This document shows positions 1 to 64,000 of a stretch of 64,000 nucleotides of DNA, piece by piece (position 1 is the stretch's first letter; every line of letters starts with the position of its first letter). The notes under the pieces were generated by a model. The model was not told the DNA's origin. It saw nothing but the letters and a program-made list of their open reading frames with translations, and did no database searches. The DNA comes from Rhodobiaceae bacterium. Lineage in GTDB: Bacteria > Pseudomonadota > Alphaproteobacteria > Parvibaculales > Parvibaculaceae. The stretch lies in NCBI GenBank assembly GCA_003330885.1, contig CP030277.1, positions 1,054,001 to 1,118,000 of the forward strand. The letters run 5' to 3'. Made by a program: the position numbers and the translations under genes.

Positions 1-2
1 CG

Positions 3-245
3 TCGCCACGTCTTCACACCTGGCTCATCGAAAACCAGTACTTCGGGCCCTACATCGCCGACTGGGAACGAGACAGGATCATTCCGATCCGTGCGAAGGT
101 CATCGCGGTTTCCATGATGACAGCCAGCGGTCTGTGGTTGGCGCTTGGCACCAACGCACCTCTCATAGTTGTCTTTGGCGTTGTTTCGATTCTTATCGGC
201 GTCGCCAGCTATGTCGTAACGCGACCAAGCCAACCATCAAACTAA
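3..245 (+). CDS. DUF454 (YbaN-like) inner membrane protein, 3' part
   Basis: An open frame enters from the left edge and ends at a TAA at 243-245, giving about 80 residues. It contains SPRLHTWLIENQYFGPYIAD followed by a charged stretch, a hydrophobic segment beginning near VIAVSMMTASGLWLAL, and a second one (PLIVVFGVVSILIGVASYVV). This W-L/FGPYI/DW pattern followed by two membrane helices matches the DUF454 (YbaN) family of small inner membrane proteins, whose function is unknown. The N-terminus lies outside the window. It converges on the TPR-SPOR gene with only 10 bases between the stops. Confidence 0.75.
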   Translation, partial: SPRLHTWLIENQYFGPYIADWERDRIIPIRAKVIAVSMMTASGLWLALGTNAPLIVVFGVVSILIGVASYVVTRPSQPSN

Positions 246-255
246 GAACGGCATC

Positions 256-1794
256 CTATCTGGCTGCCAGAATGCAGTCTTGCCCCCGAGCCTTGAGCGC
301 ATTGCAAAGGGCTTTAGCTTCGTTGCTGGAATGCACTGGTCCAATCTGCAGTCGGTAAAAAATACCGCGCGCACCAAGGTCTGCCTCTACGATGTAGGGT
401 TGCCTTTGACCGATTAATACCTGATGGGCCGCTACGGTTTTATCCCAAGCTGCCGTCGCATCCGACGCTGAGCGGAAGGATCCGATTTGTACACGGAGAC
501 CACGCGGTGCGGGGCTGGCGTCACTTGCAGTTGTCGCGGCGCCTGCTGCAACCCGAACCGGCGTCGCAGTTGGAGTTTGTCGTGCAGGTGCCAGAAGGTT
601 TCCATCGCGGGAAACCGGGGTTGGCCTGGAACTATCAATAGATGCCGTGGTCATGGGATCACCCGATGGAACAGCCGCGACCCGCACTGGGTTTCCTGTC
701 GACGCCGAAGGTGGTTGGACAAAGCGCGTTACGGTAGCTTCCCAGCCGGTGCTGGTCGCCCGAGGAGGTGGCAGTGCCTCTGATAACGGGCGTACAGTAA
801 CATTGCCGCTCTGAGGCTCGATGGCAGCAACATTGGGCGGGGTCAGTGTTACGGCCTGGCCGGCGCTAGAAGCCGCATTAGGGATACGGATGCCATCCAG
901 GTCAGCAGATCGGGTGTTTTCGCTGCGATCGTTCTCCACGCTTGCTGTGACAACGGGCGACGACACTTGCTGCGATGATTGAGCAGCCTGCGATGCAGTA
1001 ATTGTTGGTGCAGGTTCAGGAATAGATGCAGTAATGATAGGTGCTTCGACGGGCTTTGCGGCGGCTACCTGGGTTAGGCGTGAACCGTCCCATTCTGCCA
1101 GTGCAGTTTGTGCCGGGGCAAAGTTCACCTCCAGTTCCAGCGAGTGCGCTGCATCTGCGAGCGCCGCCCGCTCGTTCCCAAGTTCTTTGTGCGAAAGCGC
1201 CCGTGCAAAATAGGTAAGATGCGCGCGGGCGCCCATGCCTAGGGTCAGGGCACGATCATAATCAACAATCGCCTCACTATGGCGCCCAAGGTGGCGGCGC
1301 AAATTGCCCCGGTTGTGAAAGGCCGACGCATAATTCGGCGCTAGTTCTATGGCTTTGTCATAGTCGCGAGCTGCCCGCTCCTGTTGTCCCATCCCAGCAT
1401 AAGCTACCGCTCGATTATAGTAGCTCCGTGGTAAGATGCTGGCGGGCAATCCGCCTTGCCAGATGGCGCTGGTATAGTCCGCGACCGCATGACCACCGAG
1501 CCCCAACTTTTGGTTGGCGATTCCCCGGTGATGGTAAGCCAGAGCCATCCGTTCAGCATCGAGTGCATTGCCCTCAATCGCTGCGTTTAGATAGTCAATG
1601 GCTTCTAATGCTCGACCAGACTGAATAGCGGCCGTCCCAGCGTTCAAGGAAGCGATTGCGTCAGCTTCCTCTTCACTGGTCGCAGCATTTGCTTGGAATA
1701 CCAAGGCGCTGCCTACTAGAAAAACTCCTAGAAAGAGCCCAATGCGCAGCGATGCTCGGGTGCCATCTATGGCAGCAGTCAGGTTCACAAACAT
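256..1794 (-). CDS. TPR-repeat protein with C-terminal SPOR domain
   Basis: This 512-residue envelope protein has an N-terminal hydrophobic signal (about residues 15-38, ending QANAATS). Tandem TPR-like helices follow at roughly 45-235, with repeats such as YYNRAVAYAGMGQQERAARD and FHNRGNLRRHLGRHSEAIVD. A long Pro/Thr/Ser-rich linker spans about 240-430, and a SPOR module (RVQIGSFRSASDATAAW to RLQIGPVHSSNEAKALCNAL) closes the protein. SPOR domains bind denuded septal glycan, so a periplasmic role at the division site is inferred. A GAGAGG ribosome site precedes the ATG. It converges with the upstream DUF454 gene. Its partner is not evident from the neighbours. Confidence 0.8.
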   Translation of the reverse strand: MFVNLTAAIDGTRASLRIGLFLGVFLVGSALVFQANAATSEEEADAIASLNAGTAAIQSGRALEAIDYLNAAIEGNALDAERMALAYHHRGIANQKLGLGGHAVADYTSAIWQGGLPASILPRSYYNRAVAYAGMGQQERAARDYDKAIELAPNYASAFHNRGNLRRHLGRHSEAIVDYDRALTLGMGARAHLTYFARALSHKELGNERAALADAAHSLELEVNFAPAQTALAEWDGSRLTQVAAAKPVEAPIITASIPEPAPTITASQAAQSSQQVSSPVVTASVENDRSENTRSADLDGIRIPNAASSAGQAVTLTPPNVAAIEPQSGNVTVRPLSEALPPPRATSTGWEATVTRFVQPPSASTGNPVRVAAVPSGDPMTTASIDSSRPTPVSRDGNLLAPARQTPTATPVRVAAGAATTASDASPAPRGLRVQIGSFRSASDATAAWDKTVAAHQVLIGQRQPYIVEADLGARGIFYRLQIGPVHSSNEAKALCNALKARGQDCILAAR

Positions 1795-1941
1795 GCCTCT
1801 CTCACCCCATCTTCCATGAGCCGGTCAATGACCGAATCACAGCGGCTGTAGGGGTAAAGAGTAGGTCAATGTACTGGTTTTGTCGCCACCCCAGGATTCT
1901 CGCTCAAGTGGAGGAATCTCCGGAGGTGGCGGCGTTTTGTC

Positions 1942-2310
1942 TTAACTCGACGCGGCGTCTCCGAGGGGATTGTCGCCATACTCATTGCTGCCCGGTGTTC
2001 CTGGCTGCACAAACCAGTAAATCAGGACAAGTGCCCCAATGAGTGGAATGAGCGCAATCAGGTACCACCAACCGCTGCGGTCAATGTCATGCAAACGACG
2101 AACACCAACAGCGATCCCAGGCACCAACAGTCCAAGTGTGACGAGTGTGCCCAAGATGGATGATCCGAAAAGCAAGTTGTCGATGACACCTGCAACTATC
2201 GATAGGAGGATGACGAACAGCACCCAAAACCAGTACTCAGAACGCGATGACCGTGTGTCGAAGTCGATATATCTGGACAGGCCAGATGAAATTGCTTCTT
2301 GAAAAGACAT
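1942..2310 (-). CDS. DUF805 membrane protein
   Basis: This 122-residue polytopic protein has the DUF805 hallmarks: an N-terminal amphipathic segment ending in RSSRSEYWFWVLFV, then hydrophobic helices, the motif VGVRRLHDIDRSGWW, and a final helix before NEYGDNPLG. The family is widespread in bacteria with no firm function. The ATG at 2310 was chosen over one at 2343 because AAGGGGAAGGGG sits just upstream and the family starts at this point. It lies alone between glmS and the TPR-SPOR gene on the same strand. Confidence 0.85.
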   Translation of the reverse strand: MSFQEAISSGLSRYIDFDTRSSRSEYWFWVLFVILLSIVAGVIDNLLFGSSILGTLVTLGLLVPGIAVGVRRLHDIDRSGWWYLIALIPLIGALVLIYWFVQPGTPGSNEYGDNPLGDAASS

Positions 2311-2378
2311 GGTTCCCCTTCCCCTTAAGGTTTGTAGGGGCATGAAACCACGTTTTGCATGCCTTGTAAGCTCTGTTC

Positions 2379-4202
2379 TTACTCAACGGTCACGGATTTC
2401 GCGAGATTTCGCGGCTGATCGACATCTGTACCTTTTGCCACAGCCGTGAAATACGCCAGGAGTTGCACAGGGATCGTGGCCAAAATTGGCTGAATAAAGG
2501 GATCACAGGTTGGGAGCTCGACATTCTGCCAAGGTGCATCGGCTGCCCTTGAAATACCTTTTTCATCGGAGATCAGGAGGACCTTGCCGCCCCGAGCGAT
2601 GACTTCCTGCATGTTAGAGACCGTCTTGTCGAACAGTCTGTCACTGGGCGCAATAACAACGACGGGAACATCTTCGTCAATTAGTGCAATCGGACCATGC
2701 TTCAATTCTCCAGCAGCATAGCCTTCTGCATGGATGTAGGAGATTTCCTTGAGTTTGAGAGCGCCCTCCAGCGCAATCGGATAGTTGGCCCCACGGCCCA
2801 GATAAAGCACATCACGTGCGCGAGCGAGCGAGTGTGAGAGTTCTTCCAATTTGGCCGTATGGCCGAGAGCCGAGGAAACATGCCGGGGAACCTCAAGCAG
2901 AGACCGGACAAGATGGTTCTCCTCATTTTGTGAGATCGTGCCACGTGCTCGACCTGTCGCAATAGCGAGGGCTGCAAGCACAACGAGCTGGCAGGTAAAT
3001 GCTTTTGTCGATGCAACCCCAATTTCGGGTCCTGCAAATGTTGGCATAATTGCATCTGACGCCCGGGCAATGGTCGACTCCGTCACGTTGACGATCGACA
3101 AAATGTGTTGACCCTGCTCACGACAATAGTTGAGAGCTGCATGAGTATCCGCAGTCTCCCCTGATTGGGAGATGAAAATAGCGAGTCCGCCGTCAGGAAG
3201 CGCTGCTTCGCGATAACGGAATTCCGACGCGATATCGATCTCTACAGAAATTCGCGCCTTTTCTTCAAACCAGTATTTTGCAACATGGGCCGCATAGGAT
3301 GCAGTGCCACAGGCGATGATTGTGATTTTTGGGACGGTTGCCAGATCAAAGGGAACGTGTGGAAGTCTGATCGTCTCGCTCATCGGATCGATATAGTCGC
3401 CCAACGTATGTCCGATGACTTCCGGTTGCTCGAAGATCTCCTTCGCCATGAAGTGTCGGTGGTTGCCTTTGTCGACCAATTGAGAAGACGCATCTGTAAT
3501 TTTGATGGGGCGCTCAACAATATCACCGGCAGCGTTTCGGATTGTAACACTGGCGCGTCGAATTTCTGCCCAATCGCCATCGTCAAGGAATGTGACACGA
3601 TTGGTCATAGGCGCCAGCGCGAAGGCATCAGAGCCGAGATACATCGCGCCATCGCCATAGCCAACGGCAAGCGGGCTGCCACGACGCGCACCAACAATAA
3701 GGTCCTCTTCCCCCTGGAACACAACACCCAGCGCAAATGCACCTTCGAGCATATCGAAAGCCGCTTTTGCTGCGTCCACAGGTGCAAGCCCACTTTTGAG
3801 GTGTGATGATATTAGATGTGCCACAACCTCAGAGTCCGTATCTGTCTGAAATGCAGCTCCCGAGGCGACCAGGCCTTCTTTGAGTTCTCTAAAGTTCTCG
3901 ATGATGCCGTTATGAACAATTGCTACATCCTCAGTGACGTGCGGATGGGCGTTTCTCTCGTTGGGTGCGCCGTGGGTCGCCCAGCGGGTGTGACCAATGC
4001 CAATGACACCTTTCAGAGGATCGTCACGCAGACAGGATTCTAGATTGGACAGCTTGCCTTCTGCTCGACGACGGTTGATTTCCCCGTCAAGAAGCGTCGC
4101 AATGCCTGCAGAGTCATATCCGCGATACTCAAGCCGCTTAAGCGCCTCAAGTATAATAGGAGAAGCTGTTTCGTCGCCGACGACACCGATGATTCCGCAC
4201 AT
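2379..4202 (-). CDS. glmS: Glutamine--fructose-6-phosphate aminotransferase (isomerizing)
   Basis: This cytoplasmic enzyme makes glucosamine-6-phosphate from fructose-6-phosphate and glutamine, the first committed step to UDP-GlcNAc. The 607 residues match the usual length. Cys2 (MCGIIGVVGDE) is the N-terminal nucleophile of the Ntn glutaminase domain (about 1-225), with the HTRWATHG and HNGIIENF motifs. Two SIS sugar isomerase domains follow (IIACGTASYAAHVAKYW, SQSGETADTHAAL; LGRGANYPIALEGALKLKE), and the C-terminus DQPRNLAKSVTVE is canonical. It lies 3 bases downstream of glmU, so the two form an operon supplying the cell wall precursor. No glmS ribozyme is expected or seen. Confidence 0.98.
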   Translation of the reverse strand: MCGIIGVVGDETASPIILEALKRLEYRGYDSAGIATLLDGEINRRRAEGKLSNLESCLRDDPLKGVIGIGHTRWATHGAPNERNAHPHVTEDVAIVHNGIIENFRELKEGLVASGAAFQTDTDSEVVAHLISSHLKSGLAPVDAAKAAFDMLEGAFALGVVFQGEEDLIVGARRGSPLAVGYGDGAMYLGSDAFALAPMTNRVTFLDDGDWAEIRRASVTIRNAAGDIVERPIKITDASSQLVDKGNHRHFMAKEIFEQPEVIGHTLGDYIDPMSETIRLPHVPFDLATVPKITIIACGTASYAAHVAKYWFEEKARISVEIDIASEFRYREAALPDGGLAIFISQSGETADTHAALNYCREQGQHILSIVNVTESTIARASDAIMPTFAGPEIGVASTKAFTCQLVVLAALAIATGRARGTISQNEENHLVRSLLEVPRHVSSALGHTAKLEELSHSLARARDVLYLGRGANYPIALEGALKLKEISYIHAEGYAAGELKHGPIALIDEDVPVVVIAPSDRLFDKTVSNMQEVIARGGKVLLISDEKGISRAADAPWQNVELPTCDPFIQPILATIPVQLLAYFTAVAKGTDVDQPRNLAKSVTVE

Positions 4203-4205
4203 GGT

Positions 4206-5579
4206 TCAGTCTTTCTTCTCTTTTGAGCTCTGATGTTTTTCACGAAAAGAAGCGCCCCAGCCACTCTTTTCCATTTGTTTGGCACGGGAAACAGCAAGCG
4301 CGTCCTGTGTCACATCTTTTGTGACAACGCTACCGGACCCAATGTAGGAGCCATCACCAATCTTGACCGGTGCTACGAGGGAGCTGTTAGATCCGACAAA
4401 GGCACCTGCCCCGATATCTGTGAAATGCTTGTTGAAGCCGTCATAGTTGCAGGTGATCGTCCCCGCGCCGATGTTTGCCTCTGCGCCAACCCTTGCATCG
4501 CCAATATAGGTCAGGTGGCTAATCTTTGCTCCTGCCTCGATATTGGCCTTCTTTGTCTCAACAAAATTGCCAATCTTCGCGCCCGGGCCAACCCGTGTCC
4601 CAGGACGGAGCCGCGCAAACGGACCAACAGCAGCACCTTCTTCGATGTGCACACCTTCCAAGTGTGAAAAGCCTTTGACCGTTACATTGTCGCCAATCTT
4701 AACTTTGGGCCTGAACACTACGTTTGGTTCAACAATGACATCTTTGCCAATCTGCGTGTCGATACAGAAATAGACGCTCTCCGGATCATGCAGCGTTACG
4801 CCACTAGCCAGAAACTTCTCGCGCAGTCGTTTTTGGAAAATGGCTTCAGCAGTTGCGAGATCGCCTCGGCTATCGACGCCAATGACGGTGTCGCCGATTT
4901 CGAGAGCTGTTGTCGAACATATAAGACCGCGGTCTTGTGCAATCTGTGGCAGATCCGTGAGATAAATTTCACCGCTCGCCGGGTTAGGCTGGAGATCGGC
5001 AATCATGTCGTGTAGCAATTCCCGGGAAATAGCCATCACACCGCTGTTGCACAGAGTGATCTTTTTCTCGGCTTCTGTGGCGGCCTTTTCCTCAACAATA
5101 CGTTCTAAGGCGCCATCGGCGGAACGAACAAGGCGGCCATAGTTGGTTGGATCATCCGTATCAAACCCAAGTACGACAACGGCTGATCCGGTTGCGCATT
5201 TTTCCCGCATTTCATTCAGAGTGTCAGCTTCGAGGAAGGCTGCATCGCCAAAAACGACGAGTGCCACACCGGGGTCCCGCGGAATTTCGTCAAGCGCACT
5301 TCGTGTCGCGTCGCCCGTACCGTTTGCCTCGTGCTGGATGCAGGTCTGCACCTCATCGCCCCATGACTTGGCGTAGGCAGCGACATCCTCCATATCAGGC
5401 GCAACAACGGTCACAATCTGCTCAGGGGAAATTGCCTTAGTAGCGCACAAGACGTGACCAAGGAGTGGCCGTCCAGCTACTTCATGCATGACCTTCGGCA
5501 TCGCTGATTTCATGCGGGTGCCTTTGCCAGCAGCCAGCACTATGACGGTGGTATCGCGTCCGCTCATTAACTTTTTCAT
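4206..5579 (-). CDS. glmU: Bifunctional GlcN-1-P acetyltransferase / GlcNAc-1-P uridylyltransferase
   Basis: This 457-residue enzyme catalyses the last two steps to UDP-GlcNAc. The N-terminal Rossmann-like uridylyltransferase carries VIVLAAGKGTRMKSAMPKVM (about residues 12-31), QHEANGTGDATRSAL and VFGDAAFLEADTL. The C-terminal half is a left-handed beta helix of hexapeptide repeats (IGDNVTVKGFSHLEG, VGPGAKIGNFVETKKANIEA, IGAGTITCNYDG) with the acetyltransferase active site. ATG at 5579 or MSG at 5567 could be the start; neither has a strong Shine-Dalgarno site. It is the first gene of glmU-glmS and is preceded by an 8-bp inverted repeat at 5619-5641. Confidence 0.98.
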   Translation of the reverse strand: MKKLMSGRDTTVIVLAAGKGTRMKSAMPKVMHEVAGRPLLGHVLCATKAISPEQIVTVVAPDMEDVAAYAKSWGDEVQTCIQHEANGTGDATRSALDEIPRDPGVALVVFGDAAFLEADTLNEMREKCATGSAVVVLGFDTDDPTNYGRLVRSADGALERIVEEKAATEAEKKITLCNSGVMAISRELLHDMIADLQPNPASGEIYLTDLPQIAQDRGLICSTTALEIGDTVIGVDSRGDLATAEAIFQKRLREKFLASGVTLHDPESVYFCIDTQIGKDVIVEPNVVFRPKVKIGDNVTVKGFSHLEGVHIEEGAAVGPFARLRPGTRVGPGAKIGNFVETKKANIEAGAKISHLTYIGDARVGAEANIGAGTITCNYDGFNKHFTDIGAGAFVGSNSSLVAPVKIGDGSYIGSGSVVTKDVTQDALAVSRAKQMEKSGWGASFREKHQSSKEKKD

Positions 5580-5618
5580 CTCTGTATAAGTGGCTGTAGC
5601 CAGCCAGAATCCGCGCCA

Positions 5619-5641
5619 GAAAATGGCATATCACCATTTTC
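5619..5641. repeat. Inverted repeat upstream of glmU
   Basis: GAAAATGG and CCATTTTC form a perfect 8-bp inverted repeat with a 7-base spacer, 40 bases upstream of the glmU start in the gap after the 4,6-dehydratase gene. It could be a weak terminator for the upstream gene, a leader hairpin or a protein site. No T-tract follows on the minus strand, so terminator function is doubtful. Confidence 0.4.
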
Positions 5642-5661
5642 ACCCAAAATAACTTAATGTT

Positions 5662-7614
5662 TCATTCTGTTGCGCTGGGAGTGTGCGCTGATGAGGGATT
5701 TTGGCCCACCTTGGCTTCCGCGCTTGTGAAGTCGGGAATAAGCCTGCCCATTAACTCTCGAACAGTGGCATCTTCGCCTTGCCCGGCTGCCTGCACCATC
5801 GCCGAGATCCCCTTTTCAACAAAGGCCCGATCCGCAACCCGTGGCCGCGCTGCCATCATGGCAGCATGGCTTGTGGGCAGAAGTTCTTCAGCATCGTCAA
5901 ATAGGTCCTCGTAAAGACGTTCTCCTGGCCGCAGGCCGGTGATTTCAATCTCAATATCCTGGTTCGGCGTTAATCCAGCGAGTTTGATCATCTCGTTGGC
6001 CATATCAAGGATCTTCACGGGTTTGCCCATGTCCAAAACGAGAATTGCACCACCCTCGTCTATTGTGTCATCTCTCAAGGTTGCAGCTTGAAGGACCAGC
6101 TCAACAGCTTCACGGATAGTCATGAAATAGCGTGTCATTTCTTCATGGGTTACCGTGATGGGACCACCCTTGCGAAGTTGTTTCTCAAACAGAGGTATGA
6201 CCGATCCCGCAGACCCCAACACATTGCCGAACCTAACCGTGACAAACCGGGTCCGGTTGTCCTTGCGGGCATCAATATCGAGTGCTTGGCAATAGGTCTC
6301 CGCAATCCTTTTGGAGGCGCCCATGGCGTTTACCGGGTGGGTTGCCTTGTCGGTCGAAATCATCACCATCGTGTCGATGCCATGGCGCACAGTTGCGTCG
6401 GCAATGTGTTTCGTGCCCATCACATTGGTAAGGACCGCTTGTGATGGTTGCGGCTCCAGCATAGGAACATGCTTCAAGGCTGCTGCGTGAAACACAATCT
6501 CGGGTCGCTCTTGGGTGAACACCCGCTCGACATGGTCAGCATCTCGCACGTTCCCAATGATTGCTGATCGAGAGATCGTCGAAAAGTTCTCACCAAGTTG
6601 ACGGTCAATTTCGTACAGGTTGAATTCGGAATTATCGAACAGCGTCAGATGCGAGGGGCCAAAGCTGGCCACCTGCCGCACCAACTCTGACCCAATGCTG
6701 CCGCCCGCCCCGGTGACAAGTACACGCTTGTTGCCAATGAGGGCGGCCATTGCATCTCGGTCAAGTTCCGCCTGCGGCCTGCTTAAAAGATCTTCTACGT
6801 CGACAGGACGGATATCAATTTCTTGCGCGGACGCTTTTGTTAAAAGCGAGATCTGCGGCAGGCGGTCGAGTTTTAGACTATGACTGCGCGCGGTTTCCAG
6901 AAGGTCGCGAACGGGTTGGCCACGCATATCTGGATCAGCAAGCACCAGACTTGAGAGGATGTTTCTGTATCCGAGGATGATGTTGGGCAGCTGGTCCACA
7001 TCACCGACAATTTTGACACCTCTGATGCGGCTGCCTATCGGGCGCGAACCGTTTTCCACAATGCCGAGAACCCTGTATCGAGCATTTGGATCGCGGGCCA
7101 TCTTTCTGATGAAGGCTTCTGCTTCATCCGTCGCTCCAATCAGAAGGATAGATTGGACGTTGGTCGTATCTCCTGAAATGCGCAACAGCCCTATCTGCTT
7201 CTCATACCACAACCGAACACCCAGGCGCGCGCCTACCAACAAGGCCGTAAGGACCATTGTATCGATGACAACTGACGAGCGCGGAATGCCGTCAAGCCGA
7301 GCAGTGAGAAACATCACGACGAGAAAAGTAATGTTTATGATCAGCGCCGTTCGACCCAAAAGCAATGCATCATCCACAGAAATGTAGCGCCAGGGAATAC
7401 GGTGGAGTTTCGATTGGAATATGACGATAGCTGCAACGAGCGTGAAGATGCTCGTCGACGTCACAACGAGATCCCAGTCGTAGGCAAAGAGGCCGGTACC
7501 AAGGCGCAGGTATAGCGCAATCGGAAAGGAAATGGCTGCGAGTGCCACGTCAAACAGAAGTATGACGGCGGTGCGATGCCGGGTACCTGACGATGGGAGG
7601 TCTTTGCTTGCCAC
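5662..7614 (-). CDS. Membrane NDP-sugar 4,6-dehydratase, WbpM/FlaA1/CapD type
   Basis: This 650-residue protein has four predicted membrane helices in the first 120 residues, a small Rossmann-like region around 150-260, and a C-terminal extended SDR domain. The NAD-binding motif is VLVTGAGGSIGSELVRQ (about 295-311). The catalytic region STDKATHPVNAMGASKRIAE has Met where classical SDRs have Tyr, with Lys kept; this is the S-M-K arrangement of long WbpM-type dehydratases acting on UDP-GlcNAc. GlmU just downstream would supply that substrate, so a role in making 6-deoxy amino sugars for surface polysaccharide is inferred. The start is GTG at 7614 with GGAG upstream. Confidence 0.9.
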   Translation of the reverse strand: MASKDLPSSGTRHRTAVILLFDVALAAISFPIALYLRLGTGLFAYDWDLVVTSTSIFTLVAAIVIFQSKLHRIPWRYISVDDALLLGRTALIINITFLVVMFLTARLDGIPRSSVVIDTMVLTALLVGARLGVRLWYEKQIGLLRISGDTTNVQSILLIGATDEAEAFIRKMARDPNARYRVLGIVENGSRPIGSRIRGVKIVGDVDQLPNIILGYRNILSSLVLADPDMRGQPVRDLLETARSHSLKLDRLPQISLLTKASAQEIDIRPVDVEDLLSRPQAELDRDAMAALIGNKRVLVTGAGGSIGSELVRQVASFGPSHLTLFDNSEFNLYEIDRQLGENFSTISRSAIIGNVRDADHVERVFTQERPEIVFHAAALKHVPMLEPQPSQAVLTNVMGTKHIADATVRHGIDTMVMISTDKATHPVNAMGASKRIAETYCQALDIDARKDNRTRFVTVRFGNVLGSAGSVIPLFEKQLRKGGPITVTHEEMTRYFMTIREAVELVLQAATLRDDTIDEGGAILVLDMGKPVKILDMANEMIKLAGLTPNQDIEIEITGLRPGERLYEDLFDDAEELLPTSHAAMMAARPRVADRAFVEKGISAMVQAAGQGEDATVRELMGRLIPDFTSAEAKVGQNPSSAHTPSATE

Positions 7615-7759
7615 GCGAATTTAGCTCCGCCGAGTTATTCGAATACGCTGCACCCTGCGACAGCTCAGGGGAGTGATAGCATGGCTTTCATCGCGCTGTC
7701 ACCGAATGAACAGGCCAAAAATACTTGGTTTTCTGCGATTTCTTCTCCGATACTGGGAG

Positions 7760-8746
7760 TTATCCTGCTGCCTGAAGGAGCTTGCTTTCCCATCGATAGG
7801 CATCTCTTACGATTTCGTCCAGATCGTCATGCTCTGGCTTCCATCCAAGAACCCGTTGTGCAAGGTCAGCGTCTGCAACAATCTCGGCAGGGTCTCCAGC
7901 GCGTCTTGCGTCCAACCGGGCTTCAATTTTCTTTCCAGCGACGCGTTCAACAGCTTCGATGACCTGCTTGACGCTTGATCCGTGCCCATACCCGCAATTG
8001 GCAGTTAGGCTGTCACCCCCTGATCGGAGGTACTTCACAGCAGCTTCATGTGCAGAGATCAAATCGCTAACGTGGATGTAGTCGCGGACGCCGGTGCCAT
8101 CCATAGTCGCGTAGTCATCACCGAAAATTTTCATATGGTCTCGAATGCCAAGAGCTGCCTGAACAGCCACCTTGATAAGGTGCGTTGCATCTTTGGTGGA
8201 TTGGCCCGAACGCCCTGCTGGATCAGCACCGGCAACATTGAAGTATCGCAATACAACATAATTGAGCTCGTGAGCCGCGGACACGTCCTGCAACATCCAC
8301 TCGCTCATTAGTTTTGAGCGTCCGTAAGGGGACATGGGGTTCAGCTGAACATCTTCTGTTACAGGCACCTGCTCAGGCGAGCCGTAAACCGCCGCAGTCG
8401 ACGAAAAGACAAAGCGTGGAACATTCTCTGTCACACAACACTCGATAAGGCTGCGGGTCTTAGCCGTGTTATTGGCATAGTACTTGAGCGGATCGGCGAC
8501 GGACTCAGGCACCACAATCGATCCAGCAAAATGCACGACATCAGTGATATTCTTGCGGTTGATCGTTGAACGAACGAGTTCAGCGTCTCCAATATCCCCT
8601 TCGACGAGTTCAGCGCGGGCATCAACCGCCGTTCTGAGGCCTGTAGACAAATTATCTAGGACTGTGACGTCTTCACCGGCATCAGCGAGTGCCAATACCA
8701 TGTGGCTGCCAATATAGCCCGCCCCGCCCGTAACTAGAACGCTCAT
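7760..8746 (-). CDS. galE: UDP-glucose 4-epimerase
   Basis: This 328-residue extended SDR interconverts UDP-glucose and UDP-galactose in the cytoplasm. It shows the NAD motif VTGGAGYIGSHMVLAL at the very N-terminus, the catalytic Ser in VFSSTAAVYGSPE and the YGRSK (YxxxK) motif, and the substrate region ILRYFNVAGADP-like VLRYFNVAGADPAGRSG. The ATG at 8746 is chosen because GGAGG lies 7 bases upstream and the NAD motif follows at once; a longer frame to 9019 would overlap the kinase gene. It sits between the APS kinase fusion and the 4,6-dehydratase, all on one strand, which fits a surface polysaccharide locus. Confidence 0.96.
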   Translation of the reverse strand: MSVLVTGGAGYIGSHMVLALADAGEDVTVLDNLSTGLRTAVDARAELVEGDIGDAELVRSTINRKNITDVVHFAGSIVVPESVADPLKYYANNTAKTRSLIECCVTENVPRFVFSSTAAVYGSPEQVPVTEDVQLNPMSPYGRSKLMSEWMLQDVSAAHELNYVVLRYFNVAGADPAGRSGQSTKDATHLIKVAVQAALGIRDHMKIFGDDYATMDGTGVRDYIHVSDLISAHEAAVKYLRSGGDSLTANCGYGHGSSVKQVIEAVERVAGKKIEARLDARRAGDPAEIVADADLAQRVLGWKPEHDDLDEIVRDAYRWESKLLQAAG

Positions 8747-8777
8747 GCATCCCTCCTGGTCTAAACCCTTTGTATGG

Positions 8778-10442
8778 TTATACCCGGAAGTTCCTATCCA
8801 CGTAATTAACGAGTTTCTCAACACAGGCTTCGATGGTTTCAGCGCCCGTATCCACCACCAATTCTGGTGCGTCAGGTGCCTCGTACGGGGCGGAGATGCC
8901 GGTGAATTCAGGTATCTCTCCCTTGAGGGCCCGCTCATAGAGCCCCTTTGGATCGCGACCGATACAGGTCTCAATGTCCGCTTTGATATAAACTTCGTGA
9001 AAGGAGGAATAGGCGGCATGTCGCGCCCGATCTCGATCAGATCTGTAGGGTGAGATGAACGAAGAGATTACGATAACACCGGCTTGACGAAAGAGTGCGG
9101 CTACCTCCCCTACCCGCCGGATGTTCTCTGAACGGTCATCAGGTGAGAAGCCCAGATTTGACGTAAGACCTTGTCGAACATTGTCTCCATCTAACACGAA
9201 GACTTGGTAACCTTTCTCAAAGAGACGCGCTTCCAATGCAACCGCTAGTGTCGACTTGCCAGCACCAGACAGGCCTGTGAACCAAAGAACCCCACCTTCA
9301 TGACCATTTCTCGCGGAACGGTCGGATTCTCCAACTGAAAATTCAATAGGTGTTGTGTTGATCGCCTTTGACGCAAACAAATGCCGCTGGTCTGCGTAAC
9401 CCTCCATAGAGATATAGCCCGTAGCAAGCAGACCGGAACCTTCACTTGGTTCTAGAAGACTGACCCCCGCCGCAAACGGCAAATTTCCAATGTGATCAAG
9501 TGCGATGACCTTGTCGACGCGCACAACGATTTCAACGAGGGCGCCATTGGCGATTTCCGTGTCGTGCGCGGTCTTGAAGGTCGAGGGTGACAGGATCTGC
9601 TCAACAGACTGAATCGCGCCTTGCGTCCGGCCATAAGACGTTTCGACCAACACCCGGTCACCCTGTGTCCGCTGGTCGGCGTACCAAATTGCCTTAATCC
9701 TGAAGACATCTGTCTCAATCGGTGGCTCTTCCTGATGTGAGACAACTTCACCGGGCTCTGCAAAGTGCGGTGTGTCGAATGTGAGCTGCAACACTCCCTT
9801 CTCTGTTTCTTCAACGCTTGCCACCACGCTTCGTTGGTTGGAGGGTGAGCACAAGATCTCATCGCCCGTGCCAATAGCGCCGGAGATCGTGGCTCCGGTG
9901 ACGATCCACCCTCCGTCATCGTTCGTGGAAGAGATGACTTTCATGCGTAGCGGAGGCGATGTTGAGGCCACAGACGATGTCCGTAGTGTGTCTAGAGAAC
10001 CTTCGTCTTGCCACCATGGAGTGAGATCGGGCCGTCCTAGTGGCAGCGGGCCAAAAAATGAGGGCACAAGATTTGCCGCGGACAGGACGTCTTTAAATTC
10101 TTCTTGGACCAGCTCAAACTGCTCCTGCTCATACCCGATCAGAGCCATGTTAGCGACGAGCACAACAGGTGCCGTGAGATCCAGGAACTTCACCAGCCGC
10201 GCAAAGTGCCTGTCCTGATCGCCAATACCTTCTGTGGCATCAAGAATGATTATGGGGGTTACATGCGCTGGCGATGAACATGGCGTGCGAAACCATTGGT
10301 CCGCGTCGAATGCCTGAGCCGCCGCAAAACCCATCTGTGCTGTAGCACTGGCAATATGCTCAGGATCGCCTCTTTCGCCACCTAAGACCACGCACTGCCC
10401 GTTCGTGGTGCCGCGATTGGAATGTAGAGCTGCGCTTACCAC
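8778..10442 (-). CDS. CysN-like degenerate GTPase fused to APS kinase (CysC)
   Basis: This 554-residue protein is built like NodQ/CysNC but with a shortened, altered GTPase half. The C-terminal domain (about 383-554) is an intact adenylylsulfate kinase: Walker A GLSGAGKST at 390-398, DGDNVRQGL, and FISPYRSDRDRAR. Upstream lie recognisable CysN beta-barrel domains (about 165-350). The N-terminal 160 residues retain the CysN landmarks ILDATEGIGDQ and VGY-like IGYEQEQF, but no P-loop is present and NKMD is replaced by NMAL at 98-101. GTP hydrolysis is therefore unlikely, and no cysD is nearby. It may act as an APS kinase supplying PAPS for sulfation of surface sugars (inference). The start is GTG and uncertain. 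Confidence 0.85.
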   Translation of the reverse strand: MVSAALHSNRGTTNGQCVVLGGERGDPEHIASATAQMGFAAAQAFDADQWFRTPCSSPAHVTPIIILDATEGIGDQDRHFARLVKFLDLTAPVVLVANMALIGYEQEQFELVQEEFKDVLSAANLVPSFFGPLPLGRPDLTPWWQDEGSLDTLRTSSVASTSPPLRMKVISSTNDDGGWIVTGATISGAIGTGDEILCSPSNQRSVVASVEETEKGVLQLTFDTPHFAEPGEVVSHQEEPPIETDVFRIKAIWYADQRTQGDRVLVETSYGRTQGAIQSVEQILSPSTFKTAHDTEIANGALVEIVVRVDKVIALDHIGNLPFAAGVSLLEPSEGSGLLATGYISMEGYADQRHLFASKAINTTPIEFSVGESDRSARNGHEGGVLWFTGLSGAGKSTLAVALEARLFEKGYQVFVLDGDNVRQGLTSNLGFSPDDRSENIRRVGEVAALFRQAGVIVISSFISPYRSDRDRARHAAYSSFHEVYIKADIETCIGRDPKGLYERALKGEIPEFTGISAPYEAPDAPELVVDTGAETIEACVEKLVNYVDRNFRV

Positions 10443-10477
10443 AGTAAACTCAATTCACAAAAAAACATGGGAAATAA

Positions 10478-10495
10478 AATTATTTCCAAATAATT
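10478..10495. repeat. AT-rich palindrome upstream of the CysN/C-like gene
   Basis: AATTATTT-CC-AAATAATT is a perfect 8+2+8 inverted repeat, entirely A/T apart from the centre, 36 bases upstream of the kinase gene start. It lies in an AT-rich patch (about 10443-10510) that stands out from the surrounding sequence. A regulator binding site or promoter element is plausible but not shown. Confidence 0.4.
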
Positions 10496-10542
10496 ATTGT
10501 GGAGTTATACGCGCGTTCCGCGAAAATCAAGGCCTTACAGTA

Positions 10543-10815
10543 CTATTTGGGTTTGTGACGCACCTTTCTACGTTTAATGGGTCTTGGAGGGCGCGCGAGG
10601 CCATTTGAGGAATGGGATGTCTGGCCGCCTCCATTCGTTTGGGCGAGAGCCTTCACGTCCTTGCGCAGCCCTTCCAGGGCAGCCGCGTGCGACCTGTTCC
10701 TTAGGGCCGAGGCCATCAGCATCTGGGCAATCACAAGAAGCATCAGCGCCACACCAAAAGCGACAATGCCGGCTTGGGCCGCTGTTGGCAGTGAAAAAAA
10801 TCCGTCAAAACCCAT
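10543..10815 (-). CDS. Small single-pass membrane protein, unknown function
   Basis: This 90-residue protein has one strong membrane helix (about 14-36, IVAFGVALMLLVIAQMLM). A short coiled or amphipathic stretch (ALEGLRKDVKALAQ) and a basic, proline-rich C-terminal tail ending RPIKRRKVRHKPK follow. I do not recognise a family. It is upstream of and in line with the CysN/C-like gene, separated by an AT-rich 100-base gap, and divergent from the SPOR lipoprotein gene. The basic tail suggests the C-terminus is cytoplasmic. Confidence 0.6.
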   Translation of the reverse strand: MGFDGFFSLPTAAQAGIVAFGVALMLLVIAQMLMASALRNRSHAAALEGLRKDVKALAQTNGGGQTSHSSNGLARPPRPIKRRKVRHKPK

Positions 10816-11133
10816 CGTTTGTTGTCCAATCCCCTTTGTCGGCCCTGAGGCTCAAATATCTGTGGAGCAAATAAGAGCAAAAGTCGGGCCGGACGCCAGG
10901 TGCAAGGCTCACTGCGCATTTCTTGAGCTCCGTAACAACATGGTTGACGAAATATTAAGCGGACTGCCTGCAAAGTGAGCGGAGAGCGTTTCGGGCCTGT
11001 TCGATTTGACCGCATACGCGACTCACTCTACCCAGAACCATGGGTTTCGCGCCGGTATTCATCACCGAGTGCACTTCGATAGCTAATGATGAACTTGGGG
11101 ATTGGACAAATGTCCCGACGGAGAACACAAACA
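10816..11133. other. Divergent intergenic region
   Basis: About 320 bases separate the divergently read small membrane protein and SPOR lipoprotein genes. It should carry both promoters, but I find no convincing -35/-10 pair, no RNA gene and no repeat. The lipoprotein frame could extend back to 11086 or 11110, which would shorten this gap. Confidence 0.4.
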
Positions 11134-11718
11134 ATGCGATCTCTGCCCAATTACCTCCTGATCGGATGTCTTGCGGTAGGAATTGCGGCTTGCGCTGGCC
11201 CTAATGGAAATACGACATCAAACGCGACGCCCGGCGCACAGGAGACGTTAGAACAGCGCGTTGAGCGCCTGGAACGGGACCTGGCGACGCTGAGGATCGA
11301 TTACTCTGTTGTCCGGCCATCCATGGAGCGCATCGTATCGGCCGAAAATGGCATTGAAGCGCGCCTCCAGGCAATTGAAGGGGCATTTGGCCCTATCACA
11401 GCATCGATTTCACCAGAATCTGCTGATGTTGCCGCTTACATCCCACCAGGCGCGACAGCCTTTCCATCTGTTGGTATTCACCTTGCCTCTTATCGGGACA
11501 CGGAGAACGTTAAACGCGGGTGGAATGAACTTGTAGCAGGACATGGCGATCTACTGGCGGACCTCAACCTCAAAGTGGTGGACTATCGAAGCGCACATGA
11601 CGGTCTATATCGTCGCCTTGTGGCTGGGCCGGTGGACCCTGCCGCTGCAGAGAGCCGGTGCGCGAGCCTGAAGGACCGGGGCATCTGGTGCCAGGTTGTG
11701 CCGCTTGATGGACGTTAG
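11134..11718 (+). CDS. Lipoprotein with SPOR-like C-terminal domain
   Basis: From the ATG at 11134 this is a 194-residue protein with a textbook lipoprotein signal: a hydrophobic stretch ending VGIAAC, with Cys as the acylated residue. A coiled-coil segment follows (TLEQRVERLERDLATLRIDY), then a linker. The C-terminal about 80 residues resemble a SPOR domain (SVGIHLASYRDTENVKRGW, YRRLVAGPVDPAAAESRCA, WCQVVPL). An envelope-anchored glycan-binding role is inferred. GGAG lies 10 bases upstream of this start; in-frame ATGs at 11086 and 11110 are alternatives. It converges on the DUF2920-like gene. Confidence 0.75.
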   Translation: MRSLPNYLLIGCLAVGIAACAGPNGNTTSNATPGAQETLEQRVERLERDLATLRIDYSVVRPSMERIVSAENGIEARLQAIEGAFGPITASISPESADVAAYIPPGATAFPSVGIHLASYRDTENVKRGWNELVAGHGDLLADLNLKVVDYRSAHDGLYRRLVAGPVDPAAAESRCASLKDRGIWCQVVPLDGR

Positions 11719-11727
11719 TCTTCCGAA

Positions 11728-12945
11728 CTAGCCCGCAAGGCGATCAACTGTTTCACTACTGAGCGGCGAGCGCGTGTCGCATGTTGCTGCCAAATGCATT
11801 CCCGACGAATGATGAGCGATCCGATAGCTGTATTTCGGTCCATCGAAATTGAGCGCAGTTTCAAGCTCCCGGTCTGTGACGCCGTCACGGCGCTCGATCG
11901 TTGGGTAATACCGGTCGAAGAGCAGATTAAGCGCGATCCCCATCCCATGGTCTGCTGACTTGATGAACTTTCCGTCCACATCATCGGCACCGATCATTTC
12001 CAGAGAGGCGTCAAAGCCTAGGTCGCGAAGCATTTCTGCCTGATGGTGTTTGAGGCCAGGAGATGACACAGCGTCGTTTGTCGAATGGATCATCCGGAAC
12101 TGGCATTTTCGAGATGCAGCTGCGGCAACTGTTTGCATGTGAACGTCATAGGCGGTATCTCGGATGAGAGACCGGTCCGGTCCGAAGAAAGTTGGCAACC
12201 CGGGATTTGAAAACTGCCACTTTTGTTGTGTCGAGCAGGTGTAGATCAGGTTTCCGTCTGTGATATTGGCTTCTTTCCAACCACCGTCGATGAAAGCCGT
12301 TGCCGTTTCAGTATAGGCGGAGGCATCAATTATACCGTTGAAGCTATTGGGCGCTAACTTGTGCATCATGTGAGCGATATACCCACCGTGTGAGGAGCCG
12401 ACACAGAGCACATTTGATTTGTCGAAATGCAGATCAGAGTCGGAAAGCGCATTCAACGCACAAAGATGATCCATCGCCGACAGCAGGCCAAAGTTTTGAT
12501 ATTGGTTGTCTGGTGGATTAAGCACAGTTTTAATCGCAAACTGCATTGGCGCAGCAGCTCTCAACATTTCCAAGATGTCCGCATGAGTTTCTAGTTTGCG
12601 ATCAATCTGGCCACCGGAAATGACATAGCGGCTAACGGCATCGAGTAAGGATTCTCCCTCTATCTCTAAGCCGACTTCGCCAAATTCCGTTGATCGCGCT
12701 GGGCGGCAGGTATTGCAATGCCCGTCGACAGAGACTGCAATGAGATTGTATTTGGCGGCGATATAACGACGGAGCATTGCAGAATAGTCAGCGTCCTTTT
12801 CTCCGCCCATGCCCGGGATGATAAAGACGAGACCGTCGGCTATATCCGCGTCGGGAACCTCAGCGATAACAGCCACTGGCTTCTTTCGCTCGGTCCGAAG
12901 TTCGAAATCCGGCTGTCCCTCAATTTCAAACCTACGCGATGTCAC
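11728..12945 (-). CDS. DUF2920-like alpha/beta hydrolase (copy 1)
   Basis: This 405-residue protein has an alpha/beta hydrolase layout: oxyanion-region strand VFIIPGMGG (about 41-48), nucleophile elbow GSSHGG with Ser185, an acid in HSTNDAV, and His in ADHGMGIAL. It resembles the DUF2920 family known from Campylobacter flagellar glycosylation loci; that assignment is from memory. A conserved HCNTCRP motif (Cys77, Cys80) is shared with a second copy at 16196-17410. It starts with GTG overlapping the ACP stop by 4 bases and is the third gene of a fatty-acyl-AMP ligase/ACP/hydrolase operon, so it probably acts on the ACP-bound acyl group as a thioesterase or acyltransferase (inference). Confidence 0.7.
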   Translation of the reverse strand: MTSRRFEIEGQPDFELRTERKKPVAVIAEVPDADIADGLVFIIPGMGGEKDADYSAMLRRYIAAKYNLIAVSVDGHCNTCRPARSTEFGEVGLEIEGESLLDAVSRYVISGGQIDRKLETHADILEMLRAAAPMQFAIKTVLNPPDNQYQNFGLLSAMDHLCALNALSDSDLHFDKSNVLCVGSSHGGYIAHMMHKLAPNSFNGIIDASAYTETATAFIDGGWKEANITDGNLIYTCSTQQKWQFSNPGLPTFFGPDRSLIRDTAYDVHMQTVAAAASRKCQFRMIHSTNDAVSSPGLKHHQAEMLRDLGFDASLEMIGADDVDGKFIKSADHGMGIALNLLFDRYYPTIERRDGVTDRELETALNFDGPKYSYRIAHHSSGMHLAATCDTRSPLSSETVDRLAG

Positions 12946-13208
12946 GCGGGTGTTCTTTCATTTGGCGCCAGGGCTTCATCAGCGAGCGAAACGAGATCGC
13001 CAATACAGTCCAGATCAAACAGTTTTTCGCCTGGAAACCGGATGCTGAGTTTGTCTTCCAAGCTCATAATTAGGCGGGCATGGGCGAGAGAATCCCATCC
13101 ATCCACATCCTCGGCCGTTGTTGTAGCGCTGAGATCGGACTCAAGGCAGCCCAGTTCAGCTGCGATGACTGAGCAAACCCTTCCAAATGTCTCATTGGTC
13201 GATGTCAT
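12942..13208 (-). CDS. Acyl carrier protein
   Basis: This 88-residue acidic, helical protein carries the phosphopantetheine attachment motif GWDSLAHARL with Ser40. Lengths before and after the motif fit a stand-alone ACP. It overlaps the ligase stop by 4 bases upstream and the hydrolase start by 4 bases downstream, so all three are translationally coupled. It is not in a fatty acid synthesis cluster and is therefore probably a dedicated carrier that receives the acyl group from the neighbouring AMP ligase. A phosphopantetheinyl transferase is not in the window. Confidence 0.92.
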   Translation of the reverse strand: MTSTNETFGRVCSVIAAELGCLESDLSATTTAEDVDGWDSLAHARLIMSLEDKLSIRFPGEKLFDLDCIGDLVSLADEALAPNERTPA

Positions 13209-14899
13209 GTAAGGCCTTCTTCCAGTGCGGGAGAGTTGTATTTGTTCGCTGTTGCTTCACGGCTGATCTTGCCGCTTGTACTTTTGATCAACCACATGGG
13301 TGCGAATAGATGGATAGAAGACGGAACCAGTCCCGTCTCATCCAGCATTCTGTCGCGAATGTTCTTCTTGATTGTTTTCAGAGCTGCAGTGTCAGTCTCT
13401 CGTGTTTCAGCGAGGACAATCAAAACATCGCTACCCAGGTCTTCGCGATACTCGGAGAATGCAATCACACGTCCGGGAACGATGCCCGATGTATCGCGCA
13501 ATGAAAATTCAAGATCATGCGCATAATGATTTCGCCCGTTTAAAATCAGGAGATCGTCAATACGACCAGTGACAAACAATTCACCGTTGGACAGGTATCC
13601 AAGATCGCGTGTGTGGTACCAGCCTTCCCGAAAAACCCGGCTCGACTTTTCTGGTTGCCGATCATAACCACGGGCAAGGCACGGGCCGCTGACGCAGATT
13701 TCCCCGATCCGGCGATCTGGCAGACGGTTCCCTTCTTCATCCATTATCAGGACTGTGATCTGCTCTATAGGCTTCCCGCAGGACAACACTGAGCTCGTTG
13801 TCGCATGGGTGTCGAGCGTCGGGCGTGCGACGCCTTCATCGATGAGGGCTTGAGTATCGATTGTCTCTGTCCGCGGCGCAGTGCCCGGCTCACTCTGGGT
13901 CACTGCAAACACGGTTTCTGCCATGGCATAGCAGGTATGCAGAGCAGATTTTCTGACACCCATAGGTCCAAATTTGGAGGCAAATTGATCGAGCGTTTCT
14001 GGGCGGCACCGTTCTGAACAATCGACGAAAGCTCGAACTGATGAGAGGTCCCAATCGTCATCCGGTCGGACGCAATTGATCAGATGCTGGAATGCGAAGT
14101 TTGGCTGCCAAACAAGCGTCGCTTTTGTGCGCTCTATCAGGTCGAACAATTGGGTTGGACGCATCGTCCATTCAAATGGACTGATCATGGTGACCGGAAC
14201 GCCGGTTAACAAAGGCAACAGGCAGCATGCGATGAGGCCCATGTCATGATAAAGCGGCAGCCAGCTAATAATATGGTCATCTTCACTTAGACCCAGACGC
14301 CTCGCATATGCATCAACCTGATGCAGAAGCGCAGCATGCGAAATCATGACGCCCTTCTTCGTACCTGTAGTTCCTGAACTGTGCTGCAGGAAGGCGACAT
14401 CCTGTGATGAGGTATCAGGTATCGGCAATTTGGAAGCGGTTGGAAGATCTTCTTCCGTGACCGCAGCGATGTCATGGCCTGTTGGGAAGCTGTTGAGCTC
14501 CGTTTTGAGTTTTGGAGTCGTGAACAAGAGTTGGGCGCGAATACGCTCCATGACTTCACGATGCCCGCGCCAGAAGTGCGCAGGATCTTGTCTGGGACTG
14601 GGAGGGGCCAGAATAGTGGGCACGGCTCCGGCGAACATCGCACCAAAAAAGGCGTAGAGAAGATCAGGCCCCTGCTCTTTCAGCACCACGACTCTGTCGC
14701 CGGGAGCAAGGTTTGCCTGCGCACAAGCCGCTGCGTAGGGCGCAGCACCCTCTGCAAGGCGTCGATAGCTAATCGAGTGCGTCGCATCACCTATATGAAC
14801 ACGGGCGTACAGTCGGTCTGGTGTTTGCTCCAGGCGTTCAAGAATACGCTGCGAGACTGTATCTCGTTCGTATTTCTTCCAGAATGACAGCAACGACAT
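13205..14899 (-). CDS. Fatty-acyl-AMP ligase (FAAL-like AMP-dependent synthetase)
   Basis: This 564-residue adenylate-forming enzyme shows the phosphate-binding motif LQHSSGTTGTKKGV (171-184), the FAAL-typical WLPLYHDMGLI (213-223), YHTRDLGY, and TGRIDDLLILNGRNHYAHDLE. It ends with the catalytic-lysine region STSGKISR. Enzymes with this signature activate fatty acids as acyl-AMP and pass them to a carrier protein rather than to CoA; the ACP gene overlapping its end supports that use. The ATG at 14899 is the first gene start of the cassette. Its substrate chain cannot be read from sequence. Confidence 0.9.
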   Translation of the reverse strand: MSLLSFWKKYERDTVSQRILERLEQTPDRLYARVHIGDATHSISYRRLAEGAAPYAAACAQANLAPGDRVVVLKEQGPDLLYAFFGAMFAGAVPTILAPPSPRQDPAHFWRGHREVMERIRAQLLFTTPKLKTELNSFPTGHDIAAVTEEDLPTASKLPIPDTSSQDVAFLQHSSGTTGTKKGVMISHAALLHQVDAYARRLGLSEDDHIISWLPLYHDMGLIACCLLPLLTGVPVTMISPFEWTMRPTQLFDLIERTKATLVWQPNFAFQHLINCVRPDDDWDLSSVRAFVDCSERCRPETLDQFASKFGPMGVRKSALHTCYAMAETVFAVTQSEPGTAPRTETIDTQALIDEGVARPTLDTHATTSSVLSCGKPIEQITVLIMDEEGNRLPDRRIGEICVSGPCLARGYDRQPEKSSRVFREGWYHTRDLGYLSNGELFVTGRIDDLLILNGRNHYAHDLEFSLRDTSGIVPGRVIAFSEYREDLGSDVLIVLAETRETDTAALKTIKKNIRDRMLDETGLVPSSIHLFAPMWLIKSTSGKISREATANKYNSPALEEGLT

Positions 14900-14985
14900 G
14901 GCGTATCCTACGGGACGCTAAGGACTCCTTCGCATTCCATAGAAACAGGGTAAATTTCTGGTAAACGGGCCCGGCTACCTCGAGC

Positions 14986-15939
14986 TTACCTGGGACGCCT
15001 ACGAGGTGGTCGACCAAACCCGTCGCTGCGTCTTGGCTCGTCGGGACCAGCGCGCCTGGCCCTCTCCGCCAGACCTGCAATGGAAGTCGGGTCTCCCTTG
15101 AAGCAGGATAGCGTGTACGGATAATCAGGGGTTGCGTGATAGTGGTAGATCGTCTGCATCTCACCATCGACCATGACCTGCCCCACATGCCCATGACATT
15201 CGTCCAGGTCACCGCTTGTAAGCAAGGCTCCACCTTCCCCGTAATAGCCATAGATGGCGAAGCCATCGAGAGCGTACCCGATGAGGGTGGAATGTTCGGT
15301 TGCCGGGCCCAGGTCGTTCTGGCAAGGGCTTTTGCCATGGTAATGATAGAGGCCACTTCGCTGGGGATGGCCCTGACAATTATCCAGAATTTCGTGCGCC
15401 AGCGCATTTTCACCCCGCGCATCAAGAGCGTTGAACAGGACGGCACCGGTCAACATGATCCCTATGGCGCCCATCGGCAGGCATGATGGACGCTCCGCGT
15501 TTGCTGGGTTCGTTGGCAAGGAGACGGAGAAAGCGTGTGCGCGGATCGTATTGGGATTGCGATCATAATAATAGGCGTCATCAGAGCGCGAGACCGGGAA
15601 CTGGCCGGTCGGATGATCCGGCAACGCATTGCCGGTTATCAAACGATGTTTCCCCGAAACCACGATTTCGAGTTCTGAGAGGTGAACAACATTCCCATCG
15701 ACAGTGGGTTTTCGGGTGAGATCGAATGTCCCGGCTATTTCGTTAAGCCAATCTCCTGACCGCTGGGCGCCGGGCGCATTTGGATTGAAACGGGTCTGGC
15801 AGGCAAAGATCGATCCGGCGCGCGGCTCACTGGAGACCCTGCCATCACTGAGAGGCAGCGACGTGAGATCTACTGTATGTGCGGCGGCATTCGAAGCGAG
15901 CAGAAGAAGGATGGTCGAGAGGGAGAAAAAGGCGCGCAT
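14986..15939 (-). CDS. YHYH-domain exported protein
   Basis: This 317-residue protein has a cleavable signal (MRAFFSLSTILLLLASNAAA) and the defining YHYH repeats of its family: GLYHYHGKSPC near 200 and TIYHYHATPDYPY near 270, between which lies YALDGFAIYGYYG. Domains of this kind are found in secreted or periplasmic proteins of unknown function; the paired His residues suggest metal binding (inference). The C-terminus is Arg/Pro-rich. It is 86 bases upstream of the ligase on the same strand and could be the head of that operon, although no shared role is evident. Confidence 0.8.
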   Translation of the reverse strand: MRAFFSLSTILLLLASNAAAHTVDLTSLPLSDGRVSSEPRAGSIFACQTRFNPNAPGAQRSGDWLNEIAGTFDLTRKPTVDGNVVHLSELEIVVSGKHRLITGNALPDHPTGQFPVSRSDDAYYYDRNPNTIRAHAFSVSLPTNPANAERPSCLPMGAIGIMLTGAVLFNALDARGENALAHEILDNCQGHPQRSGLYHYHGKSPCQNDLGPATEHSTLIGYALDGFAIYGYYGEGGALLTSGDLDECHGHVGQVMVDGEMQTIYHYHATPDYPYTLSCFKGDPTSIAGLAERARRAGPDEPRRSDGFGRPPRRRPR

Positions 15940-16041
15940 GGATCAAAGCCAGGTTGCTGAAGATGACCAGTTATACGCGCGCCAGCGACCAACCGGTCGC
16001 CGGAACGCCATCAAAAGCAGCGGTAAATGTCTGTAGAAAAA

Positions 16042-16117
16042 TGGTGAGCCCTGCAGGATTCGAACCTGCGACCTACTGATTAAAAGTCAGCCGCTCTACC
16101 AACTGAGCTAAGGGCCC
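16042..16117 (-). tRNA. tRNA-Lys (UUU)
   Basis: The minus strand gives a full cloverleaf of 76 bases: acceptor GGGCCCU pairing with AGGGCUC (one G-U), D-arm AGCTCAGTTGGTAGAGC, anticodon stem CTGAC/ATCAG-type with loop CTTTTAA, T-arm GCAGGTTCGAATCCTGC, discriminator A and an encoded CCA. The anticodon is UUU, reading lysine codons. Five T residues follow the CCA directly and probably end transcription. Confidence 0.97.
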
Positions 16118-16123
16118 TCTGAA

Positions 16124-16139
16124 TCGGGGATACCCCCGA
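16124..16139. repeat. Small hairpin between DUF2920-like copy 2 and tRNA-Lys
   Basis: TCGGGG-ATAC-CCCCGA is a perfect 6-bp stem with a 4-base loop, 7 bases before the tRNA 5' end. It has no T-tract, so it is more likely a processing or pausing structure than a terminator. Confidence 0.3.
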
Positions 16140-16195
16140 CGAGACCGGCGGAACCTAGTCATACCAGCCAGCTTGGTCAACCAAATAGCGCCAGA

Positions 16196-17410
16196 TTATG
16201 CAGATAATGCGTCACTTTTCGCTGGTTCATGTGAATTGGCCGAGATGCTCGCAATTACGCCGGACTGACCGTGGTCAACCACGTAATTGGTGCGATTTCC
16301 TGCGAAACAAAGCCTGGTTTTCAGGTCCCGGTCCGTTTGAGCAGGCTTCCTGATGAGCGAGGGATAAAAACGGTCGAAAAGACTATGAAGTCCGATGCCC
16401 AACCCATGTTCCAGCGTCGTAATGATCCTTCCGTCAACATCTGCTTGGTCTATGACTTCGAGGTCAGCGTCGAAGCCCCTGCTTCTTAGAAGATTGGTCT
16501 GGTCGTGCTTCAGGCCGATGTTAACGAGCCGGTCGCGGCAGGAGTGAACCATGCGGAATTGCGTCTTTCTTGAGCCGATGACTCCGAGCGTCGTTTCCAG
16601 ATGATCAGGATCGCAGACATTGCGGATGCGGGCCTGGTCGCTACCGAAATAGTTCGGAGCCCCGATATTCTCGTTGCTCCATGCAGTTTTCGTAGAACAG
16701 ACGAACTCGATGTTCCCATCGATAGCTCTGTACTCCACGCCGCCAAAGCCAAGATACGCTGGAAGCGTCTCCGGATAGGCAGATGATTCAAGAACTGCTG
16801 AAATCGTGTTTGGCGCGAATTTTTGCATCAGATGGGCAATGTAGCCACCGTGAGATGTTCCCGCCGCGATGATGTTGCCCTGATCAAACTCGACACCATC
16901 ATCAATCAGCTTGTTCAGGACCAAAAGATGGTCCAATGCGGCAAGGACGCCGAAATTTTGATAATCCTCGCCAGGTGGAATGAGTGCGGCTGACAGCGAA
17001 AATTTGTGGTCCTTACGGGACTTCAGAAATCTAAGCGCGTCTTTTTCTTCCGCGGAACGCAGGCCGTCCAAGCTGTCTCCCTGCAGGACCAGTGCGCCGA
17101 TCACTTTGGCGATGGACCATGGATCAATTTCGATCGAGACGGCGACACCAGGCATGGACTGCTTTGGCCGACAGAAGTGGCAATGTGCGCGAACAGAAAC
17201 AACCACCAAATTGTATTTCGCAGCAATCTGTCGTCGTGTCAGGCGGGTATAGGCTTCGTCCGTATCTTCACCGAAACCTGGGATAAGGAAGACAAGCCCA
17301 TCAGCCGCACCTTCGTCTGGTATCTCAGCCTCAAAAGTCACAGGGATCTTTCGCGGAATACCGAGCTCGAAGTCTTCATGTCCACTTAAGCTGCCTGAAA
17401 TGCTTGGCAT
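16196..17410 (-). CDS. DUF2920-like alpha/beta hydrolase (copy 2)
   Basis: This is a 404-residue paralogue of the hydrolase at 11728-12945. The ATG at 17410 was chosen over a GTG at 17452 because it aligns the N-termini exactly: 16 residues lead to DFEL in both copies. It keeps the nucleophile elbow GTSHGG (Ser186), an Asp in HSCRDRL, the His in LEHGLGIGL and the HCHFCRP motif with Cys77 and Cys80, the same positions as in copy 1. It lies upstream of tRNA-Lys, without its own ligase or ACP. Sharing the carrier made by the neighbouring cassette is an inference. Confidence 0.7.
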   Translation of the reverse strand: MPSISGSLSGHEDFELGIPRKIPVTFEAEIPDEGAADGLVFLIPGFGEDTDEAYTRLTRRQIAAKYNLVVVSVRAHCHFCRPKQSMPGVAVSIEIDPWSIAKVIGALVLQGDSLDGLRSAEEKDALRFLKSRKDHKFSLSAALIPPGEDYQNFGVLAALDHLLVLNKLIDDGVEFDQGNIIAAGTSHGGYIAHLMQKFAPNTISAVLESSAYPETLPAYLGFGGVEYRAIDGNIEFVCSTKTAWSNENIGAPNYFGSDQARIRNVCDPDHLETTLGVIGSRKTQFRMVHSCRDRLVNIGLKHDQTNLLRSRGFDADLEVIDQADVDGRIITTLEHGLGIGLHSLFDRFYPSLIRKPAQTDRDLKTRLCFAGNRTNYVVDHGQSGVIASISANSHEPAKSDALSA

Positions 17411-17486
17411 AATGGGTCCCAGTGTAGAGAAATCAGTAAACTGATTTGGCACTCACATGGTAAACACAGCCTTAACGCACATGCAT

Positions 17487-18626
17487 TCAGAGCGGCGACA
17501 GATCCCCAGCCGCCTGCGCTGCCTTAAAGCCGGAGATAAAGGAACTGAATTCTCCGGCAGCAATGGCTCCCCGAAGATCTGCCATCAGGGACTGGTAATA
17601 GGCAATATTGTTCCAGGAAAGCAGCATCATTCCGAGGATTTCACCGTTTTTAAGAAGATGATGCAGATAGGCGCGGGAGTAATCCCGGGCAGCCGGACAA
17701 GAGCTTGTCTCGTCTAGTGGGCGGGGATCATTCGCGTGCCGGGCATTTTTAAGATTAACTTTGCCGAACCGGGTAAAGGCCTGTCCGTGCCTGCCTGAGC
17801 GGGTCGGCATCACACAATCGAACATATCGATCCCCCGTGAGACAGCTTCTACTAGGTCATCCGGGGTGCCAACGCCCATGAGGTAACGTGGTCGGTCTTT
17901 GGGCAGCATGGGGGTAGTGAAGTCGAGCACACGAAGCATTTCTTCCTGGCCCTCACCGACTGCAAGACCTCCAATTGCGTACCCGTCAAAGCCGATCTCC
18001 TGCAATGCAGAGGCACTTGTTTGACGCAGATCCTCATAAACGCTTCCCTGCACGATCCCGAACAAAGCCTGCCCTTCCTTTCTGTGCATCTGCGCCCTGA
18101 AGGCGTCCTTTGAGCGCTGCGCCCAGCGCGTTGAAAGTTGCATGGAATGATTGGCTTCTTCGTGGGTGGCTGGAAACGGTGTGCACTCATCCAGCACCAT
18201 CTGAATGTCAGCGCCCAGGAGGCACTGAATTTCAATGCTGCGTTCTGGTGATAGTTCGTAGGAAGAGCCATCAATATGGCTCTGAAAGGTGACCGCCTCC
18301 TCGCTCATCTTCCGAAGCTTGGAGAGAGACATGACCTGAAAGCCACCGCTATCGGTGAGAATGGGTCCCTGCCAGTTCATGAAGGAATGAAGGCCTCCAA
18401 GCGCGGCAACTTCTTCAGCGCCCGGACGCAACATGAGGTGGTAAGTATTCCCAAGCACTATGTCCGCGCCGGTCTCTTTCACCTGATCTGTGTAAAGCGC
18501 TTTGACCGTACCAGCAGTGCCCACCGGCATGAAGGCGGGGGTTTGAATGTCGCCACGTGGCGTGTGGATGACACCGCGCCGCGCAGCGCCATCTTCAGCC
18601 AACAGGTCATACGTAAAAGAGCTCAT
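17487..18626 (-). CDS. tgt: Queuine tRNA-ribosyltransferase (tRNA-guanine transglycosylase)
   Basis: This 379-residue TIM-barrel enzyme exchanges G34 for preQ1 in tRNAs with GUN anticodons. It shows [24 protein letters not shown] (base-recognition Asp), [12 protein letters not shown] and the nucleophile region [14 protein letters not shown]. The usual structural zinc site CxCxxC...H is reduced to [16 protein letters not shown]: only the second Cys and the His region remain. The length and all catalytic motifs are otherwise normal. Only 5 bases separate it from queA, which acts next in queuosine synthesis. Confidence 0.96.
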
Positions 18627-18631
18627 TGGCC

Positions 18632-19681
18632 TCAGGTCTCCGGAAAAATCAGGCAGGCATCGCCATAAGAATAGAAACGATATTCGCGCTCTATGGCGTG
18701 CGCATAGGCAGTCTGCATTTCATCGAGCGATCGAAACGCAGACACCAGCATAAAAAGGGTAGATTTGGGCAGGTGAAAGTTGGTCATCAGCGCGTCAATC
18801 GCTTTGAACCGGTACCCAGGCGTGATGAAAATGTCAGTTGCACCAGACCAGGCTTGAATGAGCCCATCATCCCCCGCAGCGGATTCAAGAAGCCGGAGGC
18901 TGGTTGTGCCGACAGATACAATCCGGCCGCCCCGTGCTCGAACTCGGTTGAGGTGATCGGCGGTTTGGTCGGTGACTACACCCACTTCGGAATGCATTTT
19001 ATGTGCATCCGTGTCGTCGACGCTCACGGGCAGAAACGTACCTGCGCCCACATGCAGTGTGACCTTCGCCGTTTCGATGCCTCTCTCTGCAAGCTCTCTC
19101 ATCAGATTGGGCGTGAAGTGAAGGCCCGCTGTGGGAGCAGCCACCGCTCCTGGTTCATCTGCAAAAAGCGTCTGATAGTCTTCCAGGTCTGCCTCATCTG
19201 TTGCCCGTTTGCTGGCGATGTAAGGAGGCAGCGGCATAACCCCTGCTTCGGCGATGGCGATATCCAGAGCCGGTCCGGAGGCAGAAAATTTGAAATGAAC
19301 CTCACCGCCGGCCCGGTGAAGCACCTCACCTTCCAAACCGCCCTGGAATTGGACGACATCGCCATCCGCCAACCGTTTTGCGGGTTTGGCGAAAGAGAGC
19401 CACTCGTCAGGCCCAAGTCTTTGGTGGAGCGTCACTTCGATATTGGCGATCGCTCCATTGCGCTCCCGTGTTCCTGTAAGCCGTGCTGGTATGACCTTCG
19501 TGTCGTTGAACACCAACACATCGCCTGGCTGAAGAAGGTCTGGTAGTTCCGAAACGCCAGCGTCCTTAAGGTGACCAGCATTGGGCCCCACAACGAGTAG
19601 ACGTGCGGAATCACGAGGACGCGCGGGCCGTAAGGCAATCCGCGCGTCCGGTAGGTCGAAATCAAATGCATCAACCCGCAT
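18632..19681 (-). CDS. queA: S-adenosylmethionine:tRNA ribosyltransferase-isomerase
   Basis: This 349-residue enzyme converts preQ1-tRNA to epoxyqueuosine-tRNA using the ribosyl part of SAM. It begins with the typical [20 protein letters not shown] and has [33 protein letters not shown]-like [11 protein letters not shown], and [17 protein letters not shown]. It is coupled to tgt downstream and lies 26 bases after ppiB. Together with tgt it provides two consecutive steps of queuosine modification. Confidence 0.97.
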
Positions 19682-19707
19682 GGGATATTCTCTGTGAGCT
19701 CTGAGCC

Positions 19708-20181
19708 TTAAGCGGCGTCAGCAGCAACCTGCATTTTCACAATTTTGTCGGGATCCTGCACAGGCTCGCCGCGTTTGATCTTGTCGACATGTTCCATGCC
19801 ATCGATGACCTGACCCCAGACGGTGTACTGATTATCGAGGAAGCGTGCGTCGTCAAACACAATAAAGAACTGGCTGTCAGCACTGTTCGGGTCCTGTGCG
19901 CGCGCCATGGAGCAAATGCCGCGAACGTGTGGTTCAGCAGAGAACTCAGCATCAAGGTTTTTGCCAGAGCCACTCATGCCAGTGCCGGTTGGATCACCAC
20001 CTTGTGCCATGAAGCCTTCGATCACGCGGTGAAAAACGATCCCATCATAGAAGCCTTCGCGCGCAAGCTCTTTGATCCGCGCAACGTGATTTGGAGCAAG
20101 ATCTGGACGAAGCTCGATGGTTACCCGACCGTGCTCAAGATCGAGCAACAGCGCGTTTTCCGGGTCTTTGATATCAGCCAT
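19708..20181 (-). CDS. ppiB: Cytoplasmic cyclophilin-type peptidyl-prolyl isomerase
   Basis: This 157-residue cyclophilin catalyses proline cis-trans isomerisation during folding. Core motifs are [42 protein letters not shown] and [20 protein letters not shown]. No signal peptide is present, so it is cytoplasmic. It follows a close relative with a signal peptide by 38 bases, which suggests local duplication and division of labour between compartments. Confidence 0.94.
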
Positions 20182-20219
20182 TAAGTAGAATTCCCTGTCT
20201 GGTGGTGTTGAGGTTGATT

Positions 20220-20756
20220 TTATTGAGCAGCGTCAGCTGCAACTTGAAGCCTGACAATCTTGTCTGGGTTCACAGGCGGCTCGCCCAGCTTGATATTGTC
20301 GACAAATTCCATGCCGCTCACGACGCGGCCCCAAACTGTGTAATTGCCGTCGAGAAAAGTGGCATCATCAAAGACAATAAAGAATTGGCTGTTTGCGCTG
20401 TCAGGATGCTGAGAGCGTGCTGCGCCAATGACGCCGCGGACAAAGGGTTCGCTCGAAAATTCAGCACGAACATCCGGATAATCCGAGCCACCCCGGCCCG
20501 TGCCGGTTGGGTCGCCCGTCTGAGCCATAAAGCCGTCAATCACGCGATGAAAGACGATCCCATCATAGAAGCCCTCGCGTGTGAGCGTCTTGATCCTTTT
20601 CACATGCTTCGGCGCGATATCTGGCAATAGTTCAATCACTACACGCCCGTCTTTGAGATCAAGGTAGAGAGTGTTTTCTGGATCCAGGGCCGAGGCCGGT
20701 GCTGAAAGCCCAATCATCAATGCAAAGGCTGCAAGCGCGCTAAAAACTCGAGACAT
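20220..20756 (-). CDS. Periplasmic cyclophilin-type peptidyl-prolyl isomerase
   Basis: This 178-residue protein has a signal peptide (MSRVFSALAAFALMIGLSAPASA) and a full cyclophilin domain: FHRVIDGFMAQTGDPTG, GAARSQHPDSANSQFFIVF, YTVWGRVVSGMEFVDNIKLG. The ATG at 20756 is preferred since AAAGGAG lies 5 bases upstream; a longer frame to 20774 would place a charged tail before the signal. It lies between coaD and ppiB in one transcription direction. Confidence 0.93.
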   Translation of the reverse strand: MSRVFSALAAFALMIGLSAPASALDPENTLYLDLKDGRVVIELLPDIAPKHVKRIKTLTREGFYDGIVFHRVIDGFMAQTGDPTGTGRGGSDYPDVRAEFSSEPFVRGVIGAARSQHPDSANSQFFIVFDDATFLDGNYTVWGRVVSGMEFVDNIKLGEPPVNPDKIVRLQVAADAAQ

Positions 20757-20778
20757 AAAAACTCCTTTGATCACACCG

Positions 20779-21279
20779 TTACTTGTTTTTGACGGCGCTA
20801 AGCACTTTTTCCGCTACTGAAGGCGGCACGAAGCGGGAAATATCACCATCCATTGTGGCAATTTGACGGACAAGGGTCGATGAAATGAAACCAACTTCCG
20901 GTGAAGCCGTCAGAAACACAGTTTCAACGCGTGGATTCAATATCCCGTTCATGCCTACCATTTGATCTTCATATTCATAGTCAACGGTGCCGCGTAAGCC
21001 TCTGATTATAATGCCAGCACCTACATCGTCTGCCGCATCAACAACCAGGCCTTTGAAAGAAGTTACTTCAAGTGTAGACCCGATTTCCTCGCCAAAAGAC
21101 TTAGTCTCTGCCTCAATAAGCGCGGCACGATCCTCGAAACTAAGAAGAGGTGTCTTGGAAGAATTAACACCAATCCCAACGACGAGATGATCCACCAGAC
21201 GAAATGCCCGGCGGATGATGTCGATATGACCGTACGTCACGGGATCGAAAGTCCCGGAATAAAGGCCAACACGTTTCAT
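20779..21279 (-). CDS. coaD: Phosphopantetheine adenylyltransferase
   Basis: This 166-residue nucleotidyltransferase makes dephospho-CoA from 4'-phosphopantetheine and ATP. It has the (T/H)xGH motif in YSGTFDPVTYGHIDII, RGLRGTVDYEYEDQM, and the ISSTLVR signature near the C-terminus. An AGGAA site precedes the start, 29 bases after gyrA. CoA is also the source of the arm on the ACP encoded earlier in the window, though there is no specific link. Confidence 0.97.
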   Translation of the reverse strand: MKRVGLYSGTFDPVTYGHIDIIRRAFRLVDHLVVGIGVNSSKTPLLSFEDRAALIEAETKSFGEEIGSTLEVTSFKGLVVDAADDVGAGIIIRGLRGTVDYEYEDQMVGMNGILNPRVETVFLTASPEVGFISSTLVRQIATMDGDISRFVPPSVAEKVLSAVKNK

Positions 21280-21308
21280 GGGAAATTCCTGCGGTTGCGG
21301 CGCGAGGC

Positions 21309-24110
21309 CTATTCTTCTTCCGAACTATCACCAAGATGCTCAACAGATACAACCTGCTCTTCCTTGTCAGTTCGGAAGATGGTTACACCCTGCGTTGAAC
21401 GCCCCGCGACCCGAATGTCATTGACCGGACAACGGATCAACTGGCCACCATCCGTTACCAGCATAATCTCGTCTTGTTCTTCTACTGGGAACGAGGCGAT
21501 GAGCTGGCCGTTGCGCTGAGACACGGCCATGGCAATAATGCCTTTGCCGCCACGACCGGATGTTCTGTACTCGAATGAAGAACTCCGCTTCCCATACCCT
21601 TTGACGCTGACAGTCAAAACGAACTGTTCATGCGCGCCGAGTTCTGCATAGCGTTCTGGCGAGAGGGTCGTGATCTCGCCGTCATCATCGTCTTCCAGTG
21701 GTTCTGAGGATTCCTCGATCTCTTCACCAGTCGCTGCCCGACGGGCGAGCGCAGCCTGCTTAAGATAGGCCCTGGCTTCTGCAGGTGTCACATCAAGATG
21801 ATTGAGTATGGTCATAGAGATCGTCTGGTCTTCTCCATCCAGCTTAACCCCGCGCACACCAGTAGAATTCCGGCTGGAGAAGACACGAACATCGGTGACC
21901 GGGAACCTGATGCAACGCCCACCGGCATTGGTGAGGAGAACATCATCATTCTCAGTACAGATCTGAACGCCCACAATGCCGTCGCCCTCATCGAGCTTCA
22001 TGGCAATCTTGCCGTTCCGGTTGATCTGTACGAAATCAGAGAGCTTGTTCCGACGGACATTGCCGGAACGCGTCGCAAACATAATGTCGAGCGCATCCCA
22101 GCTCTTCTCATCTTCTGGTAGCGGCATTACAGAGGTAATGCGCTCTCCAGATTTAAGTGGCAACAGGTTCACCATTGCCTTGCCTTTGGACTGCGGCGTG
22201 GCTTGCGGCAGGCGCCAGACTTTCATCTTGTAGACCATGCCGGTCGACGAGAAGAAGAGGACAGGCGAATGCGTGCTTGCAACGAAAATCCGCGCGACGA
22301 AATCTTCATCCTTCGTCGCCATGCCGGACCGGCCTTTACCGCCACGCCGTTGTGCACGGTAAGTCGAGAGAGGCACACGTTTGATGTAGCCCTGATGGCT
22401 AACGGTAACGACCATGTCTTCCCGCTGGATCAGGTCTTCATCTTCGACATCATCCGCGGCTTCCATGATTTCAGTGCGTCGCGGCGTTGCAAACTCATCT
22501 CTGATTGCGCCGAGTTCATCACGAATGATCGTGAGAATACGATCACGCGACCGAAGAATTTCGAGATAGTCGGCAATCTTCTCACCAAGTTCCCGAACCT
22601 CGTCACCAATCTCATCGCGACCAAGCGCAGTGAGGCGTTGCAGCCGCAGATCCAGAATGGCCCGTGCCTGTGTCTCAGACAGCCGATAGGTGCCGTCCTC
22701 TGCAATCTTGTGGCGAGGGTCGTCGATCAGCTCAACAATCGGCGTAATGTCTTTCGCGGGCCAATGGCGTTCCATCAATTGCGCTCGTGCCGTCGCCGGA
22801 TCCGGGGCAGAACGAATAAGCGCAATCACCTCATCAATATTGGCAACAGCAATGGCAAGACCAACCAATACGTGAGCCCTGTCCCGCGCCTTATTAAGTT
22901 CGAACTTTGTGCGTCGCGCAACAACGACCTCACGAAACGCAACGAATGCCTCAAGCATTTGCTTAAGGTTCATTTGCGCGGGGCGGCCATAATCCAGCGC
23001 CACCATGTTCGCGCCAAACGAGGTTTGCAATGGCGAGAAACGATAAAGCTGGTTCAGAATGATTTCCGGCACAACATCGCGTTTCAGTTCGATCACAACA
23101 CGCATGCCAAGACGGGAGCTTTCGTCCCGAATGTCGGAAATACCCTCTACCCGCTTATCTCTAACGAGTTCAGCGATCTTCTCAATCATCGTTGCCTTGT
23201 TCACCTGATAGGGGATTTCGGTGACAATGATTGCGTGGCGATCTTTCTTGAACTCTTCAATCTCTGTGCGGCCGCGCATGAGCACGGAACCACGGCCAAG
23301 GTGATAGGCTGATCGGATGCCCTGACGTCCGAGGATCATGCCGCCGGTTGGAAAGTCCGGTCCCGGAATAATTTCATTCAGTCGGTCGATGCTTAATTCA
23401 GGGTCATCCATGAGTGCAAGGCAGGCATCAATGGTTTCTCCCAGATTGTGCGGCGGAATATTGGTCGCCATGCCAACGGCAATGCCGCCGGCTCCATTGA
23501 CCAGTAGGTTTGGAAACTCAGCTGGAAGGACTTCCGGCTCACTCTCGGAATTGTCGTAATTGTCCTGAAAATTGACTGTGTCTTTGTCGATGTCATTGAG
23601 CAAAGCGTGGGCTGGCTTGCCCATGCGCGTTTCTGTGTAACGCATCGCTGCCGGCGGATCGCCGTCCACAGAGCCGAAATTGCCTTGTCCGTCCAACAAT
23701 GGAAGCCGCAAAGAGAAATCCTGGGCCATACGCACAAGCGCATCATAAATCGCCTGGTCACCGTGCGGGTGATATTTACCCATCACGTCGCCAACGATAC
23801 GGGCAGATTTCTTATAAGGCTTATTCCAGTCGTAGCCGCTCTCGTTCATCGCATAGAGGATGCGGCGATGAACCGGCTTCAAACCATCTCGCACGTCAGG
23901 CAATGCCCGGCTCACGATCACGCTCATCGCGTAATCGAGATAAGAGGTTTTCATCTCCTCTTCGATAGCGATTGGCGACACGTCACGCTCAGGCGGAACA
24001 CCCCCGCCTCCAGTACCGCCGGAGGAACCGCCATCACCACCGTTTAGATTCCCATTGGCTTCGGGAACAGGTTCCTCACCTGGCGTTTCCGTATCGTGTG
24101 TATCGGACAA
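21309..24110 (-). CDS. gyrA: DNA gyrase subunit A
   Basis: This 933-residue type II topoisomerase subunit cuts and reseals DNA during negative supercoiling. A Gly-rich N-terminal extension (about residues 20-40) precedes the core, which starts at [19 protein letters not shown]. The catalytic Tyr lies in [10 protein letters not shown]. In the quinolone region, [17 protein letters not shown] has Gln119 where E. coli has Ser83, with Asp123 at the Asp87 position. The C-terminal beta-pinwheel is present, with a GyrA-box-like RRGGKGRSG and an acidic insertion near [14 protein letters not shown]. The start codon is TTG at 24110, supported by AAAGG 7 bases upstream. Confidence 0.97.
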
Positions 24111-24150
24111 ATTCAGACCTTTAACGGAGCTCTTATGGCTGCGAACAGCT

Positions 24151-24177
24151 GCCCCTATTGCTCTTGAAAAAAGGGGC
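24151..24177. repeat. Stem-loop in gyrA leader
   Basis: GCCCCT and AGGGGC form a 6-bp inverted repeat with a 15-base loop about 40 bases upstream of the gyrA start. The same GGGGCTCC sequence (24173-24180) is complementary to GGAGCCCC at 24298-24305, so an alternative long-range pairing is possible. Function is unknown. Confidence 0.3.
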
Positions 24178-24352
24178 TCCGGAACACATCCGAATCCCCT
24201 GTTTATTTGCCTGAAATTCTATCATTTGGCACCCGGCCAAGCAACAAAATGCACGTCAGAAACCACCCTCTAAGCAATTGAAATAAAAGCAAAAAAAGGA
24301 GCCCCCAAACTCATGCGGGGTAGGACGCTTCTAACGTCAATTCATCCGTTGA

Positions 24353-24832
24353 TTAAAACGGAATTTCATCATCGATGGGCGCGCTACCGCCACCACTGCC
24401 ACCACCGAAGTCGCCGCCGCCCTGGTCATACCCGCCGCTCGATGATCCGCCAAAGTCACCGCCGCCGCCGCCACCAGAGTTCCGGCTATCGAGCATTGTG
24501 AGGGTGGAATTGAAGCCCTGCAGGACGATCTCTGTAGAGTACCGGTCCTGACCCTGCTGGTCTTGCCACTTACGGGTCTGGATCTGACCTTCGATATAAA
24601 CTTTCGCGCCCTTTTTGAGATATTGCTCGGCGATCCGGCACAGACCTTCATTGAAGATCACCACACGATGCCATTCGGTCCGCTCACGGCGTTCCCCTGA
24701 GCTCTTATCCCGCCAGCTTTCACTGGTGGCGATCCGCAGGTTACACACCGGGTTGCCGTTCTGCATGCTGCGGATTTCTGGATCCGCGCCCAGATTTCCC
24801 ACAAGAATGACTTTGTTGACACTTCCGGCCAT
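24353..24832 (-). CDS. ssb: Single-stranded DNA-binding protein
   Basis: This 159-residue SSB has the N-terminal OB fold ([53 protein letters not shown]), a Gly-rich linker and the acidic interaction tip DDEIPF. It protects single-stranded DNA and recruits repair and replication proteins. The ATG at 24832 has AAGGGG 8 bases upstream and is preferred to one at 24850. It is divergent from a LexA-controlled GNAT-uvrA unit and may share the operator region, but the operator is 154 bases from its start. Confidence 0.97.
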
Positions 24833-24914
24833 GTTGAGACGCCCCTTCATTTATTCGCTTAAAGCTGGTTAATTGTCGCCGAACCTAAACCAACAGCCGA
24901 ACGACTGCCACGTC

Positions 24915-24942
24915 AAAAAGAGCCATAAAGCTGCTCTTTTTT
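24915..24942. repeat. Symmetric A/T-flanked hairpin between ssb and the SOS unit
   Basis: AAAAAGAGC and GCTCTTTTT form a perfect 9-bp stem with a 9-base loop; runs of A and T at the ends give terminator-like form on both strands. It sits between two divergent genes where a terminator has no obvious upstream gene, so it may be an attenuator in the ssb leader or an insulator. Confidence 0.4.
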
Positions 24943-24985
24943 CGCTCAACTTGGCACTTGCCAGAATCGAGCAGTAATGGCATTT

Positions 24986-25000
24986 GTTCTTATTATGTTC
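24986..25000. promoter_or_regulatory. LexA (SOS) box, alphaproteobacterial type
   Basis: GTTC-TTATTAT-GTTC is an exact match to the alphaproteobacterial LexA operator GTTC-N7-GTTC. It lies 41 bases before the GTG start of the GNAT gene, which is followed by uvrA. Its position inside an otherwise possible N-terminal extension of the GNAT frame argues that translation begins downstream of it. Confidence 0.85.
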
Positions 25001-25041
25001 CTATTGTCCACATTGGGTCAACCCGAAGGGGGATCAGGGTC

Positions 25042-25572
25042 GTGACGGTCCTACTGACAGAACGCCTTCAGTTGCGTCCTTATAAGCAGGACGAGGCGCA
25101 TCTGCTTCATTCCATCATTGGCGATCTGCGGATTGTTTTCTGGCGGAAGGAGCCAGGAACGCTTGAGGAAGCACAGCACTGGCTCAAAAGGACCTCTCTC
25201 ACTCGCGAGGAAACGGGCATGGGGGTCTGGGGCGTGTTTGATAGAAAGACGGACGACTTCTTGGGCCAGACCATTCTCCAACCCTTGCCTGAGACCGGAG
25301 AACCTGAGATTGGCTACCACTTTCGGGTGGAGGCACAGGGCCGCGGATACGCAACGGAGGCGGCAAAGTGTCTGTTGCATCATGGATTTGCAGGATTGGA
25401 GCTGCCCAGGATCGTTGCCGTCGTCCTACCGGACAATCATCCCTCACAGGCGGTGATGAAAAAGCTGGGGCTGCCCTATATTAGAGATCTGATGAAGAGC
25501 GATATGCTGCACAACTATTTCGCGCTAGAACGCCCAGCCTACCTGGCCCGGCACAGACAAGATCAGCAATAA
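25042..25572 (+). CDS. GNAT-family N-acetyltransferase (RimJ/RimL-like)
   Basis: This 176-residue protein starts with [20 protein letters not shown], typical of RimJ/RimL-type acetyltransferases. It contains [21 protein letters not shown], where QGRGYA is the acetyl-CoA pyrophosphate loop, and [12 protein letters not shown]. The substrate is unknown. GTG at 25042 is chosen: the frame opens earlier (24958), but that part overlaps the LexA box, and GAAGGGGG lies just upstream of the GTG. It precedes uvrA by 40 bases, so both are probably induced by DNA damage. Confidence 0.85.
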
Positions 25573-25612
25573 CCTGCGTAAACCGCAAAACGTCGGAAGA
25601 ACGAGTACCTTT

Positions 25613-28600
25613 ATGCAAAAGAACATCTCCATCGCCGGTGCCCGCGAGCACAATCTGAAGAATATCACGATTGAATTGCCGCGCGATGAGCTGATTGTGA
25701 TCACGGGCCTGTCTGGGTCCGGCAAGTCGTCTCTCGCGTTCGATACGATTTATGCGGAAGGTCAGCGGCGCTATGTCGAGAGCCTGTCGGCCTATGCGCG
25801 CCAGTTTCTGGAGATGATGCAGAAGCCTGATGTGGATCAGATTGATGGTCTCTCACCGGCCATCTCCATTGAGCAGAAGACCACGTCGCGTAACCCGCGC
25901 TCGACTGTCGGGACAGTGACGGAAATCTACGATTATATGCGTCTCCTGTGGGCCCGTGTTGGCATCCCCTATTCGCCTGCCACAGGACTTCCCATTGAGA
26001 GTCAGACGGTCACACAAATGGTGGATAGAGTAAAAGAGCTGCCGGAAGGCACGCGTCTCCATTTGCTGGCGCCCATCGTGCGGGGCCGCAAGGGAGAGTA
26101 TCGCAAAGAATTTGCAGAACTCCTGAAGAAGGGCTTTCAGCGGGTGAAAATCGATGGCGCGTTCTACGAGCTCGATGACCTGCCGACCCTCGACAAAAAA
26201 TACAAACACGATATCGACGTTGTTGTTGACCGCATTGTCGTGCGGGATGATTTAGGGAACCGGTTGGCGGACTCCTTTGAGATTGCCCTGCAGCTGACGG
26301 ACGGAATTGCAGTCGCTGAATTTGCCGATGTGAAAGACGGTGAAAAAGAACCGGAACGGATCGTATTCTCGTCTCGTTTCGCCTGCCCTGTCTCTGGATT
26401 TACAATTGATGAAATAGAGCCGCGGCTTTTTTCCTTCAACAATCCCTTTGGCGCCTGTCCGTCCTGTGATGGGTTGGGCACGCAGTATTTCATCGACCCT
26501 GATCTCGTGATCCCTGACCCGGGACTGTCGATCCGTAAAGGCGCTGTCGCGCCCTGGTCAAAATCGACATCGCCCTACTACACACAGACGCTGGATAGCA
26601 TCGCGAAGCACTACAAATTTTCTGTCACAGTGCCGTGGAGTGAACTGCCGAAGAAGGCGCAAGATGCGGTGCTCTACGGGTCTGGCGACGACGCCATCAC
26701 CTTTTCTTATGACGATGGCTTGAGGTCCTACAAAAACAAGAAACCATTTGAAGGTGTGATCCCGAACCTTAATCGCCGTTGGCGGGAGACAGATAGTGCC
26801 TGGGCACGCGAAGAGATAGAAAAGTTCCAGGACGTCACAGCCTGCGAGGCCTGTTCAGGATTTCGCCTGAAGCCGGAAGCACTCGCGGTAAAGGTTGGCG
26901 ACAGCCATGTAAGCCAGGTCGCGCAGCTTTCCATCAAGGAAGCAGATGCCTGGTTTGCCAGCATCGACAAGCAGCTGACCAAGAAACAAAACGAGATCGC
27001 AGGACGTGTCCTCAAGGAAATCCGTGAACGCCTCCACTTTCTGAACAATGTGGGTCTCGACTATCTGAGCCTCTCGCGGAACTCCGGAACCCTCTCTGGC
27101 GGTGAAAGCCAACGCATCCGGCTTGCCTCTCAGATTGGCTCCGGCCTCACAGGCGTCCTCTATGTTCTGGATGAGCCCTCAATCGGACTCCACCAGCGTG
27201 ACAATGATCGCCTGCTGGCTACGCTTCGGCGCCTGCGTGATCTTGGCAACACGGTTATCGTGGTCGAACATGATGAGGATGCGATCCGCACCGCAGACTA
27301 TGTAGTTGATATCGGTCCAGGTGCCGGCATTCACGGCGGTGAGGTTGTAGCTAAAGGCACACCCGCGCAAGTTATGTCGAACCCTAAAAGCCTGACAGGT
27401 AAATACCTAACAGGCCTCGAGCAGATCGACATTCCCGCGGAACGTCGCCCCATATCGGACGACAAAAAAGTCAGCGTTACGGGCGCGAGCGGCAACAATT
27501 TGAAAGACGTAACCGCAGAAATTCCGCTGGGCACCTTTACCTGCGTGACAGGTGTCTCAGGCGGCGGGAAATCCACCCTTCTCATCGAGACCGTTTACAA
27601 GGCCATTGCACGCCGTCTTAACAATGCACGCACACATCCTGCTCCGTTCGAGCAGATTGAAGGACTGGAACATCTCGACAAGATTATCGACATTGATCAG
27701 TCACCGATTGGCCGCACGCCGCGGTCTAACCCCGCGACCTACACGGGTTCCTTCACCCATATTCGCGATTGGTTTGCCGGTCTGCCGGAAGCCAAAGCAC
27801 GCGGCTATAAGCCCGGTCGATTCTCTTTCAACGTAAAGGGTGGTCGCTGTGAGGCCTGTCAGGGGGACGGTGTCATCAAGATTGAGATGCACTTCCTGCC
27901 TGATGTCTATGTGGAATGTGATGCCTGTCACGGCAAGCGCTATAACCGCGAAACACTGGAAGTTAAGTTCAAGGACAAGTCGATCGCCGACGTCCTCGAC
28001 ATGACCGTTGATGAAGCCCAAAGCTTCTTCAAAGCGGTGCCGACCGTGCGCGAAAAGATGGATGTACTGCAACGGGTCGGCCTTGGCTACATCAAGGTCG
28101 GCCAACAGGCGACCACCCTGTCCGGCGGTGAGGCCCAACGCGTAAAGCTTGCGAAAGAACTCTCCAAGCGCGCGACCGGCCGCACAATCTACATTTTGGA
28201 TGAGCCAACGACTGGCCTCCACTTCCATGACGTGAAAAAGCTGCTCGACGTACTGCATGAGCTTGTCGACACCGGCAACACCGTTGTTGTGATTGAGCAC
28301 AATCTGGAGGTCATCAAGACGGCAGACTGGATCATCGACTTGGGCCCCGAAGGTGGCGACGGCGGCGGCGAAGTGGTTGCTGAAGGCCGTCCGGAAGGTG
28401 TGGCCGAAGAGCCCCGTTCCTATACCGGGCAATATCTCCGCACTCTTTTGAAGCGCTCTGGACGCGCACCAGCGAAGAAGAAAGTCGCGGCCAGGAAGAC
28501 AGCTACACCCACATCAACGCCAAAAGCCTCAGGTAAGAAAAACGCGGCCAAAAAAGCTGCACCCAAAAAGGCCGCAAAGAAAAAGGCGGCACCTAAGCGC

Positions 28601-28639
28601 AAGACAACGAAGCGCTCTCCCCGTCAGGCAGCTGAATGA
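25613..28639 (+). CDS. uvrA: Excinuclease ABC subunit A
   Basis: This 1008-residue damage-recognition ATPase of nucleotide excision repair has two ABC domains: Walker [10 protein letters not shown] (32-40) and GVSGGGKST (about 646-654), with [12 protein letters not shown] and [12 protein letters not shown] signatures. The second zinc module [16 protein letters not shown]...[10 protein letters not shown] is complete. In the other one the first pair reads CPVSGF rather than CPxCG, followed by CPSCDGLG. The last about 55 residues (953-1008) form a Lys/Ala-rich tail like histone H1, beyond the usual end of the family. A LexA box upstream of the preceding GNAT gene indicates SOS control. Confidence 0.98.
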
Positions 28640-28648
28640 TTGATGGCG

Positions 28649-29554
28649 CTAGGCGGTCAGCTGTTTGGTCGGGGTTTCGGCTTCAGGCGTGGTGCCTTCT
28701 CGCAGCGCCTTAAAGATCAAGCCATAGGCAGCGAAGTTGGCAAATATTGAATAGACCAGCACGGCAGTTTGAACGCAGGCAAAAATCAGAAACTGCAGGA
28801 TTTGCACTGCTACTGGTTGTTCAGCGGGCATGCCCGGCACGTCGGGAAGTCCTTCAATATCCATTATGCTGAGGAACACGGTCGGTGGCATCGCTGAGTT
28901 TACGACGCCGGAAATCAAGCTGGCTGCAAGACCCACGAGCAATACCGTTCCTAATATTCTCCAGAAGTGGCCTTTAGAGAGGTTCCAGGCGTCGACAACA
29001 GCAAACCGGTTTTCGATTGCTATAAACCCATAGAGAGGCAAAAGCCGGACAATGAGGTAGAAAAAGAACAGAAAGCCTCCAACTCCCGCTAGAGCGAACC
29101 ATAGTGGGTTTGCGTCATCGCCAGACAGCGCACTTGATCCGCCTGTGATCATGGTGAGCAAAGCGGCCACAATCGCGAAAATCAGCCCAACTGCGGAAAG
29201 CAAGCCGAAGCTAAACGGTACGAAGAGCAGAAATCGGAACTCTCTCTCGCCAAAAGAGAACCAGGTTTTACCAAGTGGATGATCCAGGACGACTTGCAAT
29301 GCTCCGTTTGCAAGCATTGATTGCCCAATGAAAAAGACAACAGCTATCACTGGCACACCAAGGAACACCGCGGTTGCTAATTCGCTTTCGCTGGACTCAC
29401 CACTCACCGAGAAAAAAGTGATCGCAATGATCGCGCCTATGCCAATAACAAGAATGCTGAGTGCTGCGCCGGTGCGTTGTATCAGTGCGCGGACATTCAT
29501 AATGGGGAACTTGAGGCTGTCTGCTGCGATTTGAGCCACAGGTAATTTCGTCAT
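28649..29554 (-). CDS. Polytopic membrane protein, unknown function
   Basis: This 301-residue protein has about six hydrophobic helices (for example GAALSILVIGIGAIIAITF, FLLFVPFSFGLLSAVGLIF, FLIFACVQTAVLVYSIFAN) and an N-terminal soluble start MTKLPVAQIAADS. AFVVDAW-like FAVVDAWNLSKGHFWRILG occurs before the fifth helix, a pattern seen in several uncharacterised membrane families. I cannot place it. The ATG at 29554 has AAGGGAC upstream; a longer frame to 29647 adds a polar stretch with no support. It converges on uvrA. Confidence 0.7.
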   Translation of the reverse strand: MTKLPVAQIAADSLKFPIMNVRALIQRTGAALSILVIGIGAIIAITFFSVSGESSESELATAVFLGVPVIAVVFFIGQSMLANGALQVVLDHPLGKTWFSFGEREFRFLLFVPFSFGLLSAVGLIFAIVAALLTMITGGSSALSGDDANPLWFALAGVGGFLFFFYLIVRLLPLYGFIAIENRFAVVDAWNLSKGHFWRILGTVLLVGLAASLISGVVNSAMPPTVFLSIMDIEGLPDVPGMPAEQPVAVQILQFLIFACVQTAVLVYSIFANFAAYGLIFKALREGTTPEAETPTKQLTA

Positions 29555-29800
29555 TTGATGTCCCTTGTTACGCTGTCTGCTTTTCAACTGTTGGCTCATG
29601 GCAAGGGGCACTTGCGTCACCACTTGCGTTTTTTGTACCGCAACCAAGGCACGGCAGCTGCTGCGATTTGAACGGTGCCATAGGATGTTCCCTCACCTGT
29701 TACGTCCTCACAGCGCCGCCCCTCGCTTTGCAAGCCCTGGTCACCCCCATTTCACAAAAGAGCTATGTGCTCCGCCGCTAACATTTGGATAGACTAATGC

Positions 29801-29811
29801 TTGATTATCAA
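29801..29811. promoter_or_regulatory. Palindrome TTGAT-T-ATCAA upstream of phosphatase
   Basis: An 11-base perfect palindrome 46 bases before the phosphatase start. It looks like half of an FNR/FixK box but has a 1-base instead of a 4-base spacer, so that regulator is not supported. It may be an operator for another factor. Confidence 0.3.
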
Positions 29812-29823
29812 AATGTAACCGGT

Positions 29824-29835
29824 GTTTCATGAAAC
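29824..29835. promoter_or_regulatory. Palindrome GTTTCATGAAAC upstream of phosphatase
   Basis: A perfect 12-base palindrome flanked by CCGGT and CGG, making a 20-base near-symmetric element at 29819-29838, just before the CAGGGGA ribosome site. It is a candidate operator or a leader hairpin for the phosphatase gene. Confidence 0.35.
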
Positions 29836-29857
29836 CGGCACTTCCCCAGGGGACAAT

Positions 29858-31942
29858 ATGAACAATCTCAACCGTCGCGACTTCTTGAAAAGTTTTACCG
29901 GCCTGGCGGGGTGTTTTGTAGCAACTGCTGGAATCGGCGTATCGCCGGTTTTTGCTGATGAAGCCCGCATCAACACAAGTCGGTTTCCGCAGGGACTGGC
30001 GTCCGGCGACCCGCAATCGGACGCGGTTTTGCTCTGGACCAGGGCGGTCCCTGATATGCCGGGTGGCGCTGTTTATTTGACTTGTCAGATGTCGGTGGAT
30101 GAGACTTTTTCTTCCGTTGTTGTTGAAAAATCGATCACTGTTACCGCAGAAAGCGATTTCACCGCACGCGTGTTCGTTGAAGGTCTCACACCGGACACGA
30201 GATACTTGTATCGCTTCATCGCTGATGGTCAGGTGGGCGCTCATACCGGTCGGACACGAACAGCGCCGGCAGCTGAAGCAGAGCGTCCTATTCGCTTCGG
30301 TTTCGTCTCCTGCCAGAAATATGAATCCGGCTTCTACGGTGCGTGGGCACGGCTTGTCGCCGATGATGAGGCGGCACCTGAAGGGGAGCAACTCGACTTT
30401 GTTCTACATTTAGGTGACTTCATTTATGAGGTTATCGGCGATGTACCAGCGGGCGTCGACGCGTCGAGAAAAATCCCGCCCTTCCCCGATGGCTCCACTC
30501 CATGGGTGCCCGACGGCACCAAACCCTATTGGACAGAGGGCGCTACCTGGGCGGTAACAGTCGATGACTATCGCCACCTCTACAAAACTTATTTGGAGGA
30601 TCCTCACCTGCAGGCGGCGCGCGCGCGCTTCCCGTTCGTCTGTACCTGGGATGATCACGAATTCACGAATGACAGCTGGCAGAGTCACGACACCTATTTT
30701 CGGCCCGGTATCCCGGCACAGAAACGAAAGGTCGCCGCGAACCAGGCCTGGTTTGAGTTCATCCCGGCGCTCCTAACAAACGCAACCTCAATTGGAGATG
30801 TTGCCAATGAAGCGAGCGATTTCACCGCTACACAAGTGCAGGATGCGGCCTATGAAGACTATGACGCAACCTTCCTGAATACGAACGACGATAATCGCCG
30901 CGCACTTGAGTCTATGACGATCTATCGGTCTCTCTCGTGGGGCAAAATGCTGGACCTTGTTGTGACAGATTTGCGGTCCTATCGCAGCCCACCCGTCCTG
31001 ACGGAAGAAGTACGGGAGCTTTTGAGCGGGAGCGCCCGCCTCGCGCCAGTCCGTCTCGTCAAGGAACTGGATGCGGGCAAAACGGCAAATGATGGACAGC
31101 CTCTGGAGAAGCTGACCTACGAAGAAAAAGAGATCGACAATCCCAGAAGAAACAGTCCTGCGGGGACCTGTATGGGAGCGAAACAAAAAGCCTGGTTCAA
31201 GGCCGCAATGCAGAACTCAACGGCTACCTGGCGCATCTGGGCAAACTCCATTCCGGCAGTTTCACTCCGCTTGGATTTGAACAATGTGCCTGCCGCTAAT
31301 TTGGAAGACAGCTATCTGGGCGTCGATGCCTGGCAGGGCTTTCCAGGTGAGCTGAGCGAGCTGATGGCATTTCTCCGTGACAATAAAATCGCCAACACCA
31401 TTTCCTGTTCGGGTGACTATCACACCCATGCCGCAGGTCGGCTTGCGCCCAACCTGGACGATGACAACCCCGACTTTGTCGCAGTTGATTTTGCGACCAC
31501 GAGCATCAGTTCCGGCAACCTTTTCAATGGCGCTGAACGCGGCACGCCGGAGGGCGATCCGTTCCGTCAGTTTGTGGCTTATGAGAGCGGCGGGCAGCTC
31601 GTCGAGAATTTCAACAACACGGTCGTTAATGGCATGTTGAGTGGTCTGACTGCAGCCTACTCCGGCAGTGCTTTCCTGGCAGGGCTGATCGCTTCCGATA
31701 AAGCGAGCCCCGGATTGGACTATCTGGATGGGAACGCTCATGGATTTGGTCTTGCCACAATCGCCGAAGATGGCGCGACGGTGTCCCTCGTCAATGTAGG
31801 TCCGGTATTGGAAGACCCGGGGCCAGAGGGTCAGCCGGTTGTACGACGGGCGACGTTCCATGTGCCTAAATGGACGTCTGACACCCAGCCAACCCTTGAT
31901 GACCTTACTTTTGAGGGACCAGCACCCTTTCCCTTTTCGTGA
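29858..31942 (+). CDS. PhoD-type alkaline phosphatase, Tat-exported
   Basis: This 694-residue protein has a twin-arginine signal (NRRDFLKSFTGLAGCFVA) and a fibronectin-like N-terminal domain (SGDPQSDAVLLWTR...). A PhoD metallophosphatase core follows: GFVSCQKYESGFYGAW, LHLGDFIYEV, TWDDHEFTNDSW and SCSGDYHTHAAGR, which supply metal-binding Asp, Asn and His. It would release phosphate from phosphomono- or diesters in the periplasm. The ATG at 29858 has CAGGGGACA upstream. It is longer than many PhoD enzymes (about 520-580), with an insertion near NFNNTVVNGMLSGLTAAYSG. The name phoD is not applied because the family is broad. Confidence 0.88.
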   Translation: MNNLNRRDFLKSFTGLAGCFVATAGIGVSPVFADEARINTSRFPQGLASGDPQSDAVLLWTRAVPDMPGGAVYLTCQMSVDETFSSVVVEKSITVTAESDFTARVFVEGLTPDTRYLYRFIADGQVGAHTGRTRTAPAAEAERPIRFGFVSCQKYESGFYGAWARLVADDEAAPEGEQLDFVLHLGDFIYEVIGDVPAGVDASRKIPPFPDGSTPWVPDGTKPYWTEGATWAVTVDDYRHLYKTYLEDPHLQAARARFPFVCTWDDHEFTNDSWQSHDTYFRPGIPAQKRKVAANQAWFEFIPALLTNATSIGDVANEASDFTATQVQDAAYEDYDATFLNTNDDNRRALESMTIYRSLSWGKMLDLVVTDLRSYRSPPVLTEEVRELLSGSARLAPVRLVKELDAGKTANDGQPLEKLTYEEKEIDNPRRNSPAGTCMGAKQKAWFKAAMQNSTATWRIWANSIPAVSLRLDLNNVPAANLEDSYLGVDAWQGFPGELSELMAFLRDNKIANTISCSGDYHTHAAGRLAPNLDDDNPDFVAVDFATTSISSGNLFNGAERGTPEGDPFRQFVAYESGGQLVENFNNTVVNGMLSGLTAAYSGSAFLAGLIASDKASPGLDYLDGNAHGFGLATIAEDGATVSLVNVGPVLEDPGPEGQPVVRRATFHVPKWTSDTQPTLDDLTFEGPAPFPFS

Positions 31943-32005
31943 CACATCCGTCATTTCCTGCCTATCATGATCGCAATAGGAATATATGAGCACGGGAGAG
32001 ATGCC

Positions 32006-33433
32006 ATGTCGGTGAAGGAGTATGCGGAACTTGATGGGCTTGCGCTCGGGGAGATGGTCAAGAAGGGTGACGTCAGCGCCACCGAACTTGCCGAAGAGGC
32101 CATAACCAGGATTGAGAAACACAACCCTACGCTGAATGCTGTCGTGACGAAACTCTATGAAGTTGGCCGCAAAGCTGCTGAAAACCCAGTGGATGGTCCG
32201 TTCAAAGGCGTCCCCTTCCTTCTAAAAGATATCATGGGCGATCTGGCGGGCGTTGAAACCCGCTCCGGGTCGCGCTTTATGTCGGGCGTCCCCGCAGCTC
32301 AGGATTCCACCCTGACGGCACGGTTTAAAGCTTCTGGAGTTTCCATCCTCGGGAAAACAAATGTTCCTGAATTCGGGCTGCTGCCAACAACGGAGTCTGC
32401 GCTCTATGGCGCGGCGCGCAATCCTTGGAACATCGAACATTCTACAGGTGGGTCTTCTGGCGGGTCGGGTGCAGCCGTCGCAGCTGGCATTGTTCCTCTC
32501 GCCCATGCAAATGATGGCGGAGGCTCTATCCGCATTCCTGCTGCATGCTGTGGCCTTGTCGGCCTTAAACCAACACGGGCGCGCAACCCGCTCGGTCCCG
32601 TCCTCGGTGATGTGATGGGCGGCCTCATCAGTGAACATGTGGTCAGCCGGTCCGTGCGTGACAGTGCGGCGATGCTTGATTGCACGGAAGGGCCGGAGCC
32701 AGGGGATCCCTATTTTGCGCCACCCAAAGAACGTCCCTATTTGGACGAAGTGAGCCGCGATCCGGGCAAGCTGCGCATCGCCTTCAGCACGAAAGATCTC
32801 GAAGGCAAGCCTCTTGATCCAGAGTGTGTCAGAGCCATCGAAAACACTGCCAAACTTCTAAGTGACCTTGGGCACAATGTCGAAGAAGCAGCTCCCGCGA
32901 TCCCTATGGAGATGCTCTCCGAAGCATTCATGGCGGTTTGGGCGGCGGGCCTTGCTGCAGGCATTGATGCTTTTGCTGCAGCGACCGGACAGACGCCGGG
33001 AGACAATGAGCTGGAAGGTCTCACCTGGGGGCTTTACCAGGCAGGCAAGGAAGTTACGGCGTCGCAATATCAACATGCGCTTGCGGGTTTTCAGATGTTA
33101 GGCCGGGAAATGGCCCGCTTCCACTCTACCTACGATCTCTGGATGACGACAACGCTGGGCGCGCCGCCGATTGAACTTGGGCGGATCGACATCGGCAATC
33201 GCAATGCAGCAGAAGCCTTTGCGCCAGTTATCGACTATGTGCCTTTCACTGCCATTGAAAACGCGACGGGCCAGCCTGCCATTTCTTTGCCGCTGCACTG
33301 GAGTGAGACTGGTCTGCCGGTGGGCGTCATGTTTGCCGCCGGCTTTGGTGAAGAAGGCCTGCTCTATCGTCTTGCGGGTCAACTGGAACAGGCAAAGCCA
33401 TGGGCCGGCAAAAATCCAGCAATCTGGAACTAA
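32006..33433 (+). CDS. Amidase-signature hydrolase, copy 1 (NylA-like)
   Basis: This 475-residue enzyme has the Ser-cisSer-Lys triad of the amidase signature family: Lys74 (PFLLKD), Ser150 (GGSSGG) and Ser174 (GGGSIRIPA). These positions and the N-terminal region resemble 6-aminohexanoate cyclic-dimer hydrolases (NylA uses Lys72, Ser150, Ser174). It could hydrolyse cyclic or linear amides; the natural substrate is unknown. The start is ATG at 32006 after GGGAGAG. It is 63 bases after the phosphatase and 36 bases before a closely related gene. Confidence 0.9.
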
Positions 33434-33469
33434 CGAATTTCGACTACGGACCATCCTGGGGAGGATCAC

Positions 33470-34900
33470 ATGAGCTTTAAGGAATATGCAGATTATGACG
33501 GGCTCGGCCTGGCGGAATTGGTTTCTAAAGGCGACGTGACACCGTCCGAAGTGACGGAAGCTGCCATTGAGCGCATTGAAGAGCACAATGACACGCTCAA
33601 TGCTGTGGTCCACAAGGGCTACGAAGACGCACGAAAAACTGCAAAGAGCGAGTTGCCCAGCGGACCGTTCAAGGGCGTCCCGTTTCTCATCAAGGATCTG
33701 GGGCTGAAAGTCACCGGCTGGCCGCGGACCAATGGCAGTGCCTTCACCAAAGACACGGTCGACACTATGGACAGTGAGCTGACCAAACGGTTCCGCGAGT
33801 CAGGCGTTGTCTTTGTGGGCAAAACCAACACACCAGAATATGGCATCACAGGAACGACGGAGTCCGGCCTGCTTGGGCCCTGCCGCAATCCCTGGAACCC
33901 GGATCATATTTCAGGTGGCTCATCTGGCGGCGCCGCCGCGGCCGTTGGTGCCGGGATTGTCCCGCTGGCACATGCGAGTGACGGCCTTGGCTCCATTCGA
34001 ATTCCGGCAGCCTGTTGCGGTCTTGTGGGAATGAAGATCACACGTGACCGCAATCCCAACGGCCCGGATGACTTTGACCGAGCAATTGGTTTCAGTGTCG
34101 ATCATGTGGTGTCTCGGACTGTGCGCGACAGCGCCGCCATGCTCGATGCGACCGGATACCCGGAACCCGCCTCCCCCTATGCGCCGCCCCCAAAAGAACG
34201 TCCCTATATGGAGGAAATCCAGCAGAGCCCTGGGAAACTCAAAATCGCCTATTCCAGCGAGACGCCCAGCAAAAAGCCCATCGATCCAGAAGTTCAGAAG
34301 GGTTTTGAAGATACCGTGGATATGTTGAAGAGCCTCGGCCATGAGATGATTGACCGCAGCCTGGATGTGGATTTTAAAGCTTACTACCGCGCGCAAGGTG
34401 CCGTCAGTGCCGGAAACTTTGCAGCTGGCATGCGTCGCCGTATTGAACAGATTGGCCGTGAGCCGCGCGAAGATGAACTCGAGCCTCTCACCTGGGCGGC
34501 CTTCAAAGGTGGATCCAAGGTGACTGCAGAACAAGCCATGCATGGTTGGCAGACTCTTCGTCTGCTCAACCGAAAAGTCCTGGAACATTTTGAAGAGTTT
34601 GATGTCTTTCTCCAGCCGGTGCTGGGAACACCTCCGCCAGAAATTGGCGTCATAGACCCTGTCCGTCTGGAACCGCGGGAAGTGAATAAACGCCAGGGAA
34701 AAGCGTTCCCCTACACACCGCCTTTCAACTTTACCGGTCAGCCGTCGCTTTCACTCCCGCTTTGTTGGAGCGAAAAGGGCCTGCCATTCGGGATGATGTT
34801 TACAGGTCGCTATGGTGACGAAGCCACCCTCTTCCGGCTGGCTGCGCAGCTGGAGAAAGAAAAGCCCTGGATCCAGAAACGTCCCCCGGTATGGTCGTAG
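33470..34900 (+). CDS. Amidase-signature hydrolase, copy 2 (NylA-like)
   Basis: This 476-residue paralogue of the upstream amidase keeps the triad Lys75 (PFLIKD), Ser151 (GGSSGG) and Ser175 (GLGSIRIPA). The two share long blocks such as the N-terminal EYA(E/D)xDGL(A/G)L start, AACCGLVG and the C-terminal FTGQPSLSLPL-type segment. Differences in the middle (residues about 240-380) suggest different substrates. GGGGAGG lies 8 bases before the ATG. Not GatA: no gatB or gatC nearby and the specificity regions differ. Confidence 0.9.
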   Translation: MSFKEYADYDGLGLAELVSKGDVTPSEVTEAAIERIEEHNDTLNAVVHKGYEDARKTAKSELPSGPFKGVPFLIKDLGLKVTGWPRTNGSAFTKDTVDTMDSELTKRFRESGVVFVGKTNTPEYGITGTTESGLLGPCRNPWNPDHISGGSSGGAAAAVGAGIVPLAHASDGLGSIRIPAACCGLVGMKITRDRNPNGPDDFDRAIGFSVDHVVSRTVRDSAAMLDATGYPEPASPYAPPPKERPYMEEIQQSPGKLKIAYSSETPSKKPIDPEVQKGFEDTVDMLKSLGHEMIDRSLDVDFKAYYRAQGAVSAGNFAAGMRRRIEQIGREPREDELEPLTWAAFKGGSKVTAEQAMHGWQTLRLLNRKVLEHFEEFDVFLQPVLGTPPPEIGVIDPVRLEPREVNKRQGKAFPYTPPFNFTGQPSLSLPLCWSEKGLPFGMMFTGRYGDEATLFRLAAQLEKEKPWIQKRPPVWS

Positions 34901-34961
34901 ATGGTTTTGGTCATAATCCTGACAGTTGCCGCAGGCCGCGAAGCCTGATACCTCACCTCTC

Positions 34962-36347
34962 ATGACAAAACCCATTCATATCATCGGTGGCGGCATGGCC
35001 GGGTCGGAAGCTGCCTGGCAGGTGACCCGGACCGGAACGCCGGTAATCCTGCACGAAATGCGCCCGGACCGCGGCACAGACGCTCATCAGACAGATGGGC
35101 TGGCGGAGTTGGTTTGCTCCAATTCATTCCGCTCGGATGATTGGGAAAACAATGCCGTTGGCCTCCTTCACGAGGAAATGCGTAAGTGCGGATCACTCAT
35201 CATGTCCGCGGCAGCAGAAGCCAAGGTCCCTGCGGGAAGTGCTCTCGCCGTTGACCGCGAGCACTTTTCCGACGTGGTCACAAAGACTCTCGAAGCAGAT
35301 CCCCTCGTCACCATTGAGCGTGGCGAAGTTCTCGGACTGCCACCCGAAGATTGGGGACCGACCATCATTGCAACCGGGCCGCTTACGTCAGAAGCACTGA
35401 GCAGCGCCATCGGCGAAGCAACCGGCAAGGATGAACTCGCCTTCTTCGATGCGATTGCGCCCATCATCTATACAGACACGATCGACTTTGACGTCTGCTG
35501 GTATCAATCCCGATATGACAAGGTCGGTCCGGACGGTGACGGCAAGGACTATATCAACTGTCCCATGAATGAGGAGCAGTACAATAGATTCATCACCGCT
35601 CTTCTGGAAGGCGACAAAACTGACTTCAAAGAATGGGAGGAAAACACCCCCTACTTCGAAGGCTGTCTTCCTATTGAAGTCATGTCCGAACGCGGTCGCG
35701 AAACCCTGCGCCACGGGCCAATGAAGCCTGTCGGTCTCACCAATCCGCACAATCCGGACGTTAAAGCTTATGCAGTTGTGCAGTTGCGCCAAGATAACAA
35801 GCTGGCGACGCTCTACAACATGGTGGGGTTTCAAACAAAGCTCCGTCATGGCGAACAGAAGCGCATTTTCCGAATGATCCCAGGACTGGAGAAAGCGGAA
35901 TTCGCCCGGCTCGGTGGCCTTCACCGAAACACATTTCTAAACTCACCGCGTCTCCTTGATGACACCATGCGTCTGAAGTCACATCCGCACATTCGCTTTG
36001 CAGGTCAGATCACCGGCGTCGAAGGATATGTTGAGAGCGCTGCCATGGGATTGATGGCTGGGCGCTTCGCAGCGCTAGAAGCTGCAGGTAAAATCCCAAC
36101 GCCGCCACCCGAAACAACAGCTTTTGGGGCCCTCATCAGTCACATCACCGGTGGTGCGGATGCGAAAACTTTCCAGCCCATGAATGTAAATTATGGGCTC
36201 CTGCCGCCGATCGAGGTGCCGAAGCCAACGGACGGAAAACGGCTTCGCGGCAAAGAAAAAGGCCGAGCACGAAAGACAGCCATGAGCCATCGAGCCTTGC
36301 AGGATCTTGATGCTTGGCTAAATCCAGCGTCGGTTGCCGCAGATTAG
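34962..36347 (+). CDS. trmFO: tRNA (uracil-54-C5)-methyltransferase, methylene-THF/FAD dependent
   Basis: This 461-residue flavoprotein makes T54 in the tRNA T-loop using methylenetetrahydrofolate. FAD-binding motif [16 protein letters not shown] opens the protein, followed by [35 protein letters not shown], and a C-terminal [12 protein letters not shown]. The ATG at 34962 gives the normal start; an upstream TTG at 34926 is unlikely. It overlaps the end of the convergent squalene/phytoene synthase-fold gene by 4 bases. Confidence 0.95.
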
Positions 36348-37207
36348 GCTTGAAACTGTTTTGACCATATCACCCGTAGATAGCGTAGCTGTCTCCTGAA
36401 GGCGGGAACATCACTCGAGTGATGGAAAAGATCGAACCCCGGTGATCTGAGTTTCCCAGCATAGAGTGAGCGCAATATCGTCGGCAGCATGGCTGGGACC
36501 AGCCTCGCATTTGAACGTAAGTCCAGATCTCCAGCCTCGGACATGAGCTTATCCGCATGCTTGAGAATTTCTTCCAGAGCAAGATGGAGCCCCAGTGATG
36601 ATGCTCCCTGAAACAAGGCATGAGGGTCGATGTCATGTCGGCCCATTATGTCCAAAGGTAGGGACAATTGAGAGGACGCCGCATCGTGCGGGATCCGGCG
36701 CAGCTGATTGATCAAGCTGGCGACCATCAAATGGGTTGTGGCGATTGTTGAAGTTTCATCATTCAGGGTTTCACCAGTGATACGGCTGGAAAGCTCCAAA
36801 TGACGCACCGAGACTTGCTGGTGAAACTCGACGAGTTCTTCCAGTGTAGCGAAGGGGTGTTCGGCGAGGTCACGCGCTCGAAGGTCTATAAGTGAAACCA
36901 GATCTGCTGGCACTAACCCATGACCGAAGAATGTTTCCGCGAGCCCGGCTGCAATCTCATGCCCCGGATTGCTCAACGGCGTCATGGTTTCAAGTGTTTC
37001 GCGCCACCATTGGAATCGGATGTCGGCGAGCATCGGCTCGCTGACGGTTGTGGGAATACGCATCATTTCCGCATCGAAGGCAAAATATGCCACCAAGGGA
37101 GCGCGGACTGCGTCCGGCGTGAGCAGCACAGCCAGGTAGCGGTCATGGTCAAACCGCTTCAGCTGATCAAGACAATAGTGGAAACGGTCCTGCTTCATGG
37201 GCCTCAT
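36344..37207 (-). CDS. Squalene/phytoene synthase-fold protein, NDUFAF6-like
   Basis: This protein of about 287 residues begins at [17 protein letters not shown] and shows [15 protein letters not shown] and an all-helical pattern of the squalene/phytoene synthase superfamily. It lacks clear paired DxxxD prenyl-diphosphate motifs. That and the neighbouring Mth938 gene match the alphaproteobacterial relatives of mitochondrial complex I assembly factor NDUFAF6. A non-catalytic or specialised assembly role is thus more likely than carotenoid synthesis (inference). The frame extends to 37519 but the added part overlaps the next gene and is poor; ATG at 37198 is also possible. Confidence 0.75.
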
Positions 37208-37286
37208 GCCAAAAAGAACGGGACTGCTCTCAGATGAAAGCAGCCCCGCAAATCCAGTAAGCTCCGGGGGTATTCCCCGACGCCTA

Positions 37287-37889
37287 TTAGTAGATGTTTT
37301 GCGCTGAAACCATTGCAAACAGCATTGGGATCGAAAGCAAAGTGTTGGTTCGCGAGAAAGCTTTGGCTGTTCCGGCTGCTTTTGCTTTCGCATCTGCGTC
37401 AGCATCAACCATCCCAAGAGCGATCTTCTGGTTTGGCCAGATGACGAACCAGACGTTGAACCACATAATTGTGCCGAACCACATGCCAATACCAATGGCG
37501 ATGTTTTTCTCAACCGCAAATCCGTTCATTGCACCCAGTGTGAAGGCATCAAGAAGATAGCCGTTCATAGAGGCGAGCAGAATGCCGGTTACGATGGTCG
37601 CCATGGCACCCCAGCGGAACCACCAGAGAGCTTCCGGTGCGATTACCTTTGAGATGGCGGGTTTCTGTTCGTCAGGAATGTTTCCCATGTTCGGGATCTG
37701 AACGAAATTGAAATACCACAAGAGGCCGATCCACATGACTCCGCTCAAGACATGGAGCCAGCGCATGATGAAGGCACCAAAGGCGTGGTCAAATGTGCCA
37801 CCCCAATTCAGGTACATAAGAAGAAGAACGGCTGCGACAACAAAACCGGCAATAACGGTATTTCGCAGCGAATCTAGAATTGCAGACAT
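37287..37889 (-). CDS. PuuD-like (DUF989) membrane protein without cytochrome domain
   Basis: This 200-residue protein has about five membrane helices with the motifs MRWLHVLSGVMWIGLLWYFNF, ALWWFRWGAMATIVTGILLA and GIGMWFGTIMWFNVWFVIWP. These are typical of the membrane domain of urate hydroxylase PuuD (DUF989). Full-length PuuD carries a C-terminal cytochrome c domain that is absent here; the protein ends AMVSAQNIY. The activity is unknown and urate oxidation should not be assumed. AAGGGGGACAG precedes the start. It lies between the NDUFAF6-like and NDUFAF3-like genes. Confidence 0.8.
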   Translation of the reverse strand: MSAILDSLRNTVIAGFVVAAVLLLMYLNWGGTFDHAFGAFIMRWLHVLSGVMWIGLLWYFNFVQIPNMGNIPDEQKPAISKVIAPEALWWFRWGAMATIVTGILLASMNGYLLDAFTLGAMNGFAVEKNIAIGIGMWFGTIMWFNVWFVIWPNQKIALGMVDADADAKAKAAGTAKAFSRTNTLLSIPMLFAMVSAQNIY

Positions 37890-38090
37890 GGGTTGCTGTC
37901 CCCCTTTTTTGCGTGCGCGCTAGATGGTCAACGCACAAGCCACATTCTCGCCCCTCTAGACTGGTGACCGGATCAAGCCGGCCAATACCAATACGACTCA
38001 CCGGGCGAGCCAAAGAAATTACCGAATGAGATTAGGAGCTTCGGTCAGAAAAGCCAAGCAATCCAAGCGAAGAAAAGTAAAGAAAGTTCT

Positions 38091-38471
38091 TTATTCAACG
38101 GCAATGAGCGCAGCGGCGACGCGCCGTTGTTCTCCTAATAGGACATTATAGGTGCGACACGCTGCGCCAGTGTCCATAACCTCAAAATGCAAAGGGATGT
38201 TGATGAGGTGCTCCCTTACTTCTTTCGACGGAAACTGCAGAGAAGCTCCGGTTCCGATCAGAAGAAGATCAAAGCTTTCGATCGCCGCAGCAATCTCTAC
38301 AAAATGATCTGGTGTCACCTGGTCAATCGCCGTTACACCCCAGGGAAACATGCCGACATCAGGCAGCAGATACATGGAGCCTTCGACACGTTTCTTGTCG
38401 ATGCGAAAGCCCATCTCACCATAAGCGTCTATAGGTGGTTGGCTGCCAAAGTCAGTATTGGAGAGTTCCAT
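38091..38471 (-). CDS. Mth938-domain protein (NDUFAF3-like)
   Basis: This 126-residue protein has the Mth938 fold signature: IDAYGEMGFRI, SMYLLPDVGMFPW, LLLIGTGASLQFPS, EVMDTGAACRTYNVLLGEQRRVAAALI. Eukaryotic NDUFAF3 belongs to this family and assists assembly of the peripheral arm of respiratory complex I. The gene is 4 bases downstream of secF, a position common in Alphaproteobacteria, and near an NDUFAF6-like gene. A role in complex I maturation is inferred from that context. Confidence 0.88.
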   Translation of the reverse strand: MELSNTDFGSQPPIDAYGEMGFRIDKKRVEGSMYLLPDVGMFPWGVTAIDQVTPDHFVEIAAAIESFDLLLIGTGASLQFPSKEVREHLINIPLHFEVMDTGAACRTYNVLLGEQRRVAAALIAVE

Positions 38472-38475
38472 CCGC

Positions 38476-39405
38476 CTATACTGATGGAGTTGAGCTTGGT
38501 GCGGCTACGCTCCAGTCACGTTTCACACCGAGGATCATTAGCAGCGGTGCAGCAATGAAAATGGATGAATAGGTACCGATAAAGACACCCCACATCATCG
38601 CAAACGTGAATCCGCGAATGACTTCTCCGCCAAAAATATAAAGGGCCAATAGCGCAAGAAGGGTTGTGATTGACGTCATAGCCGTACGCGACAGCGTTTC
38701 ATTGATGGAGCGGTCAAGCAGCTCACCCAGATCGAGCTTTTTATATTTGCGCAAGTTCTCCCGCACCCTGTCATACACAACAACCGTGTCATTCATCGAG
38801 TATCCGACAATGGTCAGGATCGCCGCGATGATCGACAGATTGAATTCCAGCTGGAAGATCGAAAATATGCCAATAGTTAGAAGGACGTCATGCATGAGCG
38901 CCAAAACAGCACCTACAGAGAACTGCCATTCAAAACGAAACCAGATGTAAACCAGCATCAGGATCACAGCTATGACAACAGCAAGTGTGCCTGCTTCGAC
39001 CAGTTCAGAACTGACTTTCGGGCCGACAACTTCGACCCGCCGATACTCAACGCCTTCGCCAAGCTCACCACGGATGAGCTCAACGACGGTTTGGTCGCTC
39101 CCCTCCGTTTCAGCCTGTTGCTCCACTCGGATGAGCACATCATTCGGGGCGCCAAATTCCTGAACCTGGACATCTCCAAGATTGAGGGACGACAACCGGT
39201 TTCTGAGATCACCAATATCAGCTGGCCCCTCGGTCCCGATCTCGATCATGGTGCCGCCGCGAAAATCGATCCCGAAGTTGAGGCCATTTGTAAAAAACAA
39301 AGCCATAGATGCCAGGACCATTAGAGCGGACACGGCATAGGCGACGTGCCTCAAACCGATAAATTTGAAGGCAGTGTCTGCAGGAACGAGCTTAAGTCTA
39401 AACAT
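38476..39405 (-). CDS. secF: Protein translocase subunit SecF
   Basis: This 309-residue inner membrane protein has six helices and the first periplasmic domain. Motifs: GIDFRGGTMIEI, VEVVGPKVSSELVEAG, IVGYSMNDTVVVYDRVREN and SRTAMTSITTLLALL. With SecD it uses the proton gradient to complete export through SecYEG. ATG at 39405 follows AGGAGCGC. It is 11 bases downstream of secD. Confidence 0.97.
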   Translation of the reverse strand: MFRLKLVPADTAFKFIGLRHVAYAVSALMVLASMALFFTNGLNFGIDFRGGTMIEIGTEGPADIGDLRNRLSSLNLGDVQVQEFGAPNDVLIRVEQQAETEGSDQTVVELIRGELGEGVEYRRVEVVGPKVSSELVEAGTLAVVIAVILMLVYIWFRFEWQFSVGAVLALMHDVLLTIGIFSIFQLEFNLSIIAAILTIVGYSMNDTVVVYDRVRENLRKYKKLDLGELLDRSINETLSRTAMTSITTLLALLALYIFGGEVIRGFTFAMMWGVFIGTYSSIFIAAPLLMILGVKRDWSVAAPSSTPSV

Positions 39406-39416
39406 GGGCAGCGCTC

Positions 39417-41042
39417 CTAAAGGATCAACTCTTTGGGCCGCCGAGCACGGAACCAAAGAGCCACCATCAGTCGGGTAACGACGAAGGCGGTGAAAACAGA
39501 TGTGATAATCCCGACACCCAGTGTCACGGAGAACCCACGGACAGGACCGGATCCAAGCTGGAACAGGATTGCCGCTGCAATGAAGGTTGTGATGTTAGCA
39601 TCAAGGATGGTCGTCAGCGCCTTGTCATAGCCAATTTGGATGGCATTGATCGGCGTTTTTCCATTCCTGATTTCTTCTCGAATGCGTTCGAAGATGAGAA
39701 CGTTTGCGTCAACTGCCATGCCGATCGTGAGAACAATACCCGCGATACCAGGCAATGTAAGAGTGGCACCAAGTATGGAGAGCGTCGCTGCAATGAGGAA
39801 CACATTGATGATAAGCGCGATGTTGGCAAACACGCCAAACAGGCCGTAGGAAAGCGCGATATAGATGATCACCGCCGCAAAGCCAATGATGGCTGCAATA
39901 CGTCCAGCCTCCACACTGTCAGCACCGAGGCCAGGGCCAACCGTTCGTTCTTCCAGAATGTTCAATGGGGCAGGCAATGCACCGGCACGCAGCAAGACGG
40001 CCAGATCATTGGCTGTCTGAACCGTGTAGCCGCCTGAGATCTGCCCACGCCCACCAAGAATGGGTTCACGAATATTAGGTGCGCTGATGACTTCATTATC
40101 AAGCACGATAGCAAATGGACGTCCAACATTTGCCGCTGTGACTTCGCCAAACTTACGAGCGCCAGACGTGTCGAACTGGAAGGTAATGATGGGCTCATTT
40201 GTCTGCTGATCAAACCCCGGCTGCGCATCCGTCAGGCTTTCACCACTTACCATCACCCGTTTCCGCACCAAGATAGCTTGCGGCGGCTCAAACTCTGTCA
40301 GATAGAGAATTTCGGCACCCTGCGGAACACGGGTCGCAAGTGCTTGCTGAGCCGTCATAGTCTGGTCAACCAATCGGAAGGAGAGCTTCGCCGTCTTGCC
40401 AAGGAGTGCTTTAAGGCGCTCAGGATCATCAAGACCGGGCACCTCAACCACAATTCGATTGTCCCCTTGGCGTTGAATGCTGGGTTCCGTTGTGCCCAGT
40501 TCGTCGATCCTGCGACGAACAATTTCAATGGACTGGGAGACAGCTGAGCGTGCTCTGGCAATGCTCGACGCTTCTGTCGGCGCAAGTGTTACCTTGCCGC
40601 CTTCCCCGAGCGTAACGTCCAGATCCAGTTCTGCCGCACCTGTGAACAGGTTGGTGTTGATCTGAGTTGCTAGACCGCGCAGGGCTTCAAGACCACGCGT
40701 TTCATCCTCTGGCTTGCGGATTCGGACCACAACTTCGCCCTGCGAGATGCCCAGTCCTGTGTAGCCAATCGGTCCGCCTTCTAGCTCACGGTCCCGAAGA
40801 GTTGCACGAACGTCAGCGCGGAGATTCTCCAGCCGCTCCGATTGAACAGCCTGCGTATCAACTTCCAGCAGCAGATAAGAGCCACCCTGGAGGTCAAGCC
40901 CCAGCACTATTTGGCGCTGCGGTACCCAATCCGGCAGGTCAGTCAGCTGCTCTTGAGCGAAGAAGTTCGGGATCGTGTAAATGAGACCCGCAAGGCTCAG
41001 CAGAACGATCAGCGTGATTTTCCAGGGTTCGAAACGAAGCAT
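39417..41042 (-). CDS. secD: Protein translocase subunit SecD
   Basis: This 541-residue RND-type membrane protein has an N-terminal helix, a large periplasmic domain (LGLDLQGGSYLLLEVD, RIDELGTTEPSIQRQG, VEVPGLDDPERLKALLGKTA), and five C-terminal helices (IVLTIGMAVDANVLIFERIREE). It partners SecF and acts after SecA-driven translocation. The length fits alphaproteobacterial SecD. yajC lies 36 bases upstream in the same direction. Confidence 0.98.
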   Translation of the reverse strand: MLRFEPWKITLIVLLSLAGLIYTIPNFFAQEQLTDLPDWVPQRQIVLGLDLQGGSYLLLEVDTQAVQSERLENLRADVRATLRDRELEGGPIGYTGLGISQGEVVVRIRKPEDETRGLEALRGLATQINTNLFTGAAELDLDVTLGEGGKVTLAPTEASSIARARSAVSQSIEIVRRRIDELGTTEPSIQRQGDNRIVVEVPGLDDPERLKALLGKTAKLSFRLVDQTMTAQQALATRVPQGAEILYLTEFEPPQAILVRKRVMVSGESLTDAQPGFDQQTNEPIITFQFDTSGARKFGEVTAANVGRPFAIVLDNEVISAPNIREPILGGRGQISGGYTVQTANDLAVLLRAGALPAPLNILEERTVGPGLGADSVEAGRIAAIIGFAAVIIYIALSYGLFGVFANIALIINVFLIAATLSILGATLTLPGIAGIVLTIGMAVDANVLIFERIREEIRNGKTPINAIQIGYDKALTTILDANITTFIAAAILFQLGSGPVRGFSVTLGVGIITSVFTAFVVTRLMVALWFRARRPKELIL

Positions 41043-41078
41043 GAGAACGCCTTTAAGTGAAGCGAAACGGAGTGACCG

Positions 41079-41429
41079 TCAGGCGTCTTTGTTTGTGTTT
41101 GCCGCGTCAGGAGCTGGCTGAGATTTGGAGCGAACGTTTGACAGTGTGCTCTTGATCACCTTGATCCGAACACCATCAGCGATTTCAACTTGAACGTCGT
41201 CGCCGTCGCTCACTTTAGTGACTTTGCCCATGATACCACCCGCGGTAATCACTTCGTCACCGCGGCGCACTGCGTTTACCATTTCCGCGTGATCTTTCGC
41301 CCGTTTCTGTTGAGGGCGAATAACAAGGAAATACATGATCGCGAAGATCGCTACCAACGGAAACACGAACGATAGAAGCTCTCCCCCACCCCCGGCGGCG
41401 GTTTCAGCATAGGCGGGCGTAATAAACAT
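41079..41429 (-). CDS. yajC: Preprotein translocase subunit YajC
   Basis: This 116-residue protein has one membrane helix (FVFPLVAIFAIMYFLVIRPQQKR) and the conserved cytoplasmic motif VRRGDEVITAGGIMGKVTKVSDGDDVQVEIADGV-type region. It associates with SecDF. It is the first gene of yajC-secD-secF and faces away from the DUF815 ATPase gene across 198 bases. Confidence 0.95.
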   Translation of the reverse strand: MFITPAYAETAAGGGGELLSFVFPLVAIFAIMYFLVIRPQQKRAKDHAEMVNAVRRGDEVITAGGIMGKVTKVSDGDDVQVEIADGVRIKVIKSTLSNVRSKSQPAPDAANTNKDA

Positions 41430-41627
41430 TCGATGGCTCTCCGTGGCGGCCAGAAAACAGAATCCGGCATTAGGTCAAGTTTGGCGCGGACTATACCGGC
41501 ACGGGCACGCTTTGCAAAGCCAGTATCCCTTTGCAAACCGGGACTTAGGGCGTTTTTTAGCGATATCGGATGGCCTCAGGATAACTCGGGGAGAACCCCT
41601 TGGACAACATTGACGAAGAAGGCTCAA

Positions 41628-42512
41628 ATGATACGGTCCCGCCCCATGACCAAGATGAAATCAACACCTGGACAGGCACTATTGGAGCGGATCGCGACAG
41701 CTCTGGAACGCCTTGCGCCCGCACCGAGCAACCCTGGTGATTTGAGCTCTGCTGACGCCTTTCTTTGGCAATCCGGCGCCGAGGCCCTGAGCCCCGTCCT
41801 GTCCGTCGCCCGTGTTGACATCAGTCTTCTCAAGGGGGTGGATCGCCAGAGAGATCAGCTTCTGGAGAATACAGAGCGGTTTGCGAAGGGCCTTCCGTCC
41901 AACAATGCGCTTCTTTGGGGCGCCAGAGGCATGGGAAAGAGTTCGCTGGTCAAGGCAGTGCATGGCACGATCAACCAGCAACGCCCCGGTGCGCTTGCTC
42001 TCGTCGAAATCCACAGGGAAGATGTGGAAAGCCTGCCAGCCCTCATGACGCTGCTGAAGGGTGCAGGCCGTCAGACGGTGGTCTTTTGCGATGATCTTTC
42101 ATTCGACAAGGATGAGACCAGTTACAAATCCCTCAAGGCGGTCCTGGAAGGCGGTATCGAAGGACGCCCAGACAATGTGATCTTCTATGCAACATCTAAT
42201 CGGCGCCATCTGATGCCGCGCGACATGATGGAGAACGAGCGGTCAACGGCGATTAATCCCTCCGAGGCCGTCGAAGAACGCGTTTCCCTGTCAGACCGGT
42301 TTGGCCTGTGGCTTGGCTTTCACAAATGCAGTCAGGATGAATACCTGTCCATGGTACAGGCCTATGCATCCCATCACGGTCTAAAAATCTCGGAAGAAGA
42401 GCTTCGCGTCGGTGCCATTGAATGGACGGCAACCCGAGGCGGCCGCTCAGGCCGCGTTGCCTGGCAATACATCCAGGATGTTGCCGGACGTTTGGGACAG
42501 AAACTCAGCTGA
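41628..42512 (+). CDS. DUF815 AAA-type ATPase
   Basis: This 294-residue protein is a P-loop ATPase with Walker A GARGMGKSS, Walker B VVFCDDLSF, and the family motif NVIFYATSNRRHLMPRDM. Family members often sit beside yajC/secDF in Alphaproteobacteria; their client is unknown. The frame is open back to 41433, but ATG at 41628, 6 bases after GAAGG, fits the family start; ATG at 41646 is the alternative. It is the only plus-strand gene between 36.3 and 55 kb and converges on the LytM lipoprotein gene. Confidence 0.88.
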   Translation: MIRSRPMTKMKSTPGQALLERIATALERLAPAPSNPGDLSSADAFLWQSGAEALSPVLSVARVDISLLKGVDRQRDQLLENTERFAKGLPSNNALLWGARGMGKSSLVKAVHGTINQQRPGALALVEIHREDVESLPALMTLLKGAGRQTVVFCDDLSFDKDETSYKSLKAVLEGGIEGRPDNVIFYATSNRRHLMPRDMMENERSTAINPSEAVEERVSLSDRFGLWLGFHKCSQDEYLSMVQAYASHHGLKISEEELRVGAIEWTATRGGRSGRVAWQYIQDVAGRLGQKLS

Positions 42513-42518
42513 GATCTG

Positions 42519-43436
42519 CTAGCTGCTCATGGCTTTAATAGGATCAAGCGCCTGCGAGCCGCGTCGGATCTCAAAGTGAACTTGAGCGGTTTGCACACTG
42601 CCGGTTCGTCCCGCAAGGGCGATCGTTTGGCCTTTGGTGACCGTCGCTCCTCGTTGAACCAGAAGCTCACCATTATGCGCGTAGGCTGTCATCCATCCAT
42701 TTGAATGCCTGACAAGCAAGAGGTTGCCATAGCCACGAAGCTCATTCCCGGCATAGGCAACCACACCTGTCTGAGCAGCTCGTACCGGCGTACCCTCTGG
42801 CACAGCGATATTTATGCCGTCATTGTGGAGGCCGTCAGCCTTGGGTCCAAACCGGGAAATGATCCGTCCTTCAGCAGGCCAGATGAAATCGCCGGTTGCA
42901 GGAGGCGGTGTTGCCAAAGGAGGTTTGCTGCGTGGCGTCGGCGCGCCGGTAGATGGCCGTGCAGGTGCTGCAGCAACCTGTGTATCTCGCGGCTGATCGC
43001 CTGGAATAGAGAGCCTTTGGCCGACGCGCAGACTGTTATCTGGGCCGATGCCGTTGGCAGACTTCAGATCGCCCTGCTCAACTTTGTACATGGATGAAAT
43101 GCGATAGACCGTCTCACCCGGTTTCACCACATGAGTGCGCGCGGCGATGCTGGTTCTTGAACGTGGCCCCGAAGTAGATGATGGACGCGCAGTCGGTCTT
43201 GCACGATTGCGAACAGACGCGGTTGTGGTCTGAGGCCGCGGACGTGGTCGTGCCGCAGGTCCGGATGAATTGCTGGATGAAGACGCGCTTGGGTAGCTGC
43301 GATAGTCATATTGACTGTCCCACCAGGGATCTGAGGATCCAGCGCAGGACGCCAGTGTTAGCGTAAGAAGGAAAACCCCCGCCCGGCGAGCCTGCCGACC
43401 AAGTTTTTTTTCAATATTTTCCGCATCTAGGGACAT
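42519..43436 (-). CDS. LysM-LytM (M23) lipoprotein, probably non-catalytic
   Basis: This 305-residue lipoprotein has the lipobox LTLASC (Cys31), a Ser/Arg/Pro-rich linker and a LysM domain (HVVKPGETVYRISSMYKV...RVGQRLSIPG, about 108-152). A C-terminal M23 domain follows (GLHNDGINIAVPEGTPV, LLLVRHSNGWMTAYAHN, TAQVHFEIRRG). The metal ligands HxGxD and HxH are altered (HNDGIN and QVHF), so peptidase activity is doubtful. NlpD/EnvC-type proteins with such changes activate cell-wall amidases, which is the likely role. It is 9 bases downstream of pcm in the same direction. Confidence 0.88.
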   Translation of the reverse strand: MSLDAENIEKKLGRQARRAGVFLLTLTLASCAGSSDPWWDSQYDYRSYPSASSSSNSSGPAARPRPRPQTTTASVRNRARPTARPSSTSGPRSRTSIAARTHVVKPGETVYRISSMYKVEQGDLKSANGIGPDNSLRVGQRLSIPGDQPRDTQVAAAPARPSTGAPTPRSKPPLATPPPATGDFIWPAEGRIISRFGPKADGLHNDGINIAVPEGTPVRAAQTGVVAYAGNELRGYGNLLLVRHSNGWMTAYAHNGELLVQRGATVTKGQTIALAGRTGSVQTAQVHFEIRRGSQALDPIKAMSS

Positions 43437-43445
43437 TTTTCCCCC

Positions 43446-44132
43446 TCAGCTTTCGCGCGCGACCCCCTCAACAAGCGGAACGAATCGCACGGGAAGAAGT
43501 TCTTCCACGTTTGCACCGTCTTCATGACGTGTCAGCCGGACAAGCTTTTGGCCTTCTTGTCCGCCCTCTACGTCTACCGGCACCACCATAATACCCCCTA
43601 CTTTCAATTGGTTAGCCAATTCGAGAGGTATTTCAGGCGCCGCCGCAGTGACGATAATCCGGTCAAATGGAGCCTGTTCGGGCCACCCTTTGCCGCCATC
43701 ACCAACCTGCGCGGTAATATTGTGGAAACCAAGAATTTCGAAACGCTTAACAGCGTCGTTTAAAAGTGTCCGATATCGCTCAATTGTGTAAACGCGGCGG
43801 CATAATTGGGCCAAAACAGCCGCCTGATAACCCGATCCCGTGCCCACTTCGAGCACTTTCATGCGCTCACCGACCTCCAATTTTTCCGTCATATAGGCCA
43901 CGACGTAGGGCTGAGAGATTGTTTGGCCACACTCGATGGGTAAAGCATGGTCATCATAAGCCTGCTCTACGAAGGAACCGGTGACAAAGGTCTCCCTGGG
44001 AACCCGCTCAATCGCAGATAAAACCCGTCCGTCCCGAATGCCCTGACGCCGAAGTGCCATAACAAGTCGGATTTTGCCGGCCTCCAGCTCTTCTGCAGCT
44101 TCCAGACCCTCTGATTTTTCCCCAGCCGTCAT
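43446..44132 (-). CDS. pcm: Protein-L-isoaspartate O-methyltransferase
   Basis: This 228-residue SAM-dependent enzyme initiates repair of isoaspartyl residues in damaged proteins. It shows VPRETFVTG, GQTISQPYVVAYMTE, the SAM loop VLEVGTGSGYQAAVLAQL and FDRIIVTAAAPEIP. The gene follows surE by 5 bases, the usual surE-pcm pairing in proteobacteria. Confidence 0.96.
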   Translation of the reverse strand: MTAGEKSEGLEAAEELEAGKIRLVMALRRQGIRDGRVLSAIERVPRETFVTGSFVEQAYDDHALPIECGQTISQPYVVAYMTEKLEVGERMKVLEVGTGSGYQAAVLAQLCRRVYTIERYRTLLNDAVKRFEILGFHNITAQVGDGGKGWPEQAPFDRIIVTAAAPEIPLELANQLKVGGIMVVPVDVEGGQEGQKLVRLTRHEDGANVEELLPVRFVPLVEGVARES

Positions 44133-44137
44133 AAAAT

Positions 44138-44950
44138 TTACGGGTCCGAAAAGGCCTGAACGAGCTTCTTCTGAGCTGATCCATGGCTGAGGTTTAAATG
44201 TAGGGGCGTGATGGAAATCCGTCCGTCATAGATAGACCGCAGATCGGTACCCTTTGGTGGGTTTGAAGGGATGCGCTGAAAGCCGGTCCAGTAATAGGGT
44301 TTGCCCATCCCGTCGACCCGCTCTTCGATCTTGACCAGAGACTGGTCACGCTTTCCCTGTCGCGTGATATCAATTCCCCCAACATTGCTGGCGGGCACGT
44401 CCGGGAAATTCACATTCATCAGCACATCATCCTGCCAGCCAACTGAGACCAGTTCCTGGATTATCCCAGGTCCATGAGTTTCAGCTGTCGCCCAATGTAG
44501 GTTCTGTGTTCCGTCAAAACCAAATGCCTGGCTGAGCGCGATTGAGGGAACACCAAGAACGGTTCCCTCCATGGCCGCGGCGATCGTGCCGGAATAGGTG
44601 ACATCGTCGGCGACATTCTGTCCCCGGTTCACACCAGACAGGACAAGCGTTGGCGGATTGTCGATCAAGACATGGCGAATGGCCATCAACACGCAATCTG
44701 TCGGCGTGCCCTCCACCGCATATTTGCGCGGTGAGATTTTGCGAAGCCGAAGAGGTTGCGAAAGCGTAAGCGAATGAGACGCCCCACTCTGTTCACTCTC
44801 AGGCGCAACGATCCAAATGTCCGATGACAATTGTTTCGCTATCTTCTCAAGCACCTTCAGTCCCGGTGCATGAATGCCATCATCATTGGTCAGAAGAATA
44901 CGGGTGCCGTCTAACGGCAGTTTCTTCTTCGCTCGAGCACGTTTAGCCAT
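44138..44950 (-). CDS. surE: 5'/3'-nucleotidase SurE
   Basis: This 270-residue metal-dependent survival protein dephosphorylates nucleotides. The family motif [13 protein letters not shown] is near the N-terminus, followed by [49 protein letters not shown]-type region and [11 protein letters not shown] at 44950 overlaps the serS end by 8 bases, implying coupling. A longer frame to 45079 is not supported. Confidence 0.96.
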
Positions 44951-46226
44951 CTGCTGTAATGACCTCGAGTCCACCGAGGTAGGATTGCAGCACATCTGGA
45001 ACAGCAACGCTGCCGTCTGCCTGTTGGTAGTTCTCGAGAATGGCAACCATAGTTCGACCGACCGCGAGGCCAGATCCATTCAACGTATGAACGAATTTCG
45101 TGCCCTTCTCTCCGTCTGGGCGATAGCGCGCATTCATGCGGCGCGCCTGAAAGTCACCGCAAACCGAACAGCTGGAAATCTCCCGATAGGTATTTTGACC
45201 CGGGAGCCATACTTCAATGTCGTAGGTCCGCCGCGCGCCAAATCCCATATCACCGGTCGACAGCGTCATGGTGCGGAATGGTAGGTCGAGGCGCTTCAGA
45301 ACTTCTTCCGCGCAAGAAAGCATGCGCTCATGTTCTTCTGCAGATTGATCCGGTGTCGTAATGCTTACGAGCTCTACCTTGGAGAACTGGTGTTGCCGGA
45401 TCATGCCGCGTGTGTCGCGACCGGCAGATCCGGCCTCTGAGCGGAAACACGCGGTGTAGGCAGTCATCCGAAGAGGCAACTCTTCTTCCGACAGAATGCT
45501 TTCACGGACAGTATTGGTCAGCGGCACTTCCGCTGTGGGGATGAGCCAAAAGCCATCTTCTGTATGGAAGGCGTCCTCCGCAAATTTCGGCAACTGGTTG
45601 GTGCCAAACATTGCGTCGTCTTTGACAAGCAGCGGTGGTGCAATCTCTTGATACCCAAATTCTGTTGTATGCAGATCGAGCATAAAGTTGCCAATGGCTC
45701 GCTCCAGCCGTGCAAGCTGTTTACGCAGGATCACAAACCGGGAGCCAGACAGTTTCGCAGCTGTCTCGAAATCCATGAGGCCGAGGGCCTCACCAATATC
45801 GAAATGCTCTTTGGGTTCGAAATTGAACTGACGAGGCTCGCCAACTTTGTGACGCTCTACATTGGCTTCTTCATCTGCGCCGAGCGGCACATCTTCATGA
45901 GGCAGATTGGGCAGGCCGGAGAGAATGTCTTTGAGAGCCGCATCGAGCTGCCGTTCTTCCTCCTCACCCTCCTGGATTTTGGTTTTGAGCTCAGCTACTT
46001 CCGCCATCAGGGCGTTTGCCGTTTCCTCATCCCCTTTGCCCTTTGCCGCGCCAATTTGTTTGGAAGCGGCATTCCGGCGCGACTGGGCCTCTTGCATCGC
46101 AGCCACGACCTCACGGCGCTTGGCATCAAGCTCCAGAATGCGGGGCGATTGCGGGTCCATGAACCGTCTGCCAAGGGCCGCATCAAAGGCAGCTGGGTCA
46201 TCGCGAATAAGTTTGATATCGAACAT
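44943..46226 (-). CDS. serS: Seryl-tRNA synthetase
   Basis: This 427-residue class II synthetase has an N-terminal coiled-coil arm (about 30-105, rich in Lys/Glu/Ala) and catalytic motifs [20 protein letters not shown] (motif 2) and [19 protein letters not shown] (motif 3). It charges tRNA-Ser and tRNA-Sec. ATG at 46226 gives the standard [15 protein letters not shown] start. It overlaps surE and follows the tat genes after a gap with a possible terminator. Confidence 0.97.
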
Positions 46227-46277
46227 GGGAAGCCCCAAAACGGTAGAAATACAGGAAACCGAATCAATAAAATACAC

Positions 46278-46296
46278 AAAACGGTATTCAATACCG
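46278..46296 (-). terminator. Possible terminator after tatC (or operator for serS)
   Basis: On the minus strand CGGTATT-G-AATACCG is a perfect palindrome that can fold as CGGTA-TTGAA-TACCG and is followed directly by TTTT. It lies 59 bases after the tatC stop and 52 bases before the serS start. The stem is short, so it may instead be a protein-binding site. Confidence 0.4.
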
Positions 46297-46354
46297 GTGT
46301 ATACGCGGCTCCCGGAATCCCGTCTAGCCGTGGCTTCCGAACGATAATTGAGAC

Positions 46355-47167
46355 TTACGCACTTGGTGTCGCTTCGCCCTCAGCCGCTTCCTTCTCTTCC
46401 GCATCCTTTTTGCGCCGCCGTTCAATCAGCGCCACAGAAAGAATAGAGATTTCGTAGAGAACGAGTGTTGGAATCCCGAGACCTAACTGACTGATAATGT
46501 CAGGCGGAGTGAGTATTGCAGCAACGGCAAATACGGCTACCACAGCGTATTTTCGGCCCTTGCGAAGTTGAGCTGCAGTGATGAGACCTGCACGTCCAAG
46601 CAAGGTCATGAGAACTGGCAACTGAAAGCAGAGGCCGAAGGCGAAAATCAGCGTCATGGTGAGGCCGAGATATTCGCTAACCCGTGGCAGTAGCTCGATA
46701 GCGGCCTGTCCCTCGCCACCGGTCTGTTCCATCCCGATAAAGAAACCGAGTGCCAGCGGCATGATGAGAAAATAGACCAGCGATGCGCCCATCAAAAACA
46801 GGATCGGTGTTGCAAGCAGGAACGGAAGAAAGGCGCCGCGTTCGTTCTTGTAGAGGCCGGGCGCCACAAACATGTAGATCTGGGTCGCAAGAACCGGAAA
46901 GGCAATAAAGAGCGCCCCGAAGAGTGCCAGCTTCAACTGAGTGAAGAAGTATTCTTGCGGAGCTGTGTAGATGAGCTTCACTTCACTCGCGTCACCAACA
47001 GCCTGTTCAAAGGGTCCTAATAGGATGTTGAAAACCTGATCGGCGAAATAGAAGCAGACGCCAAAAGCAATTGCGATCGCAATGATTGAATAGAGCAGCC
47101 GTTGACGAAGCTCAATTAGGTGCTCAAGTAATGGAGCACGGGAGGCATCAATATCCTGTTCGCTCAT
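46355..47167 (-). CDS. tatC: Sec-independent translocase subunit TatC
   Basis: This 270-residue protein with six membrane helices is the substrate-receptor core of the twin-arginine export system. It has [35 protein letters not shown] and [20 protein letters not shown], all characteristic. The C-terminus is charged ([17 protein letters not shown]). Its ATG overlaps the tatB stop by 4 bases. The PhoD-type phosphatase in this window carries a matching Tat signal. Confidence 0.97.
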
Positions 47168-47601
47168 TGGGCAGCGTCCCGGGCGATATCGGTCTTAGGT
47201 GTTTCGGTCTTGGGAGCCTCGGGTTTCTCTTCAGGCAGGGGCTCTTTGGAGATAGCTGCTGCCTCCGCTGCGTCTCCAACCATCTCATCTGGCAGGCCGG
47301 GAAGCGGCTTTCCAGCATCATCCAACGCCTTCCCAACTGAATCGAGCGGATGCGTGATCGCGTCTTTCATCTGGGAAATCGGATTGTTGGCTTTCACGTC
47401 CGCGATCTGTTTACGCAGTTCATCCAACTCACTCTCGCGGGCCATTTCATCAAAGCTGCGCTGAAATTCGCGAGCGGCACCGCGGATCTTGGCCGTGTAC
47501 TGACCGATGGTCCGCATCATACGCGGCAGGTCTTTTGGCCCCACCACCAGAATGGCGAGAACACCAAGGAATAGAAGCTCAGTCCAGCCAATGTCGAACA
47601 T
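47164..47601 (-). CDS. tatB: Sec-independent translocase subunit TatB
   Basis: This 145-residue protein has the TatB N-terminus MFDIGWTELLFLGVLAILVVGPKDLPRMMR-type helix and hinge, then an amphipathic helix (GAAREFQRSFDEMARESELDEL) and a Pro/Glu-rich tail. It forms the receptor complex with TatC. The tail is longer and more acidic than in E. coli. It lies between tatA (44-base gap) and tatC (overlap). Confidence 0.94.
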   Translation of the reverse strand: MFDIGWTELLFLGVLAILVVGPKDLPRMMRTIGQYTAKIRGAAREFQRSFDEMARESELDELRKQIADVKANNPISQMKDAITHPLDSVGKALDDAGKPLPGLPDEMVGDAAEAAAISKEPLPEEKPEAPKTETPKTDIARDAAQ

Positions 47602-47645
47602 GGGTCCCCAGCTGTTCCGCTAACGTCGTTCCGCGAAGACCGCGA

Positions 47646-47873
47646 CTAGTTTGCTGCCGTTTTGTCTTTGGTCGTTGTTTCGCTTTGCTGAGCGTTGATA
47701 GTCTTTGGATCCGCCTGCTCTGCGGCGGCTTGCTCGTCATCGCTCAAGCCTGAGCGAAAGCTCTTAATGCCTTTAGCAACGTCACCCATCAGCTCGGAGA
47801 TTTTGCCGCGACCAAACAGCAAAACAACAAGCACCAATACAATAATGATTTGCCACGGACCTATTTGTCCCAT
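47646..47873 (-). CDS. tatA: Sec-independent translocase subunit TatA
   Basis: This 75-residue single-helix protein ([35 protein letters not shown]-type layout) forms the Tat pore. The FGRGKI hinge and following amphipathic helix are typical, with an acidic Ala-rich tail. It is the first gene of tatABC and lies 150 bases downstream of scpB. Confidence 0.95.
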
Positions 47874-48023
47874 TGTCTCTCTCCAAATCCGCTGCTTCCA
47901 ACAAGCGCGGGATCATCAACTGAATTAGAGCCGAGCATCTCAGATTTACTGCGATACTTCAATGATTTAGGCCCAGTTCTTCACAAATGGGCGCTTACAG
48001 GGAAACATCAAGAGGAGGATAGG

Positions 48024-48875
48024 TTAACCGGCCTTCTCGGCGACTTCCTCTTCCCCGGTACTCTCCAGGTGCTCATCCAGCGCTTGGCCATATTCTTCTT
48101 CGGGCTCATCCTCACTGAAATCACCATCTCCGTCCCCACCTTCAGCAGATGGCGTCGGCACATCGAAGTCAGGTGGAAGATTAGCTTCCAGAAGGCCAGC
48201 AGCGCGCAGCTCCTCATGTCCCGGCAGATCGCCAATGCTTTCGAGACCAAAATGGATCATGAACTCTTCAGTGGTGCCGTATGTAACTGGACGCCCTGGA
48301 ACCTTACGGCGGCCCCGCAGGCGGACCCAACCGGTTTCCATCAGAACATCAAGCGTGCCTTTGGAAACGCTCACACCTCGAATTTCCTCGATCTCAGCCC
48401 GCGTCACCGGCTGGTGATAGGCAATGATAGCGAGTGTCTCCATGGCAGCGCGGGAAAGCTTCCGTTGTTGGATCGCCTCGCGTTCCATGAGGAAGGTCAG
48501 GTCATCAGCGGTCCGGAACATCCATTTGTTCGCCAGACGAATGAGATTCACCCCCCGGGGCGCATACATCTTCTGCAGATCTTCAATGAGAGCGCCAACA
48601 TCAGCACCGTCCGGCAGACGAGAGGCAATGCTGTCAATGTCCAGCGGTTCAGCGGCTGCAAAGAGAAGCGCTTCAATCATCCGGAGCTGAGCGGCGTGGT
48701 CATCTGCTGTTGGAAAAGGCGTTACATTGTCTGAGGCAGCCTCTTCTTCTGAGGAGACTTCTTCGCCTTCAGGAGCAGCTCCTTCCTCTTCAGCCATCGC
48801 CTCCGCAGGTTCCACCTCTTCAGCGGCCTCTTCTTCAGTCTCTTCCACGATGTCGTTGATCTGCTCGTCTGTCAT
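48024..48875 (-). CDS. scpB: Segregation and condensation protein B
   Basis: This 283-residue protein is the winged-helix kleisin partner that, with ScpA and SMC, condenses chromosomes. The core motifs are LRMIEALLFAAAEPLDIDSI, ALETLAIIAYHQP-type METLAIIAYHQPVTRAEIEEIRG and GRPVTYGTTEEFMIHFGL. A 65-residue Glu/Ala-rich N-terminal extension and an acidic C-terminal tail make it longer than the usual about 190-230 residues. It follows scpA by 3 bases. Confidence 0.94.
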   Translation of the reverse strand: MTDEQINDIVEETEEEAAEEVEPAEAMAEEEGAAPEGEEVSSEEEAASDNVTPFPTADDHAAQLRMIEALLFAAAEPLDIDSIASRLPDGADVGALIEDLQKMYAPRGVNLIRLANKWMFRTADDLTFLMEREAIQQRKLSRAAMETLAIIAYHQPVTRAEIEEIRGVSVSKGTLDVLMETGWVRLRGRRKVPGRPVTYGTTEEFMIHFGLESIGDLPGHEELRAAGLLEANLPPDFDVPTPSAEGGDGDGDFSEDEPEEEYGQALDEHLESTGEEEVAEKAG

Positions 48876-48878
48876 GGC

Positions 48879-49820
48879 TTACTCGGCTTCTTGGGTGTCT
48901 GGTGTGGGCTCGGTGTCCCGGTCGTTTTCGCGAGGAACCTCGCGTTTGCGCACAAAGATCGGTTGAAAGGCCTCGCCTTGCTGAACTTCAATATGTCCAT
49001 CCCGCACGAGCTCGAGAGACGCGCTGAACGTACTTGCCAAGGCCGTGCGCCGTTCTTTGCCGGTGGCGAACTCCTCAGGCAGCAGAGCGTCAATTCGATC
49101 CCAATCGATCAACATGCCCATCATCTTCTCAAGCCGACGCCGTGCTGCCTCGATGGCAAAGACCGGCTGCTTCTTGATGGTCATCTTTGTGGGTTTTAGA
49201 GCCCGGATGCGTTCTTCCGAATAGGCCTTCAGAAGATCATAGAGTGTACCGGTGTAAACACTTGTACGCGTTACACGAATGCCCTCTGGGGCGCCGCGCT
49301 GAAACACATGCTGTCCCATGCGCTTGCGCTTCATCAGCTCTGCAGCGGAGTTGCGCATTGCTTCAAGGCGTCTTAGCTGGAACGCCAGGCGGGCGGCCAT
49401 TTCCTCGCCACTCGGCCCCTCTTCCTCCTCTGGCGGTGGAAGAAGCAGCTTCGACTTCAGGAACGCCAGCCAGGACGCCATAACGAGATAGTCAGCTGCA
49501 AGATCGAGCTCTAGGCGTTTGGCTTCATTGATGAATTCGAGATACTGCTCTGCCAGAGGCAGGATCGCGATCTTTGAAAGATCGACCTTTTGCGTTCGGG
49601 CCAATGCCAGCAGAACATCAAGAGGGCCTTCAAAGCCGTCAATATCAACAACCAGCCCGTCTTGAGCGACAGCCACTTCGACCCGCGTTCCACCTTCTTC
49701 GAAAGCATCGCCTGAAGCGTCTGCGGGTTCATTATCCTGCGCAGCGGTCTCCCCATCATCTGGCGTAGGCACAGGTGTCTGCTGATCGGTCGGCTCTATT
49801 TGGGCATCTTGGTCAGTCAT
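48879..49820 (-). CDS. scpA: Segregation and condensation protein A (kleisin)
   Basis: This 313-residue kleisin bridges SMC heads. It has the signature DGFEGPLDVLLALARTQKVDL and ILPLAEQYLEFINEAKRLEL, then YLVMASWLAFLKSKLLLP and a C-terminal winged helix ending in VQQGEAFQPIFVRKRE. A 50-residue acidic start precedes the core. It lies 108 bases after nagZ in the same direction and is coupled to scpB. Confidence 0.94.
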   Translation of the reverse strand: MTDQDAQIEPTDQQTPVPTPDDGETAAQDNEPADASGDAFEEGGTRVEVAVAQDGLVVDIDGFEGPLDVLLALARTQKVDLSKIAILPLAEQYLEFINEAKRLELDLAADYLVMASWLAFLKSKLLLPPPEEEEGPSGEEMAARLAFQLRRLEAMRNSAAELMKRKRMGQHVFQRGAPEGIRVTRTSVYTGTLYDLLKAYSEERIRALKPTKMTIKKQPVFAIEAARRRLEKMMGMLIDWDRIDALLPEEFATGKERRTALASTFSASLELVRDGHIEVQQGEAFQPIFVRKREVPRENDRDTEPTPDTQEAE

Positions 49821-49928
49821 AAAGGCTCGAGCATCACAATTCAGGGCTGATACAGGAAGTCGGCAACACCCCCATATGCTGCTGACAATCAGGCGAGAAT
49901 AAGCCGATTCTCGCGTGGCCTCTCCAGC

Positions 49929-50933
49929 TTAAAGCGAGACAAGGGATGAAAAACGGTGGATAAGATCCTCTAAATCCACACGTTCTGGGTCTGTTCGCAT
50001 CGCAAGCGCCTGGTCAGCACGTGCCAGTGAGGTTCCAGTGAGTGCTTTAGCCTCTTTGGCAACCGCCACCATCTCGTTCATGTCCCCGTTGCAATGCAGG
50101 ACCAGATCGCAACCCGCATCGAGGGACGCTTTTGTACGTTCCTCAAAACTGCCGCCCAAGGCCTTCATGGAAAGATCGTCGGACATAAGAGCCCCGGAAA
50201 ACCCGATCTCCTCGCGTATAACCTCAGAAATCACAGTCGGACTGGTCGTAGCTGGGTTTGCGTCATCAATTGCGCTGTAGATCACATGCGCGGTCATAGC
50301 CAGCGGTGCTTCGGCCATGGCCGCAAAAGGGGCAAAATCTGTCGCTGTCAGCGTCGCACGCTCCGTATCAACAATTGGCAGCTTTTCATGGCTGTCAACG
50401 CCGGCCCGACCATGCCCCGGAATATGTTTGATAATCGGCAGAACACCGCCGACCAGTGCACCTTCCAAGGCAGCCCTACCTAGGGCTGAAACGATCTCAG
50501 GGGTCTCTCCATATGCGCGGTCTCCAATGACATCGTGAGCACCAGGAACCGGCACGTCGAGCACAGGCAGGCAGTCGACATCTACGCCGACATCTCTGAG
50601 CTCCAGGGCAATAAGCTGGGCCCCTAATCGAGCTGCTGTGAGCCCGTCAGACGGCGATGTCGCATATACTTCACCATATTGCCGGCCAGGTGGATAAGAG
50701 CGCCAGTGTGGCGGTCTCAGGCGCGCAACCCGTCCGCCTTCCTGGTCAATCAGGATTGGCGCGTTCCTGCCAACAGCGGCTCTGAGCTCGCTGGTGAGCG
50801 CCTTCACCTGATCCGGATTGTCGATGTTGCGGGCAAAAATGATAAAGCCCCAGGGATCACTTTCCCTAAAGAACTGCTTCTCAGCCTCCGTGAGCGTGAG
50901 GCCCAAACATCCATAGATTGCCGATGAGGTCAT
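49929..50933 (-). CDS. nagZ: Beta-N-acetylhexosaminidase
   Basis: This 334-residue cytoplasmic GH3 enzyme removes GlcNAc from recycled peptidoglycan fragments. It has FIIFARNIDNPDQVKALT, ILIDQEGGRVARLRPP, and the catalytic loop IIKHIPGHGRAGVDSHEKLP, where Ile takes the place of the usual Phe in KHFPGHG. The general acid/base His is kept, and MSDDLSMKALGG contains the nucleophile Asp. It lies 12 bases after the SPOR gene. Confidence 0.96.
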   Translation of the reverse strand: MTSSAIYGCLGLTLTEAEKQFFRESDPWGFIIFARNIDNPDQVKALTSELRAAVGRNAPILIDQEGGRVARLRPPHWRSYPPGRQYGEVYATSPSDGLTAARLGAQLIALELRDVGVDVDCLPVLDVPVPGAHDVIGDRAYGETPEIVSALGRAALEGALVGGVLPIIKHIPGHGRAGVDSHEKLPIVDTERATLTATDFAPFAAMAEAPLAMTAHVIYSAIDDANPATTSPTVISEVIREEIGFSGALMSDDLSMKALGGSFEERTKASLDAGCDLVLHCNGDMNEMVAVAKEAKALTGTSLARADQALAMRTDPERVDLEDLIHRFSSLVSL

Positions 50934-50945
50934 GGGATTGGTGGC

Positions 50946-51815
50946 CTAGCGTTCCTTGACGATGCAGTCCTGTCCGCGCCCTTTAAGGCGGGTACAGAGC
51001 GCCGTCGCCGCATCCTTAGTCTGGAAGGCACCAAGCCGCAGCCTGAAATAAATGCCGCGATCCCCAAGGTCCGCCCGTTCAACATCTGGCGTGAGGCCTG
51101 CGACTAGGTCCGGATAAGCCGTTCTAAGACGCGCAAACCCGGCCGCGGCCTGAACCTGGTCGCGGAAGGCCGCAATCTGGATGACAAACCTCCCATTAGC
51201 GCTGGGCTGAACAGCTGGAGGCGTATCTGGGACCGCAACCGGCGGAAGAACCGTCGGCGGGGGCACTGCTGCATCCCCGCGGGACGCCGGTGCGACAGGA
51301 ACGGGAATAATGTCCGCGCCCTCAGCAGGAACCTGTGCTTCGCCCGCCGCGATTGCTTCTGGATCAGGCACAATATCAAGCGCTGGTGGCTGAACCGGCA
51401 TCGGGTCGGCAGGCTCTGGTTTCGGCGCAGGTGTGCGGTCTTCGACCGTCATCGGCTCTTCGGCGCGCGGCAGAAGCTGCTCAACGCCGGGTTCTGCCGG
51501 ATCTTCGCCATTCATCCGGTCGTAAATCAACTTGTCTGTGTTCGGGATTTCCATGCCACCCGGATCGTCAGGGGCAACTTTTACAGGCGAGCCATCGGCC
51601 TCAATCACCGGTGGTGCGTTCCGGGCCCCTTCTCGCATACCCTGTTGATAGGCGAGATAAAGAACCCCGCCAAACAGGATTACTGCGAAAAGCAGCCCTA
51701 AGAGCACAAACAGCGTGCGTCCGCCGCCACCACCATCCGTGGCGTCATAGGTATGAAATTCGTCCGTCGCGTCGAGCTCATAATGCTCTTCGCTGCCGCG
51801 ACCCATATTCGCCAT
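50946..51815 (-). CDS. SPOR-domain membrane protein
   Basis: This 289-residue protein has a short cytoplasmic start, one membrane helix (about 34-56), a long Pro/Glu/Ala-rich periplasmic linker and a C-terminal SPOR domain (FVIQIAAFRDQVQAAAGFARL...GIYFRLRLGAFQTKDAATALC). This FtsN-like layout suggests binding of septal peptidoglycan. Its start is directly next to the argS stop, and nagZ follows, as in many Alphaproteobacteria. Confidence 0.9.
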   Translation of the reverse strand: MANMGRGSEEHYELDATDEFHTYDATDGGGGGRTLFVLLGLLFAVILFGGVLYLAYQQGMREGARNAPPVIEADGSPVKVAPDDPGGMEIPNTDKLIYDRMNGEDPAEPGVEQLLPRAEEPMTVEDRTPAPKPEPADPMPVQPPALDIVPDPEAIAAGEAQVPAEGADIIPVPVAPASRGDAAVPPPTVLPPVAVPDTPPAVQPSANGRFVIQIAAFRDQVQAAAGFARLRTAYPDLVAGLTPDVERADLGDRGIYFRLRLGAFQTKDAATALCTRLKGRGQDCIVKER

Positions 51816-53576
51816 TCAGCGCATTTCCTCGATAGGCTCCACGCCCAATACCCCAAGGCCTGAAGCGATCACATACCCCGTCGCCCGAATCAATGCGAGC
51901 CGTGCAAGCGTAACATCTCTTTGTTCTGGAACGATAAATCGCAATTCCGGGTGGTCCTTGCCTTTGTTCCAAAGCGCATGGAAGCTCGAGGCCAACTCGA
52001 ATAGATAGAACGCGACCCGGTGCGGTTCGTGTGCTTCTGCTGCCGCTTCAATCATCCGTGGGTATTGAAGCATGTGTTTGATGAGCCCGAGCTCTGCCTC
52101 ATCGCTTAACGAACCAAGATCTGCCGTGGCCAGAGCGCCATCGGTAATATCGACCCCGGAAAGACCTTCGTCTGCCGCTGCGTTGCGGAGCACAGAGTGA
52201 ATCCGTGCATTAGCGTATTGAACATAAAAGACAGGATTGTCTTTTGACTGCTCCGTGACCTTCGCAAAATCAAAATCCAAAGGCGCGTCATTTTTGCGAT
52301 AGAGCATCATGAAGCGCACCGCGTCGCGCCCAACTTCTTCCACAACATCCCGGAGTGTCACAAACGTGCCTGCGCGTTTGGACATTTTGATCGGCTCCCC
52401 GTTCCGCATGAGCCGAACCAGCTGACAGATTTTCACGTCGAGATCGGCGCCACCGTCGGTCACCGCCTCTACAGCAGACTTCATCCGCTTTACATAGCCG
52501 CCATGGTCCGCACCCCAAACATCAATCAGGTGCGTATAGCCCCGCTGATACTTATCGAGATGGTAGGCAATGTCAGGCGCGAAATAGGTCCAGCTGCCGT
52601 CTGACTTCTTCAGCGCCCTATCGACATCGTCCCCGAAATTGGTTGAGCGAAAAAGTGTCTGTGGCTTCGGCTCCCAATCATCTGGCGTCTTGCCTTTCGG
52701 CGGCTCGAGAACGCCCACATAGATCAGGTCTTTGTTCTCAAGCTGTTTGAGCGTCGTATCAATCTTGCCAGACTGATGCAGTTCGCGCTCTGAGAAAAAG
52801 ACCTCATGTTCAATTCCCAGCGCATCAAGATCGCCCCGGATCAAGTCCATCATCGCATCAACAGCGGCCGCCCGAACGATGTCATTGCGTTCTGCTTTTT
52901 CCATCGATAGGAGCTTGTCCCCATGGTCAGCCGCAAGCGCACGTCCAACAGGAACGAGATAATCGCCGGGGTAAAGCCCTTCCGGAATATCTCCGATTTC
53001 TTCACCGAGTGCTTCGCGGTATCGCAGGAAGGCACTGTCAGCGAGCACGCCGATCTGGCCGCCCGCATCATTGATGTAATATTCTCTGCAGACGTCAAAG
53101 CTCGCTTTTACAAGCAGATTGGCAAGCGCGTCGCCAAAGACAGCACCCCGGGTATGTCCTACATGCATCGGCCCTGTCGGGTTAGCGGAGACATACTCTA
53201 CGTTGACCTTTTGGCCCTTCCCCATCTCGCTAACGCCATAGGCTGTCCGGGCAGCAAGCACATCTGCAAGCCTGGTCTGCCAGAAACTGTCACGAACAGT
53301 CATGTTAATGAAACCAGGGCCCGCGACATCCACTTTGGTGAAATGACCGCTGGCCTCGAGCGCCGTTGACACATGACCTGCGAGATCGCGGGGCTTCATT
53401 CCAGCAGGTTTCGCAAGCACCATCGCCGCATTGGTTGCGATGTCCCCATGTGATGTGTCCCGCGGCGGCTCGACAGCCACTCGGGCAAGATCAAGGTCGG
53501 CGCTAAGGGTGCCTGCGCTCTGAAGGCTGCTGAGCGCTTCAGAGACGATCTCTTCGAAATGGCTGAAAATATTCAT
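51816..53576 (-). CDS. argS: Arginyl-tRNA synthetase
   Basis: This 586-residue class I synthetase charges tRNA-Arg. It has the N-terminal Add1 domain, the HIGH motif in [19 protein letters not shown], the KMSK motif in [17 protein letters not shown], and the C-terminal DALR anticodon-binding domain ([19 protein letters not shown]...). The last stretch [20 protein letters not shown] is standard. It lies 120 bases after dgt. Confidence 0.98.
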
Positions 53577-53696
53577 GAATGGTGCCGGTTCTTCAATTCT
53601 GATGTTGGCCAGGTGATGGGGCTGGAAAGCGGCGCACTCTAGCGGCGCGGAGGCTACCTTTCCAGCCCAATAATTGCCAGAAATGACAGCTCCAAA

Positions 53697-54884
53697 CTAC
53701 TGCTCTGAGTTCAGGTCGAACAATCGTCGATGTTCCATGATTGCAAACCTATCGGTCATCCCGGCGATAAAGTCACAAACCCGCCGAGCCGTTTTGAAGC
53801 CCTTAGAGCCATCGCACCCAGCTTGCCACTCAGGCGGCAACAATTCTGGTTCCTTGTGAAGGATCTCAAACAGGTTTTCGACAATCCGACGGGCCTTGCT
53901 CGACATCCGATTGACCCGGTAGTGCCGATACATTCTTTCAAACAGGAATGCTTTGAGAGCAGCGTCATTCTCTCGCATCTCTGATGAGAAGGCCGCAACT
54001 GGGTGGTCTAGTGCCCGAATGTCTTCTGCCGATGCGACACCAGATGCAGTAAGGCGCCTTTTGGTTTCGTCAATAAGGTCGTTGACCATCCGGCCAATCA
54101 GCGCTCGAACGGCTTCTGAGATGATCCGGCCTTCTTCAATCATCGGGTTCGCATCAATTGCTTCACGAAAGACTTCGCCTGCTAAGGGGACAGCAAGAAC
54201 GTCATCGATGGTGAACAGGCCCGCGCGCAGACCGTCATCAATGTCATGATTGTTATAGGCAATATCGTCGGCGAGAGCCGCTACCTGCGCTTCTGCCGAT
54301 GCATAGGTATGAAGTTCAAGGTCCTGGGTTTCGGCATATTCTGCAATGGCTCTGGGCAGCTCATCGGTGGATCGAGCCGCAGTGACAACAGGACCATTGT
54401 GTTTTACCAGCCCCTCAAGAGTTTCCCAGGTGAGATTGAGTCCGTCAAAGGCGGCATATCGTTCTTCAAGTTTGGTGACGATCCGCAATGCCTGCGCATT
54501 ATGATCAAACCCGCCATAGTCAGCCATACACGTATCAAGTGCATGCTCTCCCGCATGACCAAATGGCGTATGTCCCAAGTCATGGGCCAGGGCTAATGCC
54601 TCTGCGAGATCTTCATCCAGACCCAAGACCCTGGCCACCGACCGTGCGATCTGGGCGACTTCTAGAGAGTGAGTCAGGCGAGTCCGGAAATAGTCACCTT
54701 CGTGATAGACGAAGACCTGGGTTTTGTATTTGAGACGCCGAAAAGCATTGCAATGAATGATCCGGTCCCGATCCCGCTGAAATGCTGTCCGGGTCGCGCT
54801 TTCATGTTCGGCATGAATACGCCCACGGCTTTTCTCTGCTTTTGCGGCAAAGGATGCCGTTGCTGCCGGGTTGATTATCGCCAA
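53697..54884 (-). CDS. dgt: Deoxyguanosinetriphosphate triphosphohydrolase-like protein
   Basis: This 395-residue HD-domain enzyme of the dGTPase type 2 group hydrolyses dNTPs to nucleoside and triphosphate. Motifs: [40 protein letters not shown] (His), and [16 protein letters not shown] (HD). The start is TTG at 54884 with GAGG about 7 bases upstream; no earlier ATG exists. It is divergent from erpA. Exact substrate preference cannot be read from the sequence. Confidence 0.93.
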
Positions 54885-54963
54885 AATGTGCCTCGAAACT
54901 TGGATTTTGCGACCTGAATCGCTCTATCAGTCCTTTTACCTCTTTGACAATCTGTTTGCTGTA

Positions 54964-54992
54964 CTTACATGGACTGCAGGAAGAGTTATAAT
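54964..54992 (+). promoter_or_regulatory. Sigma70-type promoter for erpA
   Basis: CTTACA at 54964-54969 and a consensus TATAAT at 54987-54992 are separated by 17 bases, 40 bases before the erpA start. This is the clearest -35/-10 pair found in the window. Confidence 0.65.
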
Positions 54993-55032
54993 GCTTCCAA
55001 ACTATCCCCTATCAGTCGAAGGGATTTGAGGA

Positions 55033-55395
55033 ATGAGCGAAACACCCACCTTGGAACTGCCCGGTCTTGGCGAGCCAATTACGGTCTCAGACAGTGCTGC
55101 CAAACGCATTGCCCAGATTATGGCCAGCGAAGGCGGCGATACAGTGCTGCGCGTTTCGGTAAATGGTGGCGGGTGCTCAGGCTTCCAATACGCCTTCACG
55201 CTGGACGACACCCGTCAGGATGACGACCTGGTTCTCGAAAAAGCCGGTGCCACCGTTCTGATCGACAGCGTCAGCCAGATGTATATGGGCGGATCAGAGA
55301 TCGATTTCGCGGACGATCTGATTGGTCAGGCATTCAAGATCAATAATCCAAACGCGACTGCCAACTGTGGCTGCGGGACCTCCTTCTCTGTCTGA
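55033..55395 (+). CDS. erpA: A-type iron-sulfur carrier protein
   Basis: This 120-residue protein of the HesB/IscA/ErpA family carries Fe-S clusters to target enzymes. The three cluster Cys are present: GGGCSGFQYAF and the C-terminal NCGCGTSF. The extended N-terminus (LELPGLGEPITVSDSAAKRI) is common in alphaproteobacterial members near dgt and xthA. It may supply respiratory complex I and other [4Fe-4S] proteins. IscA is the alternative name; the context fits erpA better. Confidence 0.88.
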   Translation: MSETPTLELPGLGEPITVSDSAAKRIAQIMASEGGDTVLRVSVNGGGCSGFQYAFTLDDTRQDDDLVLEKAGATVLIDSVSQMYMGGSEIDFADDLIGQAFKINNPNATANCGCGTSFSV

Positions 55396-55426
55396 TTTTT
55401 TTGAGCGGCCTCTGGGCGCGCACATG

Positions 55427-55468
55427 GTAAGTTCGGCGTCAAACACCTGAGGCCGAAAGCGAACTTAC
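55427..55468. promoter_or_regulatory. Inverted repeat abutting the xthA start codon
   Basis: GTAAGTTCG and CGAACTTAC are perfect 9-bp arms 24 bases apart; the second ends 3 bases before the xthA ATG. An alternative inner stem TTCGGC/GCCGAA overlaps the same bases. No Shine-Dalgarno is visible, so the structure occupies the ribosome site. It may regulate xthA translation or bind a repressor. Confidence 0.5.
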
Positions 55469-55471
55469 TCA

Positions 55472-56254
55472 ATGAAAATTGCGACATTCAACGTCAACTC
55501 GATCAAAGCACGTCTGAAAAACCTTCTTCAATGGTTGGAGGAGGCAGAGCCAGATGTCGTCTGTCTGCAGGAACTCAAATGTGTGGATGATGCCTTCCCG
55601 CGCGAAGAGATTGAGGCGCTCGGGTACAATGTCGCGGTCCATGGTCAGAAGACCTACAATGGTGTCGCCATTCTTTCCAAATTTCCCCTTGAAGACATCC
55701 AGACAGGATTGCCTGGCGACGAGAGCGACGAGCAAGCACGATACGTGGAAGCACTCATTTTGGCTGGTGAGAATGTGGTGCGTGTCGGTGCCATCTATTT
55801 GCCCAACGGCAACCCGGTGGACACTGAGAAGTATCCTTACAAGCTCGGCTGGATGGATCGGCTGACCGCTCATGCGAAAGATCTGCTTCAGAACGAAGAA
55901 ATGCTCGTGCTGGCAGGCGACTACAATGTCATTCCCCACGAAGATGATTGTTACGACCCCAAAGCATGGGCAGATGATGCCCTCTTCAAACCGGAAACTC
56001 GCGCGAAGTTTTACGAACTCATGAATCTGGGTTTCACCGATTCATTCCGTGCCTGCCACACAGAACCCAACCGCTATTCCTTTTGGGATTATCAGCGCGG
56101 CGCCTGGCAGAAAGACAATGGCATCCGCATCGATCATTTGTTGCTCTCGCCGCAGGCGGCTGATCACCTGACCGCGTGTGATATTGACCGAGCACCCCGC
56201 GGTCGGGAAAAGCCCTCTGACCACACGCCGGTCTGGATTGAGCTGGATATTTGA
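55472..56254 (+). CDS. xthA: Exodeoxyribonuclease III (AP endonuclease)
   Basis: This 260-residue enzyme cuts DNA at abasic sites and trims 3' ends in base-excision repair. Motifs: MKIATFNVNSIKARL, DVVCLQELKCVDDAFP (metal Glu), LAGDYNVIPHEDDCYD, RIDHLLLSP and the catalytic KPSDHTPVWIEL. It is 76 bases after erpA in the same direction and ends against the convergent membrane-protein gene. Confidence 0.95.
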   Translation: MKIATFNVNSIKARLKNLLQWLEEAEPDVVCLQELKCVDDAFPREEIEALGYNVAVHGQKTYNGVAILSKFPLEDIQTGLPGDESDEQARYVEALILAGENVVRVGAIYLPNGNPVDTEKYPYKLGWMDRLTAHAKDLLQNEEMLVLAGDYNVIPHEDDCYDPKAWADDALFKPETRAKFYELMNLGFTDSFRACHTEPNRYSFWDYQRGAWQKDNGIRIDHLLLSPQAADHLTACDIDRAPRGREKPSDHTPVWIELDI

Positions 56255-57319
56255 TCAGCCCAGCGCTGAATCCACCAAACGCTCAACCAGTGCTCCGCCT
56301 CCCCAGGACCCCAGTGGAATGAGAAGGAAGAGCGTAAAGCGTGCGATGCCACCGGGCGCAACCGGCCAAGCGTGGACCTCATTAACTTCCTTTAGGTACA
56401 TCAAAAGGCCAGCTAGGTCTTGCCCTGCTCCGGGTTTGGCATCCCGCAGAGCTGCACGTTCCACTGGAATGCGCTCATGACACCATGCGGCTTCCTTGGC
56501 CTTTTCTATCTGGATGCGTTCTCGTAACGCCCATACCGGCAAAAACAGACCGGCTAACGCTGCAACGACGCCGTAGAGCGTGATGGATGCGACCAGCAGA
56601 ACATATCGGTCAACGATTGCAACAAACGCAAACGGGGCAACAAAACCGATAACAATCGCCGCGTTGGACAAACCCTGATTTGTAAAAGGCATGTAGCGAC
56701 CGAGATCGGTGAGTTCGATCGAGGTAATTTCCCGAGCAAGTTCCCAGAAACGCACCGAGTCAGAAATGATCACATGAACAAGAAGTGCAACGCCAGCCCC
56801 AAGAACGGGCCCCACTATCCTGTGGACGTAGACTTCAGGAGACCAGTGGGCCGGGTTAAACGCATCATAATTTCCAACGATTGGAAATTCGAGGATGGGT
56901 GCCAGAAACGCAAAGAGAAACCCGCTCAAAGCGACGACGGCGAGCCGAACGGATCCATAGTCATTCAGCGCCAATTCAGTCCGAGCAATCCCGTCTCTTG
57001 GAACTTCGGGCAGCAGCTTAAGCTCTTCTATCGTCCGGTCTGTCCTGTTCTCATGTGCGGCCATCGCGGCGACGACAAACACGAGCAGTTCGCCAAGAAT
57101 GAGGGCAAGGCCCAACTCCACCAGAAAGGTTTCTAGTTGTTCTCCTGATCGCTCAACAAAGAGGCGGCCTGTGATTGCTTCGACCGACAGAACCGCAATA
57201 CCCCATAGCACCGCAAAAAGGATGCCCCCAAAAAGAGGCGTCATGCCAAGTCGGTCGAACAATTCCTGAGCGGTTGTGGTTCGCACCATCATGTCGAGTC
57301 GTTGAACGATGGTGGTCAT
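56255..57319 (-). CDS. Polytopic membrane protein coupled to MlrC, unknown function
   Basis: This 354-residue protein has roughly seven hydrophobic helices (for example GILFAVLWGIAVLSVEAI, VELGLALILGELLVFVVAAM, VGPVLGAGVALLVHVII, AIVIGFVAPFAFVAIVD). A polar loop follows the second helix (ENRTDRTIEELKLLPEVPR). I recognise no family. Its ATG overlaps the MlrC stop by 4 bases, so the two are co-translated. A link to peptide uptake or processing is possible only from that pairing. Confidence 0.65.
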   Translation of the reverse strand: MTTIVQRLDMMVRTTTAQELFDRLGMTPLFGGILFAVLWGIAVLSVEAITGRLFVERSGEQLETFLVELGLALILGELLVFVVAAMAAHENRTDRTIEELKLLPEVPRDGIARTELALNDYGSVRLAVVALSGFLFAFLAPILEFPIVGNYDAFNPAHWSPEVYVHRIVGPVLGAGVALLVHVIISDSVRFWELAREITSIELTDLGRYMPFTNQGLSNAAIVIGFVAPFAFVAIVDRYVLLVASITLYGVVAALAGLFLPVWALRERIQIEKAKEAAWCHERIPVERAALRDAKPGAGQDLAGLLMYLKEVNEVHAWPVAPGGIARFTLFLLIPLGSWGGGALVERLVDSALG

Positions 57320-58827
57320 GACGTTTCCTTTGCTCCTGGCATCAGGCGGATATCTTTGCGAAGACTCTGGTAGACGAGAGTCCGGTGGTCAGCGGGGTTA
57401 GGACCGGGGCTTGAAACAACCAAGACATCCGTTGCGATCGGTTCAAAGTCGGCTCTGAAATGCACGGAGCTTTTGACCACCACAATCTTCTGTTGCCTTG
57501 GGTCGACACCCAAATGGGAAAACATGGCTTGGTCTGCGCATTGAACTTTCTTGGATCCGACAACGATTTTCACACCGCCTATCTCCAACAATGCTGTCGG
57601 CCCAAGCGACAATCGAATGCCGTCATAGTAAGGCCCGGTCGCATCAAATTCACCATCCGACAAACGAAGGACAGCGAAGTCACCTGAGACTGGTGTTTCT
57701 TCTGGGGCCCCGCCTGAGTGGGCGCCTAGGTTCAAGGAGACTTGGCTACCCTCACCCGCGGCATGCGCCGCACTCGCTCCGCTGGGGTCATAGAGTACGC
57801 CAACGATTGCGTCGTCGACTTGAGAGGCGATCAGTTCCTTCAGGATGCCAACCGTATCCCCATTGCCGCCCGCTCCCGGATTGTCTTGCGTGTCGGCCAG
57901 GACAATCGGACCGGCGTCTGATTGATTTGCTAGTGCGAGCTCGATCGCTTCTTTGGGCGTCAGCAGCGGCGCGGAAAAATCAGACTCCGACGTGACGATC
58001 CGATTTTTCAAGTGATCAAGCGTTTGCTGAACACCCGTGGCTGTTGCGCCATAAACCAAGATCGCGGGTCCACACTCGTGAATATCGGCTGGCGAAAAAC
58101 CAGTAGCAAAAGACGCCCCTAATATGCCTTCATTCTTGCCAGTGTGAGTGTCCAGTTTCCCTATCTCCGCATAAATTGAGGCTGCTGGCTCAACCAGAGA
58201 ACAACTCCCTGTAAGAGGGATAAGGAAGTTCGGTTTGTAAAAGGCTTTCGCAGGCTTCTTGTTTTCAATTGTAATCTGATGAAGCACGCGCGCCGAGCGC
58301 CTGCCCGTTTCTGCCATGTCCACATGCGGATAAGTTCGATAGGCCGTCAGGAAGTCAGAGGCGTCGACCATCTGCTGCGTAATGTTGGCATGCAGATCAA
58401 GGCTCGCGACAACGAGGATGTCTGGGCCAGCAACATCCCTTACGGCTCTCAGCAATGCCCCTTCGCCGTCTTCTAGATGCTCCGCGACCATGGCCCCATG
58501 AAGGTCGAGATAGACCGCATCCACGTCTTCAACAACTTTGGAAAGAGCGTCTAACATCAACGCTGTGACACGCTGATATGCGTCGCGCGTCACAAACCCG
58601 GACGGGGTTGCAGAGCACCACGCAAGCGGTTCAAAAGTATGGCCAAGGCGCCCGGCTTGTTCGAGGAACCCGCCAAGAGGAATATTCATGCCCAGACACG
58701 CCGTCAACAAGGGCTCCCCGACCTGAAGTCCCGGCCAACTGTCCGCTTGTTCAAACGCGCTCCAGTCCGCCTTCATAGGCGCAAATGTATTTGTTTCGTG
58801 CTGGAAACCACCAACCGCAATCTTCAT
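57316..58827 (-). CDS. M81-family metallopeptidase (MlrC-like)
   Basis: This 503-residue protein has the DUF1485/MlrC layout: N-terminal VGGFQHETNTFAP, VYLDLHGAMVAEHLEDGEG and VVASLDLHANITQQMVD, PHVDMAETGRRS, and a C-terminal domain with VLADTQDNPGAGGNGDT. MlrC degrades linearised microcystin in sphingomonads, but the family is broad and genome context here (no mlrA or mlrB) gives no reason to assume that substrate. It is coupled to the membrane protein downstream and divergent from the EthD-like gene. Confidence 0.88.
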   Translation of the reverse strand: MKIAVGGFQHETNTFAPMKADWSAFEQADSWPGLQVGEPLLTACLGMNIPLGGFLEQAGRLGHTFEPLAWCSATPSGFVTRDAYQRVTALMLDALSKVVEDVDAVYLDLHGAMVAEHLEDGEGALLRAVRDVAGPDILVVASLDLHANITQQMVDASDFLTAYRTYPHVDMAETGRRSARVLHQITIENKKPAKAFYKPNFLIPLTGSCSLVEPAASIYAEIGKLDTHTGKNEGILGASFATGFSPADIHECGPAILVYGATATGVQQTLDHLKNRIVTSESDFSAPLLTPKEAIELALANQSDAGPIVLADTQDNPGAGGNGDTVGILKELIASQVDDAIVGVLYDPSGASAAHAAGEGSQVSLNLGAHSGGAPEETPVSGDFAVLRLSDGEFDATGPYYDGIRLSLGPTALLEIGGVKIVVGSKKVQCADQAMFSHLGVDPRQQKIVVVKSSVHFRADFEPIATDVLVVSSPGPNPADHRTLVYQSLRKDIRLMPGAKETS

Positions 58828-58892
58828 GCAAACGATCCCTCTTGTTGCTACGATAGCCGCAACCAGAAATGAAATCGAGGGAGGAACCGGCC

Positions 58893-59273
58893 ATGATCCG
58901 GATCACATTCTGTCTGACCAAACGCGATGAGTTGAGCCTTGAGGAGTTTCAGGGCTATTGGCTGAACAAGCACGCACCGCTGGTAAAGTCGGTTGCTGGC
59001 GATCTGAGGATCAAGAAATACGTGCAGCTCCACACCCGCGAATGGGCGGAGAATGACGGGGCCCGTGCCTCACGTGCAGGATCGCTGGAAGCCGCACCCG
59101 CCATCTATGATGGCGTTGCTGAGCTTTGGTGGGACAGTCTGGAAGATTTGCGCGCTGCGGTTTCAACTGAGGAAGGCCAAAGAGCGGGTGTGACCTTGCT
59201 CAAGGATGAGGCGAAATTCATCGATTTCTCCCGCTCACCGCTCTGGTATGGCGAAGAACATCAAATTATCTGA
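58893..59273 (+). CDS. EthD-domain protein
   Basis: This 126-residue protein has the dimeric alpha-beta barrel signature: MIRITFCLTKRDELSLEEFQ, then YWLNKHAPLVKSVAG, and YDGVAELWWDSLEDLRAAVS. EthD-like proteins are small ligand-binding or accessory proteins, some linked to degradation pathways. ATG at 58893 follows GGAGG by 7 bases; an ATG at 58869 is possible but lies before that site. It is divergent from the M81 peptidase. Confidence 0.85.
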   Translation: MIRITFCLTKRDELSLEEFQGYWLNKHAPLVKSVAGDLRIKKYVQLHTREWAENDGARASRAGSLEAAPAIYDGVAELWWDSLEDLRAAVSTEEGQRAGVTLLKDEAKFIDFSRSPLWYGEEHQII

Positions 59274-59281
59274 CGGGCGGC

Positions 59282-60010
59282 TTAGCGTTTATCGTTTGCA
59301 TTGACCCAGAGTTGCGCCTGTAGTCGGCCCTCGGCGCGCTCATCTGCGCTGATGTAGCGCTCTGTGGCATCGTACACGTCTGACACTTTGTTTCTATTCG
59401 ACGCGTCGGAATAGCGTCGAGCCAGATCCAGATACATTGCTGCCTTTGCAGGGTCTTCGACCACCCCATCGCCCTTTGCGTATATTTCCGCGAGCAGGAG
59501 GTAGGTCGGTACATAAAATTTGTTCGCAGATAGAGAGAGCCAGCGAATACCCTCTATCCTGTCACGGGCAACACCTTGGCCTTCGCGATGCATCACGCCC
59601 AGATAATACTGTGCCGGACCACTGAACTGCAGTGCTGCTTTATCAAACCAGTTCGCAGCCTCCAGATAGTTTTGCTCTATGTCAGCTTCTTCGTCGCCAT
59701 TGTAGTAGTAGAGGGCTGTTTCGACCTGAGCATCGGAATGTCCACGCTGCGCGGCCTGTAGAAAGAAAGGAAATGCGAGGCGCGAAGATTTGGTCAGGCC
59801 ATTGCCTGATTTGTACATGTGTCCCACCAGGAATGCGGCAATGACATTCCCGTTTTCAGCGTCGAGTTTCCATTCCTCTGCTGCCCCAGCCGCATCGCCA
59901 CTTTGATAGAGCTCCAGACCGCGATCAAAATCGGCATAGGCTGCCGTGAGGGTCATCGGGAGGATAAGTGCGGTTTTTAGGAAAATGGAGCTTAGGAAGG
60001 TACGCGGCAT
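59282..60010 (-). CDS. Sel1-repeat exported protein
   Basis: This 242-residue protein has a signal peptide (MPRTFLSSIFLKTALILPMTLTAAYA) and four to five Sel1-like repeats (NVIAAFLVGHMYKSGNGLTK, QYYLGVMHREGQGVARD, YLLLAEIYAKGDGVVED). Such solenoids mediate protein contacts in the periplasm; the partner is unknown. ATG at 60010 places the signal first; a longer frame to 60061 adds a polar stretch. It converges on the EthD gene with 8 bases between. Confidence 0.82.
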   Translation of the reverse strand: MPRTFLSSIFLKTALILPMTLTAAYADFDRGLELYQSGDAAGAAEEWKLDAENGNVIAAFLVGHMYKSGNGLTKSSRLAFPFFLQAAQRGHSDAQVETALYYYNGDEEADIEQNYLEAANWFDKAALQFSGPAQYYLGVMHREGQGVARDRIEGIRWLSLSANKFYVPTYLLLAEIYAKGDGVVEDPAKAAMYLDLARRYSDASNRNKVSDVYDATERYISADERAEGRLQAQLWVNANDKR

Positions 60011-60272
60011 AAGGTGACTCTCAGCTGATTTGGTGACGGGATAGTACCCAATTCTGGGCATTCGCGCTGATCGAATAGTCTATGTGGTAAATGCACGAGC
60101 TTCAGACACCCGGACTGAACTACAGGTGAACGCGACGACTAACCCCAAAAATCGGGTGCTTTGTCGCACAAAACCTACGCCTTTCTGCCATTGACGCGGG
60201 CTCCGCGCCACGCCAACATTCCCATAACAATCAAAATCACATTGCCAAGAAGCAATCTAAGGGAGCGAAAAC

Positions 60273-61355
60273 ATGAAAGCGGCTGTGTTACGGGAGGTGG
60301 GCAAACCACTCCAGATCGAAGATGTTCAGATCAACAAACCAGGGCCCCACGAGGTACTCATCCGGACAGCGGCGGCGGGTGTCTGCCACTCTGACTTGCA
60401 TTTTGTGAACGGAACTTATCCTTATCCCCTCCCAGCGGTTCTGGGACACGAATCTTCCGGTGTGGTCGAACAGATCGGATCTGAGGTCCGCACTGTCGCT
60501 GTCGGCGATCACGTTATTACTTGTCTGAGCGCCTTCTGCGGGCATTGCGAGCACTGCCTCACTGGGCACATGTCACGCTGCCCAGGCACTGAGACGCAGC
60601 GTGGTCCAGACGATGAACCTCGTCTCGCCAATGCGGCTGACCCGATGTATCAGTTCCTCAACCTCTCTTCCTTCGCAGAGCAGATGTTGATCCATGAACA
60701 TGCCTGCACCAAAATCCGCAAAGACATGCCAATGGATGTCGCGGCATTGATTGGCTGCTCTGTGACAACAGGTGTTGGCGCGATTACAAACACAGCAAAA
60801 GTCCAGCCCGGCGAAACAGTGGCTGTCATCGGCTGTGGAGGCGTCGGCCTTGCCGCGATTAACGGTGCATCAATCGCCGGTGCCGGACGCATCATCGCGG
60901 TCGATATGCAGGGATCTAAACTTAATCTCGCAAAAGAGTTCGGAGCTACTGACGTTGTTGATGCCTCGCAGGGTGATCCTGTGGCACAGGTCATGGAACT
61001 GACCGGTGGCGGCGTTCATCATGCGCTCGAAGCCATTGGCCTCAAACCAACAACAGAGCAAGCGTTCAAAATGCTCGCTCGGGGCGGCACGGCAACGGTC
61101 ATCGGCATGATCCCTCTCGGCACGAATATCGAGCTGCACGGCGCAGACTTCCTCGCTGAAAAGAAGATCCAAGGCTCGCTCATGGGATCAAACCGCTTCC
61201 CGGTTGATATGCCGCGCTATGTAGACTTCTACATGGCAGGCAAGCTGAAGCTCGACAACATGATCTCACAACGGATCAAACTGGCCGATGTGAACAGTGC
61301 GTTTGATGAACTGGAACGCGGTGAGCTCGCCCGCTCCGTCATCATGTTTGACTGA
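60273..61355 (+). CDS. Zinc-dependent medium-chain alcohol dehydrogenase
   Basis: This 360-residue MDR enzyme has catalytic-zinc residues in GVCHSDLHFV and VLGHESSGVVE, and structural-zinc Cys in FCGHCEHCLTGHMSRC. The cofactor loop is VAVIGCGGVGLAAINGA followed by IAVDMQGSKL, which suits NAD rather than NADP. It resembles class III/AdhD-like alcohol or S-hydroxymethylglutathione dehydrogenases; the substrate is not evident. AAGGGAG lies 9 bases before the ATG, and a strong terminator follows the stop. Confidence 0.92.
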   Translation: MKAAVLREVGKPLQIEDVQINKPGPHEVLIRTAAAGVCHSDLHFVNGTYPYPLPAVLGHESSGVVEQIGSEVRTVAVGDHVITCLSAFCGHCEHCLTGHMSRCPGTETQRGPDDEPRLANAADPMYQFLNLSSFAEQMLIHEHACTKIRKDMPMDVAALIGCSVTTGVGAITNTAKVQPGETVAVIGCGGVGLAAINGASIAGAGRIIAVDMQGSKLNLAKEFGATDVVDASQGDPVAQVMELTGGGVHHALEAIGLKPTTEQAFKMLARGGTATVIGMIPLGTNIELHGADFLAEKKIQGSLMGSNRFPVDMPRYVDFYMAGKLKLDNMISQRIKLADVNSAFDELERGELARSVIMFD

Positions 61356-61376
61356 TAAATCCAAGTAGGACGAATG

Positions 61377-61402
61377 AAGGGCGGTCTCTGGGCCGCCCTT
61401 TT
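61377..61402 (+). terminator. Rho-independent terminator after alcohol dehydrogenase
   Basis: AAGGGCGG-TCTCTGGG-CCGCCCTT is a perfect 8-bp GC-rich stem followed by TTTT, 21 bases after the stop. It also borders the stop of the convergent beta-lactamase-like gene, so it may slow opposing transcription as well. Confidence 0.85.
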
Positions 61403-62562
61403 CATTTGAGATGGTACAGAAGCCCCGCGTAGAGCATGGAGAAGGCCGTCTCATCCAATGCTTCCACGTGGTTCCATGTAGCACTCACGCAATACAATTT
61501 GCCGTCCTTGGATGTAAGTGCGGTTGTGAAACTGAGAGCGCCGAAATCACTTCCGCCTTTGTAGGCCACCTCTTTCCAATCACTCTTGAGTGCGACCCCT
61601 GGATTGATTTGAACGACGTCTATGTGTCGAACGTCATTCATCAATTTGCAGAGTTCTTCGCCAGAAAAAAACCATTCAATCTGCAATAGTGGGTCAGTGT
61701 TGAGGTCACCTATCGCTGGCAGAGTCTTGCCAGACAATCCGGCCAATATCCGCATTCTCTCGTCGAAATTGCCCTCGGCGAAGGCCCGCCGCAGATCTGT
61801 CGCATCTCTGCGTTTAAGCTGAAAGAACTCGCGTGTTGTGAGAAACGGACGGTTCAGGGGACTTACCGTCTCCAGAGTGCCTCTCGACACAAGATCAATG
61901 AGTGCGTCCGTTGCTGTGTTATCGCTGATGGAAATCATCATGCTGGCAAGCGTGTGCACGGTAATAGGCGCGCCGGTAGGCCAGTCCTGTAACTGCCCCG
62001 ATGGCAAACTTCGCCAGGCATCATCGAAATTGACGACCTGCTGCCACTCCAGCTTGCCGGCACCAATCAGCTGATCCAGCGCTTTAAGGACGGCCAATTT
62101 GAACGTTGATCCCACGGCAAGGACGCTATCGCCGTTGAGGTCGCCCAAAGCCCCTCCGTCGCCTGTTATGTAGACAGATACGTCGCCGGGCAGTTCCTCA
62201 AACTTTGCAACCGCTTCCTCCAAGGAGGCGGAATAGACGACCGGCGGGTCGATCCATAGTGACGATATGAGACCATCTGATGTAACCGCGATATCAAAGG
62301 TGAACTCACCCAGCTCAAACCGCGCGACGCATTTCGGCGCGCAAGGTTCAATCGCCTGGAGGGCTCCAAGCTCATCCTGTAGCTGCTGAACCACCCTCGG
62401 TACTGCTGATGACAGCCCTTGATTGGCAAACCACTCAAGTCCGACTTCCTCAGCAGAAAATAGTCTCTCCGCTGCTTCCTCCGCACCCAACACGTCGGCC
62501 TCGGCACGCAGGGCAAATATCAATGACCCAGCAACCATCAGCGCCAACATAAAAATCCGCAT
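61402..62562 (-). CDS. Exported class A beta-lactamase-like serine hydrolase
   Basis: This 386-residue protein has a signal peptide (MRIFMLALMVAGSLIFALRAEA), an N-terminal region of about 110 residues with two Cys (EPCAPKCVARF), and a penicillin-interacting fold. The catalytic motifs are STFK (Ser152, Lys155), SDN (213-215) and KGG (335-337) in place of KTG. No class A Glu166 loop is evident. It may be a cell-wall hydrolase or esterase rather than a drug-inactivating enzyme (inference). Confidence 0.82.
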   Translation of the reverse strand: MRIFMLALMVAGSLIFALRAEADVLGAEEAAERLFSAEEVGLEWFANQGLSSAVPRVVQQLQDELGALQAIEPCAPKCVARFELGEFTFDIAVTSDGLISSLWIDPPVVYSASLEEAVAKFEELPGDVSVYITGDGGALGDLNGDSVLAVGSTFKLAVLKALDQLIGAGKLEWQQVVNFDDAWRSLPSGQLQDWPTGAPITVHTLASMMISISDNTATDALIDLVSRGTLETVSPLNRPFLTTREFFQLKRRDATDLRRAFAEGNFDERMRILAGLSGKTLPAIGDLNTDPLLQIEWFFSGEELCKLMNDVRHIDVVQINPGVALKSDWKEVAYKGGSDFGALSFTTALTSKDGKLYCVSATWNHVEALDETAFSMLYAGLLYHLK

Positions 62563-62699
62563 AAACCCTCACCTTTTCGCCAGAAAAGCCCGCCTCAAGA
62601 GAAGTGTAACAGTGTGTTTCAATCGGTTGAAGCACCCTGGAATACTCCCCAATTCTTAAGGGTCACGGCATTTCGTGATGTTTATGAAAGGAGACTCAC

Positions 62700-63119
62700 A
62701 TGTCCTACGCCTCGGATGCTTCCGGTTCCCAGAACGGGTTCGGTTTGGAGAGGCTTGATGATCTGCCGAAAGGTGCCTGGATTGCGATCATGGTGGTCGC
62801 GTTCGTCCTAGCCTGGCCGATTGGTCTGCTGGTTTTGGGTTACCTGCTTTGGAGTGGAAAAATGCAATCTTGGAGAAGTGACTATCGTTGCAGCAAGCGC
62901 AGCCGTCGCCGTCACGGGCGCCGTTCGCGGCCGACCGGAAACTCGGCTTTTGATGGCTATCGCAGCGAAACCTTGAAGCGGCTTGAAGAAGAGCAGGAAG
63001 CGTTTGAAGCGTTTCTGGCCCAGCTTCGGCAAGCCAAGGACCAAAAAGAGTTCGATGAGTTTATGGCAATGCGAACTCGCGGCGGTGAAGAGCCAAGCTC
63101 GACATCCACCACGGTTTAA
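62700..63119 (+). CDS. DUF2852 membrane protein
   Basis: This 139-residue protein has one long hydrophobic segment (AWIAIMVVAFVLAWPIGLLVLGYLLWSGK-type, about 26-52), a very basic stretch (KRSRRRHGRRSR), and a C-terminal amphipathic helix (LEEEQEAFEAFLAQLRQAKDQKEFDEFM). This is the DUF2852 layout, seen mainly in Alphaproteobacteria, with unknown function. AAAGGAG lies 7 bases before the ATG. Confidence 0.85.
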   Translation: MSYASDASGSQNGFGLERLDDLPKGAWIAIMVVAFVLAWPIGLLVLGYLLWSGKMQSWRSDYRCSKRSRRRHGRRSRPTGNSAFDGYRSETLKRLEEEQEAFEAFLAQLRQAKDQKEFDEFMAMRTRGGEEPSSTSTTV

Positions 63120-63134
63120 TACATTCCTCAGGCG

Positions 63135-63767
63135 CTAGCTGGTGACGTCTTCAGACGAAGGCGTCACTTCTGGCGTTTGGGAATCAGCCTTGTTCACCAG
63201 GGCATTCATGAAGTCTGGGTTTGCCATGACTTCTGAAACGACTTTGCCGAGGGCAGCCTCTAACGCCGCCTTGGCATTAGCGCCGTCTGCCAAGACGACT
63301 TCATCAGTTTGGTTCGCTGAAAAGGTTTTATCAAAGCTTGGCTCGACCGTGTCACCCACTAAAATATGGACGACCACATTCGACACTGCCGATCCGGTAA
63401 AAAAACCAACCTCATACTGATTGTAGAACTCGTTGAGTTTAGCCGTAACAGACAGACCTGAATTCCCAACATCAAACCCGCGCGACCGCAGCTCTTGCTT
63501 CAACGCTCGCTCAACAAGCTCAGTTGGATTTTGAGTTGCGCGGATTGCCGCCATTTCCATGCCATATCCATTAATCTTGCGGGATATGACCGTCCTGTTG
63601 GTGGTTCGCGCATCAACAACATCAAGATTGATTTGCAGACCTTTTGCAGCTTCAACAGAGGCCGAACTCGTTGTGGGAACATACCTTAGTGCAACCTTGT
63701 CCTCCGACAATGCACAACCTGCCAGTAGAGTCAGAGCGATCATGCTCAGAATGAATCTAGAAGTCAT
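63135..63767 (-). CDS. YajG-like lipoprotein
   Basis: This 210-residue lipoprotein has a signal ending LTLLAGC (acylated Cys) and the YajG-type sequence VVDARTTNRTVISRKINGYGMEM followed by a domain with ALKQELRSRGFDVG and EFYNQYEVG. YajG relatives are outer-membrane lipoproteins of unknown role. ATG at 63767 has AGGAGAG 8 bases upstream; GTG at 63776 is the alternative. It lies 18 bases after the partial gene at the right edge, so the two probably form a unit. Confidence 0.75.
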   Translation of the reverse strand: MTSRFILSMIALTLLAGCALSEDKVALRYVPTTSSASVEAAKGLQINLDVVDARTTNRTVISRKINGYGMEMAAIRATQNPTELVERALKQELRSRGFDVGNSGLSVTAKLNEFYNQYEVGFFTGSAVSNVVVHILVGDTVEPSFDKTFSANQTDEVVLADGANAKAALEAALGKVVSEVMANPDFMNALVNKADSQTPEVTPSSEDVTS

Positions 63768-63785
63768 TTGTTTCACTCTCCTGAA

Positions 63786-64000
63786 TTACGACCTAAATGC
63801 CTGCTTGCATAAAGATTCAGCAAACTCTTGGCTCAGAGATCTCTCAGCGTCAGCCATTCCGGCAGCTGCCAAAATACCTCCACCACCAACAGATTCAGAA
63901 ACGTCGTAGTCACCAACCACCTGATTAGTTTTCGGCTCAATAAGCTTTGCAGTTCCCTGCAATTTGGCCCCGTCACCCAGTAGGATTGTCATCGCGGCGT
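63786..64000 (-). CDS. Partial envelope protein, C-terminal part
   Basis: The frame enters from the right edge and ends at 63786, leaving about 71 residues. They contain AKLIEPKTNQVVGDYDVSES, a Gly-rich stretch (VGGGGILAAAGMADAE) and SLSQEFAESLCKQAF. The pattern is like DUF4410-type lipoproteins that often accompany YajG-like genes, but with only the C-terminus the family is not secure. The Met near the edge is probably internal. Confidence 0.5.
   Translation of the reverse strand, partial: AAMTILLGDGAKLQGTAKLIEPKTNQVVGDYDVSESVGGGGILAAAGMADAERSLSQEFAESLCKQAFRS

Follow-up and report, generated by a model that had tools for sequence, protein, structure and literature searches.

Three adjoining genes in a 64,000-nucleotide stretch of a Rhodobiaceae bacterium genome (contig CP030277.1; this whole stretch is referred to as the window) raise the question of what a FAAL-type AMP ligase, a stand-alone ACP and an alpha/beta hydrolase would do together. 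All three lie on the minus strand: the ligase at 13205-14899 (564 amino acids; Pfam AMP-binding, 209.8 bits), the ACP at 12942-13208 (88 amino acids) and the hydrolase, DUF2920 'a', at 11728-12945 (405 amino acids, GTG start; DUF2920, 204 bits at a cut-off of 24.7). Direct reading of the sequence confirmed the 4-base overlap at both junctions that a first-pass annotation of this DNA had described. Its assignment of a stand-alone ACP is borne out by a PP-binding match of 31.7 bits (cut-off 20.8) in a protein dedicated to the cassette, and its statement that no ketosynthase or NRPS lies nearby holds among the 27 other window proteins scanned by Pfam (30 including the trio, with some ORFs outside the scan). 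Two features had been missed: a second DUF2920 gene, 'b' (16196-17452, minus strand; 418 amino acids; 211 bits at a cut-off of 24.7), and a tRNA-Lys (TTT) found with ARAGORN at 16042-16117 on the minus strand, between the cassette and DUF2920 'b'. The gene of a YHYH-domain protein (14986-15939, minus strand; Pfam YHYH, 83.8 bits) is an optional neighbour rather than a core member, being present in five of seven genomes of the genus and absent from the G005 and G006 stretches. A promoter and terminator scan of the region gave fewer matches than the mean for shuffled sequence, and one of the "terminators" was part of the tRNA.

The order FAAL-ACP-DUF2920, which the first-pass annotation had suggested looking for across genomes, is kept in all seven genomes of the genus, with the hydrolase split into two ORFs in G005. 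FAAL and ACP overlap by exactly 4 bases in six of the seven and by 11 bases in G005. At the ACP/hydrolase junction we find a 4-base overlap in the window and in G003, a 14-base overlap in G002 and a 13-base gap in G006 (the three other genomes were left out of this comparison, their longest hydrolase ORF starting inside the ACP gene). The lowest protein identities within the genus are 65% for the FAAL, about 53% for DUF2920 'a' and 48% for the ACP. Against the nearest relative, the dN/dS of the cassette is 0.05-0.11, indicating purifying selection; the ratio is undefined against L020 and L023 for FAAL and ACP and against L023 for DUF2920 'a', where synonymous sites are saturated. Across the family (40 genomes), DUF2920 and close FAAL relatives are restricted to the cassette-bearing genus. 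DUF2920 'b', the sister clade of 'a' in our tree, occurs in five of the seven genomes; it is absent from G002, and G004 gives no verdict because its contig ends. In G006, an acyl-CoA-dehydrogenase-like gene lies between the FAAL gene and DUF2920 'b'.

The ligase carries the motif SSGTTGTKKGV (at residue 174) and a C-terminal lysine motif (at 540), both invariant across the seven sequences of the genus. Its YxxxE motif is separated from the next conserved glycine by 52 residues, whereas a CoA ligase has 26 and a DltA-like ligase 28, so that the N-terminal domain has the FAAL-specific insertion of about 25 additional residues. In a profile search of the PDB, 3pbk scored 230 bits and FadD32, FadD23 and FadD28 scored 141-201 bits, ahead of the best 4-coumarate-CoA ligase (125 bits); chains 7r7e-g (polyketide synthase), 6ulx/6ulw (amino acid adenylation) and 4r0m (McyG) scored among or above the FAALs. 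The entry 3kxw (PDB name Saframycin Mx1 synthetase B), which we take to be the Legionella FAAL, aligns through the insertion region of the window ligase with a single gap. The earlier FAAL-type assignment thus stands, with the insertion present and the closest solved structures including FAALs ahead of CoA ligases. Among the 25 best NCBIfam models, no FAAL model is matched above its cut-off by the window ligase (top NF006624, 359.9 bits versus 600), and by its sequence it is FAAL-like and in no named NCBIfam subfamily. The ACP has its attachment motif D39-S40 within GWDSLAH, and Ser40 is invariant across all seven sequences. With a FAAL-like ligase next to a dedicated ACP, the natural reading is that the ACP receives a fatty acid, and we consider it highly probable that the window FAAL loads the window ACP.

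The third protein had been described as DUF2920-like and proved to be a true DUF2920 (PF11144) with a conserved Ser-Asp-His triad. Across 34 proteins from five phyla, S185 is found in 34/34, D291 in 33/34 and H333 in 33/34 (one X), and S185 is the presumed nucleophile of DUF2920 'a'. Its AlphaFold2 model (mean pLDDT 91.6) has a predicted alpha/beta hydrolase fold with an esterase/S9 core (VIA Z 18.8-21.0 among the 50 matches listed), and the structures that match it best, feruloyl/cinnamoyl esterases and S9 acylaminoacyl peptidases, are hydrolases without exception. Transferase and hydrolase cannot be told apart by such a fold, which fits either. DUF2920 probably acts on acyl-ACP, and we lean slightly towards transfer of the acyl group over its hydrolysis. 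In the literature covered, mostly papers outside subscription, we found no published function for DUF2920, Cj1307, Cj1308, Cj1305c or Cj1310c.

These Campylobacter names point to a counterpart of the cassette in a distant lineage, where DUF2920 genes are multi-copy and phase-variable in flagellar loci. The first-pass annotation had noted the proximity of DUF2920 to Campylobacter flagellar glycosylation genes, and this link goes deeper, since a ligase and a carrier protein also adjoin DUF2920 there. Just as in the window, DUF2920 proteins of the Cj0617 paralogous family have an AMP-forming ligase and a carrier (Cj1308) beside them, and several DUF2920 paralogues occur together; the ligase of the flagellar glycosylation locus is presumably Cj1307. 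Among 18 Campylobacter genomes, all chosen for holding DUF2920, ten have a DltA-like ligase (E <= 1e-30), with DUF2920 at most 4.2 kb away in eight of the ten; in nine of them, a carrier protein lies no more than 1.5 kb away.

The two systems differ in several respects. The Campylobacter ligase is DltA-like and lacks the FAAL-specific insertion: that of C. aviculae passes TIGR01733, the model for DltA-like amino-acid ligases, with 321.5 bits at a cut-off of 317.4, whereas the window ligase reaches 156.8 bits. GNAT or formyltransferase genes (N-acetyl-/N-formyltransferase) are additionally present at 7 of 12 Campylobacter ligase loci. Ligase and DUF2920 lie on opposite strands in all eight cases, with no overlap like that of the window cassette, which is a likely insertion beside tRNA-Lys. 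Identities to the window proteins of 22% for the ligase and 16-21% for the carrier mark them as distant relatives. At most Campylobacter loci, ligase/carrier and DUF2920 may be neighbours simply because both belong to one large flagellar locus. In C. aviculae, however, the trio lies between transporter genes and lepA and, judging by the neighbours scanned, outside any flagellin glycosylation locus, an argument against an exclusively flagellar role. The Campylobacter trio is an independent version of ligase, carrier and DUF2920, and this counterpart suggests that DUF2920, the least understood protein of the cassette, is an acyl-transferring enzyme. Adjoining genes for these three functions in two lineages far apart, with a different ligase in each, make acyl transfer from a carrier a testable role for DUF2920. 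The earlier description of the system as "undescribed" therefore applies to the FAAL version and, as far as we could find, to the function, but not to the trio in general.

Where the acyl group would go is less readily read from the surroundings of the cassette, which comprise tgt, queA, tRNA-Lys, SPOR, CysNC and GalE and are not a flagellin glycosylation locus. The first-pass annotation had suggested that it perhaps goes onto a sugar produced by the neighbouring WbpM-like dehydratase and GalE. Genes for WbpM-like, GalE, GlmU and GlmS proteins indeed lie within 9.5 kb of the cassette, and this sugar block is found near it throughout the genus wherever the examined stretch reaches the block. 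However, a SPOR gene, encoded on the other strand, separates the two, and the family members G008 and G012 carry TPR-SPOR, GlmS, GlmU, WbpM, GalE and CysNC, followed by SPOR, tRNA-Lys, TGT and QueA, with this order unchanged, although FAAL, ACP and DUF2920 are all missing from their examined stretches. Of the other relatives (five were examined in all), G014 has the block without WbpM, G015 has parts of it and G007 has none within 19 kb. Because two relatives have the block but lack the cassette, the neighbourhood predates the cassette, and closeness by itself is no evidence of a shared function; we reject it as such, and transfer to a WbpM/GalE sugar appears improbable. The same comparison suggests that the cassette likely arrived as an insertion beside tRNA-Lys with the tRNA as insertion point, tRNA genes being a common kind of landing site. 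We found neither a direct repeat of the tRNA end nor a clear shift in base composition, so that this insertion is deduced from the comparison with relatives only. DUF2920 'b' lies directly downstream of tgt, across the tRNA from the cassette; a link to queuosine, though conceivable, was set aside because the site is a tRNA-adjacent insertion.

An insertion could also have made the three genes neighbours by descent only, a FAAL-ACP pair and DUF2920 having come by one horizontal transfer. The restriction of the trio to one genus and its position beside tRNA-Lys would fit such an accident, but the 4-base overlaps, the order retained despite the low identities given above, purifying selection and the fact that ligase, carrier and DUF2920 come together independently in Campylobacter make it improbable. 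A working system might instead provide the lipid starter from which a membrane lipid or small metabolite is built, DUF2920 serving as the condensing or releasing enzyme. FAAL-ACP pairs usually prime PKS/NRPS pathways (PMC11837247), JamA/JamB being an example from natural-product clusters, and pairs of this type resemble the window in that the FAAL adjoins its own carrier protein and has the FAAL-specific insertion. In the window, by contrast, the partner is a DUF2920 hydrolase, and a genome-wide PF00550 search (E <= 0.001) found no PKS/NRPS carrier to receive an acyl starter. It returned two PP-binding domains, that of the window ACP and that of an 80-amino-acid frame, probably the housekeeping ACP, a count valid at the sensitivity of PF00550, which can miss divergent carriers (such as that of L141). 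Two carrier domains give no sign of a PKS or NRPS served by the FAAL, and we regard the starter reading as quite unlikely. DUF2920 might also release the acyl group, acting as a thioesterase or esterase on an ACP whose acyl chain has first been trimmed or desaturated, or it might hydrolyse mis-loaded ACP as a housekeeping esterase. Its hydrolase neighbours in structure space agree with this, and the acyl-CoA-dehydrogenase-like gene of G006 would fit tailoring of the acyl chain on the carrier. Yet ATP-costly activation followed by release is futile unless the acyl group is modified in between, no modifying gene beside the cassette is constant across the seven genomes, and the associations with Maf and NeuB in other phyla described below point to sugars, so that release seems unlikely, if less so than the preceding alternatives.

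Our best explanation, which we put forward tentatively, is a dedicated carrier-dependent module for acyl activation and transfer that acylates a surface glycan. Judging from its family, the FAAL would adenylate a fatty acid and hand it over to the Ser40-bound phosphopantetheine arm of the ACP, bypassing CoA. S185 of DUF2920, together with D291 and H333, could then take the acyl group from the ACP and transfer it to a hydroxyl of the glycan. In the weakest step of this scheme, the acceptor might be a nonulosonic acid of the legionaminic/pseudaminic type on flagellin or another surface glycan. Such an acid is a better candidate than a WbpM/GalE sugar, given that the genome has its own legionaminate-type operon with NeuB and a CMP-sugar pathway (L139:10804-18901; G000, 1.67 Mb) and that DUF2920 is fused to Maf or lies beside NeuB elsewhere. 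Among loci from other phyla, L045, L046 and partly L041 have a DUF2920-Maf fusion; DUF2920 adjoins Maf in L033 and L048 and NeuB in L034 and L047, and it follows a NeuB gene and a Maf-like gene in L032. NeuB is present in all seven genomes of the genus versus 17/33 DUF2920-free family members, a difference that we do not count as strong evidence, the seven being from one clade. The distance of about 600 kb between operon and cassette and the 17 NeuB-positive genomes without DUF2920 make the link weak, and we consider nonulosonic acid as the acceptor possible but doubtful.

A still broader generalization, which we regard as rather unlikely, would make DUF2920 proteins carrier-dependent O-acyl/O-aminoacyl transferases that esterify nonulosonic acids, with an N-acetyl or N-formyl amino acid in Campylobacter and a fatty acid here. 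An N-acetylglutamine substituent has been reported for flagellar pseudaminic acid, and its synthesis would suit the Campylobacter trio: a ligase would act before a GNAT or formyltransferase on the carrier-bound amino acid, and DUF2920 would carry out the transfer. Exchange of this ligase for a FAAL in the alphaproteobacterial genus would yield a lipidated sialic-acid-like sugar. If DUF2920 does transfer acyl groups from a carrier, a class of flagellar sugar decorations would be accounted for, and fatty-acylated glycans would be expected in the genus.

The proposed scheme resembles the Dlt system (DltA-DltC) for D-alanylation of teichoic acid, in which a ligase loads a carrier, from which another protein passes the acyl group on to a polymer of the cell surface. 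Dlt differs in the amino-acid specificity of DltA, in transfer by the membrane proteins DltB/DltD and in having no DUF2920. Carrier-dependent acylation of flagellin sugars itself has precedents in two reports (PMC3927599, PMC4875605), which describe the viosamine island of P. syringae (VioS, VioR, VioB and an ACP) and enterobacterial flagellin islands with ACP, LuxE and CaiC. These islands share with our proposal an ACP that serves glycan decoration, but they use synthase III/reductase or LuxE/CaiC-type genes, have a flagellar location and, in the passages describing them, include no named DUF2920. In our scheme the acyl group would come from a FAAL instead, and the 30 window proteins scanned by Pfam include none from a flagellar gene.

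Outside the genus, a profile search of contigs found both ligase and carrier at 0/44 DUF2920 loci, an absence that is soft because the ACP profile is narrow (it missed the C. aviculae carrier) and many loci fall short of 10 kb on at least one side. A single viral-contig scan for the window DUF2920 protein gave no match. Neighbours unrelated to sugars or carriers surround DUF2920 in Phenylobacterium (L031), Ferrimonas, Methylophilales and Phycisphaeraceae (one to four scanned in each), the exceptions in L031 being a CoA ligase and a glycoside hydrolase. Ligase-like matches near DUF2920 were found in L031 (this CoA ligase) and L034, with a further match in L036 being spurious and inside the DUF2920 frame, and in L072 a carrier adjoins DUF2920.

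In the window genome, which is alphaproteobacterial and consists of a single contig of 3.86 Mb, a FAAL-type ligase (13205-14899), a carrier protein (ACP, 12942-13208) and a DUF2920 alpha/beta hydrolase (DUF2920a, 11728-12945) are encoded on the minus strand with a 4-base overlap at both junctions. Just as the first-pass annotation had it, this cassette is a real unit: the three genes keep their order in every one of the 7 genus genomes, although identity to the window is as low as 65% (FAAL), 48% (ACP) and about 53% (DUF2920a, which reads as 2 ORFs in G005). Against the genus member G003, dN/dS is 0.063, 0.050 and 0.105 for these genes, respectively. At E <= 1e-40, the FAAL is found in 9 of 40 family genomes, i.e., the 7 genus members (66-100% identity) and 2 others (31-33%). 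Among 146 genomes, PF11144 matches all 7 genus members and, outside the genus, 4 of 139 genomes weakly over short stretches (18.7-25.7 bits), none of them from the same family.

A genome-wide family search finds one further DUF2920 gene and no more (DUF2920b, 16196-17452; dN/dS against G003 0.077), located upstream of the cassette beyond a YHYH gene and a tRNA-Lys gene and immediately downstream of tgt and queA. It is present in 5 of the 7 genus genomes and absent from the single-contig G002, while no call is possible for G004, where the contig ends. The a and b proteins form sister clades inside one well-supported genus clade, which suggests that they arose by duplication. Because DUF2920b directly follows tgt, with a spacing of 34 bases in the window (16196-17487) and a 4-base overlap in G005, it may share a transcript with the queuosine genes. 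Between FAAL and DUF2920b, G006 carries an acyl-CoA-dehydrogenase-like gene (L025:9446-10648, minus strand), at the position taken by the YHYH gene in five other members.

When the PDB was searched with a profile built from the FAAL sequences of the genus, the top match was 3kxw (273 bits), followed by 3 polyketide-synthase chains and then by 3pbk (230 bits), reported to be EcFAAL (PMC8460268). FadD32, FadD23 and FadD28 reach 141-201 bits and the best CoA ligase 125 bits, with amino-acid adenylation protein chains and McyG scoring between them. FAALs are described as marked by an insertion (PMC8460268), with which the longer YxxxE-to-glycine span of the window ligase agrees (52 residues, compared to 51 in a Phenylobacterium FAAL, 28 in the Campylobacter ligase discussed below and 26 in a CoA ligase). 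The window FAAL looks like a separate branch, as it stays below the cut-off of every named FAAL subfamily model among the 25 best model matches. From a FAAL-like ligase with this insertion and an adjoining carrier, the proposed loading of the ACP by the FAAL is plausible as a reading of the sequence.

FAALs are known mostly as primers of PKS/NRPS systems (PMC11837247), and no such system is apparent for the FAAL of the window genome in a genome-wide search by the carrier domain PF00550. At E <= 0.001, this search recovers 2 carrier domains, a count that holds at a sensitivity that may overlook divergent carriers: the window ACP and G000:C1:692035, probably the housekeeping ACP. In the apparent absence of PKS/NRPS, the acyl-ACP probably goes straight to its user, for which the product of the overlapping DUF2920 gene is the obvious candidate.

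The presumed catalytic triad is conserved across 34 DUF2920 proteins from five phyla (S185 in 34/34, D291 in 33/34, H333 in 33/34 plus one unread letter). No solved structure related to DUF2920 by sequence was found. For the AlphaFold2 model of DUF2920a (mean pLDDT 91.6), Foldseek places feruloyl and cinnamoyl esterases closest among solved folds, and the best 50 VIA matches point to S9 peptidases (Z 18.8-21.0, rmsd 3.0-4.3 A over 218-250 residues). Triad and modelled fold neighbours are consistent with a working serine acyl-enzyme and compatible with transfer and hydrolysis alike. The family has been described as Campylobacter-specific (PMC11878206), a distribution that we reject based on the wider spread of the 49 loci recovered. 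Neighbours scanned next to DUF2920 of Phenylobacterium (L031), Ferrimonas, Methylophilales and Phycisphaeraceae are for the most part unrelated, which may point to broader roles of the family. Both Phenylobacterium genomes encode a FAAL with a nearby carrier and DUF2920 on separate contigs; one such FAAL-ACP pair (L103:5595-9845) passes NF006624 and is adjoined by an epimerase/dehydratase-type gene and an aminotransferase.

A counterpart of the trio exists in Campylobacter. Among 23 genomes chosen for their DUF2920 loci (18 Campylobacter; DUF2920 matches in 23/23 by selection), the ligase adjoining DUF2920 in C. aviculae has matches at E <= 1e-30 in 10, all Campylobacter (fragmentary in G155). 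A DUF2920 match lies within 4.2 kb on the same contig in 8 of these 10, though as only a 29-39-residue piece at a contig end in G160, G161 and G165; the ligase contigs of G158 and G159 and two additional C. aviculae ligase copies lack DUF2920. In 9 of the 10 genomes, a C. aviculae-like carrier lies no more than 1.5 kb from the ligase; none was found in G163, where the contig ends nearby. Unlike the FAAL-type ligase of the window, the C. aviculae enzyme is amino-acid-adenylating and DltA-like (TIGR01733, 321.5 bits; cut-off 317.4) without the FAAL insertion, and DUF2920 is on the opposite strand in all 8 cases whereas DUF2920a shares the strand of its ligase and overlaps the ACP. Two distant lineages have thus brought these three functions together, each with its own kind of ligase and carrier, and this is the strongest reason to believe that DUF2920 operates with an acyl group bound to a carrier. 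Calling the system undescribed was too strong given this counterpart, yet the putative transferase position is occupied by a family without assigned function. We regard the cassette as a further form of known carrier-dependent acylation modules; new are its FAAL-based version and DUF2920 as candidate transferase.

GNAT acetyltransferase or formyltransferase-like genes occur at 7 of 12 ligase loci (L141:4761-5486, L144:1585-2825, L146, L147, L148, L149 and L150), the former in G161, G162 and a second C. aviculae copy (as two ORFs), the latter in G155, G158, G159, G161, G165 and again that second copy. Together with ligase and carrier, they may constitute a carrier-bound route to N-acyl-aminoacyl groups. 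Neither gene is present at the C. aviculae locus linked to DUF2920, which is flanked by transporter genes and lepA. On flagellin of C. jejuni 81-176, pseudaminic acid is reported to carry O-acetyl and N-acetylglutamine substituents at position 8, and Cj1305, Cj1306, Cj1310 and Cj0617 are listed as an unknown family with homopolymeric tracts (PMC3068675); Cj1305c, Cj1306 and Cj1310c are elsewhere named DUF2920 genes (PMC7099621), and an acyl carrier protein and pseudaminic genes are described as flanking Campylobacter DUF2920 (PMC11878206). Ligase, N-acetyltransferase, carrier and a putative DUF2920 transferase would suffice for an N-acetylaminoacyl ester, and we infer that they may produce it.

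Beyond Campylobacter, DUF2920 is fused to Maf, a flagellar glycosyltransferase, in MAGs named Sulfuricurvum, "bacterium" and Aliarcobacter (L045:9971-13195, L046:9992-13213, and L041:9953-11749 with part of Maf only), adjoins Maf (L033, L048) or NeuB (L034, L047), and follows NeuB and a Maf-like gene in Desulfurivibrio (L032). The window genome itself encodes, by Pfam hits, a dehydratase, DegT aminotransferase, GNAT, UDP-GlcNAc-2-epimerase family protein, PIG-L deacetylase, NeuB, nucleotidyltransferase and cytidylyltransferase (L139:10804-18901; about 1.671-1.679 Mb), which reads as a complete-looking legionaminate-type nonulosonic acid operon. Its nucleotidyltransferase contains a CBS domain and resembles the Campylobacter PtmE type. 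These associations and the genome's own operon make a nonulosonic acid a plausible acceptor; NeuB is present in 7/7 genus genomes, yet also in 17/33 others of the family. Precedents for carrier-linked acylation of flagellin sugars include the modified viosamine of P. syringae (PMC3927599) and enterobacterial flagellin islands with carrier and fatty-acid genes (PMC4875605).

The alternative acceptor, a sugar made by the adjacent WbpM/GalE genes, is unsupported by five family relatives examined at this site, none of which holds FAAL, ACP or DUF2920 in the stretch examined. Two of them (G008 and G012) share the order TPR-SPOR, GlmS, GlmU, WbpM, GalE, CysNC, a short stretch, SPOR, a 222-aa gene (carbonic anhydrase family in G008), tRNA-Lys, TGT and QueA; the sugar block is complete except for WbpM in G014, partial in G015 and missing within the 19 kb of G007. 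With the block in place without it, the cassette seems to have entered an older neighbourhood beside tRNA-Lys, and the sugar genes are probably bystanders. Neither a repeat scar nor a clear base-composition shift was found at the presumed insertion site. The tRNA-Lys(TTT) gene (16042-16117, minus strand) stands between the FAAL cassette and the DUF2920b/tgt part; all five relatives have this tRNA close to tgt as well, which marks the likely insertion site. The APS-kinase protein at 8778-10442 (minus strand) has a shortened, weakly recognisable CysN-like front (554 aa versus 637-642 in G008, G012 and G014), and the PAPS-reductase-family gene adjoining in G008 was not seen in the window, which may mean that the genus has a degenerate form of sulfate activation. 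The longest GalE ORF (7760-9019, minus strand) overlaps the preceding gene, and the actual start probably lies some 85 codons inside this ORF, since the protein has 328-334 aa in most relatives of the genus (359 in G005).
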